Source: an uncultured Bacteroidales bacterium
GTDB taxonomy: Bacteria > Bacteroidota > Bacteroidia > Bacteroidales > P3
DNA length: 44,912 nt
Reading direction: 5' to 3'
Assembly (NCBI GenBank): GCA_900315935.1
Contig: ONBB01000014.1
Coordinates: 1 to 44,912, forward strand
Under the pieces are notes generated by a model that saw nothing but the letters and a program-made list of their open reading frames with translations, was not told the origin of the DNA and searched no databases. A program made the position numbers and the translations under genes. Shown here piece by piece: positions 1-44,912 of this stretch. Numbering within the stretch: position 1 is the stretch's first letter; the number at the start of each line of letters is the position of its first letter.

Positions 1-794
1 GGTGCCCAGCAAGGGCGTCAACCCCGACGAGGTGGTCGCCATCGGCGCCGCCATCCAGGGCGGTGTGCTCACCGGCGAGGTGAAGGACGTGCTGCTGCTC
101 GACGTAACTCCCTTGAGCCTCGGTATCGAGACCCTCGGCGGTGTGATGACCAAGCTCATCGACGCCAACACCACCATCCCCACCAAGAAGAGCCAGGTCT
201 TCAGCACCGCTGCCGACAACCAGCCCGAGGTGGAAATCCATGTGCTGCAGGGCGAGCGCCCCATGGCCAACGACAACAAGACCATCGGCCGCTTCCATCT
301 GGCCGGCATCCCGCCAGCACCGCGTGGAGTGCCCCAGATTGAGGTCACCTTCGACATCGACGCCAACGGCATCCTCAACGTCAGCGCCCTCGACAAGGCC
401 ACCGGCAAGAGCCAGAACATCCGCATCGAGGCCAGCAGCGGCCTGAGCGAGGACGAGATCAAGCGCATGAAGGCCGAAGCCGAGGCCCACGCCGACGCCG
501 ACAAGAAGGCCAAGGAAGAGGTGGAGAAGATCAACAACGCCGACGGCATGATCTTCCAGAGCGAGAAGAACCTGAAGGACTATGGCGACAAGATTCCCGC
601 CGACAAGAAGAACGCCATCGAGAGCGCCCTCAACGAGCTGAAAGCCGCCCACAGCGCCCGCAACGTCCAGCAGATCGACGCCGCCATGGCCAAGATCAAC
701 GCCGCCTGGCAGGCCGCCAGCGAGGACATGTACAAAGCCCAGCAACAACCCCAACGACAACGTCACCGACGTCGACTATGAGGAGGTGAAGTAA
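1..794 (+). CDS. dnaK: Chaperone DnaK (Hsp70), C-terminal part, frameshifted at its tail
   Basis: The reading frame is open from the left edge, so the N-terminal ATPase lobe lies outside the window. It begins in the end of the ATPase domain ([16 protein letters not shown]) and continues through the substrate-binding beta domain ([30 protein letters not shown]) and the helical lid. The main frame stops at 779-781 after a basic tail ([13 protein letters not shown]) that is foreign to the family. The family's acidic C-terminus ([16 protein letters not shown], stop 792-794) is intact in the next frame, starting near 741. The switch is therefore a 1-2 base indel in the low-complexity linker after MYKAQ, either an assembly error or a real frameshift. 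DnaK is the cytosolic ATP-dependent folding chaperone working with DnaJ and GrpE. Confidence 0.95.
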
Positions 795-813
795 GACACT
801 TTGTGAATCCAAG

Positions 814-849
814 AAAGAGGTGCAACCTTTTGATTGCACCTCTTTTTTT
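814..849 (+). terminator. Rho-independent terminator of dnaK
   Basis: A 12-bp stem (814-825 with 834-845) encloses an 8-nt loop and runs into seven T residues. It sits 20 bases after the true dnaK stop. Confidence 0.9.
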
Positions 850-912
850 ACTTTTAGGCACAATAAAACCACTTCATTTCCGTTACACCAACGTAAATCA
901 ATACACAAAGAC

Positions 913-1116
913 ATGGCGACAATCACATTGGAATATGACGGACGAAACAGCGCAATCAAACAGCTGATTCAGGTGCTGTTGACCTTGGGCGCGAAAGAAA
1001 CTGCACCCGACACCAAAGAAGTGCAGACTAAAATGGTGAAAGATAGTCTGACTACGGCTTTCGACGAGTTGTATGCCGGCAAGGCCCGCAAAAACGCCCG
1101 GAACCTATTTGCGTAA
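913..1116 (+). CDS. Putative type II antitoxin (67 aa)
   Basis: This is a small protein (MATITLEYDGRNSAIKQLI...) immediately upstream of a RelE/ParE-like toxin. Its stop codon overlaps the toxin start (TAATG), the usual arrangement of a type II toxin-antitoxin operon with the antitoxin first. I do not recognise a named DNA-binding fold. The N-terminus looks like a beta strand followed by a helix, and the C-terminus is basic. The start at 913 is preferred because an upstream in-frame extension would run through the dnaK terminator. The antitoxin role is inferred from position and size. Confidence 0.65.
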   Translation: MATITLEYDGRNSAIKQLIQVLLTLGAKETAPDTKEVQTKMVKDSLTTAFDELYAGKARKNARNLFA

Positions 1117-1463
1117 TGGTCAACTTTGAATACCTGCCCGAGTTCGAGCGGCGTGCCAAAGCATTGGCCAAGAAATACCGCTCGTTTATCGACGACTACA
1201 ACACCTTCCTCGACGAGTTGGTACGCAACCCGTTTGGCGGTACCCTGCTTGGCAAAAACACCTATAAGCATCGCATGGCCATTGTATCAAAGGGAAAAGG
1301 TAAAAGCGGTGGCGCAAGGGTCATTACCTATAACGTGCAGCAGGCCGAGAATGATGTCACCATCACGCTGATGTCCATTTATGATAAGTCCGAAATCAGC
1401 AACGTGTCCGACGCATACCTCCGCCAACTGGTAGGTGAAATCGAAAGCAAGAAAAAGAACTGA
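1116..1463 (+). CDS. RelE/ParE-superfamily toxin
   Basis: A 115-aa basic protein. The N-terminal helices (EFERRAKALAKKYRSFIDDYNTFLDEL) are followed by a glycine-rich beta core (KGKGKSGGARVITYNV, then VTITLMSIYDKSE), the pattern of RelE/HigB-like toxins where the strand after GKSGGxR enters the mRNA-binding face. Toxins of this superfamily are usually ribosome-dependent mRNA interferases, or gyrase poisons in the ParE branch; the sequence alone does not say which. It is translationally coupled to the upstream antitoxin by a one-base overlap and followed by a terminator at 1490-1517. Confidence 0.75.
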   Translation: MVNFEYLPEFERRAKALAKKYRSFIDDYNTFLDELVRNPFGGTLLGKNTYKHRMAIVSKGKGKSGGARVITYNVQQAENDVTITLMSIYDKSEISNVSDAYLRQLVGEIESKKKN

Positions 1464-1489
1464 TATAACCATCATATAAAAACGACGAA

Positions 1490-1520
1490 AAAGGAGCGTC
1501 AAAGTTGGCGCTCCTTTCTT
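1490..1520. terminator. Bidirectional terminator
   Basis: Stem AAAGGAGCG (1490-1498) with CGCTCCTTT (1509-1517), flanked by T-rich sequence on both strands. It can serve the toxin operon on the plus strand and the truncated HU-family unit on the minus strand. Confidence 0.8.
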
Positions 1521-1556
1521 TATGGCTTCTTGGTGGGTTCTATGTGAGTTATTATT

Positions 1557-1616
1557 CTACACACCTTTCGGGTCGCGCGGGTTTACCCTTTGCACTTTGT
1601 TGTAGAATAACGGCAT
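1557..1616 (-). pseudogene. N-terminal remnant of an HU-family DNA-binding protein gene
   Basis: On the minus strand a promoter box (TACCTTTG near 1662-1670), an AGGAG ribosome site (1622-1626) and an ATG at 1616 lead into 19 codons reading MPLFYNKVQRVNPRDPKGV, then TAG. This start matches the N-terminal signature of Bacteroidetes HU-like proteins (FYxKVQRxNPxxP), which normally run to about 130-200 residues. A terminator follows at 1490-1517. The expression signals and first codons survive while the body is gone, as expected from an internal deletion. A translated 19-residue peptide cannot be excluded. Confidence 0.7.
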
Positions 1617-1654
1617 AATTTGCTCCTTTCTTCTTTAGTTAGACATTGGTTTAA

Positions 1655-1675
1655 TTCGGCTGCAAAGGTACGCAA
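1655..1675 (-). promoter_or_regulatory. Promoter -7 box for the HU remnant
   Basis: Minus-strand TACCTTTGC, matching the Bacteroidetes primary sigma consensus TAnnTTTG, with TTGGAAAG upstream of it. It reads toward the truncated HU gene. Confidence 0.6.
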
Positions 1676-1736
1676 TCTTTCCAATACGGCAAAATATATT
1701 TAAATGGAACCATGATAGCCTGTTAGCACTTCGACA

Positions 1737-2282
1737 TTATCCCTTGAAGTTTACGTCTGACAAAATGTTGGATTGTGTATAATTCCAATGTTTAATTATA
1801 TTACCCGTAAACTCTAAAACCTCGTCCATAATGTCAATATCGTTCATGGAGTATCCTGACGTAACATTGGACTTAAATTGATTTTTAAAAATGGCACAAA
1901 ATAAGGAGAAAGGAATATATTGTTTTGTTTGAGGATATTTTGAATTAAGCAATCCCGATATTTCGTCGCTGTACATTCCATAACGGCTTTTGAATATTGG
2001 ATAGAAATCTGTAACATCCATTATCTTGTCTGCACCAGAATACACATATGCGCTGCTTATGAAGGTGTTCGCCGTTTTGCTTGATTGTTTTAATAAGTCA
2101 TGTTCCAAGCAGTATTTCCATACAGTCCATGCGTTAAATACAAAAACTTCCCCTTTAACAAGTTCTCTGTTCTTCACATCGCTTTTGACATACTGCTCCA
2201 TGAAAGAATTTGTCCACGTTGTGGCTTTCTCCATCATCTGATTAACGGATATGGTCTTCTTAAATATATTGAACAAGCCCAT
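1737..2282 (-). CDS. Hypothetical protein (181 aa), second gene of the TerB-like unit
   Basis: AT-rich gene whose preferred start is MGLFNIFKK at 2282, 22 bases after the stop of the TerB-like gene; a longer in-frame start at 2339 would overlap that gene. No signal peptide or membrane segment is visible. The protein has an N-terminal hydrophobic/basic patch (MGLFNIFKKT) and a mixed helical body (MMEKATTWTNSFMEQYV, FTGNIIKHWNY). I do not recognise its family. The starts MGLFNIFKK and MGLITALRK of the two neighbours are similar, suggesting a shared N-terminal patch. Function unknown; probably co-transcribed with the TerB-like protein. Confidence 0.7.
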   Translation of the reverse strand: MGLFNIFKKTISVNQMMEKATTWTNSFMEQYVKSDVKNRELVKGEVFVFNAWTVWKYCLEHDLLKQSSKTANTFISSAYVYSGADKIMDVTDFYPIFKSRYGMYSDEISGLLNSKYPQTKQYIPFSLFCAIFKNQFKSNVTSGYSMNDIDIMDEVLEFTGNIIKHWNYTQSNILSDVNFKG

Positions 2283-2304
2283 TTTATTATGTAATTTGTA
2301 ATGT

Positions 2305-2847
2305 TTATATTTTGTCAATGATTGGGTTTCCATTCTCATAATATGATAGCAGTCCGCTCATTTGTTTTGGACTGATATCACTTCGCTGGGCAAGATAAAG
2401 TAAGCATTGATAGACATGAGTCTTGTCAAAGCCCATTCTTCTAGCAATTTCATGGCATAATTTTATTTCCTCCTGCGTACTTTCTCCGTCAGTAATCATC
2501 ATGGAAATTACCATAAGCAGGTATTTAAGCCTTTTCTTCTCGTCTTTTGGATATGGCAATAAGCTCCATTCATCAATCAGCGAAGATATCCACGATTTAA
2601 TCCCTCTAATATCATTATTATCATACATCAACAACTCCTCCAACGTAACGCCCTCGCCTTCTAAACCTGTAGTAACAACATGATTTTTCATTCCAGCAGT
2701 ATCCATTAGAGCAAAAATAAAATCACTCTCATCTTCAGATATTTCTCCGTCTGCACGAGCCATCTGTAGCAAGTCGGCAAACAAACGTTTCATTTCATTA
2801 GAAGCTTTTTCTGCCTTCATTTTCCTTAATGCGGTTATTAGTCCCAT
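2305..2847 (-). CDS. TerB-like domain protein
   Basis: A 180-aa all-helical protein. Residues about 20-60 (MKRLFADLLQMARADGEISEDESDFIFALM) and 110-150 (LKYLLMVISMMITDGESTQEEIKLCHEIARRMGF) each carry the acidic signature of TerB/TerB-like helical domains (A/T-DGE-s-eE), so the protein may contain two such repeats. TerB domains occur in tellurite-resistance and envelope-stress proteins and probably bind divalent metal through the acidic residues; the role here is not known. The start at 2847 follows GGGGGAAATT, and a small hairpin (about 2863-2883) precedes that ribosome site. No TAnnTTTG promoter is visible between it and the structured RNA upstream. Confidence 0.7.
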   Translation of the reverse strand: MGLITALRKMKAEKASNEMKRLFADLLQMARADGEISEDESDFIFALMDTAGMKNHVVTTGLEGEGVTLEELLMYDNNDIRGIKSWISSLIDEWSLLPYPKDEKKRLKYLLMVISMMITDGESTQEEIKLCHEIARRMGFDKTHVYQCLLYLAQRSDISPKQMSGLLSYYENGNPIIDKI

Positions 2848-2891
2848 AATTTCCCCCGTATCACATCAGCGCCTTATGTGATGCTTTGTTT

Positions 2892-3086
2892 AACAAAAGA
2901 AGCGTGGCACTGTACACCACGTCTCTAGTTGAGGGTCGTGAGAAAATACCTTTGAAGAAGATGCAGCAAACAGCCCACGCTATACGCGCGAAGCCATTAT
3001 ACTCTCGCTTGCTTCATCTGAAAATTTCTCACGTTTTCAACTACAAGAATCGAGGCATAACGCTCCGTGATTTCCTTCTGAAATCG
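2892..3086 (-). ncRNA. ssrS: 6S-like RNA (Bacteroidales-1 type)
   Basis: A free-standing minus-strand unit: promoter TACTTTTG at 3091-3098, about 190 nt of structured sequence, then a hairpin terminator at 2894-2921. Distant arms pair: 2926-2932 with 3037-3043, 2937-2945 with 3025-3033, and 2960-2969 with 3009-3018 (one mismatch), leaving an unpaired bubble between the second and third stems. Opposite this bubble the complement reads TTGA...TACCTTTG (2929-2954), a near-perfect Bacteroidetes promoter. A hairpin that imitates an open promoter is the hallmark of 6S RNA, which binds RNA polymerase and restrains housekeeping transcription. From memory, the Bacteroidales-1 RNA motif is described as 6S-like. 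Identity is inferred from structure, not from a covariance search. Confidence 0.7.
2894..2921 (-). terminator. Terminator of the 6S-like RNA
   Basis: Minus-strand CGTGG/CCACG stem (2903-2907 with 2917-2921) followed by CTTCTTTT. Confidence 0.7.
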
Positions 3087-3090
3087 GCTG

Positions 3091-3098
3091 CAAAAGTA
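3091..3098 (-). promoter_or_regulatory. Promoter of the 6S-like RNA
   Basis: Minus-strand TACTTTTG with a TTTTG -33 element about 19 bases upstream; the start site should fall near 3085. Confidence 0.7.
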
Positions 3099-3139
3099 CG
3101 ACTTTTATTTTGATTGACAAAATATAATTTCATCCGCCA

Positions 3140-3291
3140 CCGATCAGCAAAAAGAAAGCGGCTCCATCTGGAGCCACTTATTGCGTTATTAAGCTAATTG
3201 ATGCCTTTTATCTAACGAGAACAAGAGCGTCAAGCTCAATATGTCTTTGTAATATTTCTACGTTTTATGTCATCATCATTTTATTAATTTC
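3140..3291 (-). ncRNA. Candidate small RNA between a promoter and a terminator
   Basis: A TATCTTTG box at 3298-3305, right at the stop codon of the small gene upstream, would start a transcript near 3291. It would end at the strong hairpin 3150-3170, built on GGCTCC/GGAGCC and followed on the minus strand by CTTTCTTTTT. The 150-nt interval has no credible gene, only ATGATGATGACATAA. It contains a GAGC-TTGAC-GCTC hairpin at 3217-3237 that is repeated exactly at 12062-12082. It could equally be the 3' leader region of the zeta-toxin operon. Confidence 0.4.
3145..3175 (-). terminator. Terminator of the zeta-toxin unit
   Basis: Palindrome around GGCTCCA-TC-TGGAGCC, followed on the minus strand by GCTTTCTTTTTGC. 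Confidence 0.75.
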
Positions 3292-3305
3292 ACGCTGCAA
3301 AGATA

Positions 3306-3488
3306 CTAAAGAGACATTGCCTGTTCGGCAAGGACTTGCTTTGCCGGGATATGCTGTATTTCTCCGTCGGAGTTCTGCACGATGACACACTCGTCATGCA
3401 AGGCTTTTTCTTGCAACATACGTTTCTCGGCCAATCGCAAGCCCTCGTCTATTTTATCTTGCAATTCAAATATTTCCTTTTCTGACAT
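3306..3488 (-). CDS. Small protein paired with the zeta-like kinase (60 aa)
   Basis: A 60-residue, highly charged and probably helical protein (EKEIFELQDKIDEGLRLAEKRMLQEKALHDE, likely coiled-coil forming) with a C-terminal segment IQHIPAKQVLAE. Its start lies 23 bases inside the end of the zeta-toxin-like gene, so the two are translationally coupled. Small helical partners next to zeta-type kinases often act as antitoxins, but known epsilon antitoxins are encoded upstream and are about 90 residues. The antitoxin role is therefore only a hypothesis based on coupling and size. Confidence 0.65.
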   Translation of the reverse strand: MSEKEIFELQDKIDEGLRLAEKRMLQEKALHDECVIVQNSDGEIQHIPAKQVLAEQAMSL

Positions 3489-4053
3489 GGCTTATTATCT
3501 GATTGTATATTTCTTCATTGTTTATTACCGTTTTAATAGTCTTGCCACCAACTGCCACATTGCGGCGAAGGGTGGTGCTATTGTCGTAGATGCTCCATGA
3601 ATCCACCTCTGCGGCATAAAGGTTGAAGAGGTTCTGGATTCCGCTGACGTAGCGACGGCGAATGATGTCTTCGGGGATATCATGTCCCCCTTTGCTTACA
3701 CGCTCGGCTACGCGCTGTATGGCCAATTCCGGGGAATTCAGCCAAAAGAACAGCAACGTTACACGGTAACCTTTGTTATGGGCTCGATGTACAAGATTGA
3801 CATAGGATCGTGTGGCAAGAGTGGTCTCGATGGAGAAAGACTCCTCTCGGGCGAGAAGTTCCTCTATGCGCTTCAACATAAGCCTGCCAGCCTCAATGGC
3901 CACATCTGCAGGATTGAACGGAGACAATCCCCGTGCTATCTCATCGGCATTGACGAACTCACGACAGTCAAGAATATCGGGCAAAACGGTATATGAGGCA
4001 GTGGTTTTACCAGCCCCGTTACAGCCCCCGATGATGTACAACATCTTGTCCAT
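3466..4053 (-). CDS. Zeta-toxin-like P-loop kinase
   Basis: A cytosolic P-loop protein of about 195 aa. A Walker A motif (GGCNGAGKTT) opens the protein and is followed by FVNADEIARGLSPFNP, where zeta toxins bind UDP-GlcNAc, and ESFSIETTLATRSY. The late RVAERVSKGGHDIPEDIIRRRY segment resembles the kinase lid of this family. Zeta toxins phosphorylate UDP-N-acetylglucosamine and block wall synthesis; many Bacteroidetes homologues are uncharacterised. The promoter box TATCTTTG (4063-4070) lies so close that translation must begin at 4053 (MDKMLY) or 4044 (MLYIIGG), with almost no leader. The small coupled protein downstream is the likely partner. Confidence 0.8.
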   Translation of the reverse strand: MDKMLYIIGGCNGAGKTTASYTVLPDILDCREFVNADEIARGLSPFNPADVAIEAGRLMLKRIEELLAREESFSIETTLATRSYVNLVHRAHNKGYRVTLLFFWLNSPELAIQRVAERVSKGGHDIPEDIIRRRYVSGIQNLFNLYAAEVDSWSIYDNSTTLRRNVAVGGKTIKTVINNEEIYNQIISHVRKGNI

Positions 4054-4062
4054 TTCAAATTG

Positions 4063-4070
4063 CAAAGATA
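4063..4070 (-). promoter_or_regulatory. Promoter -7 box of the zeta-like operon
   Basis: Minus-strand TATCTTTG. The expected start site is about 5-15 nt from the two candidate ATG codons. Confidence 0.75.
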
Positions 4071-4105
4071 CACATAATTATTCATCCGGCAAAATAAATG
4101 TTGCC

Positions 4106-4150
4106 ATGCGGAGAAAAAGTTGCATATTCTCCGCATGTTTTGCGGAGAAT
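4106..4150. promoter_or_regulatory. Operator-like repeats upstream of the zeta-like operon
   Basis: ATGCGGAGAA (4106-4115) is mirrored by TTCTCCGCAT (4127-4136), and a third copy GCGGAGAA occurs at 4142-4149. The cluster lies about 35-80 bases upstream of the -7 box, a position fitting a regulator-binding site. Which regulator binds is unknown. Confidence 0.5.
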
Positions 4151-4205
4151 GGCCGTGCCTCCGTTTAAGGCGTTTTCGGCAGGGGCAGGAGTGGGCTAGG
4201 GGAAT

Positions 4206-4225
4206 AAAGGGATGAGTAAGAGTTG
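4206..4225. repeat. 20-bp intergenic repeat, copy 1
   Basis: This 20-bp sequence is the exact reverse complement of 18426-18445, CAACTCTTACTCATCCCTTT. Both copies lie between genes and beside a TAGGGGAA-like string. Confidence 0.6.
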
Positions 4226-4302
4226 GTGCGAACAAGATGCTGTGGGTCAGTATGGTATGTCCTGGCGGTTTGGGGATGGTTTTATGGTTTTTGGGGACAA
4301 AA

Positions 4303-4342
4303 AGGCGAGGGCGGCTACCCGTGCGGGTGGCCGCCCTCGCTG
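4303..4342 (-). terminator. Terminator of dcp
   Basis: Eleven-bp GC-rich stem (4305-4315 with 4330-4340) followed on the minus strand by CTTTTTGT. Confidence 0.9.
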
Positions 4343-4362
4343 GTAATATTTTATATTGCGGC

Positions 4363-6390
4363 TCAAAGCATCCCTTTGCGTTTGAGCAGAGCCTTGGGGC
4401 TGGGGTCTTTGCCGCGGAAGCCGCGGTAGAGGACCATGGGCTCGATGGTGTTGCCGCTCTCGAGCAGGTGGCGGAACTTGCGGGCCAGCTCGGGGTTGAA
4501 CAGGTCGCCGCTCTCGACGAATGCCTCGAAGGCGTCGGCGTCGAGGATGGCGGTCCAGGTGTAGCTGTAGTAGCCGGCGTCGTAGCCCGTGGTGAAGACG
4601 TGCTGGAAGTAGGGCGAGCGGTAGCGGCTGATGATCTCGGGTATGAGGCCGATGCGCTGCATGGCCTGCTCCTCGAACTGCAGCGGGTCGATGGCGCGCT
4701 TCTCGCGCAGGGTGTAGTAGTCCATGTCGAGCAGCGAGGCGGCCAGCAGTTCGGTGGTGATGAAGCCCTGGCCGTAGGTGGCAGCGGCGTCAATCTTGCG
4801 GATGAGCTCGTCGGGGATGGCCTCGCCGGTCTGGTAGTGGCGGGCGTAGCTCTTCATCACCTGCGGGTGGCGGCACCAGTTCTCCATCACCTGCGAGGGC
4901 AGCTCCACGAAGTCGCGCGGCACGTTGGTGCCCGCCAGCGAGGGGTAGGTGCACTTGGAGAGCAGGCCGTGCAGGGCGTGGCCGAACTCGTGGAAGAGGG
5001 TCTCGCTCTCGTCGAAGTTGAGCAGCGAGGGCTTGTCGGCCGTGGGTTTGGTGAAGTTGCAAACCACTTGGATGATGGGTATCACGTTCTCGCCCTGCAG
5101 GTTGCGCTGCTGGCCGCGGAACTCGGTCATCCAGGCGCCGCTGCGTTTGCTGGCGCGCGGGTGGAAGTCCATGTATAGGATGCCGATCACCTCGTCGCCG
5201 TCCTTCACCTCGAAGCCGCGGGCCTCTTTGTCGTAGGTGGGCAGGTCGGTGCGCTCGGTGAAGGTGATGCCGTAGAGTTTGTTGGCCACGCCGAAGGCAC
5301 CCTGCAGCACGCTGTCCAGCGCGAAGTAGGGGCGCACCACGGCGTCGTCGAGGCTGTACTTCTCCACGCGCAGCTTCTCGGCATAGTAGCGCCAGTCCCA
5401 GGGCTGCAGCTTGGCGCCGGGCTCGTCTTTCTCGAGCATGGCCTGGTACTGGTCGCGCTCCTGCTTGGCCACCTTCAGCGCCGGTGTCCAGATGTCCATC
5501 AGGCAGCGGTATACGTTGTCGGGTGTCTTGGCCAGGGTGTTGTCGAGCACGTAGTCGGCGTGGGTCTCGAAGCCCAGTATGTTGGCGCGCTCGAGGCGCA
5601 GGTTGACCAGGGTGTCGATGATTTTGGTGTTGTCATACTCGCCGTCCTTGCAGCGCTCGGTGTAGGCGCGCCACAGCTCCTCGCGCAGCTTGCGGTCGGG
5701 GCAGGTCTGCATGAAGGGCTCCCACGAGGGCAGCTGCAGCCCCACCTCGGTGCCGTCGTCCAGCTTCTTGGTGTAGGCGTTGGTGGCTTTGAGCACGTTC
5801 TGGGCGAAACGCATGGTCAGCGAGGCAATCTGCTCGTTCAGCTGGCGGAAGCGCTCCTGCTTCTCTTCGGGCACGTTGGCACCGCTGCGCACGAAGCCTT
5901 TGTAGGTCTCCTCCAGCAGGCGGCGCTGCTCGGGGTTGAGGTCGAGGCTCTCGCGCTGGTCGTAAACGGCCTTGATGCGTGCGAAGAGTTTGGCATTCAG
6001 CGCGATGTCGTCGCCGTGGGCGGAGAGCAGGGGCGTTACCTCCTCCTCGATGGCCTCCATCTCGTCGCTGTTGCTGCACGAGGTGAGGTTGAAGAACACC
6101 AGCGACACATCCTGCAGCAGTTGCCCGCTGTATTCGTAGGCCAGCACCGTGTTCTCGAAGGTCGGTGCCTCGGGGTTGTTCACTATGGCGTCGATTTCGG
6201 CCTTCTGGCGGGCCATGCCTTCGCGGAAGGCGGGCATGTAGTGGTCGGTTTTGATGCGTTGGAAGTCGGGGATTTCATACGGTGTGCCCCACGCGGAGAA
6301 GAACGGGTTGTCCATTTCGGTCTGTTTTTTGTCTTTGCAGCCTGCGGCCAGCACCAGGGCGGCAGCGGCAATGAATACGGTTCGTTTCAT
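4363..6390 (-). CDS. dcp: Peptidyl-dipeptidase Dcp (M3 metallopeptidase), lipoprotein
   Basis: A 675-aa protein with a lipoprotein signal (MKRTVFIAAAALVLAAGC, Cys18), so probably anchored in the periplasm or outer membrane. The M3 zinc site HEFGH lies at residues 467-471, in FHEFGHALHGLL, preceded by the typical FDESETL. The length fits Dcp/oligopeptidase A. M3 enzymes of this type remove C-terminal dipeptides or cut short oligopeptides, supporting peptide use by an amino-acid fermenter. It lies 13 bases after the thioredoxin-like gene and is probably co-transcribed from the 7838-7845 promoter. Confidence 0.93.
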   Translation of the reverse strand: MKRTVFIAAAALVLAAGCKDKKQTEMDNPFFSAWGTPYEIPDFQRIKTDHYMPAFREGMARQKAEIDAIVNNPEAPTFENTVLAYEYSGQLLQDVSLVFFNLTSCSNSDEMEAIEEEVTPLLSAHGDDIALNAKLFARIKAVYDQRESLDLNPEQRRLLEETYKGFVRSGANVPEEKQERFRQLNEQIASLTMRFAQNVLKATNAYTKKLDDGTEVGLQLPSWEPFMQTCPDRKLREELWRAYTERCKDGEYDNTKIIDTLVNLRLERANILGFETHADYVLDNTLAKTPDNVYRCLMDIWTPALKVAKQERDQYQAMLEKDEPGAKLQPWDWRYYAEKLRVEKYSLDDAVVRPYFALDSVLQGAFGVANKLYGITFTERTDLPTYDKEARGFEVKDGDEVIGILYMDFHPRASKRSGAWMTEFRGQQRNLQGENVIPIIQVVCNFTKPTADKPSLLNFDESETLFHEFGHALHGLLSKCTYPSLAGTNVPRDFVELPSQVMENWCRHPQVMKSYARHYQTGEAIPDELIRKIDAAATYGQGFITTELLAASLLDMDYYTLREKRAIDPLQFEEQAMQRIGLIPEIISRYRSPYFQHVFTTGYDAGYYSYTWTAILDADAFEAFVESGDLFNPELARKFRHLLESGNTIEPMVLYRGFRGKDPSPKALLKRKGML

Positions 6391-6403
6391 ATTGTTGTTG
6401 TGT

Positions 6404-7819
6404 TTACTTTTTGTTCATCAGGTCCTTGCACAGCATCTCCAGTATTTCGGCGCCCAGTTTCTTGGCGGCGATGGTGTTGTCGCTGTTGCGTATGAGGTAG
6501 ATTTGCGGTGTGGTCTGCACGTCGTATACCTCGCGCCAGTCCACGTTGGCCTCGCCGCCGTTGAGGTTCACCCACCGCGGGTGGTCGATGCCGTGGTCGG
6601 TGAGGAACTTCTTCCACTTGCCGGTGGTGTGCTCGTCGGGTTCGGAGAGGATGCTGAAGGCGCTCATTTGCAGCGAGTCGGCATATTGTTCGTATACCTT
6701 GTAGACGGCGGGTATGATGTCGCGGCAGTGGCCGCAGGTGGGGCTCCAGAAGAGCAGCAGCGTGTATTCGCCCGGCATGTGGTGCAGCGAGTGGGCGCGG
6801 CGCAGGGTGTCGAACAGGATAAGCTCCGGCGCCACCTTGCCCACCAGTAGCCGTTCCCACTTGGTGGCGCGCTCCACCTCCTTGTCGATGCCCGAGGGCG
6901 ACATCCAGAATGCCTTGCCGGTCTCGTAGTAGCGCTTCACCAGGTGTACATACACTTCGTCGTAGACCATGATTTTGCTTTGCAGGAACTTCTCGGTCAT
7001 GGTGTGCACCAGCCACTTGAACACCTCCGGCGCCGGCTCCGAGCGGTCGATTACCGAATCCAGCAGCGGGCATATCATCGACGGCGGCATGCGGTTCATG
7101 TGCACGTCCACATACTCCATCACGCGGCGGTAGAAGACGCTTTCGGGGGTGCGGATGATGAAATTGTCGTCCAGCGGCACGTTGTCGAAGTAGTGCGCCA
7201 TCAGCCAGTCGAAGCGCTCGCGGGGCTCCATCGGCGAGCCGTCGGGGCGGTGGGTGGGGATGTCTACATCCTTGGTGGCGAGCATCATGCGCGAAATCAT
7301 GGACTTGGGATGCTGTTCGATGAAGGCCATGCGGGCACTGTCGATGCGTTTGGTCTGGCGCGGCATGAAATCGTGGTAGAACGAGGCCGAGTCCAGCTCC
7401 GCCTGCGCCTCCTCCATCTCTTGGTATAGCAGGTCGCTCATGCGGTTGAAGCTGAAGAACAGCTCATTCTCCTTCGAGCCTTTGGCCTCGGCAGTGCGGC
7501 GCCAGTTGGCGTTGTCGACCGTCAGTGTGAAGCGGGTCTCGTCGTTGTAGATGACCAGGTCGAGGGTGCGGTCGTGGCTGTTGGTGATATAGTAGAGGCC
7601 GGGCTTGAGCTCCTTCTTCTTGTCTTCGAACACGTAGCGCCCCTTGCCGTTGTTGAAGGCCGTGTCGGTGATGTAGCGATTGTTGGCGTGGTAGTAGCAG
7701 AGCAGCATCATTGTGTCCTGGTTTCCGTTGGCCTGGAAGGTGATTTTATAGCCCTCTTTGGCACCGAAGGCTCCCAGCGGCAGCAGGATTGTCATTATCA
7801 GTGGCAGGTAACGTTTCAT
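6404..7819 (-). CDS. Periplasmic thioredoxin-like protein (TlpA/DUF4369 type)
   Basis: A signal peptide (MKRYLPLIMTILLPLGAFGA) precedes a beta-rich N-terminal domain of the kind fused to thioredoxins in Bacteroidetes (DUF4369/DUF5106-like). A long helical middle and a C-terminal thioredoxin fold follow. The redox motif is CGHC, in FWSPTCGHCRDIIPAVYKVYEQY, with a cis-proline loop TTPQIYLI. Such proteins handle disulfide exchange in the periplasm; the substrate is unknown. Start 7819 was chosen because it gives a clean signal peptide 14-20 bases from the -7 box. It leads a two-gene unit with dcp and is divergent from tex. Confidence 0.88.
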   Translation of the reverse strand: MKRYLPLIMTILLPLGAFGAKEGYKITFQANGNQDTMMLLCYYHANNRYITDTAFNNGKGRYVFEDKKKELKPGLYYITNSHDRTLDLVIYNDETRFTLTVDNANWRRTAEAKGSKENELFFSFNRMSDLLYQEMEEAQAELDSASFYHDFMPRQTKRIDSARMAFIEQHPKSMISRMMLATKDVDIPTHRPDGSPMEPRERFDWLMAHYFDNVPLDDNFIIRTPESVFYRRVMEYVDVHMNRMPPSMICPLLDSVIDRSEPAPEVFKWLVHTMTEKFLQSKIMVYDEVYVHLVKRYYETGKAFWMSPSGIDKEVERATKWERLLVGKVAPELILFDTLRRAHSLHHMPGEYTLLLFWSPTCGHCRDIIPAVYKVYEQYADSLQMSAFSILSEPDEHTTGKWKKFLTDHGIDHPRWVNLNGGEANVDWREVYDVQTTPQIYLIRNSDNTIAAKKLGAEILEMLCKDLMNKK

Positions 7820-7837
7820 TGTTTTGTTCGTTTTTGT

Positions 7838-7845
7838 CAAAGGTA
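7838..7845 (-). promoter_or_regulatory. Promoter -7 box of the thioredoxin-dcp unit
   Basis: Minus-strand TACCTTTG, about 20 bases upstream of the ATG at 7819. Confidence 0.65.
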
Positions 7846-7898
7846 ACGTGCGCGCCTGCGATTTATTGTATCCATTTGGCCATGTCGGTCAAAAGTTG

Positions 7899-7906
7899 TA
7901 TCTTTG
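7899..7906 (+). promoter_or_regulatory. Promoter -7 box of tex
   Basis: TATCTTTG ends six bases before the tex ATG, so the transcript should be leaderless or nearly so. Upstream GTCGGTCAAAAGTTG resembles other promoters in the window. Confidence 0.75.
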
Positions 7907-7911
7907 CCGCT

Positions 7912-10020
7912 ATGAATTACGCCACGATAATAGCCAAACGGCTGGAACTCAACCAGCGACAGGTGGAGAAGACCATCGAACTTCTGGAACAGGGGGCCAC
8001 GGTGCCCTTTATCGCACGCTACCGCAAGGAGGCCACCGGCAGCCTCAACGAGGTGCAGATTGCCGCCATCCGCGACCTGCTGCTCAAGCTGAAGGAGCTG
8101 GACAAGCGCCGCGAGGCCGTCCTGCAGAGCATCGACGAGCAGGGCAAGCTGACTGCTGAACTGAAGCAGCAGATTGAGGCCGCGGAGACACTGACCGACC
8201 TGGAGGACCTCTACCTGCCCTACCGCCCCAAGCGCCGCACCCGCGCCACCATCGCCATCGAGAAGGGCTACGAACCCTTGGCCGACGCCATTATGAGCGG
8301 AAAATGGAAGGAGGAGAGTGGGAAGTGCAGTGAGGAGGAACTGCAGTATGCGCGCGACATCATAGCCGAGCGCATCAGCGACGATGCTACGGTGCGCAAC
8401 CGCGTGCGCAACATCTTCCGCCGCAGGGCGATGCTCACCTCCACGCTGGCGCGTGGCGTGAAGGAAGGCGACGAGCGGGTGGGCAAGTTCGAGTCGTGGC
8501 TCGACTGGAAGGAACCCATCTCCAAGGCACCCTCGCACCGCGTGCTGGCCCTGTTGCGCGGCGAGGAGGCCGGTGTGCTCAGTGTGCATGTGCGGCCGGA
8601 GAAGGTGGAGAGTGGGGAGTGGAAAGCGGAAAGTGGAAAGTGGCGGATGGAAAGCAAGGATTGCGCCGAACAAATCGCCTTGGCGGCCGAGGATGCGTAC
8701 AAACGGCTGATAGAGCCCAGTATCGAGACCGAGTTCCGCAACCAGCTGAAGGAGAAGGCCGACCGCGAGGCCATCCGTGTCTTTGCCGACAATCTGCGCC
8801 AGCTACTGCTGGCCGCGCCGCTGGGTCAGAAGCGCACCCTGGCCATCGACCCGGGCTTCCGCACCGGCTGCAAGGTGGTCTGCCTCGACGCCCAGGGGCA
8901 GCTGCTACACAACGAGACCATATACCCCTTCACATCGGTGCGCGAGGAGCGCGCCGCCGTCAACAAACTCGAGGCGCTGGTGGAGGCATTCCAGATAGAA
9001 GCCATCGCCATCGGCAACGGCACCGCCGGCCGCGAGACCGAGGAGGTGGTGCAGCGCTGCCGCTTTAAGAACAAGGTGGTGGCCGTCAGCGTGAGCGAAG
9101 CCGGCGCCTCCGTCTACAGTGCCAGCGACGTGGCGCGGAAGGAGTTCCCCGACTACGACGTAACCGTGCGCGGCGCCGTCAGCATAGGGCGCCGCCTGAT
9201 GGACCCCCTCTCCGAGCTGGTCAAGATAGACCCCAAGAGCATCGGCGTGGGACAGTACCAGCACGACGTGGACCAGAAGATGCTCTCCGCCTCGCTGGCC
9301 GACGTGGTCGAGAGCTGCGTCAACAGCGTTGGGGTCGAGCTCAACACCGCTAGCCGCGAACTGCTGGCCTACGTCAGCGGCATAGGTCCCGCCCTGGCCG
9401 ACAAGATAGTGGACCACCGCAACCGCAACGGCGCCTTCGCCGACCGCCAGCAGTTGAAGAAGGTCAAGGGGCTTGGCGACAAAGCCTTCGAGCAGTGCGC
9501 CGGCTTCCTGCGGGTGCGTGAGAGCGGCAACCCGCTGGACCGCAGTGCGGTGCATCCCGAGCGCTACGCCCTCGTGGAGCGTATGGCCAAGAGCGTCGGC
9601 GCCGACGTGGAGGCATTGATGAAGGACCGGGAGCTGCGCGGCAGGATCCGGCTCGACGATTTCGTGGGCGGCGACTGCGGACTGCCCACCCTGCAGGACA
9701 TCATGCGCGAGCTGGAGAAACCCGGACTGGACCCGCGCGCCAAGTTCGAGGTGTTCGAGTTCGACAAGAGTGTTACGCGCCTCGAAGACGTGAAGGAGGG
9801 CATGGTGCTGCCCGGCATTGTAACCAACATCACGGCCTTCGGTGCCTTTGTCGACATCGGAGTGCACCAGGACGGACTGGTGCATGTGAGCCAGATGGCC
9901 AACCGCCGCGTGAGCGACCCCGCCGAGGTGGTACACCTGCACCAGCACCTGAAGGTCAAGGTGCTGGAAGTAGACCTGCGGCGCCGCCGCATCAGCCTGA
10001 CACTGAAAGGGGTGGAATAA
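7912..10020 (+). CDS. tex: Tex-family RNA-binding transcription accessory protein
   Basis: A 702-aa cytosolic protein with the full Tex order: N-terminal helical region (VPFIARYRKEATGSLNE), YqgF-like RNase H fold (LAIDPGFRTGCKVVCLD), HhH domain (SGIGPALADKIVDHR, LKKVKGLGDKAFEQCAGFLR), and C-terminal S1 domain (VLPGIVTNITAFGAFVDIG...GLVHVSQMA). Tex contacts RNA polymerase and nucleic acid and influences transcription. Two loops, near 8298-8340 and 8602-8660, are rewritten in a simple GTGGAAAGTGGAA-like repeat, giving residues such as ESGEWKAESGKWRMES. The start at 7912 matches the family N-terminus and lies directly after the promoter box. A perfect-palindrome terminator follows. Confidence 0.95.
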   Translation: MNYATIIAKRLELNQRQVEKTIELLEQGATVPFIARYRKEATGSLNEVQIAAIRDLLLKLKELDKRREAVLQSIDEQGKLTAELKQQIEAAETLTDLEDLYLPYRPKRRTRATIAIEKGYEPLADAIMSGKWKEESGKCSEEELQYARDIIAERISDDATVRNRVRNIFRRRAMLTSTLARGVKEGDERVGKFESWLDWKEPISKAPSHRVLALLRGEEAGVLSVHVRPEKVESGEWKAESGKWRMESKDCAEQIALAAEDAYKRLIEPSIETEFRNQLKEKADREAIRVFADNLRQLLLAAPLGQKRTLAIDPGFRTGCKVVCLDAQGQLLHNETIYPFTSVREERAAVNKLEALVEAFQIEAIAIGNGTAGRETEEVVQRCRFKNKVVAVSVSEAGASVYSASDVARKEFPDYDVTVRGAVSIGRRLMDPLSELVKIDPKSIGVGQYQHDVDQKMLSASLADVVESCVNSVGVELNTASRELLAYVSGIGPALADKIVDHRNRNGAFADRQQLKKVKGLGDKAFEQCAGFLRVRESGNPLDRSAVHPERYALVERMAKSVGADVEALMKDRELRGRIRLDDFVGGDCGLPTLQDIMRELEKPGLDPRAKFEVFEFDKSVTRLEDVKEGMVLPGIVTNITAFGAFVDIGVHQDGLVHVSQMANRRVSDPAEVVHLHQHLKVKVLEVDLRRRRISLTLKGVE

Positions 10021-10021
10021 A

Positions 10022-10051
10022 AAGAAAGCCGCATCGCGATGCGGCTTTCTT
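10022..10051. terminator. Bidirectional terminator between tex and tRNA-Asn
   Basis: Perfect palindrome centred on CGCATCGCGATGCG with AAGAAAG/CTTTCTT flanks. It ends tex on the plus strand and the tRNA transcript on the minus strand. Confidence 0.9.
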
Positions 10052-10056
10052 CTTGG

Positions 10057-10130
10057 CTCCCCCTGCTGGACTTGAACCAGCGACCCTCTGATTAACAGTC
10101 AGATGCTCTAACCAACTGAGCTAAGGAGGA
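10057..10130 (-). tRNA. tRNA-Asn (GTT)
   Basis: A full cloverleaf reads on the minus strand. The acceptor stem TCCTCCT pairs with AGGGGGA, the D-loop is AGCTCAGTTGGTTAGAGC, the anticodon GTT (complement of 10094-10096) lies in loop CTGTTAA, and the T-arm has GGTTCAAGTCC. CCA is encoded after the G discriminator (10054-10056). Confidence 0.97.
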
Positions 10131-10188
10131 ATATTTTCAATCTCAATGTTCTCTTGGCGACGGGGGCCTGTTCTCTTGAAATCGGGTG

Positions 10189-10196
10189 CAAAAGTA
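10189..10196 (-). promoter_or_regulatory. Promoter of tRNA-Asn
   Basis: Minus-strand TACTTTTG about 60 bases upstream of the tRNA, with CGGAAAAGTGTG before it. The rest of 10197-10540 shows no convincing gene. Confidence 0.7.
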
Positions 10197-10547
10197 CACA
10201 CTTTTCCGATACTGACCAAATTTTTTTTGAAATATTTTTCAAATCGTATGCCAACATGCTGTAATATAGTGTGCTAGTGCCTGCATATTTTAGTGCTATC
10301 TTGGACGAAAAGCGTGGCTTTGCGAGGGCATCGGCGGCTATTTGGGCTGCGATTTGCATCGTACAACATGCTGTATCGGCAGTTTTTCTGTATAAGTATA
10401 TGTGTAACAGAGTGGTAATGTGAATGCGGTGCAGAGGTGAAATGTTAAAAATGAGGTTGGGAGTGTTAAAAGATGTTAAGTACCATTGTAGGCGACGTTG
10501 TAGTATATACAGGGGGGATTGTAGGGACCAAGTCTTACTATACTCTT

Positions 10548-10583
10548 TGTTCGGTCGGGAGGCCGGACAGGATGGCTTTTTTA
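10548..10583 (+). promoter_or_regulatory. Hairpin upstream of the DUF6266 gene
   Basis: A nine-bp stem (10548-10556 with 10561-10569, two G-U pairs) is closed by a GGGA tetraloop. T6 follows seven bases later. It could be a leader hairpin or weak terminator; a TACTCTTTG string at 10541-10549 overlaps its 5' side. Confidence 0.4.
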
Positions 10584-10612
10584 TCTGTTAATCAATTAAA
10601 ATATAATACATT

Positions 10613-11632
10613 ATGGCAAAATTGGACAATGGAATCCTTGGGGGATTCAGTGGTAAGGTGGGTACCGTGATAGGGTACCGTTGGCGCGACAGGTGGTGTG
10701 TGCGCGCTCGGCCGACGCATGTGCACAATCCGCGCACGGCGGCGCAGACGGCGCACCGGATGCTGTTCCGCGAGATGGTGCAGCTGGCCGGCGCGCTGAA
10801 GGAGGGGTTGCGTATCGGGCTGAAAGCCAGGGCCGACCGCGACGGGATGACGGAGATGAACGCTTTCTGCCGCTTGAACTGGCGCGAGGGCGGCCGTCCC
10901 GACTACGGGCAACTCCGCGTGAGCGAAGGGCCGGTGGCGCCCGTGCGCTTCGGCGCGGCGCGCCTGGAAGGCGACGTGCTGCGGGTGGCGTTCGAGAAGA
11001 ATCCCACGGGCAGGCAGGTGTGCGGGAGCGACGGCGTGCGCCTGCTGGTATTCAATGCCGTGCGCCGCCAGAGTGTGCTCACCCAGGCCGTCGCGCGCCG
11101 CAGCGGCTCGCTTGCCGTGGCCCTGCCCACCGGCTGGGCAGCGGAGGAGCTGCATGTGTATGCTTTCGCGCAGGATGCCGCGGGGCGCTGCTCGGGGAGC
11201 GAGTATGTCCGCCTTCAGCCGCTAGATGAGCCCCCGGCGGCGGGTTTGGAAGAAAAAAAATCCACGATGTCGGTAAAAAAGTGTATCTTTGCAGGTGAAA
11301 ACAAGTCGGAAATGAAACGGCAAGACAAAGATAACGTGCTGAATATCATACGTACAACGGTCAGAAGAAGCGAGCCGGATGCGGAGATAATCCTGTATGG
11401 GTCGCGAGCCCGTGGCGATGCGCGCGAGGACTCGGACTGGGATGTCATTGTGTTGCTGAACAAGCCCGAGATGCGCCATTCGGACCGCTACGAGATAGCC
11501 TGCGACCTTTGGGAAGAGGGGTTTGATATCGGCGAGGAAATCAATGCCTTCGTCTATACTCACGCCCAGTGGAATGCGGCTCCGCCGTCGCTTTTTAAAT
11601 ACAATGTAAGAGAGGAGGGAATAAGACTATGA
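10613..11632 (+). CDS. DUF6266-family protein running in frame into an MNT nucleotidyltransferase
   Basis: Residues 1 to about 210 match the Bacteroidetes DUF6266 pattern: start MAKLDNGILGGFSGKVGTVIG, a tryptophan/arginine segment, NPRTAAQ, then RADRDGMTEMNAF and beta-rich repeats. DUF6266 proteins are of unknown function. The frame then continues without a stop through a linker (EEKKSTMSVKKCIFAGENKSE) into a complete minimal nucleotidyltransferase. The linker DNA contains a promoter box TATCTTTG (about 11282-11289) and a good start at 11311, so the nucleotidyltransferase is probably expressed on its own and the fusion arose by loss of the DUF6266 stop. A genuine fusion cannot be excluded. 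Confidence 0.75.
   Translation: MAKLDNGILGGFSGKVGTVIGYRWRDRWCVRARPTHVHNPRTAAQTAHRMLFREMVQLAGALKEGLRIGLKARADRDGMTEMNAFCRLNWREGGRPDYGQLRVSEGPVAPVRFGAARLEGDVLRVAFEKNPTGRQVCGSDGVRLLVFNAVRRQSVLTQAVARRSGSLAVALPTGWAAEELHVYAFAQDAAGRCSGSEYVRLQPLDEPPAAGLEEKKSTMSVKKCIFAGENKSEMKRQDKDNVLNIIRTTVRRSEPDAEIILYGSRARGDAREDSDWDVIVLLNKPEMRHSDRYEIACDLWEEGFDIGEEINAFVYTHAQWNAAPPSLFKYNVREEGIRL
11282..11290 (+). promoter_or_regulatory. Internal promoter of the MNT-HEPN operon
   Basis: TATCTTTGC preceded by GTCGGTAAAAAAGTG, almost the same module as the tex promoter. It lies about 20 bases before the ATG at 11311. Confidence 0.7.
11311..11632 (+). CDS. MNT-type nucleotidyltransferase, putative antitoxin
   Basis: A 106-aa minimal nucleotidyltransferase with the GSRARGDAREDSDWDVIVLL motif (GSxARG plus DxD) that binds nucleotide and metal. 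In MNT-HEPN toxin-antitoxin systems this enzyme neutralises the HEPN ribonuclease, in studied cases by adding AMP to the toxin. Its stop overlaps the HEPN start (ATGA), the classical operon arrangement. It is in frame with the upstream DUF6266 gene; the separate start is chosen from the embedded promoter and from family length. Confidence 0.85.
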
Positions 11633-12027
11633 GTTTGACCGATGAAGAGCGCAGGGCGATAGTGGAATACCGCATAGAGAAGGCCCGTGTGGCGGTGGAA
11701 GACGTGGAGCAGGTGTCGAGCTTGAAACGCTGGAGTGCGGCTGCAAACCGTATGTATTACGCTCTGTACTATGCGGCAACGGCATTGCTGATAGCCAACG
11801 GCTATGTGTGTCGTACCCATACAGGCATGATCACGTTGTTGCATAAACATTTTGTTCTTAGGGGAGTGCTGACAAAAGCGGAAGGACGATTGGTGGGGAA
11901 AGTGTTTGATATACGCCAAGAGGCCGATTATGATGACTTTATAGATGCAGATGAGAATTTGATACAAGAATATTTTCCACAGGTCAAAGCCCTGGTTGAA
12001 AAGATGATATCACTGATTGAATTTTGA
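11629..12027 (+). CDS. HEPN-domain protein (UPF0332-like), putative toxin
   Basis: A 132-aa helical protein with the UPF0332-type HEPN pattern: WSAAANRMYYALYYAATALLIANGY, RTHTGMITLLHKHFVLRG, then LVGKVFDIRQEADYDDF. HEPN domains are usually metal-independent RNases with an R-x4-6-H active site; here RTHTGMITLLH supplies candidate Arg and His residues in a looser arrangement. Paired by a four-base overlap with the MNT nucleotidyltransferase, it is best read as the toxin of a two-gene system. The target RNA is unknown. The 21-bp motif at 12062-12082 follows it. Confidence 0.85.
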   Translation: MSLTDEERRAIVEYRIEKARVAVEDVEQVSSLKRWSAAANRMYYALYYAATALLIANGYVCRTHTGMITLLHKHFVLRGVLTKAEGRLVGKVFDIRQEADYDDFIDADENLIQEYFPQVKALVEKMISLIEF

Positions 12028-12061
12028 ACAGATGAAATAAAATAGATAAATAGATAGATAC

Positions 12062-12233
12062 GAGCTTGACGCTCTTGTTCTCACTCAACGAATCTGGTAA
12101 ATTCAAAACACACGAGAATAGGATGCGAAAAGTTCACGCAGTTGGCGTGGATTATTCGTTACTTATTAGTGTGAAAGGTTTACCAGAACCGGTTGAGTTA
12201 ATAAGTAGGCATTCGAGGAATCACGCCTTTCTT
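12062..12233 (+). ncRNA. Structured intergenic element with alternative hairpins
   Basis: The 310-base gap between the HEPN gene and the next gene is structured. GAGC-TTGAC-GCTC (12062-12074) sits in a 21-bp motif shared with 3217-3237. CACGC (12135-12139) can pair with GCGTG (12145-12149). The same GGCGTG (12144-12149) can instead pair with CACGCC (12222-12227), closing a long arm with TTACTTATTA/TAATAAGTA (12159-12168, 12199-12207) and an inner GGTT-TACCAG-AACC hairpin, then TTTCTT. Two exclusive pairings ending in a T-rich tract resemble an attenuator. It may instead be a dispersed palindromic repeat. No promoter box is clear on the plus strand. Confidence 0.45.
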
Positions 12234-12337
12234 CATGCCCAAATTTCAGAGAAACATCGGCTTCCAGCTCGCAAAAAAAACAAGCAGGGAAGCCGAAAAC
12301 TGCATCAAAGAGTAGGCAGCAAAAAAAACATTGAATC

Positions 12338-13585
12338 ATGAGCAAGAAAGTATTTGCAGTTATGGTGCTGGTCATTGCGATGGCAGCATTGAAGGTTTCC
12401 GCCCAGCCGGCGGTGACGTTCCACAAGGTGGGTGTGGAGGCCGGTGCTTTTATGGGCGATGACCCCTGCCTAGTGGTGCACGCAAAGTTTACGGTAAGGA
12501 ATAAGAAAGATGTTCCCATTGAGGCCTCCGCTTATTTCTATCTTGACAATGGCGAAAAGCTAAAGGATTACAATGGTTCTTATAAAACGGGGGATGGTCA
12601 AGTTAGTGTGGGTACAAATTTAAAGCCCACATATGAGTCTACTATATGGCATGATTTGAGGCTCCGAATACCTATTTCCGAACTGCATTTGTCGGAAGAG
12701 GTTACCTACAATCTCAAGGTGAAATTGATTATATGGGATAAAGGTGGAGCGAAATCTGTCGAGTTGGGGCAGAGCGAATTTGTCATTTTCTCTATTCGTA
12801 CATGGGAAAACATGAAGGGAAAATTGTACGGACAGATACAGGATTGCTCCTCGTTCGCTTTTGGAAGAAGAGAGGGGAAATGTTATTTTGAGGATAAACA
12901 GGGGATGGACATATGGGGATACGTTGGCTTGGATTTTGGAGACGAGATTGGAATGTATCGTGTAAGTACTTCTCATAGTAGAGGAGGCTATGCTTATTAT
13001 GTCTATGTTGATGATACGGATGACGATTATGTATTCCAAAAGGCGGAGAGAAGAGTGGAAACCATTAGAACACCGAGAACAATGACAATGCCTGATCCAT
13101 ATGGAGGCACCTATACTATAAATCTAGGTGATCATACAGAATTAAAAACAGTTTTTGATAAGTTGCCCAATGCCCCTAAAATGTATGTGGCCAAGAATGG
13201 CAGTAAAGTGCTGATAGAAAGGGCGCTCCCCAATGGAGGAAATGCCTTGCTGACAAGAGAAATATCGCATAATGAGGTGTTGGCAATAGACAGAAGAAAA
13301 GGCTCCTCATCTTCGGGTATATCGTATATTCCTGCGAGCACAAATAGTTCAACGGGTTCTTCCACGGTGAACTACAATTCGTCCACCTCACAGAGCAAGA
13401 CGAAAGTCCCGTGTCTGGCATGCGGGGGAAAGGGAGAGGGGGCTGATCTCATCCATTACAGACATTCGTATACAGGAGAATCACCAAAGGAATATTGCTC
13501 AAAATGTGGCACTACGGGCAATGCACACTGGCACCAAAGCGTGCGATGCGGCAAATGCAATGGCAGCAAGTACGTGTACCAATAG
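12338..13585 (+). CDS. Secreted protein with DnaJ-like zinc-binding C-terminus
   Basis: A signal peptide (MSKKVFAVMVLVIAMAALKVSAQ) is followed by an extracytoplasmic beta-rich domain (AYFYLDNGEKLKDYNGSYKT, HDLRLRIPISELHL) and a middle domain resembling small WG/lipocalin-like folds. A Ser/Thr-rich linker (about 330-360) leads to a C-terminal cysteine cluster (CLACGGKGEG, YCSKCGTTG, CGKCNGSKY). That cluster has four CxxC pairs in CxxCxGxG style, as in DnaJ zinc fingers. Zinc fingers of this type are rare outside the cytosol. I do not recognise the full-length family. It is AT-richer than its neighbours and stands alone, ending at a shared terminator. Confidence 0.75.
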   Translation: MSKKVFAVMVLVIAMAALKVSAQPAVTFHKVGVEAGAFMGDDPCLVVHAKFTVRNKKDVPIEASAYFYLDNGEKLKDYNGSYKTGDGQVSVGTNLKPTYESTIWHDLRLRIPISELHLSEEVTYNLKVKLIIWDKGGAKSVELGQSEFVIFSIRTWENMKGKLYGQIQDCSSFAFGRREGKCYFEDKQGMDIWGYVGLDFGDEIGMYRVSTSHSRGGYAYYVYVDDTDDDYVFQKAERRVETIRTPRTMTMPDPYGGTYTINLGDHTELKTVFDKLPNAPKMYVAKNGSKVLIERALPNGGNALLTREISHNEVLAIDRRKGSSSSGISYIPASTNSSTGSSTVNYNSSTSQSKTKVPCLACGGKGEGADLIHYRHSYTGESPKEYCSKCGTTGNAHWHQSVRCGKCNGSKYVYQ

Positions 13586-13607
13586 AGGAGACGGATTCGT
13601 GGACAAG

Positions 13608-13642
13608 AAGAGAGGACAGCCTGGCAGGACTGTCCTCTCTTT
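13608..13642. terminator. Bidirectional terminator between convergent genes
   Basis: Twelve-bp stem (13608-13619 with 13630-13641) with T-rich or A-rich flanks on both sides. Confidence 0.9.
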
Positions 13643-13660
13643 TGCATTGTGTGTGGGGGA

Positions 13661-16567
13661 TTACTCGGCGCTGCCCTGGGAGGCGTCCTCGGGGCGGAGG
13701 GTAACGACGACGTAGTTCTCGAGGTTGATGTAGCGGTTGGCCAGGGCCTTGATGTCGGCCACGGTAACGGCTTTGACCATCTGGTCGTAGTTGTTGACCA
13801 CCTGCTCGCGGGGCTCATTGAGCTGGTAGCTGCTGCTGATCTGGCCGAGCCAGAAGCTGTTGTTCTGCTTGCTCTTGCCGCGGTTGACGATCATCTGCTC
13901 CTGGACCTTGTTGAGGGTCTTCTGGTCGCAGCCTTTCTTCATGTACTGCTTGAGGATCTTGATGCAGTCTTTCTCAATTTTCTTGGCCTTCTCGGGGTCG
14001 CAGCCGATGTAGAACTGCCAGCTGACCTGGCCGGCGGGGGTGATTTCGTAGTCGAAGCCGGCGCTGGGGCTGTAGGCGTCGCCGTTCTTCTCGCGGATGA
14101 TTTCGGTAACGGTGATGGAGAGGGCCTCGCCCAGCTCGGTGATGGCGATGCGGGTCTGCGGGTCGAGCTCGGCGGCGTCGACGTCCATCTGGCTGGTGAT
14201 GATGAGCATGCCCTGCTTCTCGATGCCCTTGACGGCCTCGGCGTGCTGGATGCCCTGGGCGAACTTGGGATTGCGGTTGACGAACTTCTCGTTCTTCTGC
14301 TTGCCGTTGGCGGGCAGGTTGTTCAGGTAGCGGGCGATGAGCATGATGTCGTCGTCGCTGACGTTGCCGACGAAGAAGAATGTCTGGGTCGAGGCGTCGG
14401 CGAAGCGTTCGCCGTAAATCTTGAACATCTGGTCGAGGTTGAGGCTGCGCACTTTCTCCTCGCTGGGGATGACCACGCGGCGGTTGTCGTTGGGGTAGGC
14501 GGTCTTGTAGTAGGTCTCGATGAAGGCCACCTGCGGGTTCTCGCGGATGAACTTGATCTGGTTCAGCGTGTTCTCGATGTTGCGCTCGTAGGCTTCCTGG
14601 TCCTTGCGGGGGGCGGTGTAGTAGAGGTTGATGAGCTGGAGGGTGGTCTCGAGGTCCTTGGGCGAGCAGCTGCCGGAGAAGCCCTGGGTGAGTTCGCCGA
14701 TGAAGGGGCTGATGCTGAGGTTCATGCCTTTGAGTTTCTTCTGGAGCTGGGTGGCGCTGAAGTTGGCGATACCGCCGGCGTCGACGAAGTTGGCGGCGTT
14801 CTGGGCCTGGTAGGCGGTGGCGTCATCGTAGAGCGAGCTGCCGCCGAAGGAGAAGGAGGAGATGAGGATTTCGTCGGCCTTGAGGTCGGTCTGCTTCACG
14901 ACGAAGCGCACGCCGTTGGGGCACTGGTACTCCCAGTAGCCGAGGGCGGAGTTGAGCTTGTTGGCCTTGTAGGCGACCATCTTGGGAAGCTCCTCGGTGA
15001 AGAGGGCCTCGTCCTGGAAGTTGTCAACCCAGGGTTCGGTCTTGACCTTCTTGCTGTCGTTGATAATCTTGGTGGCGGCCTCCTCGGTGGGCACCTTGAA
15101 GCCGTCCTTCTCGGGGGCGGTGAGGTAGAAGATGAGGTTCTCGTCGGTGATCCAGGTCTTCACCATGGCGTTGCACTCCTCGAGGGTGATTTCGGGGATG
15201 AACTCCTTGGCGTATTTCCACTCCTGGCGGATGCCGGGGCAGGGTTCGTTCTCGAGGTAGTGGTTGGTGTACTCGTCGGCCAGGCTGTTGGTCTGGGTCT
15301 TGTTCTCTTCCTTGGCCAGCTTGGTGTAGGTGGAGAGGAGGTCTTCTTTCTGGCGGTCGAGTTCGGCCTGGAGGAAGCCGTGCTCGTCGACCTGCTTCAT
15401 GGTCTTCAGCAGGAGGGCGGCGGTCTCTTCGATGCGGTTCTCCTTGGGAGCGGCGCTGAGGGCGAAGACGTCGATTTCACGGCCGAGGAAGCCGCTGTAG
15501 CCGCCGCCGGCGTACATCATGGGGGCGGTGGGTTTCTCGACGATTTCGGTGAAGCGCTCATTGATCATCATGCTGATGAGGTTGCGGACAAGCATCTGGC
15601 GGTAGGCGCCGACGGTGCCGTTGGGGGTCTTTTTGTGCTTCCAGTAGAGGGCCAGGCTGGTCGAGGTGGCCTCGCGGTCCTGGGCGATGCAGATGAGGGG
15701 CTCCTTGTTGTCGGGTATTTCGTAGCTGAGGCGGGGCAGTTTCTCCTTGCCGAGGAACGTGTGGCTGCTGAAGAGGTCTTTCACCTTCTGCTCCACAGCC
15801 TGGGCGCCCTTCTTGCCGTCGTACTCGTAGCCTTCCATGTCGCCCACGATGACGATGGCCTGCAGGTCGGGACGGTACCAGTCGTTGAAGAAGTCGACGA
15901 TGCTCTGGCGCTTGAAGTTCATGATGACCTCCTCCTTGCCGATGGGGAGGCGGTCGGCGTAGAGGGAGCCTTTGAGCATGATGGGCCATGTCTTCTGGCG
16001 GAGGCGGTCGCCGTGGCCGACGCCACCGCGCCACTCCTCGTGGATGACACCGCGCTCTTCTTCAATCTCCTTCTGGTCGAAGAGGATGTTGCCGGCCCAG
16101 CCGTCGAGGATTTCAAAGCCCATCTTTACCATTTCGGCGTCGTTGGCGGGCATGTTGACGTAGTAGACCGTCTGGTCGAAGCTGGTGTAGGCGTTGATGT
16201 CGCGGCCGAACTCGACACCGTGCTGCTGCAGCTTGTCGATCATCGAGTTGCCGGGGTAGCCCTTGATGCCGTTGAAGGCCATGTGCTCGCAGAAGTGGGC
16301 CAGACCCTGCTGGTCGTCGCGCTCCATGATGGAGCCGGCGTTGGAGACCAGGCGGAACTGGATCATGTTCTCGGGCTTCTTGTTGTCGCGGATGTAGTAG
16401 GTGAATCCGTTTTCGAGTTTGCCGTAGCGCACCTTCTTGTCGAGGGGCACCTGGGCCTTGAGGTCGCTCTTCTTCTCTTTGTTGCCGCCGCCGAGGCCGA
16501 GCTGGGCGAAGGCGCTGCCGCTGAACAGGACGGTCAGCAACAGAATCCAGATAGATTTTTTCATCAT
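13661..16567 (-). CDS. M16-family zinc metallopeptidase (PqqL/pitrilysin-like), two-lobed
   Basis: A 968-aa secreted protein with signal MMKKSIWILLLTVLFSGSAFAQ. The inverted zinc motif HFCEH lies at residues 91-95 within GLAHFCEHMAFNG, with the downstream glutamate region (ERGVIHEEWR). The second M16 half lacks this motif, as usual for the family. M16 peptidases cut peptides inside a closed chamber; in Bacteroidetes such periplasmic enzymes probably degrade imported peptides. Monocistronic, with a TATCTTTG promoter at 16621-16628 and the shared terminator downstream. Confidence 0.93.
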   Translation of the reverse strand: MMKKSIWILLLTVLFSGSAFAQLGLGGGNKEKKSDLKAQVPLDKKVRYGKLENGFTYYIRDNKKPENMIQFRLVSNAGSIMERDDQQGLAHFCEHMAFNGIKGYPGNSMIDKLQQHGVEFGRDINAYTSFDQTVYYVNMPANDAEMVKMGFEILDGWAGNILFDQKEIEEERGVIHEEWRGGVGHGDRLRQKTWPIMLKGSLYADRLPIGKEEVIMNFKRQSIVDFFNDWYRPDLQAIVIVGDMEGYEYDGKKGAQAVEQKVKDLFSSHTFLGKEKLPRLSYEIPDNKEPLICIAQDREATSTSLALYWKHKKTPNGTVGAYRQMLVRNLISMMINERFTEIVEKPTAPMMYAGGGYSGFLGREIDVFALSAAPKENRIEETAALLLKTMKQVDEHGFLQAELDRQKEDLLSTYTKLAKEENKTQTNSLADEYTNHYLENEPCPGIRQEWKYAKEFIPEITLEECNAMVKTWITDENLIFYLTAPEKDGFKVPTEEAATKIINDSKKVKTEPWVDNFQDEALFTEELPKMVAYKANKLNSALGYWEYQCPNGVRFVVKQTDLKADEILISSFSFGGSSLYDDATAYQAQNAANFVDAGGIANFSATQLQKKLKGMNLSISPFIGELTQGFSGSCSPKDLETTLQLINLYYTAPRKDQEAYERNIENTLNQIKFIRENPQVAFIETYYKTAYPNDNRRVVIPSEEKVRSLNLDQMFKIYGERFADASTQTFFFVGNVSDDDIMLIARYLNNLPANGKQKNEKFVNRNPKFAQGIQHAEAVKGIEKQGMLIITSQMDVDAAELDPQTRIAITELGEALSITVTEIIREKNGDAYSPSAGFDYEITPAGQVSWQFYIGCDPEKAKKIEKDCIKILKQYMKKGCDQKTLNKVQEQMIVNRGKSKQNNSFWLGQISSSYQLNEPREQVVNNYDQMVKAVTVADIKALANRYINLENYVVVTLRPEDASQGSAE

Positions 16568-16620
16568 TGTTGTGTGTTTTATTGTTATTTATTCCTTGTT
16601 TTTTTGCACAAATCGGGCTG

Positions 16621-16628
16621 CAAAGATA
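16621..16628 (-). promoter_or_regulatory. Promoter of the M16 peptidase gene
   Basis: Minus-strand TATCTTTG, giving a leader of about 48 nt. Confidence 0.75.
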
Positions 16629-16641
16629 CGAAAAAAAAGTG

Positions 16642-16649
16642 TATCTTTG
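16642..16649 (+). promoter_or_regulatory. Rightward -7 box facing the 3' end of cdaA
   Basis: TATCTTTG on the plus strand, back to back with the M16 promoter 13 bases away. No plus-strand gene follows; a transcript would be antisense to cdaA. The -33 region is weak. Confidence 0.35.
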
Positions 16650-16683
16650 TAAAATATTTTATAATAGGCTGTCTGTTAGGGTG

Positions 16684-17478
16684 CTAGCACTCGTATTTTT
16701 CCAGCGCTTGGCGCAGCTGGACGGGCGATATGTCGTGGTGTATCTCGCCGTCGACGGCGTAGGAGATGGAGCCGGTCTCTTCGCTGACGATAACGCTCAG
16801 CACGTCAAGCTGTTCGGTAACGCCGATGGCGCTGCGGTGGCGCAGGCCGAGGTTGGGGTCGACGTCGAGGCGCGACGTAACGGGGAGGATGCAGCGCGCG
16901 GCCAGCACCTGGTTGCCGTGGGCGATGACGGCGCCGTCGTGCAGGGGCGAGTTTTTGAAGAACAGGGCCTCGATCAGCGGGCTGGAGGCCAGGGCGTCGA
17001 TGCGCTCGCCGGTGGCGATGAGTTCCTCCACCTCGTTCTTGCGCTTGAAGACGATGAGGGCGCCGGTGCGCGACTGCGACATGTGCATGCAGGCATTCAC
17101 GTATGCCTCGTAGCTGTTGCCTTTGGATGCCTGCTGCTGGTGGCGCCAGAACTGCAGGCGCTGCAGCCACGACTCGTCGAGCTGTGTCTTGGTGCCGAGG
17201 AAGAGCAGGAATTTGCGTATTTCGGGCTGGAAGATGACCACCAGCGCAATCAGTCCCACGCTGGCCACGCCGCCCAGCAGGGCACCCAGCAGGCGCATCT
17301 CCAGCAGGTCGGCCACGCGCCACGAGACGAGCAGCACTATCAGCGCCCAGAAGATGAGCATCACGTTGGTGCCGCGCACCATGCGGTAGATATAGTAGAC
17401 GAGGACGGCGACGATGAGTATGTCAATCACGTCGATCAGTCGTAGGGTGGGCAGGCCCATAATGGCGTTAAGTATCAT
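16684..17478 (-). CDS. cdaA: Diadenylate cyclase CdaA/DacA
   Basis: A 264-aa protein with about three N-terminal membrane helices (IDILIVAVLVYYIYRMV, VMLIFWALIVLLVSW, LLGALLGGVASVGLIALVVIF). A DAC (DisA_N) domain follows, with the catalytic LHDGAVI and RHRSAIG motifs. It makes the second messenger c-di-AMP from two ATP, controlling osmolyte and envelope balance. Its ATG overlaps the folP stop by four bases, so it is translated from the folP-cdaA mRNA, a common Bacteroidetes gene pair. Confidence 0.95.
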   Translation of the reverse strand: MILNAIMGLPTLRLIDVIDILIVAVLVYYIYRMVRGTNVMLIFWALIVLLVSWRVADLLEMRLLGALLGGVASVGLIALVVIFQPEIRKFLLFLGTKTQLDESWLQRLQFWRHQQQASKGNSYEAYVNACMHMSQSRTGALIVFKRKNEVEELIATGERIDALASSPLIEALFFKNSPLHDGAVIAHGNQVLAARCILPVTSRLDVDPNLGLRHRSAIGVTEQLDVLSVIVSEETGSISYAVDGEIHHDISPVQLRQALEKYEC

Positions 17479-18320
17479 GGAAACAGTAGTTTGATGGTGT
17501 CAATGGCAGGTTTTGGGTCGTGGACTCGCAGCAGGCGGGCACCCTTCATCAGGGCCACGGTGTCGAGGGCCACGGTGCCGTTCAGCGCCTCGTCGGGTGT
17601 GCAGTCCAGGCGCTTGTATATCATGCTCTTGCGGCTCAAGGCGGCCACCAGCGGCTGGCGGAAGAGGGTGGTGAGCTCGTCGAGGCGGTCGAGCAGCTGG
17701 TAGTTGTCCTCCAGGCTCTTGGCGAATCCGAAGCCCGGGTCGAGCCACACGTCCTTCACGCCCAGGCGGTAGAGCGTGTCGAGGCGGGCGGAGAAGTATT
17801 GCGACAGGTCCTCGATAATGTCGTCGTAGCCAGCCAGTTGCTGCATCTGCGAGGGCAGGCCGCGGGTGTGCATGAGCAGGTAGGGCACCTGCAGGTCGGC
17901 CACGGTGGAGAACATCTGTTCGTCGAACTGGCCGCCGCTGATGTCGTTGATGATGTCGGCTCCGGCCTCGATGGCGGCGCGGGCGGGAGTGGCCCAGCAG
18001 GTGTCGACCGAGAGGATGGACTCCGGCAACTCGCTGCGCAACAGGTGGATAGCTTCGACAAGGCGTGCGGCCTCCTCCTCGGGGGAGGGCAGGGTGGCGC
18101 CCGGGCGCGACGAGGCGGCACCCAGGTCTATGATGTCGGCCCCTTCGGCCAGCAGCCGGCGGGCGTGGGACAACATGGCCTCGGACGACTGGTGTCGGCC
18201 GCCGTCGTAGAACGAGTCGGGTGTGATATTGAGGATGCCCATCACGGCGGGGCGGCGGAATTCGACGAGGCGGCCGCCGACCGTGATGCTGAAGGGCTCG
18301 AATGCGGGTACTGTGGTCAT
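17475..18320 (-). CDS. folP: Dihydropteroate synthase
   Basis: A 281-aa cytosolic TIM-barrel enzyme joining p-aminobenzoate to the pterin diphosphate in folate synthesis. Family motifs: MGILNITPDSFYDGG, IIDLGAASSRPGA, ILSVDTCW, INDISGGQFD, WLDPGFGFAKS and ALSRKSMI. The start at 18320 (MTTVPAFEPFSITVGG) gives the family length; the frame stays open upstream but that extension has no family character. cdaA overlaps its end. Confidence 0.95.
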   Translation of the reverse strand: MTTVPAFEPFSITVGGRLVEFRRPAVMGILNITPDSFYDGGRHQSSEAMLSHARRLLAEGADIIDLGAASSRPGATLPSPEEEAARLVEAIHLLRSELPESILSVDTCWATPARAAIEAGADIINDISGGQFDEQMFSTVADLQVPYLLMHTRGLPSQMQQLAGYDDIIEDLSQYFSARLDTLYRLGVKDVWLDPGFGFAKSLEDNYQLLDRLDELTTLFRQPLVAALSRKSMIYKRLDCTPDEALNGTVALDTVALMKGARLLRVHDPKPAIDTIKLLFP

Positions 18321-18425
18321 GCTCCGATAACGGCGCACAGACCCTTTTATTGTGCCGCCATTCCCCTTTTTTTCGCCCGATTCTCCAAGGGCGCAAGAGG
18401 CTGGCAAAGAGCACGCTGTGGGTAT

Positions 18426-18445
18426 CAACTCTTACTCATCCCTTT
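18426..18445. repeat. 20-bp intergenic repeat, copy 2
   Basis: Exact inverted copy of 4206-4225, lying between folP and the outer-membrane protein gene. Confidence 0.6.
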
Positions 18446-18503
18446 GTTATGTAGGGGAACGGAAAAGGGTGCGTCCGGCAGCCGATAGGGTGGCCGACCG
18501 GTG

Positions 18504-19157
18504 TCAGAATCGAAGCTTGTAGCCGAGGGTGAGGGTGGAAGGGTGGAAGCTGAGGTTGTCCACCTCGGTCTCCAGTCCGGTGATGATGGCTTTGCCGGGC
18601 TGGGCGACGCTGATGATGTATTGCAGATAGAGGCCGACCGCCTTTTTCTGTCCATACCAGATATTGAGCGTCAGCGGCACGATGAGGTTTCCCGTGGTGA
18701 ACGAGTTGACGTAGTCGGAGCCGCCGCGCGCCGAGGAGAGGAATATCTCGCTGGAGCCGAGGCCGAAACCGGCTGTGGGCTCGAGGAAGAGCCCTTTCCC
18801 GAGGTCGAAGCGGTAGCCGAGGTCAAGGTATAGGAGGTTGTCCTGTTTCCTGACCAGCTGGTTGTTGGCTTTGGCACTGTTGAGATTGGCGCTGAGGTGC
18901 ATCCCCAGGGAGAGGCGTTGGTAATTCACGCCGATGGCCACGCCGATTTGTGCTGACGGCATGTAGACGCTGCGGTAGTCGAGTTCGGAGTGGTGGGTAT
19001 GCATGTGGTCGGTGAAGCCTTGGCTGCCATCGAGGAAGCTGATGCCACAGAGGAACTCGCTCCAGGGGTTCCATTTTGATTTGGCAGTTGCGTTTTCCTG
19101 GGCCAAGGCCGTTCCGATGGCCAGCGCACAGGCCAGCATGACGATTGTGTTTTTCAT
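18504..19157 (-). CDS. Outer-membrane beta-barrel protein
   Basis: A 217-aa protein with signal MKNTIVMLACALAIGTALAQ. Alternating-residue strands follow (QIGVAIGVNYQRLSLGMHLSANL, LLYLDLGYRFDLGKGLFLEPTAGFGLG, STLTLGYKLRF), ending in a C-terminal Phe as expected for BAM-assembled barrels. No specific function can be read. It is divergent from the DUF1599 gene; no TAnnTTTG promoter is obvious in the 140-base gap. Confidence 0.8.
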   Translation of the reverse strand: MKNTIVMLACALAIGTALAQENATAKSKWNPWSEFLCGISFLDGSQGFTDHMHTHHSELDYRSVYMPSAQIGVAIGVNYQRLSLGMHLSANLNSAKANNQLVRKQDNLLYLDLGYRFDLGKGLFLEPTAGFGLGSSEIFLSSARGGSDYVNSFTTGNLIVPLTLNIWYGQKKAVGLYLQYIISVAQPGKAIITGLETEVDNLSFHPSTLTLGYKLRF

Positions 19158-19300
19158 ATAGATGTTGTGTCTTTTTTTTCGGTTACCATAACGCTAATGT
19201 GCAGAAAATATTGCATTTGGAAACGTTTTTTCTTTTGCGGACACTTTTTTTATATGGTTTATACAATAAAAGGGTGTGGTCGTCGTTCTATGGGTTTGAT

Positions 19301-19861
19301 ATGGATAAATACGCAGATACACGAAGCGAGATGGAGCACGAGGTGGCGGCCTGCCGCACGCTGTTCGAGAAGAAGACGCGCGACTACGGCACCTCGTGGC
19401 GCATCATGCGCCTGCCCTCGCTGACCGACCAGATATACATCAAGGCCAGCCGCATCCGCAGCCTGCAGGAGAGCGGCGAGAACCGCGTGGGCGACGACGT
19501 GCGCGACGAGTTCGTGGCGATGGTCAACTATGCCGTCATGGCGCTGATTCAGCTGACCCTCGAAAGCGACGACCTGGAGCTGCCACTTGACGACGCCATG
19601 GCTCTCTACGATGCCGAGACCACCCGCATCCTCGACCTGATGATGGACAAGAACCACGACTACGGCGAGGCGTGGCGCCAGATGCGCGTCGAGTCGATGG
19701 TGGACCTCATCCTGATGAAGCTGCTGCGCATCAAGCAGATAGAGGACAACCATGGCAAGACCCTCGTCAGCGAGGGCGTCGAGGGCGGCTATATGGACAT
19801 CGTGAACTACTCGCTCTTCTGCCTTTGCCGCCTGACGGAGATGGAGCAGAAGTCGGAATAA
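19301..19861 (+). CDS. DUF1599-domain protein (internally duplicated)
   Basis: A 186-aa cytosolic protein made of two similar halves: FEKKTRDYGTSWRIMRLPSLTDQIYIKASRI and MMDKNHDYGEAWRQMRVESMVDLILMKLLRI, each followed by an Asn-Tyr-containing helix (MVNYAVMALIQL, IVNYSLFCLCRL). This is the DUF1599 (nucleotide-modification-associated) pattern; biochemical function unknown. The start at 19301 is chosen because longer frames invade the divergent gene. It begins the long plus-strand run, and in Bacteroidetes it typically precedes a DoxX-like gene as here. A short AT-rich simple repeat follows the stop. Confidence 0.85.
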   Translation: MDKYADTRSEMEHEVAACRTLFEKKTRDYGTSWRIMRLPSLTDQIYIKASRIRSLQESGENRVGDDVRDEFVAMVNYAVMALIQLTLESDDLELPLDDAMALYDAETTRILDLMMDKNHDYGEAWRQMRVESMVDLILMKLLRIKQIEDNHGKTLVSEGVEGGYMDIVNYSLFCLCRLTEMEQKSE

Positions 19862-19901
19862 TCGGAATTAGTCGAAACAATCAGATAATCAGAAGAAAAC
19901 C

Positions 19902-21032
19902 ATGCAAATAAAAGACACAACCCTCAACTACACGCTCAATGTCATCGCCCGCTGGGTGGTGGGATTGGTGTTCCTTTTCTCCTCCTTCGTCAAGGGCGTC
20001 GACCCGCTGGGCACGGCCTACAAGGTGCAGGAGTACATGACCGCCTGGGAGCTGTTCGGCATGAGCTTCGAGTGGGCGTTGCCGATGGCCAACCTGCTGA
20101 GCGTGATGCTGATATGCGCCGAATTTGTGGTGGGCGTGCTGCTCATCACCAACAGTTTCCGCCTCCTCTCGGCCTGGGCGCTGGTGCTGATGATGCTCTT
20201 CTTCACCGCCACCACCCTCGTCGACGCCATCACCAACAAGGTGAGCGACTGCGGCTGCTTCGGCGACGCGGTGAAACTGACAAACTGGCAGACCTTCTGG
20301 AAGAATGTGGCGCTCGACGTGCCCACGGTCTGGATATTCCTCACCCGCTGGCTGCGCTACCGCCGCCGCTTCGAGCGCGACTGGATTATCCTGCTGGCCG
20401 CCATCGCCGCTATGGTGGTATTTTCCATCTACAACATCAAGCACGAGCCCGTCATCGACTTCCGCCCCTGGAAGGAGGGCAACCGCATGATTGAGGAGCG
20501 CGAGGCTATGAACCACATGACGTTCAAGAACATAGCCTCGGGCGAGGAGGTAACCGTCGACTACCCCAACGGCGGATGGGACCAGGTGCCGGCCGAGTAC
20601 AAGGACTTCGACCGCTGGGAGATAGTCAGCTCCACCAGCGACGAGCCCTTCGAGGTGAAGGCTGACGGATTCAGCATGATGGATGCCGAGGGCGAGGACC
20701 ACTCGGTCGACCTCCTGCTGAGCGAGGAGGGGCTTGTCATGGTTACCGTGCACTCGCTGGCCAAGATGAAGCCCTCGGGTGTGGAGGAGGTGAAAAGCGC
20801 TCTGGCCCAGGCCGAAGAGAATGGCACGAAAATTGTTATGCTTACTTCGGCGCTGCCCGAGGAGGTGCAGGCGTGGCTGTACGAGAACAATATCTCGGGC
20901 CTCGACTACCTCTTCGCCGACGCCACCGCCATCAAGGCCATCATGCGCGGCAACCCGGGCTTCATGTATATGAAGGACGCCACCGTGCTGCAGAAGACCC
21001 GCAAGGCGGACGAACTGGAAATTGAAAACTGA
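19902..21032 (+). CDS. DoxX/MauE-like membrane protein with thioredoxin-like tail
   Basis: A 376-aa protein with four or five N-terminal membrane helices and a conserved DCGCFGD motif (Cys117, Cys119), as in MauE/DoxX-type proteins linked to disulfide chemistry. A soluble C-terminal half (about 200-370) has thioredoxin-like strands (SEEGLVMVTVHSLAKM, ENGTKIVMLTS) but no CxxC. This BT_3930-type architecture is typical of Bacteroidetes. It probably works in quinone-linked redox reactions at the inner membrane; the partner is unknown. Sits 40 bases after DUF1599. Confidence 0.85.
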   Translation: MQIKDTTLNYTLNVIARWVVGLVFLFSSFVKGVDPLGTAYKVQEYMTAWELFGMSFEWALPMANLLSVMLICAEFVVGVLLITNSFRLLSAWALVLMMLFFTATTLVDAITNKVSDCGCFGDAVKLTNWQTFWKNVALDVPTVWIFLTRWLRYRRRFERDWIILLAAIAAMVVFSIYNIKHEPVIDFRPWKEGNRMIEEREAMNHMTFKNIASGEEVTVDYPNGGWDQVPAEYKDFDRWEIVSSTSDEPFEVKADGFSMMDAEGEDHSVDLLLSEEGLVMVTVHSLAKMKPSGVEEVKSALAQAEENGTKIVMLTSALPEEVQAWLYENNISGLDYLFADATAIKAIMRGNPGFMYMKDATVLQKTRKADELEIEN

Positions 21033-21044
21033 TAAACTGACACG

Positions 21045-21584
21045 ATGATACAACGTATCCAAACCCTGTGGCTGGCCCTGGCGGCGGTGTGCATGGCTTT
21101 GTGCTTTGCCTTCCCCGTGGCCGGTTACACCTTCGACCTCACTACCGGCCAGCGCGTAACGGCCGAACTCAACCTCATTGCCGGCGACAACCCCGACACC
21201 CTGCAGCAGCTGGCCTCGGGCGAGCCCTTGGTACAGTATGGACAGCGCCTCGCCGGCATGTCCACCTGGCCACTCATCACCCTCGCCCTCTGTGTGCTCC
21301 TGCTGGCGGTGCTCTGCATCTTCCTCTACAAGCGCCGCACCACGCAGGCTCGCATCACGGGGCTGGCATTCCTTATCAATGTGGCCTACGCCTTCGTGGT
21401 CTTCTTCTGGGCTGTGGACAAGTACCGCGACCTGCTGATGGCCGGCCTCGGCGGCGGGGAGCCTGTGGTGGGCTGGCAGGCAGGTGCCTTCCTGCCCCTG
21501 GCCTCGCTGGTGCTGCTCTTCCTCGCCCAGCGCGCCATACGCAGCGACGAGGCCAAGGTGCGCGCTGCCGACCGACTGCGGTAA
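21045..21584 (+). CDS. DUF4293-family membrane protein
   Basis: A 179-aa protein with four predicted membrane helices (LWLALAAVCMALCFAFPVAGY, WPLITLALCVLLLAVLCIFLY, ITGLAFLINVAYAFVVFFWAV, AGAFLPLASLVLLFLAQ). The start MIQRIQTLWL is the signature of DUF4293, a Bacteroidetes family of unknown role. Twelve bases downstream of the DoxX-like gene and nine upstream of tsaE, so part of the same operon. Confidence 0.85.
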   Translation: MIQRIQTLWLALAAVCMALCFAFPVAGYTFDLTTGQRVTAELNLIAGDNPDTLQQLASGEPLVQYGQRLAGMSTWPLITLALCVLLLAVLCIFLYKRRTTQARITGLAFLINVAYAFVVFFWAVDKYRDLLMAGLGGGEPVVGWQAGAFLPLASLVLLFLAQRAIRSDEAKVRAADRLR

Positions 21585-21593
21585 AAGAACACT

Positions 21594-22040
21594 ATGAAAG
21601 TCGAGATTTCAAATATAGACCAGCTGCCGGCCGTGGCCGAGGCGTTGCTCGGGGAGTTCCCCGGGGAGCGCTTCTACGCTTTTTTCGGCAAGATGGGCGT
21701 GGGCAAGACCACCCTCATCAAGGAGCTCTGCCGCCAGCTCGGCGTGGAGGACAACGTGAGCAGCCCCACCTTCGCCATCGTCAACGAGTATAAAATCGAA
21801 CGCGACCGTAGTGGAGCGAACGATTTTATGGCAGGGGAGCCGGTCTACCATTTCGACTTCTACCGCCTCAAGAGCCTCGCCGAAGCCTACGATATCGGCT
21901 ACGAGGAATATTTCTACAGCGGAAGCTGGTGTTTCACCGAATGGACCGAGAAGATTGAACCTCTGCTGCCCGAACACTATGTGCGTGTGGACATCGAAGA
22001 GCGCGAGGGAACCAGAATATTTACTGCCAACACAATCTAA
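21594..22040 (+). CDS. tsaE: tRNA threonylcarbamoyladenosine biosynthesis ATPase TsaE
   Basis: A 148-aa cytosolic P-loop protein with Walker A GKMGVGKTT, SSPTFAIVNEY, YHFDFYRL and a C-terminal FTEWTEKIEPLLP. TsaE drives the TsaB-TsaD complex in t6A37 modification of ANN-decoding tRNAs. A loop between NEY and VYHFDFYR carries about 15 extra residues (KIERDRSGANDFMAG) encoded by an inverted repeat at 21790-21829. The protein is otherwise normal. Confidence 0.93.
   Translation: MKVEISNIDQLPAVAEALLGEFPGERFYAFFGKMGVGKTTLIKELCRQLGVEDNVSSPTFAIVNEYKIERDRSGANDFMAGEPVYHFDFYRLKSLAEAYDIGYEEYFYSGSWCFTEWTEKIEPLLPEHYVRVDIEEREGTRIFTANTI
21790..21829 (+). repeat. Palindromic insert inside tsaE
   Basis: ATAAAATCG (21790-21798) is mirrored by CGATTTTAT (21821-21829), with a partly paired centre. 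The 40-bp hairpin is in frame and adds an extra surface loop to TsaE, as small mobile palindromes do. Confidence 0.55.
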
Positions 22041-22044
22041 CAGA

Positions 22045-22413
22045 ATGAAAGACAACAAAGAGAGCCTGGTGCTGGCCCGACTGGCCGCCCAGATAATGGA
22101 CGAGAAGAAAGCCGAGGAGGTGCGCATCCTGGACCTGCGACGTGTGCAGGGCGCCCCGTCCGAGTTCTTCGTCATAGCCACCGGCAATGTGCCGTCGCAC
22201 GTCAGCGCCTTGAGCGATGCCGTCCACGAGGCGGTCAAGAAAGCCACCGGCCTGAACCCCCACAAGGTGGAGGGCTACCAGAACGCCGAGTGGATACTGA
22301 TGGACTACTTCGACGTGGTGGTCCATATTTTCCAGAAAGAGAAACGTGCTTTCTATCGCCTCGACGAGCTGTGGAGCGACGGCGAGGAGGTGGCCATCAG
22401 AGGAAAGGAGTAA
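22045..22413 (+). CDS. rsfS: Ribosomal silencing factor RsfS
   Basis: A 122-aa RsfS/Iojap-type protein with EEVRILDLRRVQGAPSEFFVIATG, KATGLNPHKVEGYQNAEWILMDYFDVVVHIF and FYRLDELW. RsfS binds ribosomal protein uL14 and blocks subunit joining when nutrients are low. The start at 22045 lies four bases after the tsaE stop; four bases separate its end from ftsH. The order rsfS-ftsH is usual in Bacteroidetes. Confidence 0.95.
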   Translation: MKDNKESLVLARLAAQIMDEKKAEEVRILDLRRVQGAPSEFFVIATGNVPSHVSALSDAVHEAVKKATGLNPHKVEGYQNAEWILMDYFDVVVHIFQKEKRAFYRLDELWSDGEEVAIRGKE

Positions 22414-22416
22414 CGT

Positions 22417-24468
22417 ATGGCAAACCAACAACAGAACCCTACGCCTCCGAAGCAACCCCAGGGCAAGCGCCCCAAGGTCGCGCGCGTACTATTTATTATA
22501 TATGGCGTCATTATGCTGGCCCTCATCTTCGGCTTTTTCGGCGGCAAGGGAGCCAGCAAGGTGCCCGCCGACTGGGCCAAGCTGGAGTATATCCTCGAGC
22601 GTGGCGACTATGAGAGCATCACCGTCGTCAACAAGGAGATGGCCGAAATCAAGGTCAAGCCCGAGGCCATCAAGACCGACAGCACCTACCGCGAGTTGCA
22701 GAATTATTCCATCACCGGCCAGGCAGCGCCGGCCGGCATCTACACCCTCAATGTCGGCGACCTCGACCACTTCGACAAGGAACTGGCCCGCATCGAGGAG
22801 AAGACCGGCGTGCATGTCAGCTATAAAATCGACACCCGCAGCAACGCCCTGCGCGAGATGCTCATCTGGTTCGGCCCGCTGCTGCTCTTCATGCTCTTCT
22901 TCTGGGGCATGAGTGCCTACGCCCGCAAGCAGATGGGCGGCGAGGGCGGCGGCCTCGGCGGCATGTTCGGCTTCGGCCGCAGCAATGTCAAGCAATACGA
23001 CGCCACCAAGCAGAACAACGTAACCTTCAAGGACGTGGCCGGCCTGGCCGGTGCCAAGGAGGAGGTGATGGAGGTGGTGGATTTCCTCAAGAATCCCAAG
23101 CACTACACCGACCTCGGCGGCAAGATACCCAAGGGCGTCCTTCTCGTAGGCCCTCCGGGCACGGGCAAGACCCTGCTGGCCAAGGCTGTGGCCGGCGAGG
23201 CGGGCGTGCCTTTCTTCTCCATGAGCGGTTCCGACTTCGTCGAGATGTTCGTCGGTGTCGGTGCCTCGCGTGTGCGTGGACTCTTTGAGGAGGCCAAGAA
23301 GAAGTCGCCCTGCATTGTGTTTATAGATGAAATCGACGCCGTCGGCCGTGCGCGCGGCGGCCGTGGCTTCACCGGCGGCAACGACGAGCGCGAGAACACC
23401 CTCAACCAGCTGCTGACCGAGATGGACGGCTTCTCCAGCGGCACCAACGTCATTGTGCTGGCCGCCACCAACCGCGCCGACGTGCTCGACAAGGCGCTGA
23501 TGCGCGCCGGCCGTTTCGACCGCCAGATTTATGTGGAACTGCCTGACATCGAGGAGCGAAAGGCCATCTTCGCTGTCCACATGCAGAAACTCAAGCTTAA
23601 TACCGACGAGCAGAGTGAGGGCTATGTGGACCGCGACTTCCTGGCCAAGCAGACCCCCGGTTTCAGCGGTGCCGACATCGCCAACGTGTGCAACGAGGCC
23701 GCCCTGGTGGCAGCCCGCAAGAACAAGAAATTCATTGAGAAACAGGACTTCCTCGATGCCGTGGACCGCATCGTCGGCGGTCTCGAGAAACGCACCAAGG
23801 TGCTTTCGGAGACCGAGAAGCGCACCATCGCCTACCACGAGAGCGGCCACGCCTCGGTATCGTGGCTGCTGCAGTGGGCGCACCCGCTGGTCAAAGTAAC
23901 CATCGTGCCGCGCGGCAAGGCCCTCGGCGCCGCCTGGTACCTGCCGGAGGAGCGCCAGATTACCACCTACGAGCAGATGTTCGACGAGATGACCTCCCTC
24001 ATGGCCGGCCGCGCTAGCGAGGAGATAGTCTTCGGCAAGATCTCCACCGGCGCCCTCAACGACATCGAGCGTGCCACCAAGATGGCCCAAGCCTTGGTAA
24101 CCTACTACGGCATGAGCCCCGAGGTGGGCAACATCAGCTTCTATGACTCTTCGGGTCAGAGCGAGTGGGGATTGACAAAACCCTTCTCCGAGAAGACTGC
24201 CGAGACCATCGACGCCGAGGTGCGCCGCATGGTCGAGGAAGCCTACGCCAAGGCCAAGGAGCTCATCCTCAACCACCGCGACCAGCTCGACCAGCTGGCC
24301 ACCCAGCTCTACGACAAGGAGGTGCTCTTCCGCGAGGACCTGGAGCGCATCTATGGGCCCCGCCCCTGGGACGAAGATCCTAAGGCGCTGCCCGCCTCGT
24401 CCGATAATCCTGAAGAATCTGGATCCTCCGAAAATTCAGAGAACTCCGATAATTCCATAGAACAATGA
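22417..24468 (+). CDS. ftsH: ATP-dependent zinc metalloprotease FtsH
   Basis: A 683-aa inner-membrane protease. Two membrane segments ([20 protein letters not shown] and [21 protein letters not shown]) flank a periplasmic domain. The AAA module has Walker A GPPGTGKT (245-252), Walker [14 protein letters not shown] and the second region of homology ([20 protein letters not shown]). The zinc site HESGH is at 474-478. It degrades damaged membrane proteins and regulatory factors. The tail (about 660-683) is low-complexity Ser/Glu/Asn ([13 protein letters not shown]). It overlaps cdsA by four bases. Confidence 0.97.
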
Positions 24469-25310
24469 AGACCTTCTGGATACGCACTGCCTCGGCGGCA
24501 GTCTATGTGCTGCTCTTCCTCGGCACCCTCTACAGCGGCCGCCTCACCGGCAACGCCCTGCTCGGACAGCTCCTTTTCGGCGCCTTCCTGCTTTTTGTGG
24601 CGGTGGGCTGCACATTTGAGTTCTTCCGCATGGTGAAACAGCAAGGGGCCACGCCCTGCCGTCCGCTAGGCTACCTCTACGCCGCGGCCACCATCCTGGT
24701 TTTCGTGGCCGTGCCGTTCCTGGGGCTGAAAGCCTTCGGATTGATGCTGATGGCCTATATGCTCTTCCCTGCCTTGTTCGGCCTCTCGGCCATCGTGCAG
24801 CTGTGGCACCACAGCGAGCAGCCTTTACGCGAGGCCGCCTACACGATGGTGCCTATGCTCTATGCCGCCCTGCCGCTGGCGCTGATGACGGTGCTGGTGG
24901 GCGACTTGGGCGAGCACGCCCTGCTGATGGTGGTGGCCATGGTGTGGGTCAACGACAGCGGTGCCTACATCGGTGGTTCGCTCTTCGGCAAGCACAAGAT
25001 GTGGATGCGCCACTCGCCCGGCAAGACCTGGGAGGGCACCGCCTTCGGTGTGCTGGTTACCCTGGTGCTGGCTTACTTCGTCGGTCCGCTGTTGGTGCCC
25101 AGCGTTGCTTGGTACCATTGGCTGGTGCTGGCACTTATCTGCTCTGTTGCCGGAACATTGGGCGACCTCGTCGAGAGCATGCTCAAGCGCTCCGTCGGTG
25201 TCAAGGACAGCGGCAACATTATGCCCGGCCACGGCGGCTTCCTCGACCGCTTCGACAGCCTCCTGGTCATCCTGCCATTTGTTTGTGTTTATCTTTCTTT
25301 AGCCCTATGA
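24465..25310 (+). CDS. cdsA: Phosphatidate cytidylyltransferase
   Basis: A 281-aa polytopic protein with about eight membrane helices and the C-terminal CDP-alcohol signature (GDLVESMLKRSVGVKDSGNIMPGHGGFLDRFDSLL). It turns phosphatidic acid and CTP into CDP-diacylglycerol, the precursor of phosphatidylethanolamine. Overlaps ftsH and psd by four bases on each side. Confidence 0.96.
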   Translation: MKTFWIRTASAAVYVLLFLGTLYSGRLTGNALLGQLLFGAFLLFVAVGCTFEFFRMVKQQGATPCRPLGYLYAAATILVFVAVPFLGLKAFGLMLMAYMLFPALFGLSAIVQLWHHSEQPLREAAYTMVPMLYAALPLALMTVLVGDLGEHALLMVVAMVWVNDSGAYIGGSLFGKHKMWMRHSPGKTWEGTAFGVLVTLVLAYFVGPLLVPSVAWYHWLVLALICSVAGTLGDLVESMLKRSVGVKDSGNIMPGHGGFLDRFDSLLVILPFVCVYLSLAL

Positions 25311-25966
25311 AAATACATCGCGAAGGTAAAAATATCATTCTTCTTACGGCCGGCGTCATCTTTGTGGTGATGCTGCTGATGCTCCTCTTTGTCAAGGAAT
25401 GGATGTGGCTGCACTATCTTTTCCTGGCGGGACTGGTGGTCTTCGGACTGCTGATTACCGCCTTTTTCCGCATCCCGCGCCGCATCTTCACCGTGAGTCC
25501 GACTGAGCTGGTGGCACCCGCCGACGGCACTATCGTCGCCATCGAGCAGGTCTACGAGAAACATTACCTCAAGGCCGACTGCATGATGGTCTCCATCTTC
25601 ATGTCGGCAGCCGACGTGCACGTCAACCGCTACCCCTGCGACGCCACCGTCGAGTACGCCAAGGTGCGCCACGGCAACTACTTCGTCGCCTCCTACCCCA
25701 AGAGTTCCGAACTCAATGAGCGCACCGAGGTGGGCCTGCTGCTCCCCGGCGGCCAGCGCATACTGCTGCGTCAGGTAGCCGGCGTCATGGCGCGCCGCAT
25801 CGTCTGCTATGCCAAGGAAGGCGAGCAGGTGAAGCAGAACCAGGAGATGGGTTTCATCAAGTTCGGTTCCCGCGTCGACATCTTCCTTCCGCTCGACTTC
25901 ACCATCAACGTCGGCCTGCAGGACAAAGTAAGAAACGGCATCAGCCCCATCGCGGAAATAGCATGA
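25307..25966 (+). CDS. psd: Phosphatidylserine decarboxylase, short (archaeal-like) type
   Basis: A 219-aa protein with two N-terminal membrane helices (IILLTAGVIFVVMLLMLLFV, YLFLAGLVVFGLLITAFF), VAPADGTI, DVHVNRYP, and the FGSR self-cleavage site near the C-terminus (Gly-Ser, which yields the pyruvoyl group). It makes phosphatidylethanolamine from phosphatidylserine, downstream of CdsA in the same pathway and operon. It overlaps the pseudouridine synthase gene by four bases. Confidence 0.93.
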   Translation: MKIHREGKNIILLTAGVIFVVMLLMLLFVKEWMWLHYLFLAGLVVFGLLITAFFRIPRRIFTVSPTELVAPADGTIVAIEQVYEKHYLKADCMMVSIFMSAADVHVNRYPCDATVEYAKVRHGNYFVASYPKSSELNERTEVGLLLPGGQRILLRQVAGVMARRIVCYAKEGEQVKQNQEMGFIKFGSRVDIFLPLDFTINVGLQDKVRNGISPIAEIA

Positions 25967-26646
25967 CCTTCAGCCCCGACCAGATACTCTACGAGGACAA
26001 CCACCTGATGGCCGTCAACAAGCTCCCCGGACAGATTTGCCAGGGGGACAAGACGGGCGACGCGGCGCTGACCGACCTGGTGAAAGCCTTTATCAAGGAG
26101 CGCGACCACAAGCCCGGGCAGGTCTACTGCGGCCTCATCCACCGCATCGACCGCCCCGTCTCCGGCGTGGTGCTGCTGGCCAAGACCTCCAAGGCGTTGA
26201 GCCGCATGGTCGACAAGGTGCGCACGCGCGACTTCGAGAAGCATTACTGGGCCGTGGTCCGCAATGCTCCGCCCCGGCGCGAGGGCGTGCTCGAGAACTG
26301 GCTCGTCAAGCGCGAGCAGCTCAACAAGTCATACTGTGTCTCCAACGGGCAGCCCGGCGCCAAGCTGGCACGCCTCACCTACCGCGAAATCGCTGTCTCC
26401 GAAGGCGGCTACCACCTGCTCGACATCAACCTCCACACCGGCCGGCACCACCAGATACGCTGCCAGCTGGCCAACATCGGGTGCCCCATCAAGGGCGACC
26501 TCAAGTACGGCGCACCGCGCTCCAACCCCGACGGCTCCATCTCGCTGCACGCCAGGCAGATCACCTTCCAGCATCCTGTGCGCGACGAGCTCGTTACCAT
26601 CACCGCCCCAAAAATCGAAATAGAATCTATTTTTAACCTAAAATAA
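25963..26646 (+). CDS. RluA-family pseudouridine synthase
   Basis: A 227-aa cytosolic enzyme with HRIDRPVSGVVLLAKTSKAL, carrying the catalytic Asp of the RluA family (R-x-D-x-x-T/V-S-G), and LLDINLHTGRHHQIRCQLA. It has no S4 domain, so it is a short form. It isomerises uridine in rRNA or tRNA; the target position cannot be read. Last gene of the 19301-26646 run. Confidence 0.93.
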   Translation: MTFSPDQILYEDNHLMAVNKLPGQICQGDKTGDAALTDLVKAFIKERDHKPGQVYCGLIHRIDRPVSGVVLLAKTSKALSRMVDKVRTRDFEKHYWAVVRNAPPRREGVLENWLVKREQLNKSYCVSNGQPGAKLARLTYREIAVSEGGYHLLDINLHTGRHHQIRCQLANIGCPIKGDLKYGAPRSNPDGSISLHARQITFQHPVRDELVTITAPKIEIESIFNLK

Positions 26647-26650
26647 CATA

Positions 26651-26728
26651 AATGTACCATATCCTTCCATAAGCTACCACGGTCGAAGTATTCCCCTACC
26701 GTTCCCCTACCATTCCCCTAGAGAACCC
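26651..26728 (+). repeat. 78-bp dispersed repeat, copy 1
   Basis: Starts AATGTACCATA, continues CTTCCATAAGCT, then three TTCCCCTA-type units, ending TAGAGAACCC. It aligns without gaps and at about 80% identity to 31503-31580. It lies between the pseudouridine synthase and the C25 peptidase. Confidence 0.7.
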
Positions 26729-26768
26729 TGACAAATATCATAGAAAATAAACATAATTTAACATAAAA

Positions 26769-29138
26769 ATGACAAAAAAAGCCCTCTGCGCCCTATTCTT
26801 GGCCTCCGCCACCCTGGCAGCCAGCGCACAGCAAATCCTTGAGGACAACCTCCAGCGCCTACAGGTGCGCTACGAGACGCCCTCGGTTCATTTTACCAGC
26901 ATGTCCCTCGACGGCCAGAAGTACGCCGCCCTCAACCTCGATGGGTACACCCTCGGCGGCGAGGTGGGCGCACCGGCACTGCCCGTCATGAGCCGCTACA
27001 TCGCCACCCCCTTCTGCTCCGGCATCGAGGTGTCGGTGGCGAATGCCGTCTACGACACCTTCCAGCTCAGCGAAGCCAACTTCCAGTTCTACCCCATGCA
27101 GCCCGCCCGTAGCAAGAGCGACAGCGTGCATCGCACCGCCTTCGACCGCGGGCGTTATGCCACCGACGCCCCCTACGGTATGCCGCTGGCCACGGTCCAG
27201 CCCCTCGGCATCGAGCGCGACCGCAACCTTGCACGCCTCTCCTTCGCGCCCGTAACGGTCAATCCCGTCAGCGGTCAGGTCATCGTCTGCCGCAGTGCCG
27301 ACATCACGGTTAGCTACATCGCCCCCGATGTCCAGCGCACCCTCGACCACTATGCCCTCCACCACACGCCCGCCTTCGTCTCCACCGCCACCCTCAACGC
27401 ACCCTTCGCCAAGGCCACCGTCATGAAGGCCCCGCTCCGCATGCTCATCGTGGCCGGCGATATCAACGGCATTCGCCAGAGCCACTCCCTGCATCGCTTT
27501 GTCGAGTGGAAGCGCAGCCAGGGTATGCTTGTCGACGTGCTTTACACGTCCGACCTCTCCTCCAACACCACCTCCGCCATCGCAACCGCCATCAAGCAGT
27601 ACAACATCGAGGCCACCGCGGAAAACCCCGCCCCCACCTATCTCATCCTTATCGGCGACCACGCCCAGTTGCCCGCTTTCGATTGCCAGCTCTCCTACGA
27701 AAACCAGATAGCTTACGGTTGGTCCGGCCTCAATGACCATGTTTCCGACCACTACTATACCACCTGGACTGACGACAACATCCGCGACTGCTACCTCGGC
27801 CGTTTCTCTGTTACCGACACCAACCAGCTCAACAACATCATCAACAAGACCCTCCTATACGAGAAATATGAGTTTGCCGACGACAGCTATCTCGCCCGCG
27901 CTGTCCTCATTGCCGGTGTCGACAATGGCCGTAACACCGACCGCAATGACAATGCATGGCGTTGCGCCGACCCCACCATGGACTATGTCGCCCGCTACTA
28001 CATCAATGCCGCCAACGGCTACTCCGATGTTACCTATTACAAGAACAACACCGCCTTCGCCCCTGCCGGCGTTACCGTTACCGGCAGCTCGCAGGATGGT
28101 GGCACCAGTGCCATCCTCCGCGCTCTCTATGACGAGGGCATCGGCTGGATCAACTACAGTGCCCACGGCTTCGAGCGTGGTTGGGGCTCCCCCCAGTTCT
28201 ACAACAATGAGGTGAACCAGATGACCAACAACGGCAAGCCCTCCTTCATGATTGGCAACTGCTGTCTCTCCAACCACTTCAACACCAATGCCTGCTTTGG
28301 CGAAACACTCCTTCGCAAGGGCGGCAATGCCGGCGCCATCGGCTATATCGGCGGCACCAACTCCACCTTCTGGGATCAGGACTTCTACTTCTCGGTCGGT
28401 GTGCGCAACAATATCAGCAACACGATGAATGCCTCCTACGACGCGGCCAACCTGGGCTCCTACGACCGCCTCTTCCACAGCCACGGCGAGTCCTTCTCCA
28501 GCCACGCCATCACCGCCGGCGCCATTGTGCACTCGGGTCTCATGGCTGTCAACAGCCATAGCACCAACACCTTGGAGCGCGATATGATTGAATACTATTG
28601 GGAAATCTACGAACTCATGGGCGACCCCTCGCTCATGCCCTGGCTCGGCATCGCCTCGCAGCTCACGGCTACGGCCACGGTCTCCGACAGCGTCCTCACC
28701 GTTGAGACCGACCCCTACGCCTATGTGGCCGTGGTCGACCAGGACCTCACCCTTGTGGCCGCCGCTTTCGCCGGCCCCGTTGGCCGAGCCACCATGGAAC
28801 TGCCCGCCGGTCGCGACCTCGCCAACGCCACTATCAGCATCACCGCCCAGAACCGCAAGCCCTTCAGCATGCCTTTCAGCAGCGCCAGCGTCGGCATCGG
28901 CTCGGTCGATATGCAGGGCGTCCGCCTGGCTCCCAACCCGGCCACCGACCGCTGCGAGGTGCAGGCTGACGGCCTCAACCGCGTGCAGCTTCTCGACCTC
29001 ATGGGCCGCACCCTCATCGACCAGCCCTGCAGCGGTACCTGCACCTTGAACCTCCACGCCATCCCCTCTGGCCTCTATCTGGTGCGTATGCACACCGCCT
29101 CGGGCGTCTCCGTAAGCAAACTCCAAATTGTTAAATAG
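26769..29138 (+). CDS. Gingipain-like C25 cysteine peptidase with T9SS C-terminal domain
   Basis: A 789-aa secreted protein with signal MTKKALCALFLASATLAASAQ, a propeptide-like N-terminal domain, and a C25 catalytic domain (YLILIGDHAQLPAF, CYLGRFSVTDTNQLNNIINKTLLYE). Candidate catalytic residues are His466 (NYSAHGFERG) and Cys498/499 (IGNCCLS); the 33-residue His-Cys spacing equals that of gingipain RgpB. The last 75 residues form a type A sorting domain (APNPATDRCEVQ, VQLLDLMGRTL, LYLVRMHTASGVSVSKLQIVK). It implies a type IX secretion system elsewhere in the genome. Likely surface or released proteinase. Confidence 0.9.
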   Translation: MTKKALCALFLASATLAASAQQILEDNLQRLQVRYETPSVHFTSMSLDGQKYAALNLDGYTLGGEVGAPALPVMSRYIATPFCSGIEVSVANAVYDTFQLSEANFQFYPMQPARSKSDSVHRTAFDRGRYATDAPYGMPLATVQPLGIERDRNLARLSFAPVTVNPVSGQVIVCRSADITVSYIAPDVQRTLDHYALHHTPAFVSTATLNAPFAKATVMKAPLRMLIVAGDINGIRQSHSLHRFVEWKRSQGMLVDVLYTSDLSSNTTSAIATAIKQYNIEATAENPAPTYLILIGDHAQLPAFDCQLSYENQIAYGWSGLNDHVSDHYYTTWTDDNIRDCYLGRFSVTDTNQLNNIINKTLLYEKYEFADDSYLARAVLIAGVDNGRNTDRNDNAWRCADPTMDYVARYYINAANGYSDVTYYKNNTAFAPAGVTVTGSSQDGGTSAILRALYDEGIGWINYSAHGFERGWGSPQFYNNEVNQMTNNGKPSFMIGNCCLSNHFNTNACFGETLLRKGGNAGAIGYIGGTNSTFWDQDFYFSVGVRNNISNTMNASYDAANLGSYDRLFHSHGESFSSHAITAGAIVHSGLMAVNSHSTNTLERDMIEYYWEIYELMGDPSLMPWLGIASQLTATATVSDSVLTVETDPYAYVAVVDQDLTLVAAAFAGPVGRATMELPAGRDLANATISITAQNRKPFSMPFSSASVGIGSVDMQGVRLAPNPATDRCEVQADGLNRVQLLDLMGRTLIDQPCSGTCTLNLHAIPSGLYLVRMHTASGVSVSKLQIVK

Positions 29139-29143
29139 CCATT

Positions 29144-29866
29144 ATGAAGACAAATACAATCACGGCCCTGCTTGCCGCCGGCCTCCTGCTGGCGGCTTGC
29201 GGCGGCAAGCAGCAGAAATGGGACACCACTGGCGAACCCCGGTTGGATAATATGATTGACTCCCTCTCCTGGGCCTACGGCGTCAACTTCGCCAGCATAC
29301 TCCAGCAGGGCGCCTTCGACACCCTCGACCGCGCTGTCGTGGTCAAGGCCATCTGCCACACCCTCGATGCCAAGCCGCAACCCATGTCCGACCATGAAAT
29401 CGGCGAAGCCTTGGGCTACCTCTCCTTCTTGCAGAATAGCGTCCAGATGCGCCAGGCACAGCAGCAGTCGTCCAATGTGGATGCCCTCCAGAATGAATAC
29501 TTCGAGAACCTCAAGCGCACCAACGGCAACGTGAAAGCCCACCCTGCGGGCTTCTACTATGAGGTGTTGCGCGAAGGGCGCGGCCCCAAGGCCACGGTGG
29601 CCCAGCGCATCTGCTTCGATTATCGCAGCAAACTCCTGCTCACCGGCGAACCCTTCGACCAGTCCTACGGCCAGCGCGACTCAATCATCCACGTGGTGGG
29701 CAACCCCATGTTCCCGGGTCTGGTTGAGGGCTTCCAGCTGATGAATGCCGGCAGCCTCTACCGCTTCTACTTCCCCTACCAGCTTGCCTTCGGCGAGCGT
29801 GGCAGCGGCAGCGTGCCCGGCTTCACCCCGATGATTTACGAGATTGAGCTCCACAAGCTGATGTAG
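29144..29866 (+). CDS. FKBP-type peptidyl-prolyl isomerase, lipoprotein
   Basis: A 240-aa protein with lipoprotein signal (ITALLAAGLLLAACG), an N-terminal FKBP dimerisation-like helical region (DSLSWAYGVNFASIL), and a C-terminal FKBP domain (FYYEVLREGRGPKATVAQRICFDYRSKLLLTGEPFD, FPYQLAFGERGSGSVPGFTPMIYEIEL). It probably assists folding of exported proteins in the periplasm. It follows the C25 peptidase by five bases and may help fold it. Two bases separate its stop from the convergent decarboxylase gene. Confidence 0.9.
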   Translation: MKTNTITALLAAGLLLAACGGKQQKWDTTGEPRLDNMIDSLSWAYGVNFASILQQGAFDTLDRAVVVKAICHTLDAKPQPMSDHEIGEALGYLSFLQNSVQMRQAQQQSSNVDALQNEYFENLKRTNGNVKAHPAGFYYEVLREGRGPKATVAQRICFDYRSKLLLTGEPFDQSYGQRDSIIHVVGNPMFPGLVEGFQLMNAGSLYRFYFPYQLAFGERGSGSVPGFTPMIYEIELHKLM

Positions 29867-29868
29867 GG

Positions 29869-31269
29869 CTAGTAGCCCAGTATCTTCAGCATCGACTTGT
29901 AGCTCTGCTCTTTGGCGAATAACTTGGTAGTGTATTCGCCATTTTCGTCTTTGTCTATGATGACGTGCTTCGGCGCGGGTATCAGGCAGTGCTGTATGCC
30001 GCCGTAGCCGCCGATGCTCTCCTGGTAGGCGCCGGTGTGGAAGAAGCCGATGTACAGCGGCTCGTCCTTCTGCAGCTTGGGCAGGAAGATGGCGTTGGCG
30101 TGGCTGTCGGCGTTGTAGAAGTCCTCGCTGTCGCAGGTCAAGCCGCCCAGGAACACGCGCTGGTACTCACAGTCCCAGTGGTTCACCGGCAGCATGATGA
30201 AGCGCTGGTTGATGCCCCAGGTGTCGGGCAGGGTGGTGATGAAACTGGAGTCAATCATGTACCACAGCTCGCGGTCGTTCTGCTGCTTCTGGTCTAGGAT
30301 GCTGTAGAGCGTGGCGCCGCTCTCGCCCACGGTGAAACTGCCGAACTCGGTGAAGATGTTCGGTTCCTCCACGCCGCGCTGCGTGCAGATGTTCTTGATT
30401 TGGGCCAGTATCTCCTCGGCCATGTACTCGTAGTCGAAGTTGGCTGCCAGGCTCACTTTGCTGGGGAAACCGCCGCCGATGTTCAGCGAATCGAGTTCGG
30501 GGCATACGCGCTTGAGGTCGCAATAGACGTTCACGCATTTGGCCAGCTCGTTCCAGTAGTAGGCTGTGTCGCGGATGCCGGTGTTGATGAAGAAGTGCAG
30601 CATCTTGAAGTGGAACTTCGGATTCGGCTTGATTTGTTCCTCGAAGAATGACACGATGTCGTTGTACCGGATGCCCAGGCGCGAGGTGTAGAAGTCGAAT
30701 TTAGGCTCCTCCTCCGAGGCAATCCGGATGCCCAGTTGCATCGGCTCGTCGGCACTTTGGAGCATGCGGTCCAGCGTGTAGTATTCGTTCTTGTTGTCCA
30801 AAACGGGTATCACGTTACGGAATCCGTCGTTGAAGATATTGATGATATTCTCAATATATATGTCTTTCTTGAACCCGTTGCAGACGATGACTTTGTCTTT
30901 CTCGATGAGGCCCTGGCTGTGCAGTTCCTGGATGAGGTTGATGTCGAATGCGGAGGATGTCTCGAGGTTGATGTCGTTCTTGAGCGCCTCGCGCAGCACG
31001 AATTCAAAGTGCGACGACTTGGTGCAGTAGCAATAGTTGTACGAGCCCTGGTAGTCGGTCTTGGCGATGGCTACGTTGAACAGGCGCTTGGCGCGCTGTA
31101 TCTGCGACGAAATCTTCGGCAGGTAGGTGATTTTCAACGGCGTGCCGTACTGTTTGATGACCTCCATCAGCGGAATGTCGTGGTAGTACAGTTCGCCGTC
31201 CTCCGTGCGGAATTCGTCCTGCGGGAAGTCGAATGTCTGGTCGATCAGGTCGCGATATTTGTTTTTCAT
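29869..31269 (-). CDS. Biosynthetic arginine decarboxylase, fold type III PLP enzyme
   Basis: A 466-aa cytosolic enzyme. The PLP lysine lies in NYCYCTKSSH, the glycine-rich phosphate site is LNIGGGFPSK, EFGSFTVG follows, and the C-terminal CDSEDFYNAD and GAYQESIGGYGG provide the cross-subunit site. Length and sequence fit the short arginine decarboxylase of Bacteroidetes, which makes agmatine for polyamine synthesis; ornithine or a related substrate is not excluded. The start at 31269 follows the promoter by about 60 bases. Confidence 0.85.
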   Translation of the reverse strand: MKNKYRDLIDQTFDFPQDEFRTEDGELYYHDIPLMEVIKQYGTPLKITYLPKISSQIQRAKRLFNVAIAKTDYQGSYNYCYCTKSSHFEFVLREALKNDINLETSSAFDINLIQELHSQGLIEKDKVIVCNGFKKDIYIENIINIFNDGFRNVIPVLDNKNEYYTLDRMLQSADEPMQLGIRIASEEEPKFDFYTSRLGIRYNDIVSFFEEQIKPNPKFHFKMLHFFINTGIRDTAYYWNELAKCVNVYCDLKRVCPELDSLNIGGGFPSKVSLAANFDYEYMAEEILAQIKNICTQRGVEEPNIFTEFGSFTVGESGATLYSILDQKQQNDRELWYMIDSSFITTLPDTWGINQRFIMLPVNHWDCEYQRVFLGGLTCDSEDFYNADSHANAIFLPKLQKDEPLYIGFFHTGAYQESIGGYGGIQHCLIPAPKHVIIDKDENGEYTTKLFAKEQSYKSMLKILGY

Positions 31270-31330
31270 AGCAACTAAATTGATTAATTTACAATATTTT
31301 CGCCAATCCGACTCACTTGGATTGGTTTTG

Positions 31331-31338
31331 CAAAGATA
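31331..31338 (-). promoter_or_regulatory. Promoter of the arginine decarboxylase gene
   Basis: Minus-strand TATCTTTG about 62 bases upstream of the start codon. Confidence 0.7.
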
Positions 31339-31502
31339 CAACTAATTTGGTTAGTTTGTGAATTATTTTTCAATTTTTCAGTTTTTTTTATGTTTTCTCG
31401 GCCCGTGAAAATGGACAAATCTCACCCGCCGATAGGGGGATGATGGTGTGCTGGTTTGTAAATTATTGGAAACGAGCGTTTTAGATATATGTAGGATGCA
31501 TT

Positions 31503-31580
31503 AATGTACCATAAACTTCCATAAGCTTCCAGTGCCTTTGTATTCCCCTAGAGAGTCCCTACCGTTCCCCTAGAGAACCC
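31503..31580 (+). repeat. 78-bp dispersed repeat, copy 2
   Basis: Same length and layout as 26651-26728. Here it lies between the decarboxylase promoter and the 3' end of the sugar transferase gene. The rest of 31339-31502 shows no gene. Confidence 0.7.
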
Positions 31581-31597
31581 GTGGAGGGTGGGGAAGG

Positions 31598-33007
31598 TTA
31601 TTTGCCGCGTCCCTGGACGATGATTTTCACGGTGTAGACCATGATTTTCAGGTCGGTGGTGATGGACATATTGTCCAGGTAGAGCAGGTCGTAGCGCAGG
31701 CGCTCTATCATCTCGTCGACGTTGGAGGCGTAGCCGTATTTTACCTGCCCCCAGCTGGTGATGCCGGGTTTGACGCGCTGCAAGAGCAGGTACTCGGGCG
31801 CGCGTTTTACGATTTGGTCGATGTAGAATTGCCGTTCGGGTCGCGGTCCGACGATGGTCATGGTGCCGCGCAGCACGTTCCAGAACTGCGGTATTTCGTC
31901 GAGGCGCACCTTGCGCATGAAGCGGCCAAAGGGGGTGATGCGGGGGTCGTTGTCTTTGCTGAGGGCGGGGCCGCTCTGTTCGGCGTCGACGTACATGGAG
32001 CGGAATTTGTGCATGCGGAAGGGGCGGCCGTGGTAGCCTATGCGCTCCTGGGCGTAGAATATGGGTCCGGGCGAGGTGAATTTGACGGCAAGGGCGGTGA
32101 TCAGGTACACAGGCGAGAGCAGCACCATGGCCACCAGCGAGATGGCGATGTCGGCGATACGCTTGACGGAGTACTGCCACTCGGCCATCAGGCGGTTGTT
32201 GATGACGATAAAGGGGGAGTGGAATATGCTCTCCTGCTTGACGGAGCCTATGATGAGGTCGCGTGCGTCGGGGGTGATTTTGATGATGAGGTCGCCGCAG
32301 GTGTTGAGGGCGCGCAGTATCTCGGCTATCTTCTCCTGCTCGTAGTCTTCGACGGCGATGATGACCTCTTCCACGTTGTGTTGGTCAATCAGTGGGCGCA
32401 GGTCGCCGATACTGCCCAGGTGCGGCATCACCGATTGCAGCTGGGGTTCGACGGCGCCGTTGACGGTTACGAAGCCCACGAACTGGTTGCCGCTGTAGGT
32501 CTCCTGGTTCTCCAGGTCGAGGTAGGTTTGGAATGCTTTCTTCTTGCTGCCAATCATAAGGGTGGGGAAGCCGAGGCGGCGCGTGTGGACGCGGTGCGCT
32601 GTCTGCGAGGTGATATGCATGCGGGGCACGTAGGTCAACACGAAATGGGTGCCCAGCAGGAAGAGGAAGGCGCGGTAGTGGCCGGCGTAGGTGGATACCT
32701 GGTCGTCGACCAGCAGCAAAAAGAATATGGCCACCACGCCGATGAGGGTGGCCAGCAGGGTGTCGAGCAGCTCTTTGACGCGGGCCTTGCGCAGCACATT
32801 GCGGTAGGTGCCCTGGAGGGTGTACAGGACCAGCCATCCCAGCGGCACGACAATCAGGCCGAGCCACAGGTTGCGGTCTGCCAGTATGCTGCTGTCTAGG
32901 GGCATGTGCTCGAGGCTGGCCTTGCGGAAGGCAAAGAGTGCGGCCCACGAAAGCATGGCTGCAACGAGGTCGCAAAGGATGTATTTAAGCGTTTGGAGGC
33001 GATTCAT
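31598..33007 (-). CDS. Polyprenyl-phosphate glycosyl-1-phosphate transferase
   Basis: A 469-aa inner-membrane protein with four N-terminal helices, a Rossmann-like CoA-binding-type middle domain (LGFPTLMIGSKKKA), and a C-terminal bacterial sugar transferase domain (KRIADIAISLVAMVLLSPVYLI, ERIGYHGRPFRMHKFRSM, RKVRLDEIPQFWNVLRGTMTIVGPRPE, KPGITSWGQV). The family (WcaJ/WbaP-like) moves a sugar-1-phosphate to undecaprenyl phosphate, starting exopolysaccharide or O-antigen units. No polysaccharide cluster surrounds it, so it may be a remote initiator. It starts directly at the stop of the upstream lipoprotein gene. Confidence 0.92.
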   Translation of the reverse strand: MNRLQTLKYILCDLVAAMLSWAALFAFRKASLEHMPLDSSILADRNLWLGLIVVPLGWLVLYTLQGTYRNVLRKARVKELLDTLLATLIGVVAIFFLLLVDDQVSTYAGHYRAFLFLLGTHFVLTYVPRMHITSQTAHRVHTRRLGFPTLMIGSKKKAFQTYLDLENQETYSGNQFVGFVTVNGAVEPQLQSVMPHLGSIGDLRPLIDQHNVEEVIIAVEDYEQEKIAEILRALNTCGDLIIKITPDARDLIIGSVKQESIFHSPFIVINNRLMAEWQYSVKRIADIAISLVAMVLLSPVYLITALAVKFTSPGPIFYAQERIGYHGRPFRMHKFRSMYVDAEQSGPALSKDNDPRITPFGRFMRKVRLDEIPQFWNVLRGTMTIVGPRPERQFYIDQIVKRAPEYLLLQRVKPGITSWGQVKYGYASNVDEMIERLRYDLLYLDNMSITTDLKIMVYTVKIIVQGRGK

Positions 33008-33925
33008 TTAGAGGAGGGCGCTGGTGGTAACGAGTTTGAGGTTGTCGAGGCGCAGGTCGCCTTCTTTCCCTTCCACGTTGAGGGCGGAGAACGAAACGCG
33101 GAAGGTGGGGTAATAGTTGAAGGCAGCCCAGGTGCGACCCAGGTTGATGTATATGTGGCGCCATTCGCTGCTGGGGTTGACTACCATGACGCGCTGACGC
33201 TCGATGGCGCCGCCCGACGAGGAACGGGCGTGCATGTAGACCTCGAAGGGGATGTCGGAACGGCTGTCGAGTTCGAGGTAAATGATGGCGGTGGGGTCGT
33301 TGACGACGAAGTCGCGTTTGATTGAGAACGGGACGGTTATGAGGGTGTCGGGCACATGTACCGACGCGTAGCCGCGTCCCGAGCATGCCTCGGCGGGTGC
33401 GTCGCGGTGCCATTGGATGGAGTCGACGCTGAGGCTCCCCTCCGTAGCCGTCTCGGGCGAGTACTCGAAAGGCTCGAACAGCAGGATGCCTTTGCGGGCC
33501 ACGCGGTGCATGACGCTGAGCGTGTCGAGCCGCAGGGTGTCGCCCGTGGTGAGGGTGAGGCCGCGCAGGGTGTCGCGGGTGTAGAAGGGGTAATAACTTT
33601 GCAGGCCGGAAATACCGCTGATTTTCACTGCAGGACTGACCACCAGGTATTCCACTTCGCCGTTGTAGAGCACCGGCGCGGTGAATGGGAGCTGGTACAG
33701 ACCCAGCATTTCCACCTTTGTGCCGCCCTTGTAGAGCGCCTCGACGTAGCACGAAACGATGTCGGCGCTGCAGAACCCTTCGGCAGCAGTATAGGGAACC
33801 CCGGGGGTGGGCACCAAACGGATGGCATCGATGTTGAGGAATGATGGGGCGACGAAGTCCTCATTGTTGCACGAGGCGAGGAGCAGCGTCGCAGTCATGG
33901 CCACTATCAGTTGGCGTAGGTTCAT
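33008..33925 (-). CDS. Hypothetical lipoprotein (305 aa)
   Basis: Lipoprotein signal MNLRQLIVAMTATLLLASC, then a beta-rich extracytoplasmic body (LTLTTGDTLRLDTLSV, AIIYLELDSRSDIPFEVYMHARSS, EGKEGDLRLDNLKLVTT). The C-terminal half resembles a carbohydrate-binding-like jelly roll, as in DUF4465/DUF4625-like Bacteroidetes lipoproteins, but I do not recognise the family. Its last codon abuts the start of the sugar transferase, suggesting translational coupling and perhaps a role in surface polysaccharide export or attachment. Confidence 0.8.
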   Translation of the reverse strand: MNLRQLIVAMTATLLLASCNNEDFVAPSFLNIDAIRLVPTPGVPYTAAEGFCSADIVSCYVEALYKGGTKVEMLGLYQLPFTAPVLYNGEVEYLVVSPAVKISGISGLQSYYPFYTRDTLRGLTLTTGDTLRLDTLSVMHRVARKGILLFEPFEYSPETATEGSLSVDSIQWHRDAPAEACSGRGYASVHVPDTLITVPFSIKRDFVVNDPTAIIYLELDSRSDIPFEVYMHARSSSGGAIERQRVMVVNPSSEWRHIYINLGRTWAAFNYYPTFRVSFSALNVEGKEGDLRLDNLKLVTTSALL

Positions 33926-34006
33926 GGCGGTATATATTATAAATATGTATACGCCCCAATAACGCCCTGGGATTAAAAATATTATCTACGATTGAAAATT
34001 TATGTG

Positions 34007-34014
34007 TATTTTTG
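34007..34014 (+). promoter_or_regulatory. Promoter of the HATPase-phosphoesterase pair
   Basis: TATTTTTG followed by GCACCCC, 25 bases before the ATG at 34040. Confidence 0.65.
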
Positions 34015-34039
34015 CACCCCGAAAACAGACCGACAGATT

Positions 34040-34588
34040 ATGAAAGAACTCGCCATGCATGTCTACGACCTAATGGAGAACTCCACCGCCGCCGACTCGT
34101 CGGAGGTGCGCCTCTCCATCGTGGACAGCCTCAAGGACAACGACTTCCATTTCACCATCGAAGACAACGGCCGTGGCATGAGCCCCGAATTCCTAGCCCG
34201 CGTTACCGACCCCTACACCACCAGCCGCACCACCCGCAAGGTGGGTCTCGGCCTGCCGCTTATCAAGATGAACACGGAGAACTGTGGTGGCGGCATGCGC
34301 CTGGAGAGCGAGGTGGGCAAGGGCACACGCCTCGAATTCTGGTTCCAGCATGACCACTGGGACCGCCCGCCGATGGGCGACCTCCCCGGGACATTGGTTC
34401 TGCTGCTCTCCGCCCATGAAGATATCCACTTTGTGATTACCTACCGCACCGATGTGGATGAGTATGTGCTCGACACCGACGAGCTCAAGGAGGCGTTGGA
34501 TGGCATGTCGCTCAACGACATCCATATCATCAACTACCTCAAGGAAATGATTGCCGAGAACCTGGCGGAAATCAAGGCCAACGAATGA
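34040..34588 (+). CDS. Stand-alone HATPase (GHKL) domain protein
   Basis: A 182-aa protein consisting of a GHKL ATPase fold alone: N box (HVYDLMENSTAAD), G1 box (FTIEDNGRGMS) and G2/G3 region (GLGLPLIKMNTENCGGGMRLESEVGKGTRLEFWF). It has no sensor, HisKA or receiver domain. Similar single-domain proteins in anaerobes accompany hydrogenase or anti-sigma modules; no such neighbour is present. It may be an ATP-binding regulator. Four-base overlap with the phosphoesterase gene. Confidence 0.8.
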   Translation: MKELAMHVYDLMENSTAADSSEVRLSIVDSLKDNDFHFTIEDNGRGMSPEFLARVTDPYTTSRTTRKVGLGLPLIKMNTENCGGGMRLESEVGKGTRLEFWFQHDHWDRPPMGDLPGTLVLLLSAHEDIHFVITYRTDVDEYVLDTDELKEALDGMSLNDIHIINYLKEMIAENLAEIKANE

Positions 34589-35073
34589 GAAGGGTTGGGG
34601 TTTTGAGTGATACGCACGGTGTGGTGCCGCCGCAGGTCTACTCCTTCTTCAAGGAGTGCGATGAGTTGTGGCATGCCGGCGACATAGGCCCCGGTGTGCT
34701 CGACGAGCTACGCCGGTTCAAGCCCGTGCGTGCCGTTTGGGGCAACTGCGACAGTTTCAGCCTGCACTTCGAGTTGGAGGAGCGCAGTTTCTTCGAAGTG
34801 GAAGGGCAGCGGGTGCTCCTTACCCACATCGGCGGCTATCCGGGCCACTACCCATACGAGCTGCGCCGCACCCTTGAGCTGGCCAAGCCCGACCTGTTCG
34901 TCTGCGGCCACAGCCATATTTTGAAGGTGATGTACGACAAGGACTACAATTTCCTGCACATCAACCCCGGCGCTGCCGGCCGTCAGGGCTTCCACAAGGC
35001 ATGCACCCTCGTCCGTTTCGCACTGAATCCTCAGCCCTGCGAACTGGAGGTGCTCGACTTCCCCAAACTGTGA
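34585..35073 (+). CDS. YfcE-family metallophosphoesterase
   Basis: A 162-aa cytosolic calcineurin-like enzyme with GVLSDTHG, WHAGDIG, WGNCD, LLTHIGG and CGHSHILK, the five metal-ligand blocks of the MJ0936/YfcE group, whose members hydrolyse phosphodiesters. The physiological substrate is unknown. Translationally coupled to the HATPase protein. Confidence 0.92.
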   Translation: MRRVGVLSDTHGVVPPQVYSFFKECDELWHAGDIGPGVLDELRRFKPVRAVWGNCDSFSLHFELEERSFFEVEGQRVLLTHIGGYPGHYPYELRRTLELAKPDLFVCGHSHILKVMYDKDYNFLHINPGAAGRQGFHKACTLVRFALNPQPCELEVLDFPKL

Positions 35074-35098
35074 TTTTAACAAAAAAAAATAAAAAAAA

Positions 35099-35129
35099 TT
35101 TGCCCGTTGGCAAAAAAGTTGTATATTTG
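35099..35129 (+). promoter_or_regulatory. Promoter of the beta-barrel gene
   Basis: Textbook Bacteroidetes promoter: TTTG (35099-35102), 19-base spacer, TATATTTG (35122-35129). The spacer holds GTTGGCAAAAAAGTTG, like other promoters here. Leader about 50 nt. Confidence 0.85.
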
Positions 35130-35184
35130 CAACATAGAAACATTGACAATCATTATTATTAACCTATTTAAAATCAAACACAAA

Positions 35185-35655
35185 ATGAAGAAAATCGTAC
35201 TCGCAATCGTGGCTCTCTTCGCTATGAGCAGCATGGCCACAGCACAGATTCAGGACCTCGGTGTCCGCATTGGCGGCGGCCAGGGCTATGGCGCCGAACT
35301 CTCCGCCATGTGGGGTATGGGCGGCAACCGCGTTGAGACCGACCTCGGTTGGAAAGGCGACGATGGCTATTCCATGATTAGCCTCACCGGTATCTACCAG
35401 TGGAAAGGTGAACTTGGCAGCGGCTTTGGCTGGTTCGCTGGCGCAGGTGCCCGTCTCGCTATGTGGACTTGGAAGCACGCTGATGGTGCTGACTTCGCCC
35501 TCGCTATCGCCGGTCAGGTTGGCTTGGAGTATAACTTCGATGCCATCCCCTTCCAGCTGACCCTCGACATCCGTCCCCAGTTCTGGGTGCTCCCCGACAT
35601 GGACGACCGTTTCCAGTGGGGTGATATCGCCCTCGGTATCCGCTACCGCTTCTAA
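35185..35655 (+). CDS. Small outer-membrane beta-barrel protein
   Basis: A 156-aa protein with signal MKKIVLAIVALFAMSSMATAQ, then repeated amphipathic strands (LGVRIGGGQGYGAELSAMWGM, FGWFAGAGARLAMWTW, LALGIRYRF-type end DIALGIRYRF) ending in Phe. It probably forms an eight-stranded barrel in the outer membrane. The start at 35185 fits the signal peptide, 51 bases past the predicted transcription start. Strong promoter and biased codons suggest high expression. Confidence 0.85.
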   Translation: MKKIVLAIVALFAMSSMATAQIQDLGVRIGGGQGYGAELSAMWGMGGNRVETDLGWKGDDGYSMISLTGIYQWKGELGSGFGWFAGAGARLAMWTWKHADGADFALAIAGQVGLEYNFDAIPFQLTLDIRPQFWVLPDMDDRFQWGDIALGIRYRF

Positions 35656-35687
35656 ACAAGATTGTATAATTTCTAAAACATAGTATT

Positions 35688-36125
35688 ATGAAACGTTTAG
35701 TATTTGTTTTGGCTGCCATGTTCGCAGTCTCTTTCAGCGCCTTTGCTGAGAATGATAACTACGTGATTGACGACAATGCCATCGAGCAGGTCTTCGCCGA
35801 GGCCGCCGAGGTCAGCGTCGCCGACGCCGGTGTCTTCAACCTGGCCCCCATGCCCACCACCGAGAACGGCATGGCCATGCCCACCCTCACCAACGCCTCG
35901 GTCAACCCTTGGGCCGCTTTCGCCATCTGCTGGTTCCTGGGTGGATTCGGTATTCACCGCCACTACATGGGTACCAAAGGCTCCATGTGGGCTATCTACA
36001 CCTTCACTTGCGGCGGTATCTTCGGTATCGTTCCTCTTGTCGACTGGGTTGTCCTCCTTGTAGGTGCCATCCAGGATGACATCAGATCCTACTGCAACAA
36101 TGACAGCTTCTTCATGTGGCTCTAA
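35688..36125 (+). CDS. TM2-domain membrane protein
   Basis: A 145-aa protein with signal MKRLVFVLAAMFAVSFSAFA, an acidic extracytoplasmic stretch (about 20-65), and a C-terminal TM2 domain of two helices around the family motif (WFLGGFGIHRHYMGTKGSMWAIYTFTCGGIFGIVPLVDWVVLL). TM2 proteins are small membrane proteins of unclear function. It precedes the LolA-like gene and has similar membrane motifs to the PGLG-type proteins downstream. Confidence 0.9.
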   Translation: MKRLVFVLAAMFAVSFSAFAENDNYVIDDNAIEQVFAEAAEVSVADAGVFNLAPMPTTENGMAMPTLTNASVNPWAAFAICWFLGGFGIHRHYMGTKGSMWAIYTFTCGGIFGIVPLVDWVVLLVGAIQDDIRSYCNNDSFFMWL

Positions 36126-36141
36126 TCGGGCGCTAATTCTC

Positions 36142-36180
36142 AGAATGGGAACAACCCTCCGTGGGTTGCTCCCATTCTCT
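36142..36180 (+). terminator. Hairpin that overlaps the LolA start codon
   Basis: Stem 36142-36157 with 36163-36178 (15 pairs, one mismatch) followed by TCTTTGTT. It looks like the terminator of the TM2 gene, yet it contains the ATG (36145) and first codons of the next gene. Confidence 0.6.
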
Positions 36181-36867
36181 TTGTTATGCTTGTTCCCCAT
36201 GCTGGGGCAGGCGCAGCAGCGGATGGCTGCCGACGTAACCGTCCGTCAGGTCTACCAGGGCAAGAGCATGCGTGTGGAGAAGCAGCTTTTCTACACCGCC
36301 GGCGGTAACCTTGTGGTGCACTATACCCACCCGCAGGAGTACTATATGCTCACCAATACGCTCGGCGAGATGCAGGTCTACCAACCCCAGGCCGGCGAGG
36401 TGATGCAGATGACCGATGCCGAGTTCTCGTCGCAGTCCGAGACCTTCGCACTTTTCATGCGTCCCGACTACGCTGACCTCGGTCTCACGCGCCATGGATT
36501 CACCCTCAAGGATGTGCGTCGCGACGGCAATGATGTCGTCAAGACCTATCGACCCTCTGCCATCGACGACCGTAACATAGGCCGCGTGGTGGTGGTATGT
36601 CGCGACGGCAAGCCTATCTATTCCGCCTTCTACGACCTCTCCGACCGCCTGTTGCGCAAGGTGTATTACAGCCGCTACACTGCGCTCCCCTCCTTCAGTT
36701 TCCCCACCTCGGTTACCCAGATATCCTACGACACCAAGGGCGACTCGGTCATCAAGAAGGAGGAGTACCGCAACATACGCACCAGCGGCTTCGGTTCCGA
36801 GGCTCTCTTCGACTACAAGGTGCCCGCCACGGCGCGTCGCGTATCGCCCCAGCAGCCTAGGAAGTAA
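36145..36867 (+). CDS. LolA-like outer-membrane lipoprotein carrier protein
   Basis: A 240-aa protein with signal MGTTLRGLLPFSLLCLFPMLGQAQ and a LolA/LolB-like half-barrel (KSMRVEKQLFYTAGGNLVVHYTHPQEYYMLTNTLGEMQVYQPQAGEV, DDRNIGRVVVVCRDGKPIYSAFYD). LolA carries lipoproteins across the periplasm. This form is divergent, and the family's cargo here is inferred. The start at 36145 is the only one giving a proper signal peptide, though it lies inside a strong hairpin. Nine bases separate it from the yidD-like gene. Confidence 0.8.
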   Translation: MGTTLRGLLPFSLLCLFPMLGQAQQRMAADVTVRQVYQGKSMRVEKQLFYTAGGNLVVHYTHPQEYYMLTNTLGEMQVYQPQAGEVMQMTDAEFSSQSETFALFMRPDYADLGLTRHGFTLKDVRRDGNDVVKTYRPSAIDDRNIGRVVVVCRDGKPIYSAFYDLSDRLLRKVYYSRYTALPSFSFPTSVTQISYDTKGDSVIKKEEYRNIRTSGFGSEALFDYKVPATARRVSPQQPRK

Positions 36868-36876
36868 TATCGCCGT

Positions 36877-37323
36877 ATGTCTCGCCGCTTCGTCATACTT
36901 TGTTTTCTGTTGCTCGCCTCATATCTTTTGCGGGGGCAGGCAGCCCTGCCGTCGGCCGATGACATGGCATTGCTGCGCCGTGCCGCGGTATCCGATTCAG
37001 CTTATGCCGACCGCCAAGTGCGCTATGGATTCACCCCTGGCCGCCGCACCCTCAATCCAGCCTACCATGCCCTCTCGTCGGCCATGTACCTCTATCAGCG
37101 CTTCGTCTCGCCGGTCATCATGCGGCAGTGTGCCTTCTCGCCCACCTGCTCGGGCTACAGCAAGGCCCTGCTGCACGAGTACGGTCTCCTCGGCGGCACC
37201 GTCTGCACGGCCGACCGTTTGATGCGCTGCAACCGTATCTCGCTCACCGACATCCGCTACCACCGCCTGGCCGCCGAGGGCAAAGGCCATATCCGCGAAT
37301 CGGTGCATCGCTACAAACTATGA
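36877..37323 (+). CDS. yidD: YidD-domain protein
   Basis: A 148-aa protein with an N-terminal hydrophobic segment (FVILCFLLLASYLLRG) and a C-terminal YidD domain (YQRFVSPVIMRQCAFSPTCSGYSKALLHEYGLLGGTVCTADRLMRCN) with the conserved cysteines. YidD assists YidC-mediated membrane insertion; the usual protein is about 70-85 aa, so this form has an added N-terminal secreted or anchored region. It overlaps the next gene by four bases (ATGA). Confidence 0.88.
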   Translation: MSRRFVILCFLLLASYLLRGQAALPSADDMALLRRAAVSDSAYADRQVRYGFTPGRRTLNPAYHALSSAMYLYQRFVSPVIMRQCAFSPTCSGYSKALLHEYGLLGGTVCTADRLMRCNRISLTDIRYHRLAAEGKGHIRESVHRYKL

Positions 37324-38171
37324 AACCATTCCTCTCCCTTTGCATCCTGCTCTCCCTGTCTCCGCTGCTGCACGCACAGCGCCATGTCGATGACAGTGAG
37401 AACTTTGCTTTCGTTTTCTACCTCGTAGGCCAGGGGTTGAAGGATGACGCCGTTACGTTGGCGCGCCATTGGCCTTCGGACTCGGACAGCGCCAGCTTTG
37501 CCAAAGGGTACGCCTACTACAGCGCCCGTTTGCTTGACTCCGCCGCCGCCACCTTCGGCAGGGTGGGGGAGCGCTCTGCCCTGCGCACCGAGGCCCTCTT
37601 CTTCGCTGCACTCTCGCAGGCCCACCTCCAAAGGTTCGATTCCTCGGCTGCCACGCTTTCCCTCATTGACGCAACTGATGGCTCTACACTCAACCTCAAG
37701 CGTTTCGAACAGGCCGGCGTGTCTCTCTTGCGGCGCGACCTTCCGGCATTCGACCGTGCTTTCGGTCTTGTCGATACCTCCGATTACCGCCTGGCCTCCG
37801 AGGCGCAGTCGCTGCATGCCTTGCGCCAGTCCATTGCTGGCCATAAAAACAAGTCGCCCCTGCTGGCAGGTGCCCTCTCGGCCGTGCTGCCTGGCTTGGG
37901 CAAGGTCTATGCCGGCAGCTATGGCGAAGGTGCGGCCGCCTTTCTGCTCACCGGCTCGCTCATCGGCGTTACGGCCGAGAACTGGCTCCGCGAGGGGCCG
38001 GCCAATTGGAAGACCATCGTCAGCGGCCTGCTTTCCGCTGTTTTCTATGCGGGCAATATCTACGGCTCGGCCATCTCCGTCAAGGTGGCCAACGACGATT
38101 TCAATCAGCAACACGATGTTCAGATACTGTACGATATACATATTCCTCTGCGCAATAGCTATCGCCGCTAG
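37320..38171 (+). CDS. TPR-like protein with PGLG membrane domain, copy 1
   Basis: A 283-aa protein with signal MKPFLSLCILLSLSPLLHAQ, a helical-repeat middle of TPR type (YAYYSARLLDSAAATFGRVGERSALRTEALFFAALSQAHLQ), then a C-terminal membrane pair starting LLAGALSAVLPGLGKVYAGSYGEGAAAFLLTG. That PGLGxxYAGxxxEGxxAFLL block is shared with the next gene and resembles DUF5683-type proteins. Function unknown; the arrangement behind yidD suggests an envelope role. Confidence 0.8.
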   Translation: MKPFLSLCILLSLSPLLHAQRHVDDSENFAFVFYLVGQGLKDDAVTLARHWPSDSDSASFAKGYAYYSARLLDSAAATFGRVGERSALRTEALFFAALSQAHLQRFDSSAATLSLIDATDGSTLNLKRFEQAGVSLLRRDLPAFDRAFGLVDTSDYRLASEAQSLHALRQSIAGHKNKSPLLAGALSAVLPGLGKVYAGSYGEGAAAFLLTGSLIGVTAENWLREGPANWKTIVSGLLSAVFYAGNIYGSAISVKVANDDFNQQHDVQILYDIHIPLRNSYRR

Positions 38172-38931
38172 CGGTCAGCCGATGGCTGTGGCCGACAGTC
38201 TGCGGGCCGCCGGATGCTACGACCTGGCGGCCGTGGAGTACGAGCGCTGCCTATTCCGTCCCGGCACGATGGCCGATGTGCGCCTGGCCCTGGAGCGCAA
38301 AGCCCATTGTCAGAAGGCCGCCGGCCGCTATGCCCAGGCCGCACAGACCATCGGCCGCTATGCCCAGCATCCTGCCGACTACTGCCAGCAGGGGCTCTGC
38401 CATTACCTGGCCGGCAACTTCAGTGCGGCGGCCACCAGCCTCGACTATGCACGCATGCTCAGCGAGAGGGTCGGTGAGGATGTTCTTTTGTTGCAGGTGC
38501 TGACCCTCAATGCATTGCAGTTGTATGACTCCGCCCGTGCCGTGGCCACTCTTTTGGCGGATACATATCGTGCCTCTACGGGCGACGACATAGCGCCTAT
38601 GCTCGACTCGCTTTTCCTCCTCACTCCCAAACTGAAGTCCGAGAATATAGCCCGTTGGCTCTCCTTTGTTCCGGGGCTGGGCCACTACTATGCCGGCGAG
38701 TACGGTGTGGGCACCGCCGCATTCCTGCTCAATGCCGCGTTGCTCGGCTTCGGGGTGTGGCAAGTGTTCGAGCGTTGCTACCTGACGGCCTATGTGGGCG
38801 GCGCCGGCCTGCTCAGTGCCACTTTTCCAGGCGCCATGCGCAGCGCACAGCATTATGTACGCAAACGCAACCACAGGCTCACTTCGGCTTACAACGCGAC
38901 ATTCAGGGATGCCCTGCTTGAGAGGTTCTAG
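38116..38931 (+). CDS. TPR-like protein with PGLG membrane domain, copy 2
   Basis: A 271-aa paralogue of the preceding protein: signal-like N-terminus (MFRYCTIYIFLCAIAIAASG), TPR-like repeats (DLAAVEYERCLF, RYAQAAQTIGRYAQH, NFSAAATSLDYARML), then WLSFVPGLGHYYAGEYGVGTAAFLLNA and further helices. The chosen start overlaps the upstream gene by 56 bases in another frame, which gives a full signal peptide. Tandem duplication followed by divergence is likely. No terminator is evident downstream. Confidence 0.78.
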   Translation: MFRYCTIYIFLCAIAIAASGQPMAVADSLRAAGCYDLAAVEYERCLFRPGTMADVRLALERKAHCQKAAGRYAQAAQTIGRYAQHPADYCQQGLCHYLAGNFSAAATSLDYARMLSERVGEDVLLLQVLTLNALQLYDSARAVATLLADTYRASTGDDIAPMLDSLFLLTPKLKSENIARWLSFVPGLGHYYAGEYGVGTAAFLLNAALLGFGVWQVFERCYLTAYVGGAGLLSATFPGAMRSAQHYVRKRNHRLTSAYNATFRDALLERF

Positions 38932-38998
38932 TGTGGCTGATCCGCAGCTTACTCGGCACAAAAAATGAAAAAAAATCTTCCAGGTGGCAAAAATTTTG

Positions 38999-39006
38999 TA
39001 TTTTTG
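38999..39006 (+). promoter_or_regulatory. Promoter of the ROK kinase gene
   Basis: TATTTTTG preceded by GGTGGCAAAAATTTTG; leader about 20 nt. Confidence 0.75.
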
Positions 39007-39030
39007 CATTTTAAAATACATGCACACATT

Positions 39031-39963
39031 ATGAAATATTCTATTGGAGTAGACATGGGCGGCACCAACACAGACCTCGGTCTGGTCTCCGCCAACGGCA
39101 ACATCGTTCAGCGTCGCAACCTGCCGACCAATGCCTATACGGATTTCAGCCTCTACATTCGCGACTTCATGCGCGAGGTGGATGCCATGCTGGCCGACCA
39201 GCAGGCCATCGACGGCGAGCCCCTCACCCTCGAGGGCATTGGCGTCGGCGCCCCCAACGGCAACTTCTACACCGGCTGCGTCGACAACGCCCCCAACCTC
39301 ACCATGAAGGGCGTGCTCGACTTCGGCAAGGAAATCCACAAGTACCGCGATGTGCCCGTCGTCCTCTCCAACGATGCCAACGCCGCCGCTTACGGCGAGT
39401 ATGTCTACGGCGGCGCCAAGGGCATGAAGCATTTCATCATGTTCACCCTCGGCACCGGCGTGGGCAGCGGTGTTGTGGTCGACGGCCGTTTGGTCCACGG
39501 CTCCACCGGTGCTGCCGGCGAGCTCGGCCACGCCATCCTCTATCAGCACGGACGTCCCTGCTCCTGCGGCCGCGAAGGCTGCCTTGAGACTTACACTTCC
39601 GCCCGCGGTATCGTGCAAACCTACTGCGAGTTGAAGGGCATTCCTGTGAGTGCCGACGTTACCAGCAAGATGATTGGCGAGCTGGCCCACCAGGGCGACC
39701 CCGTGGCCCTCAAGACTTGGGAGACCGTAGGCGACCAGCTGGGTCTGGCCATGGCCAACGCTGTTACCTTCTCGGCTCCCGAGGCGCTCTTCCTCATGGG
39801 CGGCCCCGCCCAGGTGGGCGAGCCCCTGCTGAAGCCCCTGCGTGCCGCCTTCGAGAAGTACCTGCTCAACATCTTCGCCGGCACCTGCCAGATTCGCATG
39901 TCCGAGCTCAAGGCCAACGAGGTGGCCATCCTCGGCGCCGCAGCATTATTGAAAATGAAATAA
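39031..39963 (+). CDS. ROK-family sugar kinase (glucokinase-like)
   Basis: A 310-aa cytosolic kinase. ATP-binding GVDMGGTNTDLGLV opens it; the sugar-site NDANAAAYGE and TLGTGVGSGVV are present; the ROK zinc site GRPCSCGREGCLETY follows EIGH-like ELGHAIL. It most likely phosphorylates glucose or a related hexose. Upstream of a GH92 mannosidase, so mannose is worth considering. Start 39031 is set by the promoter and the family N-terminus. Confidence 0.9.
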   Translation: MKYSIGVDMGGTNTDLGLVSANGNIVQRRNLPTNAYTDFSLYIRDFMREVDAMLADQQAIDGEPLTLEGIGVGAPNGNFYTGCVDNAPNLTMKGVLDFGKEIHKYRDVPVVLSNDANAAAYGEYVYGGAKGMKHFIMFTLGTGVGSGVVVDGRLVHGSTGAAGELGHAILYQHGRPCSCGREGCLETYTSARGIVQTYCELKGIPVSADVTSKMIGELAHQGDPVALKTWETVGDQLGLAMANAVTFSAPEALFLMGGPAQVGEPLLKPLRAAFEKYLLNIFAGTCQIRMSELKANEVAILGAAALLKMK

Positions 39964-39966
39964 TTG

Positions 39967-40059
39967 TAGGGACGCGGCGCGCCGCGTCCGCAGCAGAACG
40001 ATATGAAATACCACACCACACCAACCTATCACTTGCGGACATGGCACGCCATGTCCCTA
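39967..40059. repeat. REPIN-like pair of inverted 25-bp palindromes, copy 1
   Basis: Two 25-bp palindromes face each other: 39967-39991 and, reversed, 40035-40059. Both follow TAGGGAC-NN-RGC-NN-GCY-NN-GTCCGC. The variable pairs differ (GC/GC in one, AT/AT in the other) but remain self-complementary. The second lies inside the GH92 signal peptide coding region. Confidence 0.7.
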
Positions 40060-42681
40060 CTGGTCGCACTCCTTGCGGTTTCCTGCTCGGAAGGGTCGCT
40101 GACCACTTATGTCAACCCCCTGGTCGGCACCGACGGCCACGGCCACACCTTCCCCGGCGCCATCGTCCCCTTCGGCCAGATTCAGCCCTCGCCCGACACC
40201 CGCCTCGAGGGGTGGGACGGATGCAGCGGCTACCACTACAGCGACGACACCATCTATGGCTTCTCCCACACCCACCTCAGTGGCACCGGCTGCGAGGACT
40301 ACGGCGATGTGCTGCTGATGCCGTCGCGGATAAGTGACCCGGAAAATATTTGCAATGGACTTCCGTGCGATTTGAATGGCAGGGAGGACTATAAAAGCCA
40401 CTTTAGCCATGAGAACGAGGAGGCAAGGGCAGGATACTATAAGGTCCTGTTAGATAAGACGAATACTCTGGTTGAACTTACAGCAGACCGTCGGGTGGCC
40501 TATCATCGTTACACTTACGATGGAGATAAGAACAATGTTTTCGTTATAGATCTTCAACACCGAGATGTGTTGCTTGACGGTAGTATTAATTATGACATAA
40601 AAGATGGAATAATTGTTGGTCATCGCCATAGTTCGGCATGGAACCCCGACCAGCACCTGTTTTTCGCCATCTGCAGTGATGTCGATTTGTCCAATATTCA
40701 TTTCAATGATAAGCATACCTATGCTATTGTTTATCTGCCGGAAGGAGTAAAGACTCTTGAGTTGCAGGTGGCCATCAGCGGTGTGGATATCCAAGGCGCC
40801 ATCAATAACCTCAATGCTGCCGAGTATAAGGACTTTGACGCTGCCCGCCAGGGTGCCGACAGCACCTGGGAAGCTGCCCTCGGTAAGCTGAAAGTGGAAG
40901 GCGGCACCGACGAGCAGAAGCGCTGCTTCTACACAGCCCTCTACCACTGCATGACATCGCCCTATCTCTGGAGCGATGCCGACGGCCGCTACCGCGGTAC
41001 CGACAACGAGATACATACCGTTGACCCCGGCCGCGAGGTCTACACCGTCTTCTCCCTCTGGGACACCTACCGCGCCCTGCACCCCCTGCTCACCCAGATT
41101 GAGCCCGAGCGCACCGTCGACTTCGTCTACACCGCCATGAAGAACTTCGAGCAGGGCGGCGAGCTGCCCATGTGGGAGCTGGCCAGCCACGAGACCCACT
41201 GCATGATAGGCTACCACGCCGTGCCCATGATGCTCGAGGCTTACAAATACCTGGCCAGCGAGGACGGCACCCTGGCCGGCTACACGCCCAAGCAGATACT
41301 GGAGGCCATGGTGGCCACCAGCAACCGCACCCCCGAGCACCGCGCCTATGCCAAGCAGGGCTACCTCTCCTCCGAGGTGGACAATGAGAGCGTCAGCAAG
41401 ACCCTCGAATACGCCTACGACGACTGGTGCATCGCCCAGATGGCCCGCATCGCCGGCGACACCGCCCGCGAGCGCGAGTACTGGATTCGCAGCCAGTCGT
41501 GGCAGAACGTGATGGACACCAACGGCTTCATGCACCCGCGCCGCAACGGTGCCTTCCTCACACCCTTCGACCCCACCGAGGTCAACAACCACTACACCGA
41601 GGCCAACTCGTGGCAGTACAGCACCTATGTGCCGCACGACATCGACGCCTGGGTGGAACGCCTCGGCGGTGCCGACCGTGCCGAAGCCTTCCTCGATAGC
41701 CTCTTCGAGGGGCGCAACAGCCTCTCCGGCCGCGACCAGGCCGACGTAACCGGCCTCATCGGCATGTACGCCCACGGCAACGAGCCCTCGCACCATGCCG
41801 CATGGCTCTACTCCCTCCTCGGCCAGCCCGAGAAGACCGAGCGTTATGTGCACAAGATACTTAACGAACTCTACACCAGCGCCCCCGACGGCCTCTGCGG
41901 CAACGAGGACTGCGGTCAGATGAGTGCCTGGTATGTCCTCTGTGCCCTCGGCATGTATGAGGTCTGCCCCGGCAGCGGCATCTGGCTGCGCACCGAGCCC
42001 ATCTTCAAGAACGACCTCGACTGGGCCCTGGCCTCCGACCCGCAGGGCGAGCCTCTCTGCTGCCCCGGCGAGTACCGCATCACGCCCTGCCCCGCCTTCC
42101 CCGACTGGCGCATGCAGAGCACCCGCGACCACGTCAGCGACACCTCCGCCCGGTGGGAGGGACGGCTGCCCTCGCAAATTGTGCGCCACACTGAGGTGCG
42201 CACCTCCACCGACAAGCACGTTACCTACCTCACCCAGCCCGCACCGCAGTACACCGAGAACGGCCCCGAGGGCATGGTGGACAACATCTTCGCCTCCACC
42301 AACTACCGCATCGGCGGCTGGCAGGGCTGGCAGGAGGACATGGTGGCCGTGGTCGAGCTCGACCAGGAGCAGACCGTCCGCCACGTGGCCCTCAACTGCC
42401 TGGAAAACATGCGCTCATGGATTTTTTTTCCCATCAATGTCAAGATGGAGACCAGCCTCGACGGCAAGACGTGGAAAACCTTCGGCGAGGTGAGTACCAC
42501 CCAGTTCCCCACCGAGCACTACCGCCAGGAGGAGTCCGTAACGCACACCTTCTGTGCCGACGGTGCCACGCGCGCCAAGTACGTCAAAATCACCGCCACC
42601 AACTTCGGCGCCCTGCCCGACTGGCACGTCAGTGCCGGACAGCAGGCATGGCTCTTCGCCGACGAGATAATCATTAAATAA
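40003..42681 (+). CDS. GH92 alpha-1,2-mannosidase, lipoprotein
   Basis: An 892-aa GH92 enzyme, a calcium-dependent exo-mannosidase acting on alpha-mannans or N-glycans. N-terminal domain: YVNPLVGTDGHGHTFPGAIVPFGQIQPSPDT, SHTHLSGTGC. Catalytic (alpha/alpha)6 domain: GGELPMWELASHETHCMIGYH, LEYAYDDWCIAQMA, GNEPSHHAAWLY, GNEDCGQMSAWYVLCALGMYEVCPG. A C-terminal discoidin-like module follows (about 740-892). The signal/lipobox (SLLVALLAVSC) begins inside a mobile palindrome. Codons 110-270 or so (about 40330-40800) are much AT-richer than the rest. An alternative start is 40051. Confidence 0.93.
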   Translation: MKYHTTPTYHLRTWHAMSLLVALLAVSCSEGSLTTYVNPLVGTDGHGHTFPGAIVPFGQIQPSPDTRLEGWDGCSGYHYSDDTIYGFSHTHLSGTGCEDYGDVLLMPSRISDPENICNGLPCDLNGREDYKSHFSHENEEARAGYYKVLLDKTNTLVELTADRRVAYHRYTYDGDKNNVFVIDLQHRDVLLDGSINYDIKDGIIVGHRHSSAWNPDQHLFFAICSDVDLSNIHFNDKHTYAIVYLPEGVKTLELQVAISGVDIQGAINNLNAAEYKDFDAARQGADSTWEAALGKLKVEGGTDEQKRCFYTALYHCMTSPYLWSDADGRYRGTDNEIHTVDPGREVYTVFSLWDTYRALHPLLTQIEPERTVDFVYTAMKNFEQGGELPMWELASHETHCMIGYHAVPMMLEAYKYLASEDGTLAGYTPKQILEAMVATSNRTPEHRAYAKQGYLSSEVDNESVSKTLEYAYDDWCIAQMARIAGDTAREREYWIRSQSWQNVMDTNGFMHPRRNGAFLTPFDPTEVNNHYTEANSWQYSTYVPHDIDAWVERLGGADRAEAFLDSLFEGRNSLSGRDQADVTGLIGMYAHGNEPSHHAAWLYSLLGQPEKTERYVHKILNELYTSAPDGLCGNEDCGQMSAWYVLCALGMYEVCPGSGIWLRTEPIFKNDLDWALASDPQGEPLCCPGEYRITPCPAFPDWRMQSTRDHVSDTSARWEGRLPSQIVRHTEVRTSTDKHVTYLTQPAPQYTENGPEGMVDNIFASTNYRIGGWQGWQEDMVAVVELDQEQTVRHVALNCLENMRSWIFFPINVKMETSLDGKTWKTFGEVSTTQFPTEHYRQEESVTHTFCADGATRAKYVKITATNFGALPDWHVSAGQQAWLFADEIIIK

Positions 42682-42692
42682 ATGCTAACGAT

Positions 42693-42923
42693 ATGAAAAA
42701 GACCGCAAAAATGCTGACCGCCGCCAGTCTGGTGCTGGCCGCCTTCGCCCTCGCCTCGTGCGACAGCAAGCTCTGCTACTGCTATGAGGCCACCTCCGCC
42801 GGCGTCCACGAGCAGGAGGCATACACCAACACCGACACCCCCTGCGGAGCCCTCACCAACACGCGCCGCACCTGTGTCGAAAGCAACGAGCGCATGAACC
42901 CCGAGGACATCGCCTGGAAGTAA
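42693..42923 (+). CDS. Small cysteine-rich lipoprotein (76 aa)
   Basis: Lipoprotein signal (MLTAASLVLAAFALASC), then a short mature part with Cys residues in LCYCYEATSAG, PCGAL and RRTCVES. No family recognised. Starts 11 bases after GH92 and ends 11 bases before the SGNH-like gene, so it is likely in the same transcript. The paired cysteines suggest a compact disulfide-bonded surface peptide. Confidence 0.75.
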   Translation: MKKTAKMLTAASLVLAAFALASCDSKLCYCYEATSAGVHEQEAYTNTDTPCGALTNTRRTCVESNERMNPEDIAWK

Positions 42924-42934
42924 CCCCACCGGCA

Positions 42935-43873
42935 ATGAAGTATTCCGCAGGTGGTCCTCACCACTTCCTTCGCGATGTGGCCGTTGTCTTCGTCGTGGGT
43001 GTGCTCTTCTTTGTTCTGCCCGTCGAGTTGCTTGCCTACAGGGCGCAGAACAACTTCCTCTGGAAGCGCCAGCACCTGGAGGCCAACCTCGGCTCCATCT
43101 CCACCCTGCTGCTCGGCAACAGCTTTTTCGAGCTCTCGTTCAACAACCATGTCCTCGGCGACAGTTCATTCAATGTATCGCAGATGGGACGGCAGATTTA
43201 TTACGACGTTGAAATTGCCCGGCGCTACATCCCCCGGATGCCCAACCTGCGCACCGTCATCTACCCGATTGCTGTTGGCGGACTCTCGGTCGGCGGCAGC
43301 GACCTCAACTCCGGCGTGGAATACGCCAAGTCGTGGCATATCCCTTGTCGCACATTCCCGCAGAATATCCTTTGCCACTCCCAACTCCTCTCTGGGCGTT
43401 TCTGTCTCAAGAACTACCTTCCCGACATCCGCTGCGACTCCCTTGGCTACCAAGCCCTCTCCGGCGTATGGAAGGGCGAGATAGTCGCAGGTTACGACCG
43501 GCCTACCCTAAACCATAAAAGCGCAGTGGAAGGATTCATCATCTACCTCACCCGCCTGGCGCGCATCTGCAGCGAGAACGGTGTCCGCTTCATCGCCATC
43601 ACCCCGCCGCAAACCAACCTATATGTCGACTGGACGCCCGAGGCCAATTACGATGACCTGAGCCGTGTCGTTCAGACTGTCCAGGCCGCCTACCCTATGG
43701 AGTACCACGACTATTCCAGGGATGCCGAGTTCCGTAACAACTCCCTCTTCTACGACCCTGTCCATCTCACTCATGTCGGTGCCACCCGCCTGGCTGAACG
43801 TGTGGCAGAAGACTTCAACTTATCGGTAGACCATCCCTACATCGCCCACGAAAAGTGGCTGACAGCGGATTGA
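42935..43873 (+). CDS. Membrane-anchored SGNH-like protein
   Basis: A 312-aa protein with one N-terminal membrane helix (DVAVVFVVGVLFFVLPVELLAY) and an extracytoplasmic domain resembling SGNH/DltD-AlgX type folds: LLLGNSFFELSFNN (block I, nucleophile region), FIAITPPQTN, and a late DPVHLTHVGATRLAERV (Asp-x-x-His). These proteins often add or remove acyl groups on surface glycans. Here the nucleophile block reads GNSFF, close to GxS. Function inferred from motifs only. The 3' end overlaps the convergent DUF6266 gene by 54 bases. Confidence 0.7.
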   Translation: MKYSAGGPHHFLRDVAVVFVVGVLFFVLPVELLAYRAQNNFLWKRQHLEANLGSISTLLLGNSFFELSFNNHVLGDSSFNVSQMGRQIYYDVEIARRYIPRMPNLRTVIYPIAVGGLSVGGSDLNSGVEYAKSWHIPCRTFPQNILCHSQLLSGRFCLKNYLPDIRCDSLGYQALSGVWKGEIVAGYDRPTLNHKSAVEGFIIYLTRLARICSENGVRFIAITPPQTNLYVDWTPEANYDDLSRVVQTVQAAYPMEYHDYSRDAEFRNNSLFYDPVHLTHVGATRLAERVAEDFNLSVDHPYIAHEKWLTAD

Positions 43874-44912
43874 ACTAGCATTTTCGACCTTCGGTGCTTC
43901 ATTGCAGGGTGTAGAATGTATCTCTTCTGGCTGGTTGTCGTTGGTGCAATCGGTTGATACCGTGGCGTCTGATATCTTGATGTAGGTCGACATGCTGGCG
44001 TGTCCCCCTGAGTCCACCACGAAGCCCCACATCTTGGTATTTAGATGGTTCCAGCCGTCGGGCAGCTGCAGCTGCAACTTGCCGTGCCGCCGCTCGGCAG
44101 GGTGGGAGAGGAGACCTTCGCGCGTATCACTATTATATACATAGACATACACGCGGTCGCTCCCCTTGGCGCGGCTCATGCCGCTATTCTTCTCGAAATC
44201 AACGCGTAGCACCCCGCAGTCGCTGATTTCAGCGGCCGTAAACCGCACGGGTGCAGCCGAGCCTTCGGATATGCGAATGCGCTCATACTCTGTAGGGACG
44301 CAGCGCGCTGCGTCCGCAGCCGCCCCGTGGGCGGGAATGTCCGCAACCGCACTGCGGTCGGAAGTGTCCGCAATCGCACTGCGGTCGGAAAAGTCCGCAA
44401 TCGTCCCGCGGGCGGGAATGCCGGCTGGCGCATTGCGGTCCGGAATGCCGGCTGGCGCTTTGCGGACGCGGCACGCCGCGTCCCTACATTTCAACTCCCC
44501 CTCTAAGCTAGAGGGGGTGCCCGAAGGGCGGGGGCGTGTGGCCTTGGATCCATACTCTCCTCCGTCCTGCAACACACTCCTCCGCCCTTCGGGCACCTCC
44601 CCTAACTTAGGGGAGGAGTTCGGTTGCAGACATTTCAACTCCCCCTCTAAGTTAGAGGGGGTGGCGCCGCCGCAGGCGGCGACGGGGGCGTGTGTGCGGC
44701 CGAAGCAGTGCTTGTTCATCTTGACGAAAGCGTTGCCCTCGGTCATCTGGTCGCGGGCGGCACGCTCGCGCAAGCCCAACAGCAGCGCCTGCCGCGCCGT
44801 GGCCGCGAAGCGTACCATCGACACAAACCAGTCTCTTTCAGCCTGTTGGTTCTCCGTATTCGGATAGTTTATCTCCTTGCGGTAGCCGCGCACCACGTGG
44901 CGCCCGCGCCAC
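43820..44912 (-). CDS. DUF6266-family protein, interrupted by repeat insertions; start outside window
   Basis: The 5' end is cut by the window edge. Its first visible part (AERDWFVSMVRFAATARQALLLGLRERAARDQMTEGNAFVKMN) and later part (YERIRISEGSAAPVRFTAAEISDCGVLRVDFEKNSG, SDRVYVYVYNSDTREGLL) match the DUF6266 protein at 10613. Between them about 140 codons come from repeats: CCCCCTCTAA-type hairpins, a REPIN-like pair and five 27-bp tandem units, all kept in frame. The protein may still fold with a disordered insert or may be a decaying gene. Role of DUF6266 unknown. Confidence 0.7.
   Translation of the reverse strand, partial: WRGRHVVRGYRKEINYPNTENQQAERDWFVSMVRFAATARQALLLGLRERAARDQMTEGNAFVKMNKHCFGRTHAPVAACGGATPSNLEGELKCLQPNSSPKLGEVPEGRRSVLQDGGEYGSKATRPRPSGTPSSLEGELKCRDAACRVRKAPAGIPDRNAPAGIPARGTIADFSDRSAIADTSDRSAVADIPAHGAAADAARCVPTEYERIRISEGSAAPVRFTAAEISDCGVLRVDFEKNSGMSRAKGSDRVYVYVYNSDTREGLLSHPAERRHGKLQLQLPDGWNHLNTKMWGFVVDSGGHASMSTYIKISDATVSTDCTNDNQPEEIHSTPCNEAPKVENASSIRCQPLFVGDVGMVYR
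44293..44486. repeat. REPIN-like pair of inverted 25-bp palindromes, copy 2
   Basis: Palindromes at 44293-44317 and, reversed, 44462-44486, same consensus and orientation as 39967-40059. The 144 bases between them hold five tandem units of about 27 bp built around GTCCGC and GCGGTC, encoding nine-residue repeats such as AIADTSDRS on the minus strand. Confidence 0.7.
44488..44695. repeat. Cluster of CCCCCTCTAAG hairpin repeats
   Basis: Three related units: 44488-44540 and 44632-44695 in direct orientation, and an inverted variant at about 44575-44630. Each carries a CCCCCTCTAA/TTAGAGGGGG-type hairpin and a GGGCG-rich tail. They interrupt the DUF6266 gene in frame. Confidence 0.65.

Follow-up and report, generated by a model that had tools for sequence, protein, structure and literature searches.

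The described systems closest to the elements analyzed here are the GTAG-tagged REPs and REPINs of Pseudomonas and E. coli, which share with them the GTAG at the hairpin foot, a preferred distance between the two members of an inverted doublet, stems that covary and a cognate RAYT nearby (PMC3116915, PMC3733652, PMC8266576). Most REPs are placed in intergenic space by PMC3733652, and in P. fluorescens SBW25 14 of 1,067 REP 16-mers overlap genes (PMC3116915). The GTAG repeats of PMC3733652 come from Proteobacteria, Cyanobacteria, Chloroflexi and PVC, Bacteroidetes not being among the groups named in that survey, which also describes in-frame REP dimers, proposed to lie in loops or linkers, in O. 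terrae and others, an arrangement comparable to the one reported below. The RAYTs of subclass 2.4 (Bertels group 4) have been recorded from Bacteroidetes (Quentin et al. 2018, PMC6006769) and resemble those discussed here in their NHxH, WQ and YIxNN motifs, in the REPs in frame between HuH and Y, and in a patchy distribution over Bacteroidetes and other phyla. The sections of that study at hand describe REPs in or near the RAYT gene, with no population residing mainly inside other genes and no single REP that reaches high copy numbers in both Bacteroidota and Firmicutes. Rickettsia palindromic elements are likewise short palindromes that code in frame inside conserved genes, but they are CGTC-tagged, and CGTC repeats apparently have no dedicated transposase (PMC3733652).

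The window analyzed here is a stretch of 44,912 nt from an uncultured Bacteroidales bacterium, and it was compared with the rest of its own 2.29 Mb genome (G000) and with the same-genus genomes G070, G083, G108 and G110. We conclude, with a probability of roughly 0.85, that its four palindromes are REPs bearing a GTAG tag, that they make up two REPINs, and that these non-autonomous elements belong to a RAYT (TnpA-REP) of the subclass 2.4 type. A sequence-only reading of this DNA had pointed to REPINs of gammaproteobacteria and considered a Bacteroidales version notable; the assignment to the REPIN type stands, but the known range of REPs and RAYTs is much wider than that group (PMC6006769).

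The palindromes and their copies in the genus

The four 25-bp palindromes form two inverted pairs, 39967-39991 (+) with 40035-40059 (-) and 44293-44317 (+) with 44462-44486 (-), exactly where the sequence-only reading had placed them, and their presence in the window is confirmed. When the G preceding each palindrome is included, all four read GTAG-GGAC... (Table 1). REP 1 starts 2 nt past a TAA at 39961-39963, which by eye is the stop codon of the upstream gene. Each palindrome folds alone into an 8-bp stem with a 4-nt loop at -7.7 to -10.4 kcal/mol, equalled by 1 to 7 of 200 shuffles, while the REPIN 1 pair with its spacer forms one long hairpin (-20.2, z -3.1, 0 of 200 shuffles).

Table 1. 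Features of the window and REPIN-derived inserts lying between two Pfam domains
Feature	Position (window nt, or insert in protein)	Strand	Remarks
REP 1	39966..39991	+	GTAG + hairpin + GC; left arm of REPIN 1
REPIN 1 spacer	39992..40034	+	43 nt
REP 2	40035..40060	-	right arm of REPIN 1
GH92 glycosidase gene	40003..42681	+	PF17678, PF07971; REP 2 in signal-peptide region
DUF6266 gene	43823..44912	-	PF19781; REPIN 2 in frame (locus L026, offset 42792)
REP 3	44292..44317	+	arm of REPIN 2; in frame in minus-strand DUF6266 gene
REPIN 2 spacer	44318..44461	-	144 nt; 27-bp (9-codon) tandem units
REP 4	44462..44487	-	other arm of REPIN 2
Different palindromic repeat, CTCCCCCTCTAAGTTAGAGGGGG type	44493..44663		adjoins REPIN 2
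NqrA	insert 95-118		between NQRA_N 6-96 and NQRA_2nd 113-; touches both ends
HydF	insert 124-149		between two domains (Pfam scan)
RlmN	insert 90-115		between two domains (Pfam scan)
RadA	insert 43-52		between two domains (Pfam scan)
Fer4_20 protein	insert 292-316		between two domains (Pfam scan)

The window's own genome contains 28 exact matches to the palindrome, 13 forward and 15 reverse, against none for a control pattern, which rules out chance palindromes; copy numbers in G000, G083, G108 and G110 range from 28 to 31. Among 81 clusters in five genomes, found by pattern so that decayed copies are under-counted, 45 are simple +- pairs with GTAG outward, 27 consist of one palindrome and the remaining 9 form other arrays, and 15 of the 35 short +- pairs have a spacer of 19-20 nt. 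The palindrome is thus repeated many times, its GTAG directly adjoins the foot of the hairpin, and the spacing within its inverted doublets is preferred. The sequence-only reading had named mostly single palindromes, together with a lack of Y1 transposases in the genome or its relatives, as evidence that would speak against REPINs; neither was found, given the number of paired clusters and the Y1 transposases detected in the window's genome and its relatives.

The same reading had noted that inner base pairs change together, and this extends across 146 copies from five genomes: pair 8-19 is GC in 91, AT in 50 and otherwise constituted in 5, pair 9-18 is CG in 119, TA in 10, GC in 7 and other in 10, and pair 10-17 is GC in 110, AT in 31 and other in 5. 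Over all 45 distinct REP types, 94.8% of the pairing cells are paired against 88.6% after shuffling (0/500), and 34 cells are changed on both sides against 9.7 (0/500), a measure that reaches at most 4 in slid structures. Two weaker measures are unexceptional, namely the pairs with a double change (4 vs 2.6; 65/500) and the further pair types (12 vs 10.4; 53/500). On the whole, three of five measures lie beyond all 500 shuffles and two do not, and since the copies are related, the stem changes are not independent events. A hand-chosen set of 34 of the 45 types had given 94.4% pairing and 26 double-change cells; the full count supersedes it.

Residence of the REPINs in genes

REPIN 1 spans the start of the GH92 lipoprotein gene. 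An ATG AAA at 40003, inside its spacer, begins the longer reading frame, an ATG at 40051 within REP 2 offers an alternative start, and REP 2 itself encodes RTWHAMSL in that frame, in the signal-peptide region; the placement of REP 2 in this region is repeated in G083 (L131/L441). REPIN 2 is a resident of the DUF6266 gene family holding an in-frame array of 27-bp repeats, and the 5' end of its host gene may lie beyond the contig end. In nine copies from G000 and G083 the spacer measures 36+27n nt (36, 63, 90, 90, 117 in four copies, and 144), two further copies of this type having spacers of 57 and 60 nt. The pair at 44293/44462 is one of seven copies of the DUF6266 gene family in the window's genome, so that an independent insertion was rejected for it.

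In that genome 13 of the 17 clusters lie in frame inside genes, a count that combines codon-usage calls with the seven DUF6266 copies, which were counted from their open frame and from Pfam matches of one copy from G000 and one from G083; by codon usage alone, under which those seven are classed as having one side coding, 6 of the 16 classed clusters are in frame. Among the clusters with coding flanks on the same strand, 42 of 51 are read through in frame and the other 9 proved on reading to be gene borders, and none of the 51 shifts the frame of a gene. Of the 87 clusters classed across all groups, 22 have one side coding and 9 have no coding side; 6 further clusters lie at contig edges. The in-frame residence of most clusters in the window's genome differs from the intergenic preference in SBW25 cited above, and an extragenic location, though part of the REP name, does not hold for most clusters of this genome; because PMC3733652 accepts intragenic REPs, we do not treat this as excluding the class. 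The mostly coding location had gone unnoticed in the sequence-only reading.

A Pfam scan of 20 proteins placed the insert between two domains in 5 (Table 1) and within a domain match in 6. The places in which elements were seen are interdomain linkers, loop-like positions within domains, termini and signal peptides. One empty site, with a net difference of +27 nt, was recognized close to the C-terminal end of a gene judged by eye to be NqrB-like. Variation of the loop itself keeps most comparisons of filled and empty sites from being clean; RibD and NqrA were rejected as clean empty sites, since the length of their loops is variable and coding repeats of other kinds are present in them. A structure model of NqrA had a mean pLDDT of 39.6 and was left unused. 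No rule that the lengths of in-frame REPINs be multiples of three was visible by eye in the spacers. Within the genus, inserts would probably persist where the reading frame is kept, frame-breaking inserts being lost by selection.

RAYT genes and the distribution of the repeat

In G070 a RAYT gene carries the same palindrome just upstream, a REPIN in frame inside and another REPIN just after its stop codon, which supports the REPIN interpretation of the sequence-only reading. Its score against NCBIfam REP_Tyr_transpos is 42.6 bits, against a cut-off of 80. Its motifs are NHIH, WQ and YIENNV, the V replacing the P of YIxNNP, and the NHxH, WQ and YI motifs are invariant in five aligned RAYTs; with cognate REPs in frame between HuH and Y, these are the features of subclass 2.4. 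The RAYT tree comprised solely RAYTs found in this analysis. The complex of TnpA-REP with its hairpin (4er8) is the sole sequence-profile match of the RAYT in the PDB and also the best fold match of its predicted structure, with modest TM-scores of 0.46/0.50, similar to those that the IS608 and ISDra2 transposases give against the model, in which pLDDT is <50 for residues 88-96 and 99-110 of the stretch coded by the REPIN. By analogy with what has been published for other RAYTs, this HuH/Y1 nuclease, acting on single strands, would bind the GTAG-hairpin and disperse the REPIN to further sites.

A RAYT with this palindrome in its flanks, which the sequence-only reading had proposed to look for, is present in G070 and in other gut bacteria, but none was found in the window's own genome. 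There, the ~1.5 kb scanned around RAYT/Y1 matches lacked this palindrome with one exception, a contig-1 RAYT carrying another REP, which lies ~1.05 kb from a DUF6266 copy of the REPIN. No cognate RAYT was found in the copy-rich genomes G000, G083, G108 and G110, nor did this REP adjoin the weaker RAYT-like matches scanned in them, an absence that is weak evidence because draft genomes are broken at repeats. The IS200-like TnpAs of the genome were rejected as movers, being flanked by GCCCC..GGGGC repeats.

A tighter pattern matched 13 of 190 genomes of the family, the control matching none, and the REP was absent from all 70 sister-genus genomes. Among the cross-phylum matches listed, it is multicopy (2-36) in 20 genomes, including Ruminococcaceae, which were hand-picked and so hold at least one copy each by construction; in 10 of these 20 a RAYT frame either contains the TAGGGAC...GTCC palindrome or has it no more than 300 nt away.

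Alternative origins and wider implications

That the copies are relics of an ancestral RAYT-driven spread, persisting by descent, recombination and DUF6266 duplication after loss of the RAYT, has in our view somewhat less than an even chance; this shares its origin with the explanation preferred here and differs on present activity. It accords with the failure to find a cognate RAYT in the four copy-rich genomes, with the many sites common to different species and with the DUF6266 copies being duplicates. Decay is not what seven shared sites display, their arms being identical at 273 of 275 positions and their flanks at 2287 of 2729 (hand sums omitting L012/L043 and BaiN), though the choice of loci by pattern favours intact arms and qualifies this argument. 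At BaiN, where the flanks of G000 and G083 are 96-98% identical, comparison with G110 finds partly decayed arms only 70-72% alike, which counts against strict arm conservation. The second beta-mannosidase site, filled in G110 and unfilled in its relative G108, speaks against the relic explanation. Movement in trans by a different RAYT of the same genome is unlikely: candidates exist, such as the contig-1 RAYT (G000:C1), with its proximity to a REPIN copy, and the C18 RAYT, which lies within a SpoU methylase gene, but RAYTs with a detected REP mostly carry their own different one (GTAGGGGCGAATC... in the case of C1), and the rule in the literature is that each REP family has a single RAYT (PMC6006769). 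Some RAYTs (L400, L411, L413) had no detected REP.

It is distinctly improbable that the hairpins are kept for a function in RNA or protein, as terminator, mRNA stability element, signal peptide or linker, and are not mobile DNA. The covarying stems, the near-identity of arms across species, the use of the REP's TAG as a gene stop codon in several places (judged by reading) and the fact that in two species REP 2 forms part of a signal peptide are compatible with such a role, but patchy presence, a link to RAYT genes, many unrelated host genes and variation in frame and strand are traits of mobile elements, and relatives manage without the insert. Membership in the Rickettsia palindromic elements or CGTC-type repeats, which code in frame without a dedicated transposase, has hardly any likelihood; residence in conserved genes is alike (PMC3733652), but the unpaired tag is GTAG and the same repeat is carried by RAYT genes, so that this class was rejected.

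Beyond the preferred identification as RAYT-dependent REPINs, we consider the odds about even for a broader picture in which protein-coding genes, not intergenic DNA, are the main REPIN habitat in the genus, REPINs settle in frame in insertion-tolerant linkers and loops shared by several repeat families that use them successively, and this REP has moved among Bacteroidota, Ruminococcaceae and Chloroflexi of gut and rumen, each lineage having its own spacer (mostly 19-22, 84-89, 93 or 110-114 nt). The genome studied here is a natural example of in-frame residence inside genes for the majority of copies, and the REP occurs at multiple copies in several phyla while being absent from sister genera. 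Two questions thereby become testable: whether RAYT systems spread between phyla, and whether proteins steadily gain new linker and loop peptides from mobile repeats.

Copies, pairing and fold of the palindrome

The window is contig 26 of a 31-contig, 2.29-Mb draft genome (G000), and the four palindromes located in it by the sequence-only reading were all found exactly as stated. Each of these units is predicted to fold as a hairpin in single-stranded DNA, and the first pair (REPIN 1) as one long hairpin. Including the preceding base, the unit is GTAG + GGAC-RYRGC-RY-GCYRY-GTCC + GC, and its inner stem pairs covary, in line with the earlier claim that these bases change together. The pattern TAGGGACN{6,20}GTCCGC has 28 exact matches in G000 versus 0 control matches, and is matched in 31 of the 120 genomes of the genus. 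Besides G000, G083 (31 copies), G108 (29), G110 (28) and G070 (6) are rich in copies, the remaining matching genomes having 1-2 each, about the level of the control column. A tighter pattern, with no control match in any genome, was recovered from 13 of the 190 genomes searched in the family, every one in the genus of the window, and was absent from all 70 genomes in 11 other genera.

The proposed REPIN-like inverted pairing is borne out in five genomes (G000, G070, G083, G108 and G110), where 45 of the 81 clusters are +- pairs with GTAG outward, alongside 27 single palindromes and 9 other arrays; the spacer is 19-20 nt in 15 of the 35 pairs with a spacer below 60 nt. Several G000 contigs (1, 4, 8, 9, 13 and 26) terminate within or close to these arrays, suggesting that the assembly was probably broken there and that the copy number is under-counted. 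By title or abstract, in a literature mostly without subscription papers, we found no report of this REP family, of a mainly intragenic REPIN population, or of one REP shared between phyla.

Coordinates of the repeats and transposase genes
Feature	Sequence	Positions	Strand
REPIN 1, left palindrome	window	39967-39991	+
REPIN 1, right palindrome (REP 2)	window	40035-40059	-
Second possible GH92 start, within REP 2	window	40051	
REPIN 2, left palindrome	window	44293-44317	+
REPIN 2, right palindrome	window	44462-44486	-
CTCCCCCTCTAAGTTAGAGGGGG palindromes adjoining REPIN 2	window	44493-44663	
Second G000 RAYT	L119 (G000 contig 1)	4095-4728	
RAYT within SpoU gene	L031 (G000 contig 18, ~11.2-12.5 kb)	742-2079	
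IS200-like transposase	L029	1483-1938	
IS200-like transposase	L030	1402-1857	
RAYT-like protein	L032 (G000 contig 29)	478-1893	

Residence in genes and conservation at shared sites

REPIN 1 lies directly past the stop of the upstream gene, which by eye appears ROK-like, and extends over the start of a GH92 gene. In most of the 30 homologous loci retrieved, the gene opens with a plain lipoprotein signal (e.g. MKR...LLFAACG); in G000 and G083 an ATGAAA falls inside the REPIN 1 spacer and REP 2 encodes RTWHAMSL immediately before the hydrophobic stretch. REPIN 2 lies within a minus-strand DUF6266 gene. Spacer length is 36+27n nt in nine of the DUF6266 copies of G000 and G083, where the spacer forms an in-frame array of 9-codon repeats, and 57 and 60 nt in two further copies. 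The CTCCCCCTCTAAGTTAGAGGGGG palindromes likewise occur in frame in DUF6266 paralogs.

A codon-usage model trained with the window sequence allowed 87 of 93 clusters to be classed (81 from the five genomes and 12 from genomes with 1-2 copies; of the latter, L040 and L060 represent a sister palindrome). Of these, 42 are in frame inside one gene (33 of 75 in the five genomes only), a figure that includes shared sites, such as five MenG-like copies, and corresponds by hand count to ~28 distinct sites. One coding side was seen in 22, no coding side in 9, genes on different strands in 5, same-strand neighbours in different frames in 6, and the same frame with a stop in 3. Translations of the last nine same-strand clusters place them at gene borders: L145 forms the final codons of one gene, and in L132 the upstream gene has the TAG of the REP as its stop codon. 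Of the 51 same-strand cases, 42 therefore read in frame within a gene, and none is a frameshift inside a gene.

In G000, 13 of 17 clusters are in frame in genes, comprising six single-gene sites (HI0933-like, HSP90, RibD, an NAD-binding/Fer4_20 protein, RlmN and NqrA) and seven DUF6266 copies; the latter, classed as "one side coding" because one flank consists of repeats, were counted on the basis of an open frame running across the element and of Pfam matches on L026 and L123. L012, at a contig edge, is probably a fourteenth. Among the others, two (L015 and REPIN 1) lie at gene starts and one (L021) between genes. When 20 insert-bearing proteins were scanned with Pfam, five had the insert between two domains (NqrA, HydF, RlmN, RadA, Fer4_20 protein) and six had it inside a domain match (HI0933-like, HSP90, RibD_C, Ubie, NamZ_C, aminotransferase); in the other nine it occupies a terminus or an unannotated region.

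At seven sites filled in two species the arms are identical at 273/275 positions versus 2287/2729 in the flanks (hand sums, one pair per site). The sample favours intact arms, as loci were identified by pattern, although that pattern left inner positions free. Both arm differences occur in NamZ (L140/L158), where they make up one compensatory pair (positions 8 and 19). The beta-mannosidase site has identical arms and unalike spacers, whereas the BaiN site runs against arm conservation, the G110 arms there being 70-72% similar to the G000 and G083 arms. The arm identity may reflect descent with selection, gene conversion or repeated insertion at the same site. In some loops the coding repeats differ by species (RibD and NqrA, and L177/L166 versus L137); as the repeats found in one and the same loop of RibD, NqrA and NqrB-like genes of relatives are unrelated, such loops look like docking sites used in common by several repeat families.

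Transposases linked to the repeats

A RAYT profile run over the 120 genomes uncovered a RAYT on contig 23 of G070, which holds 5 of the 6 palindrome copies of that genome. A REP end lies 19 nt before its ATG, one REPIN is in frame within the gene, and a second REPIN starts 4 nt past the stop. The anticipated RAYT flanked by the same palindrome is thus present in G070; the palindrome is near none of the four PF01797 matches of G000 (~1.5 kb scanned). The protein has NHIH, WQ and YIENN motifs, and TnpA-REP 4er8 is both its single PDB sequence match by profile and the best fold match of its model (TM-scores 0.46/0.50; mean pLDDT 76.7), with pLDDT below 50 in the REPIN-coded residues 88-96 and 99-110. 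No RAYT close to it was found in G000, G083, G108 and G110. Of seven RAYT-like profile matches scanned there with 0.5 to several kb of flank, only two have a REPIN copy in the same stretch, both inside a DUF6266 gene, at ~1.05 kb (G000 contig 1) and 4.4 kb (G083 contig 4).

RAYTs of G062, G046, G090, G003 and G000 contig 1 each have their own, different REPs inside the gene. Quentin et al. (PMC6006769) give in-frame REPs within the RAYT gene as a feature unique to subclass 2.4, for which they also note a patchy spread over phyla; the G070 RAYT and the five listed here fit that subclass.

Other transposases were also observed. The second G000 RAYT has its own REP family, GTAGGGGCGAATCATCATTCGCCCC, within and around it. 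On G000 contig 18 a RAYT (NF047646, 67 bits) is in frame within a SpoU RNA methylase gene, with in-frame copies of another repeat (GTACGCAGGCGTCCCGCCTGCATG) on both flanks, and a single open frame spans transposon and host gene. Two 151-aa IS200-like transposases are flanked by GCCCC..GGGGC repeats, and their YIQNQESHH / YIRSQGEHH near the C-terminus resembles the subclass 1.2 motif of PMC6006769. A 471-aa RAYT-like protein combines a glycine-rich, collagen-like insert with a long C-terminal extension.

Distribution across phyla and host lineages

A scan of GTDB genomes with an exact 26-base pattern matched at least 111 stretches against a chance expectation below 1 (own estimate, 44 bits versus ~5e11 positions). 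Twenty genomes hand-picked from the matches listed, each thereby holding at least one copy, have 2-36 copies and no control matches. Two MAGs labelled Ruminococcus and Ruminococcaceae contain 36 and 32, Oscillospiraceae SIG618 has 26, a Prevotellaceae MAG 30 and an Anaerolineae MAG 7. The GC of the Ruminococcus-labelled loci, mostly 0.40-0.48 versus 0.58-0.61 in the genus of the window, speaks against binning errors. Spacers are lineage-specific. A RAYT match was obtained in 17 of the 20, and in 10 of them a RAYT frame has a TAGGGAC...GTCC palindrome in it or no more than 300 nt away, some deviating by a different middle (L407, L393 inside the gene) or one mismatch (L390). In a 29-protein tree, RAYTs with such a palindrome fall into supported Bacteroidota (99/98) and Firmicutes (100/98) clades and two others; the REP label requires 4 changes versus 9 in shuffles, on a tree with 12 of 26 inner branches weak. 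The alternatives are that the REP is old within this group of RAYTs, with loss in most lineages, or that it travels from phylum to phylum; that the 70 sister-genus genomes lack it favours travel, short of proof.

Twenty stretches from Ruminococcaceae UBA7147 and Oscillospiraceae SIG618, covering part of the copies in these genomes, hold 28 clusters, 19 of which are crossed by no open frame above 150 aa. Among the remaining nine, the frame runs into masked N in five, and in two the cluster sits at the extreme end of the frame. In P. fluorescens SBW25, according to PMC3116915, only 14 of 1,067 REP 16-mers overlap genes, as against the 13 of 17 G000 clusters in frame. Gene residence thus looks like a trait of the host lineage of the window and not of the repeat.
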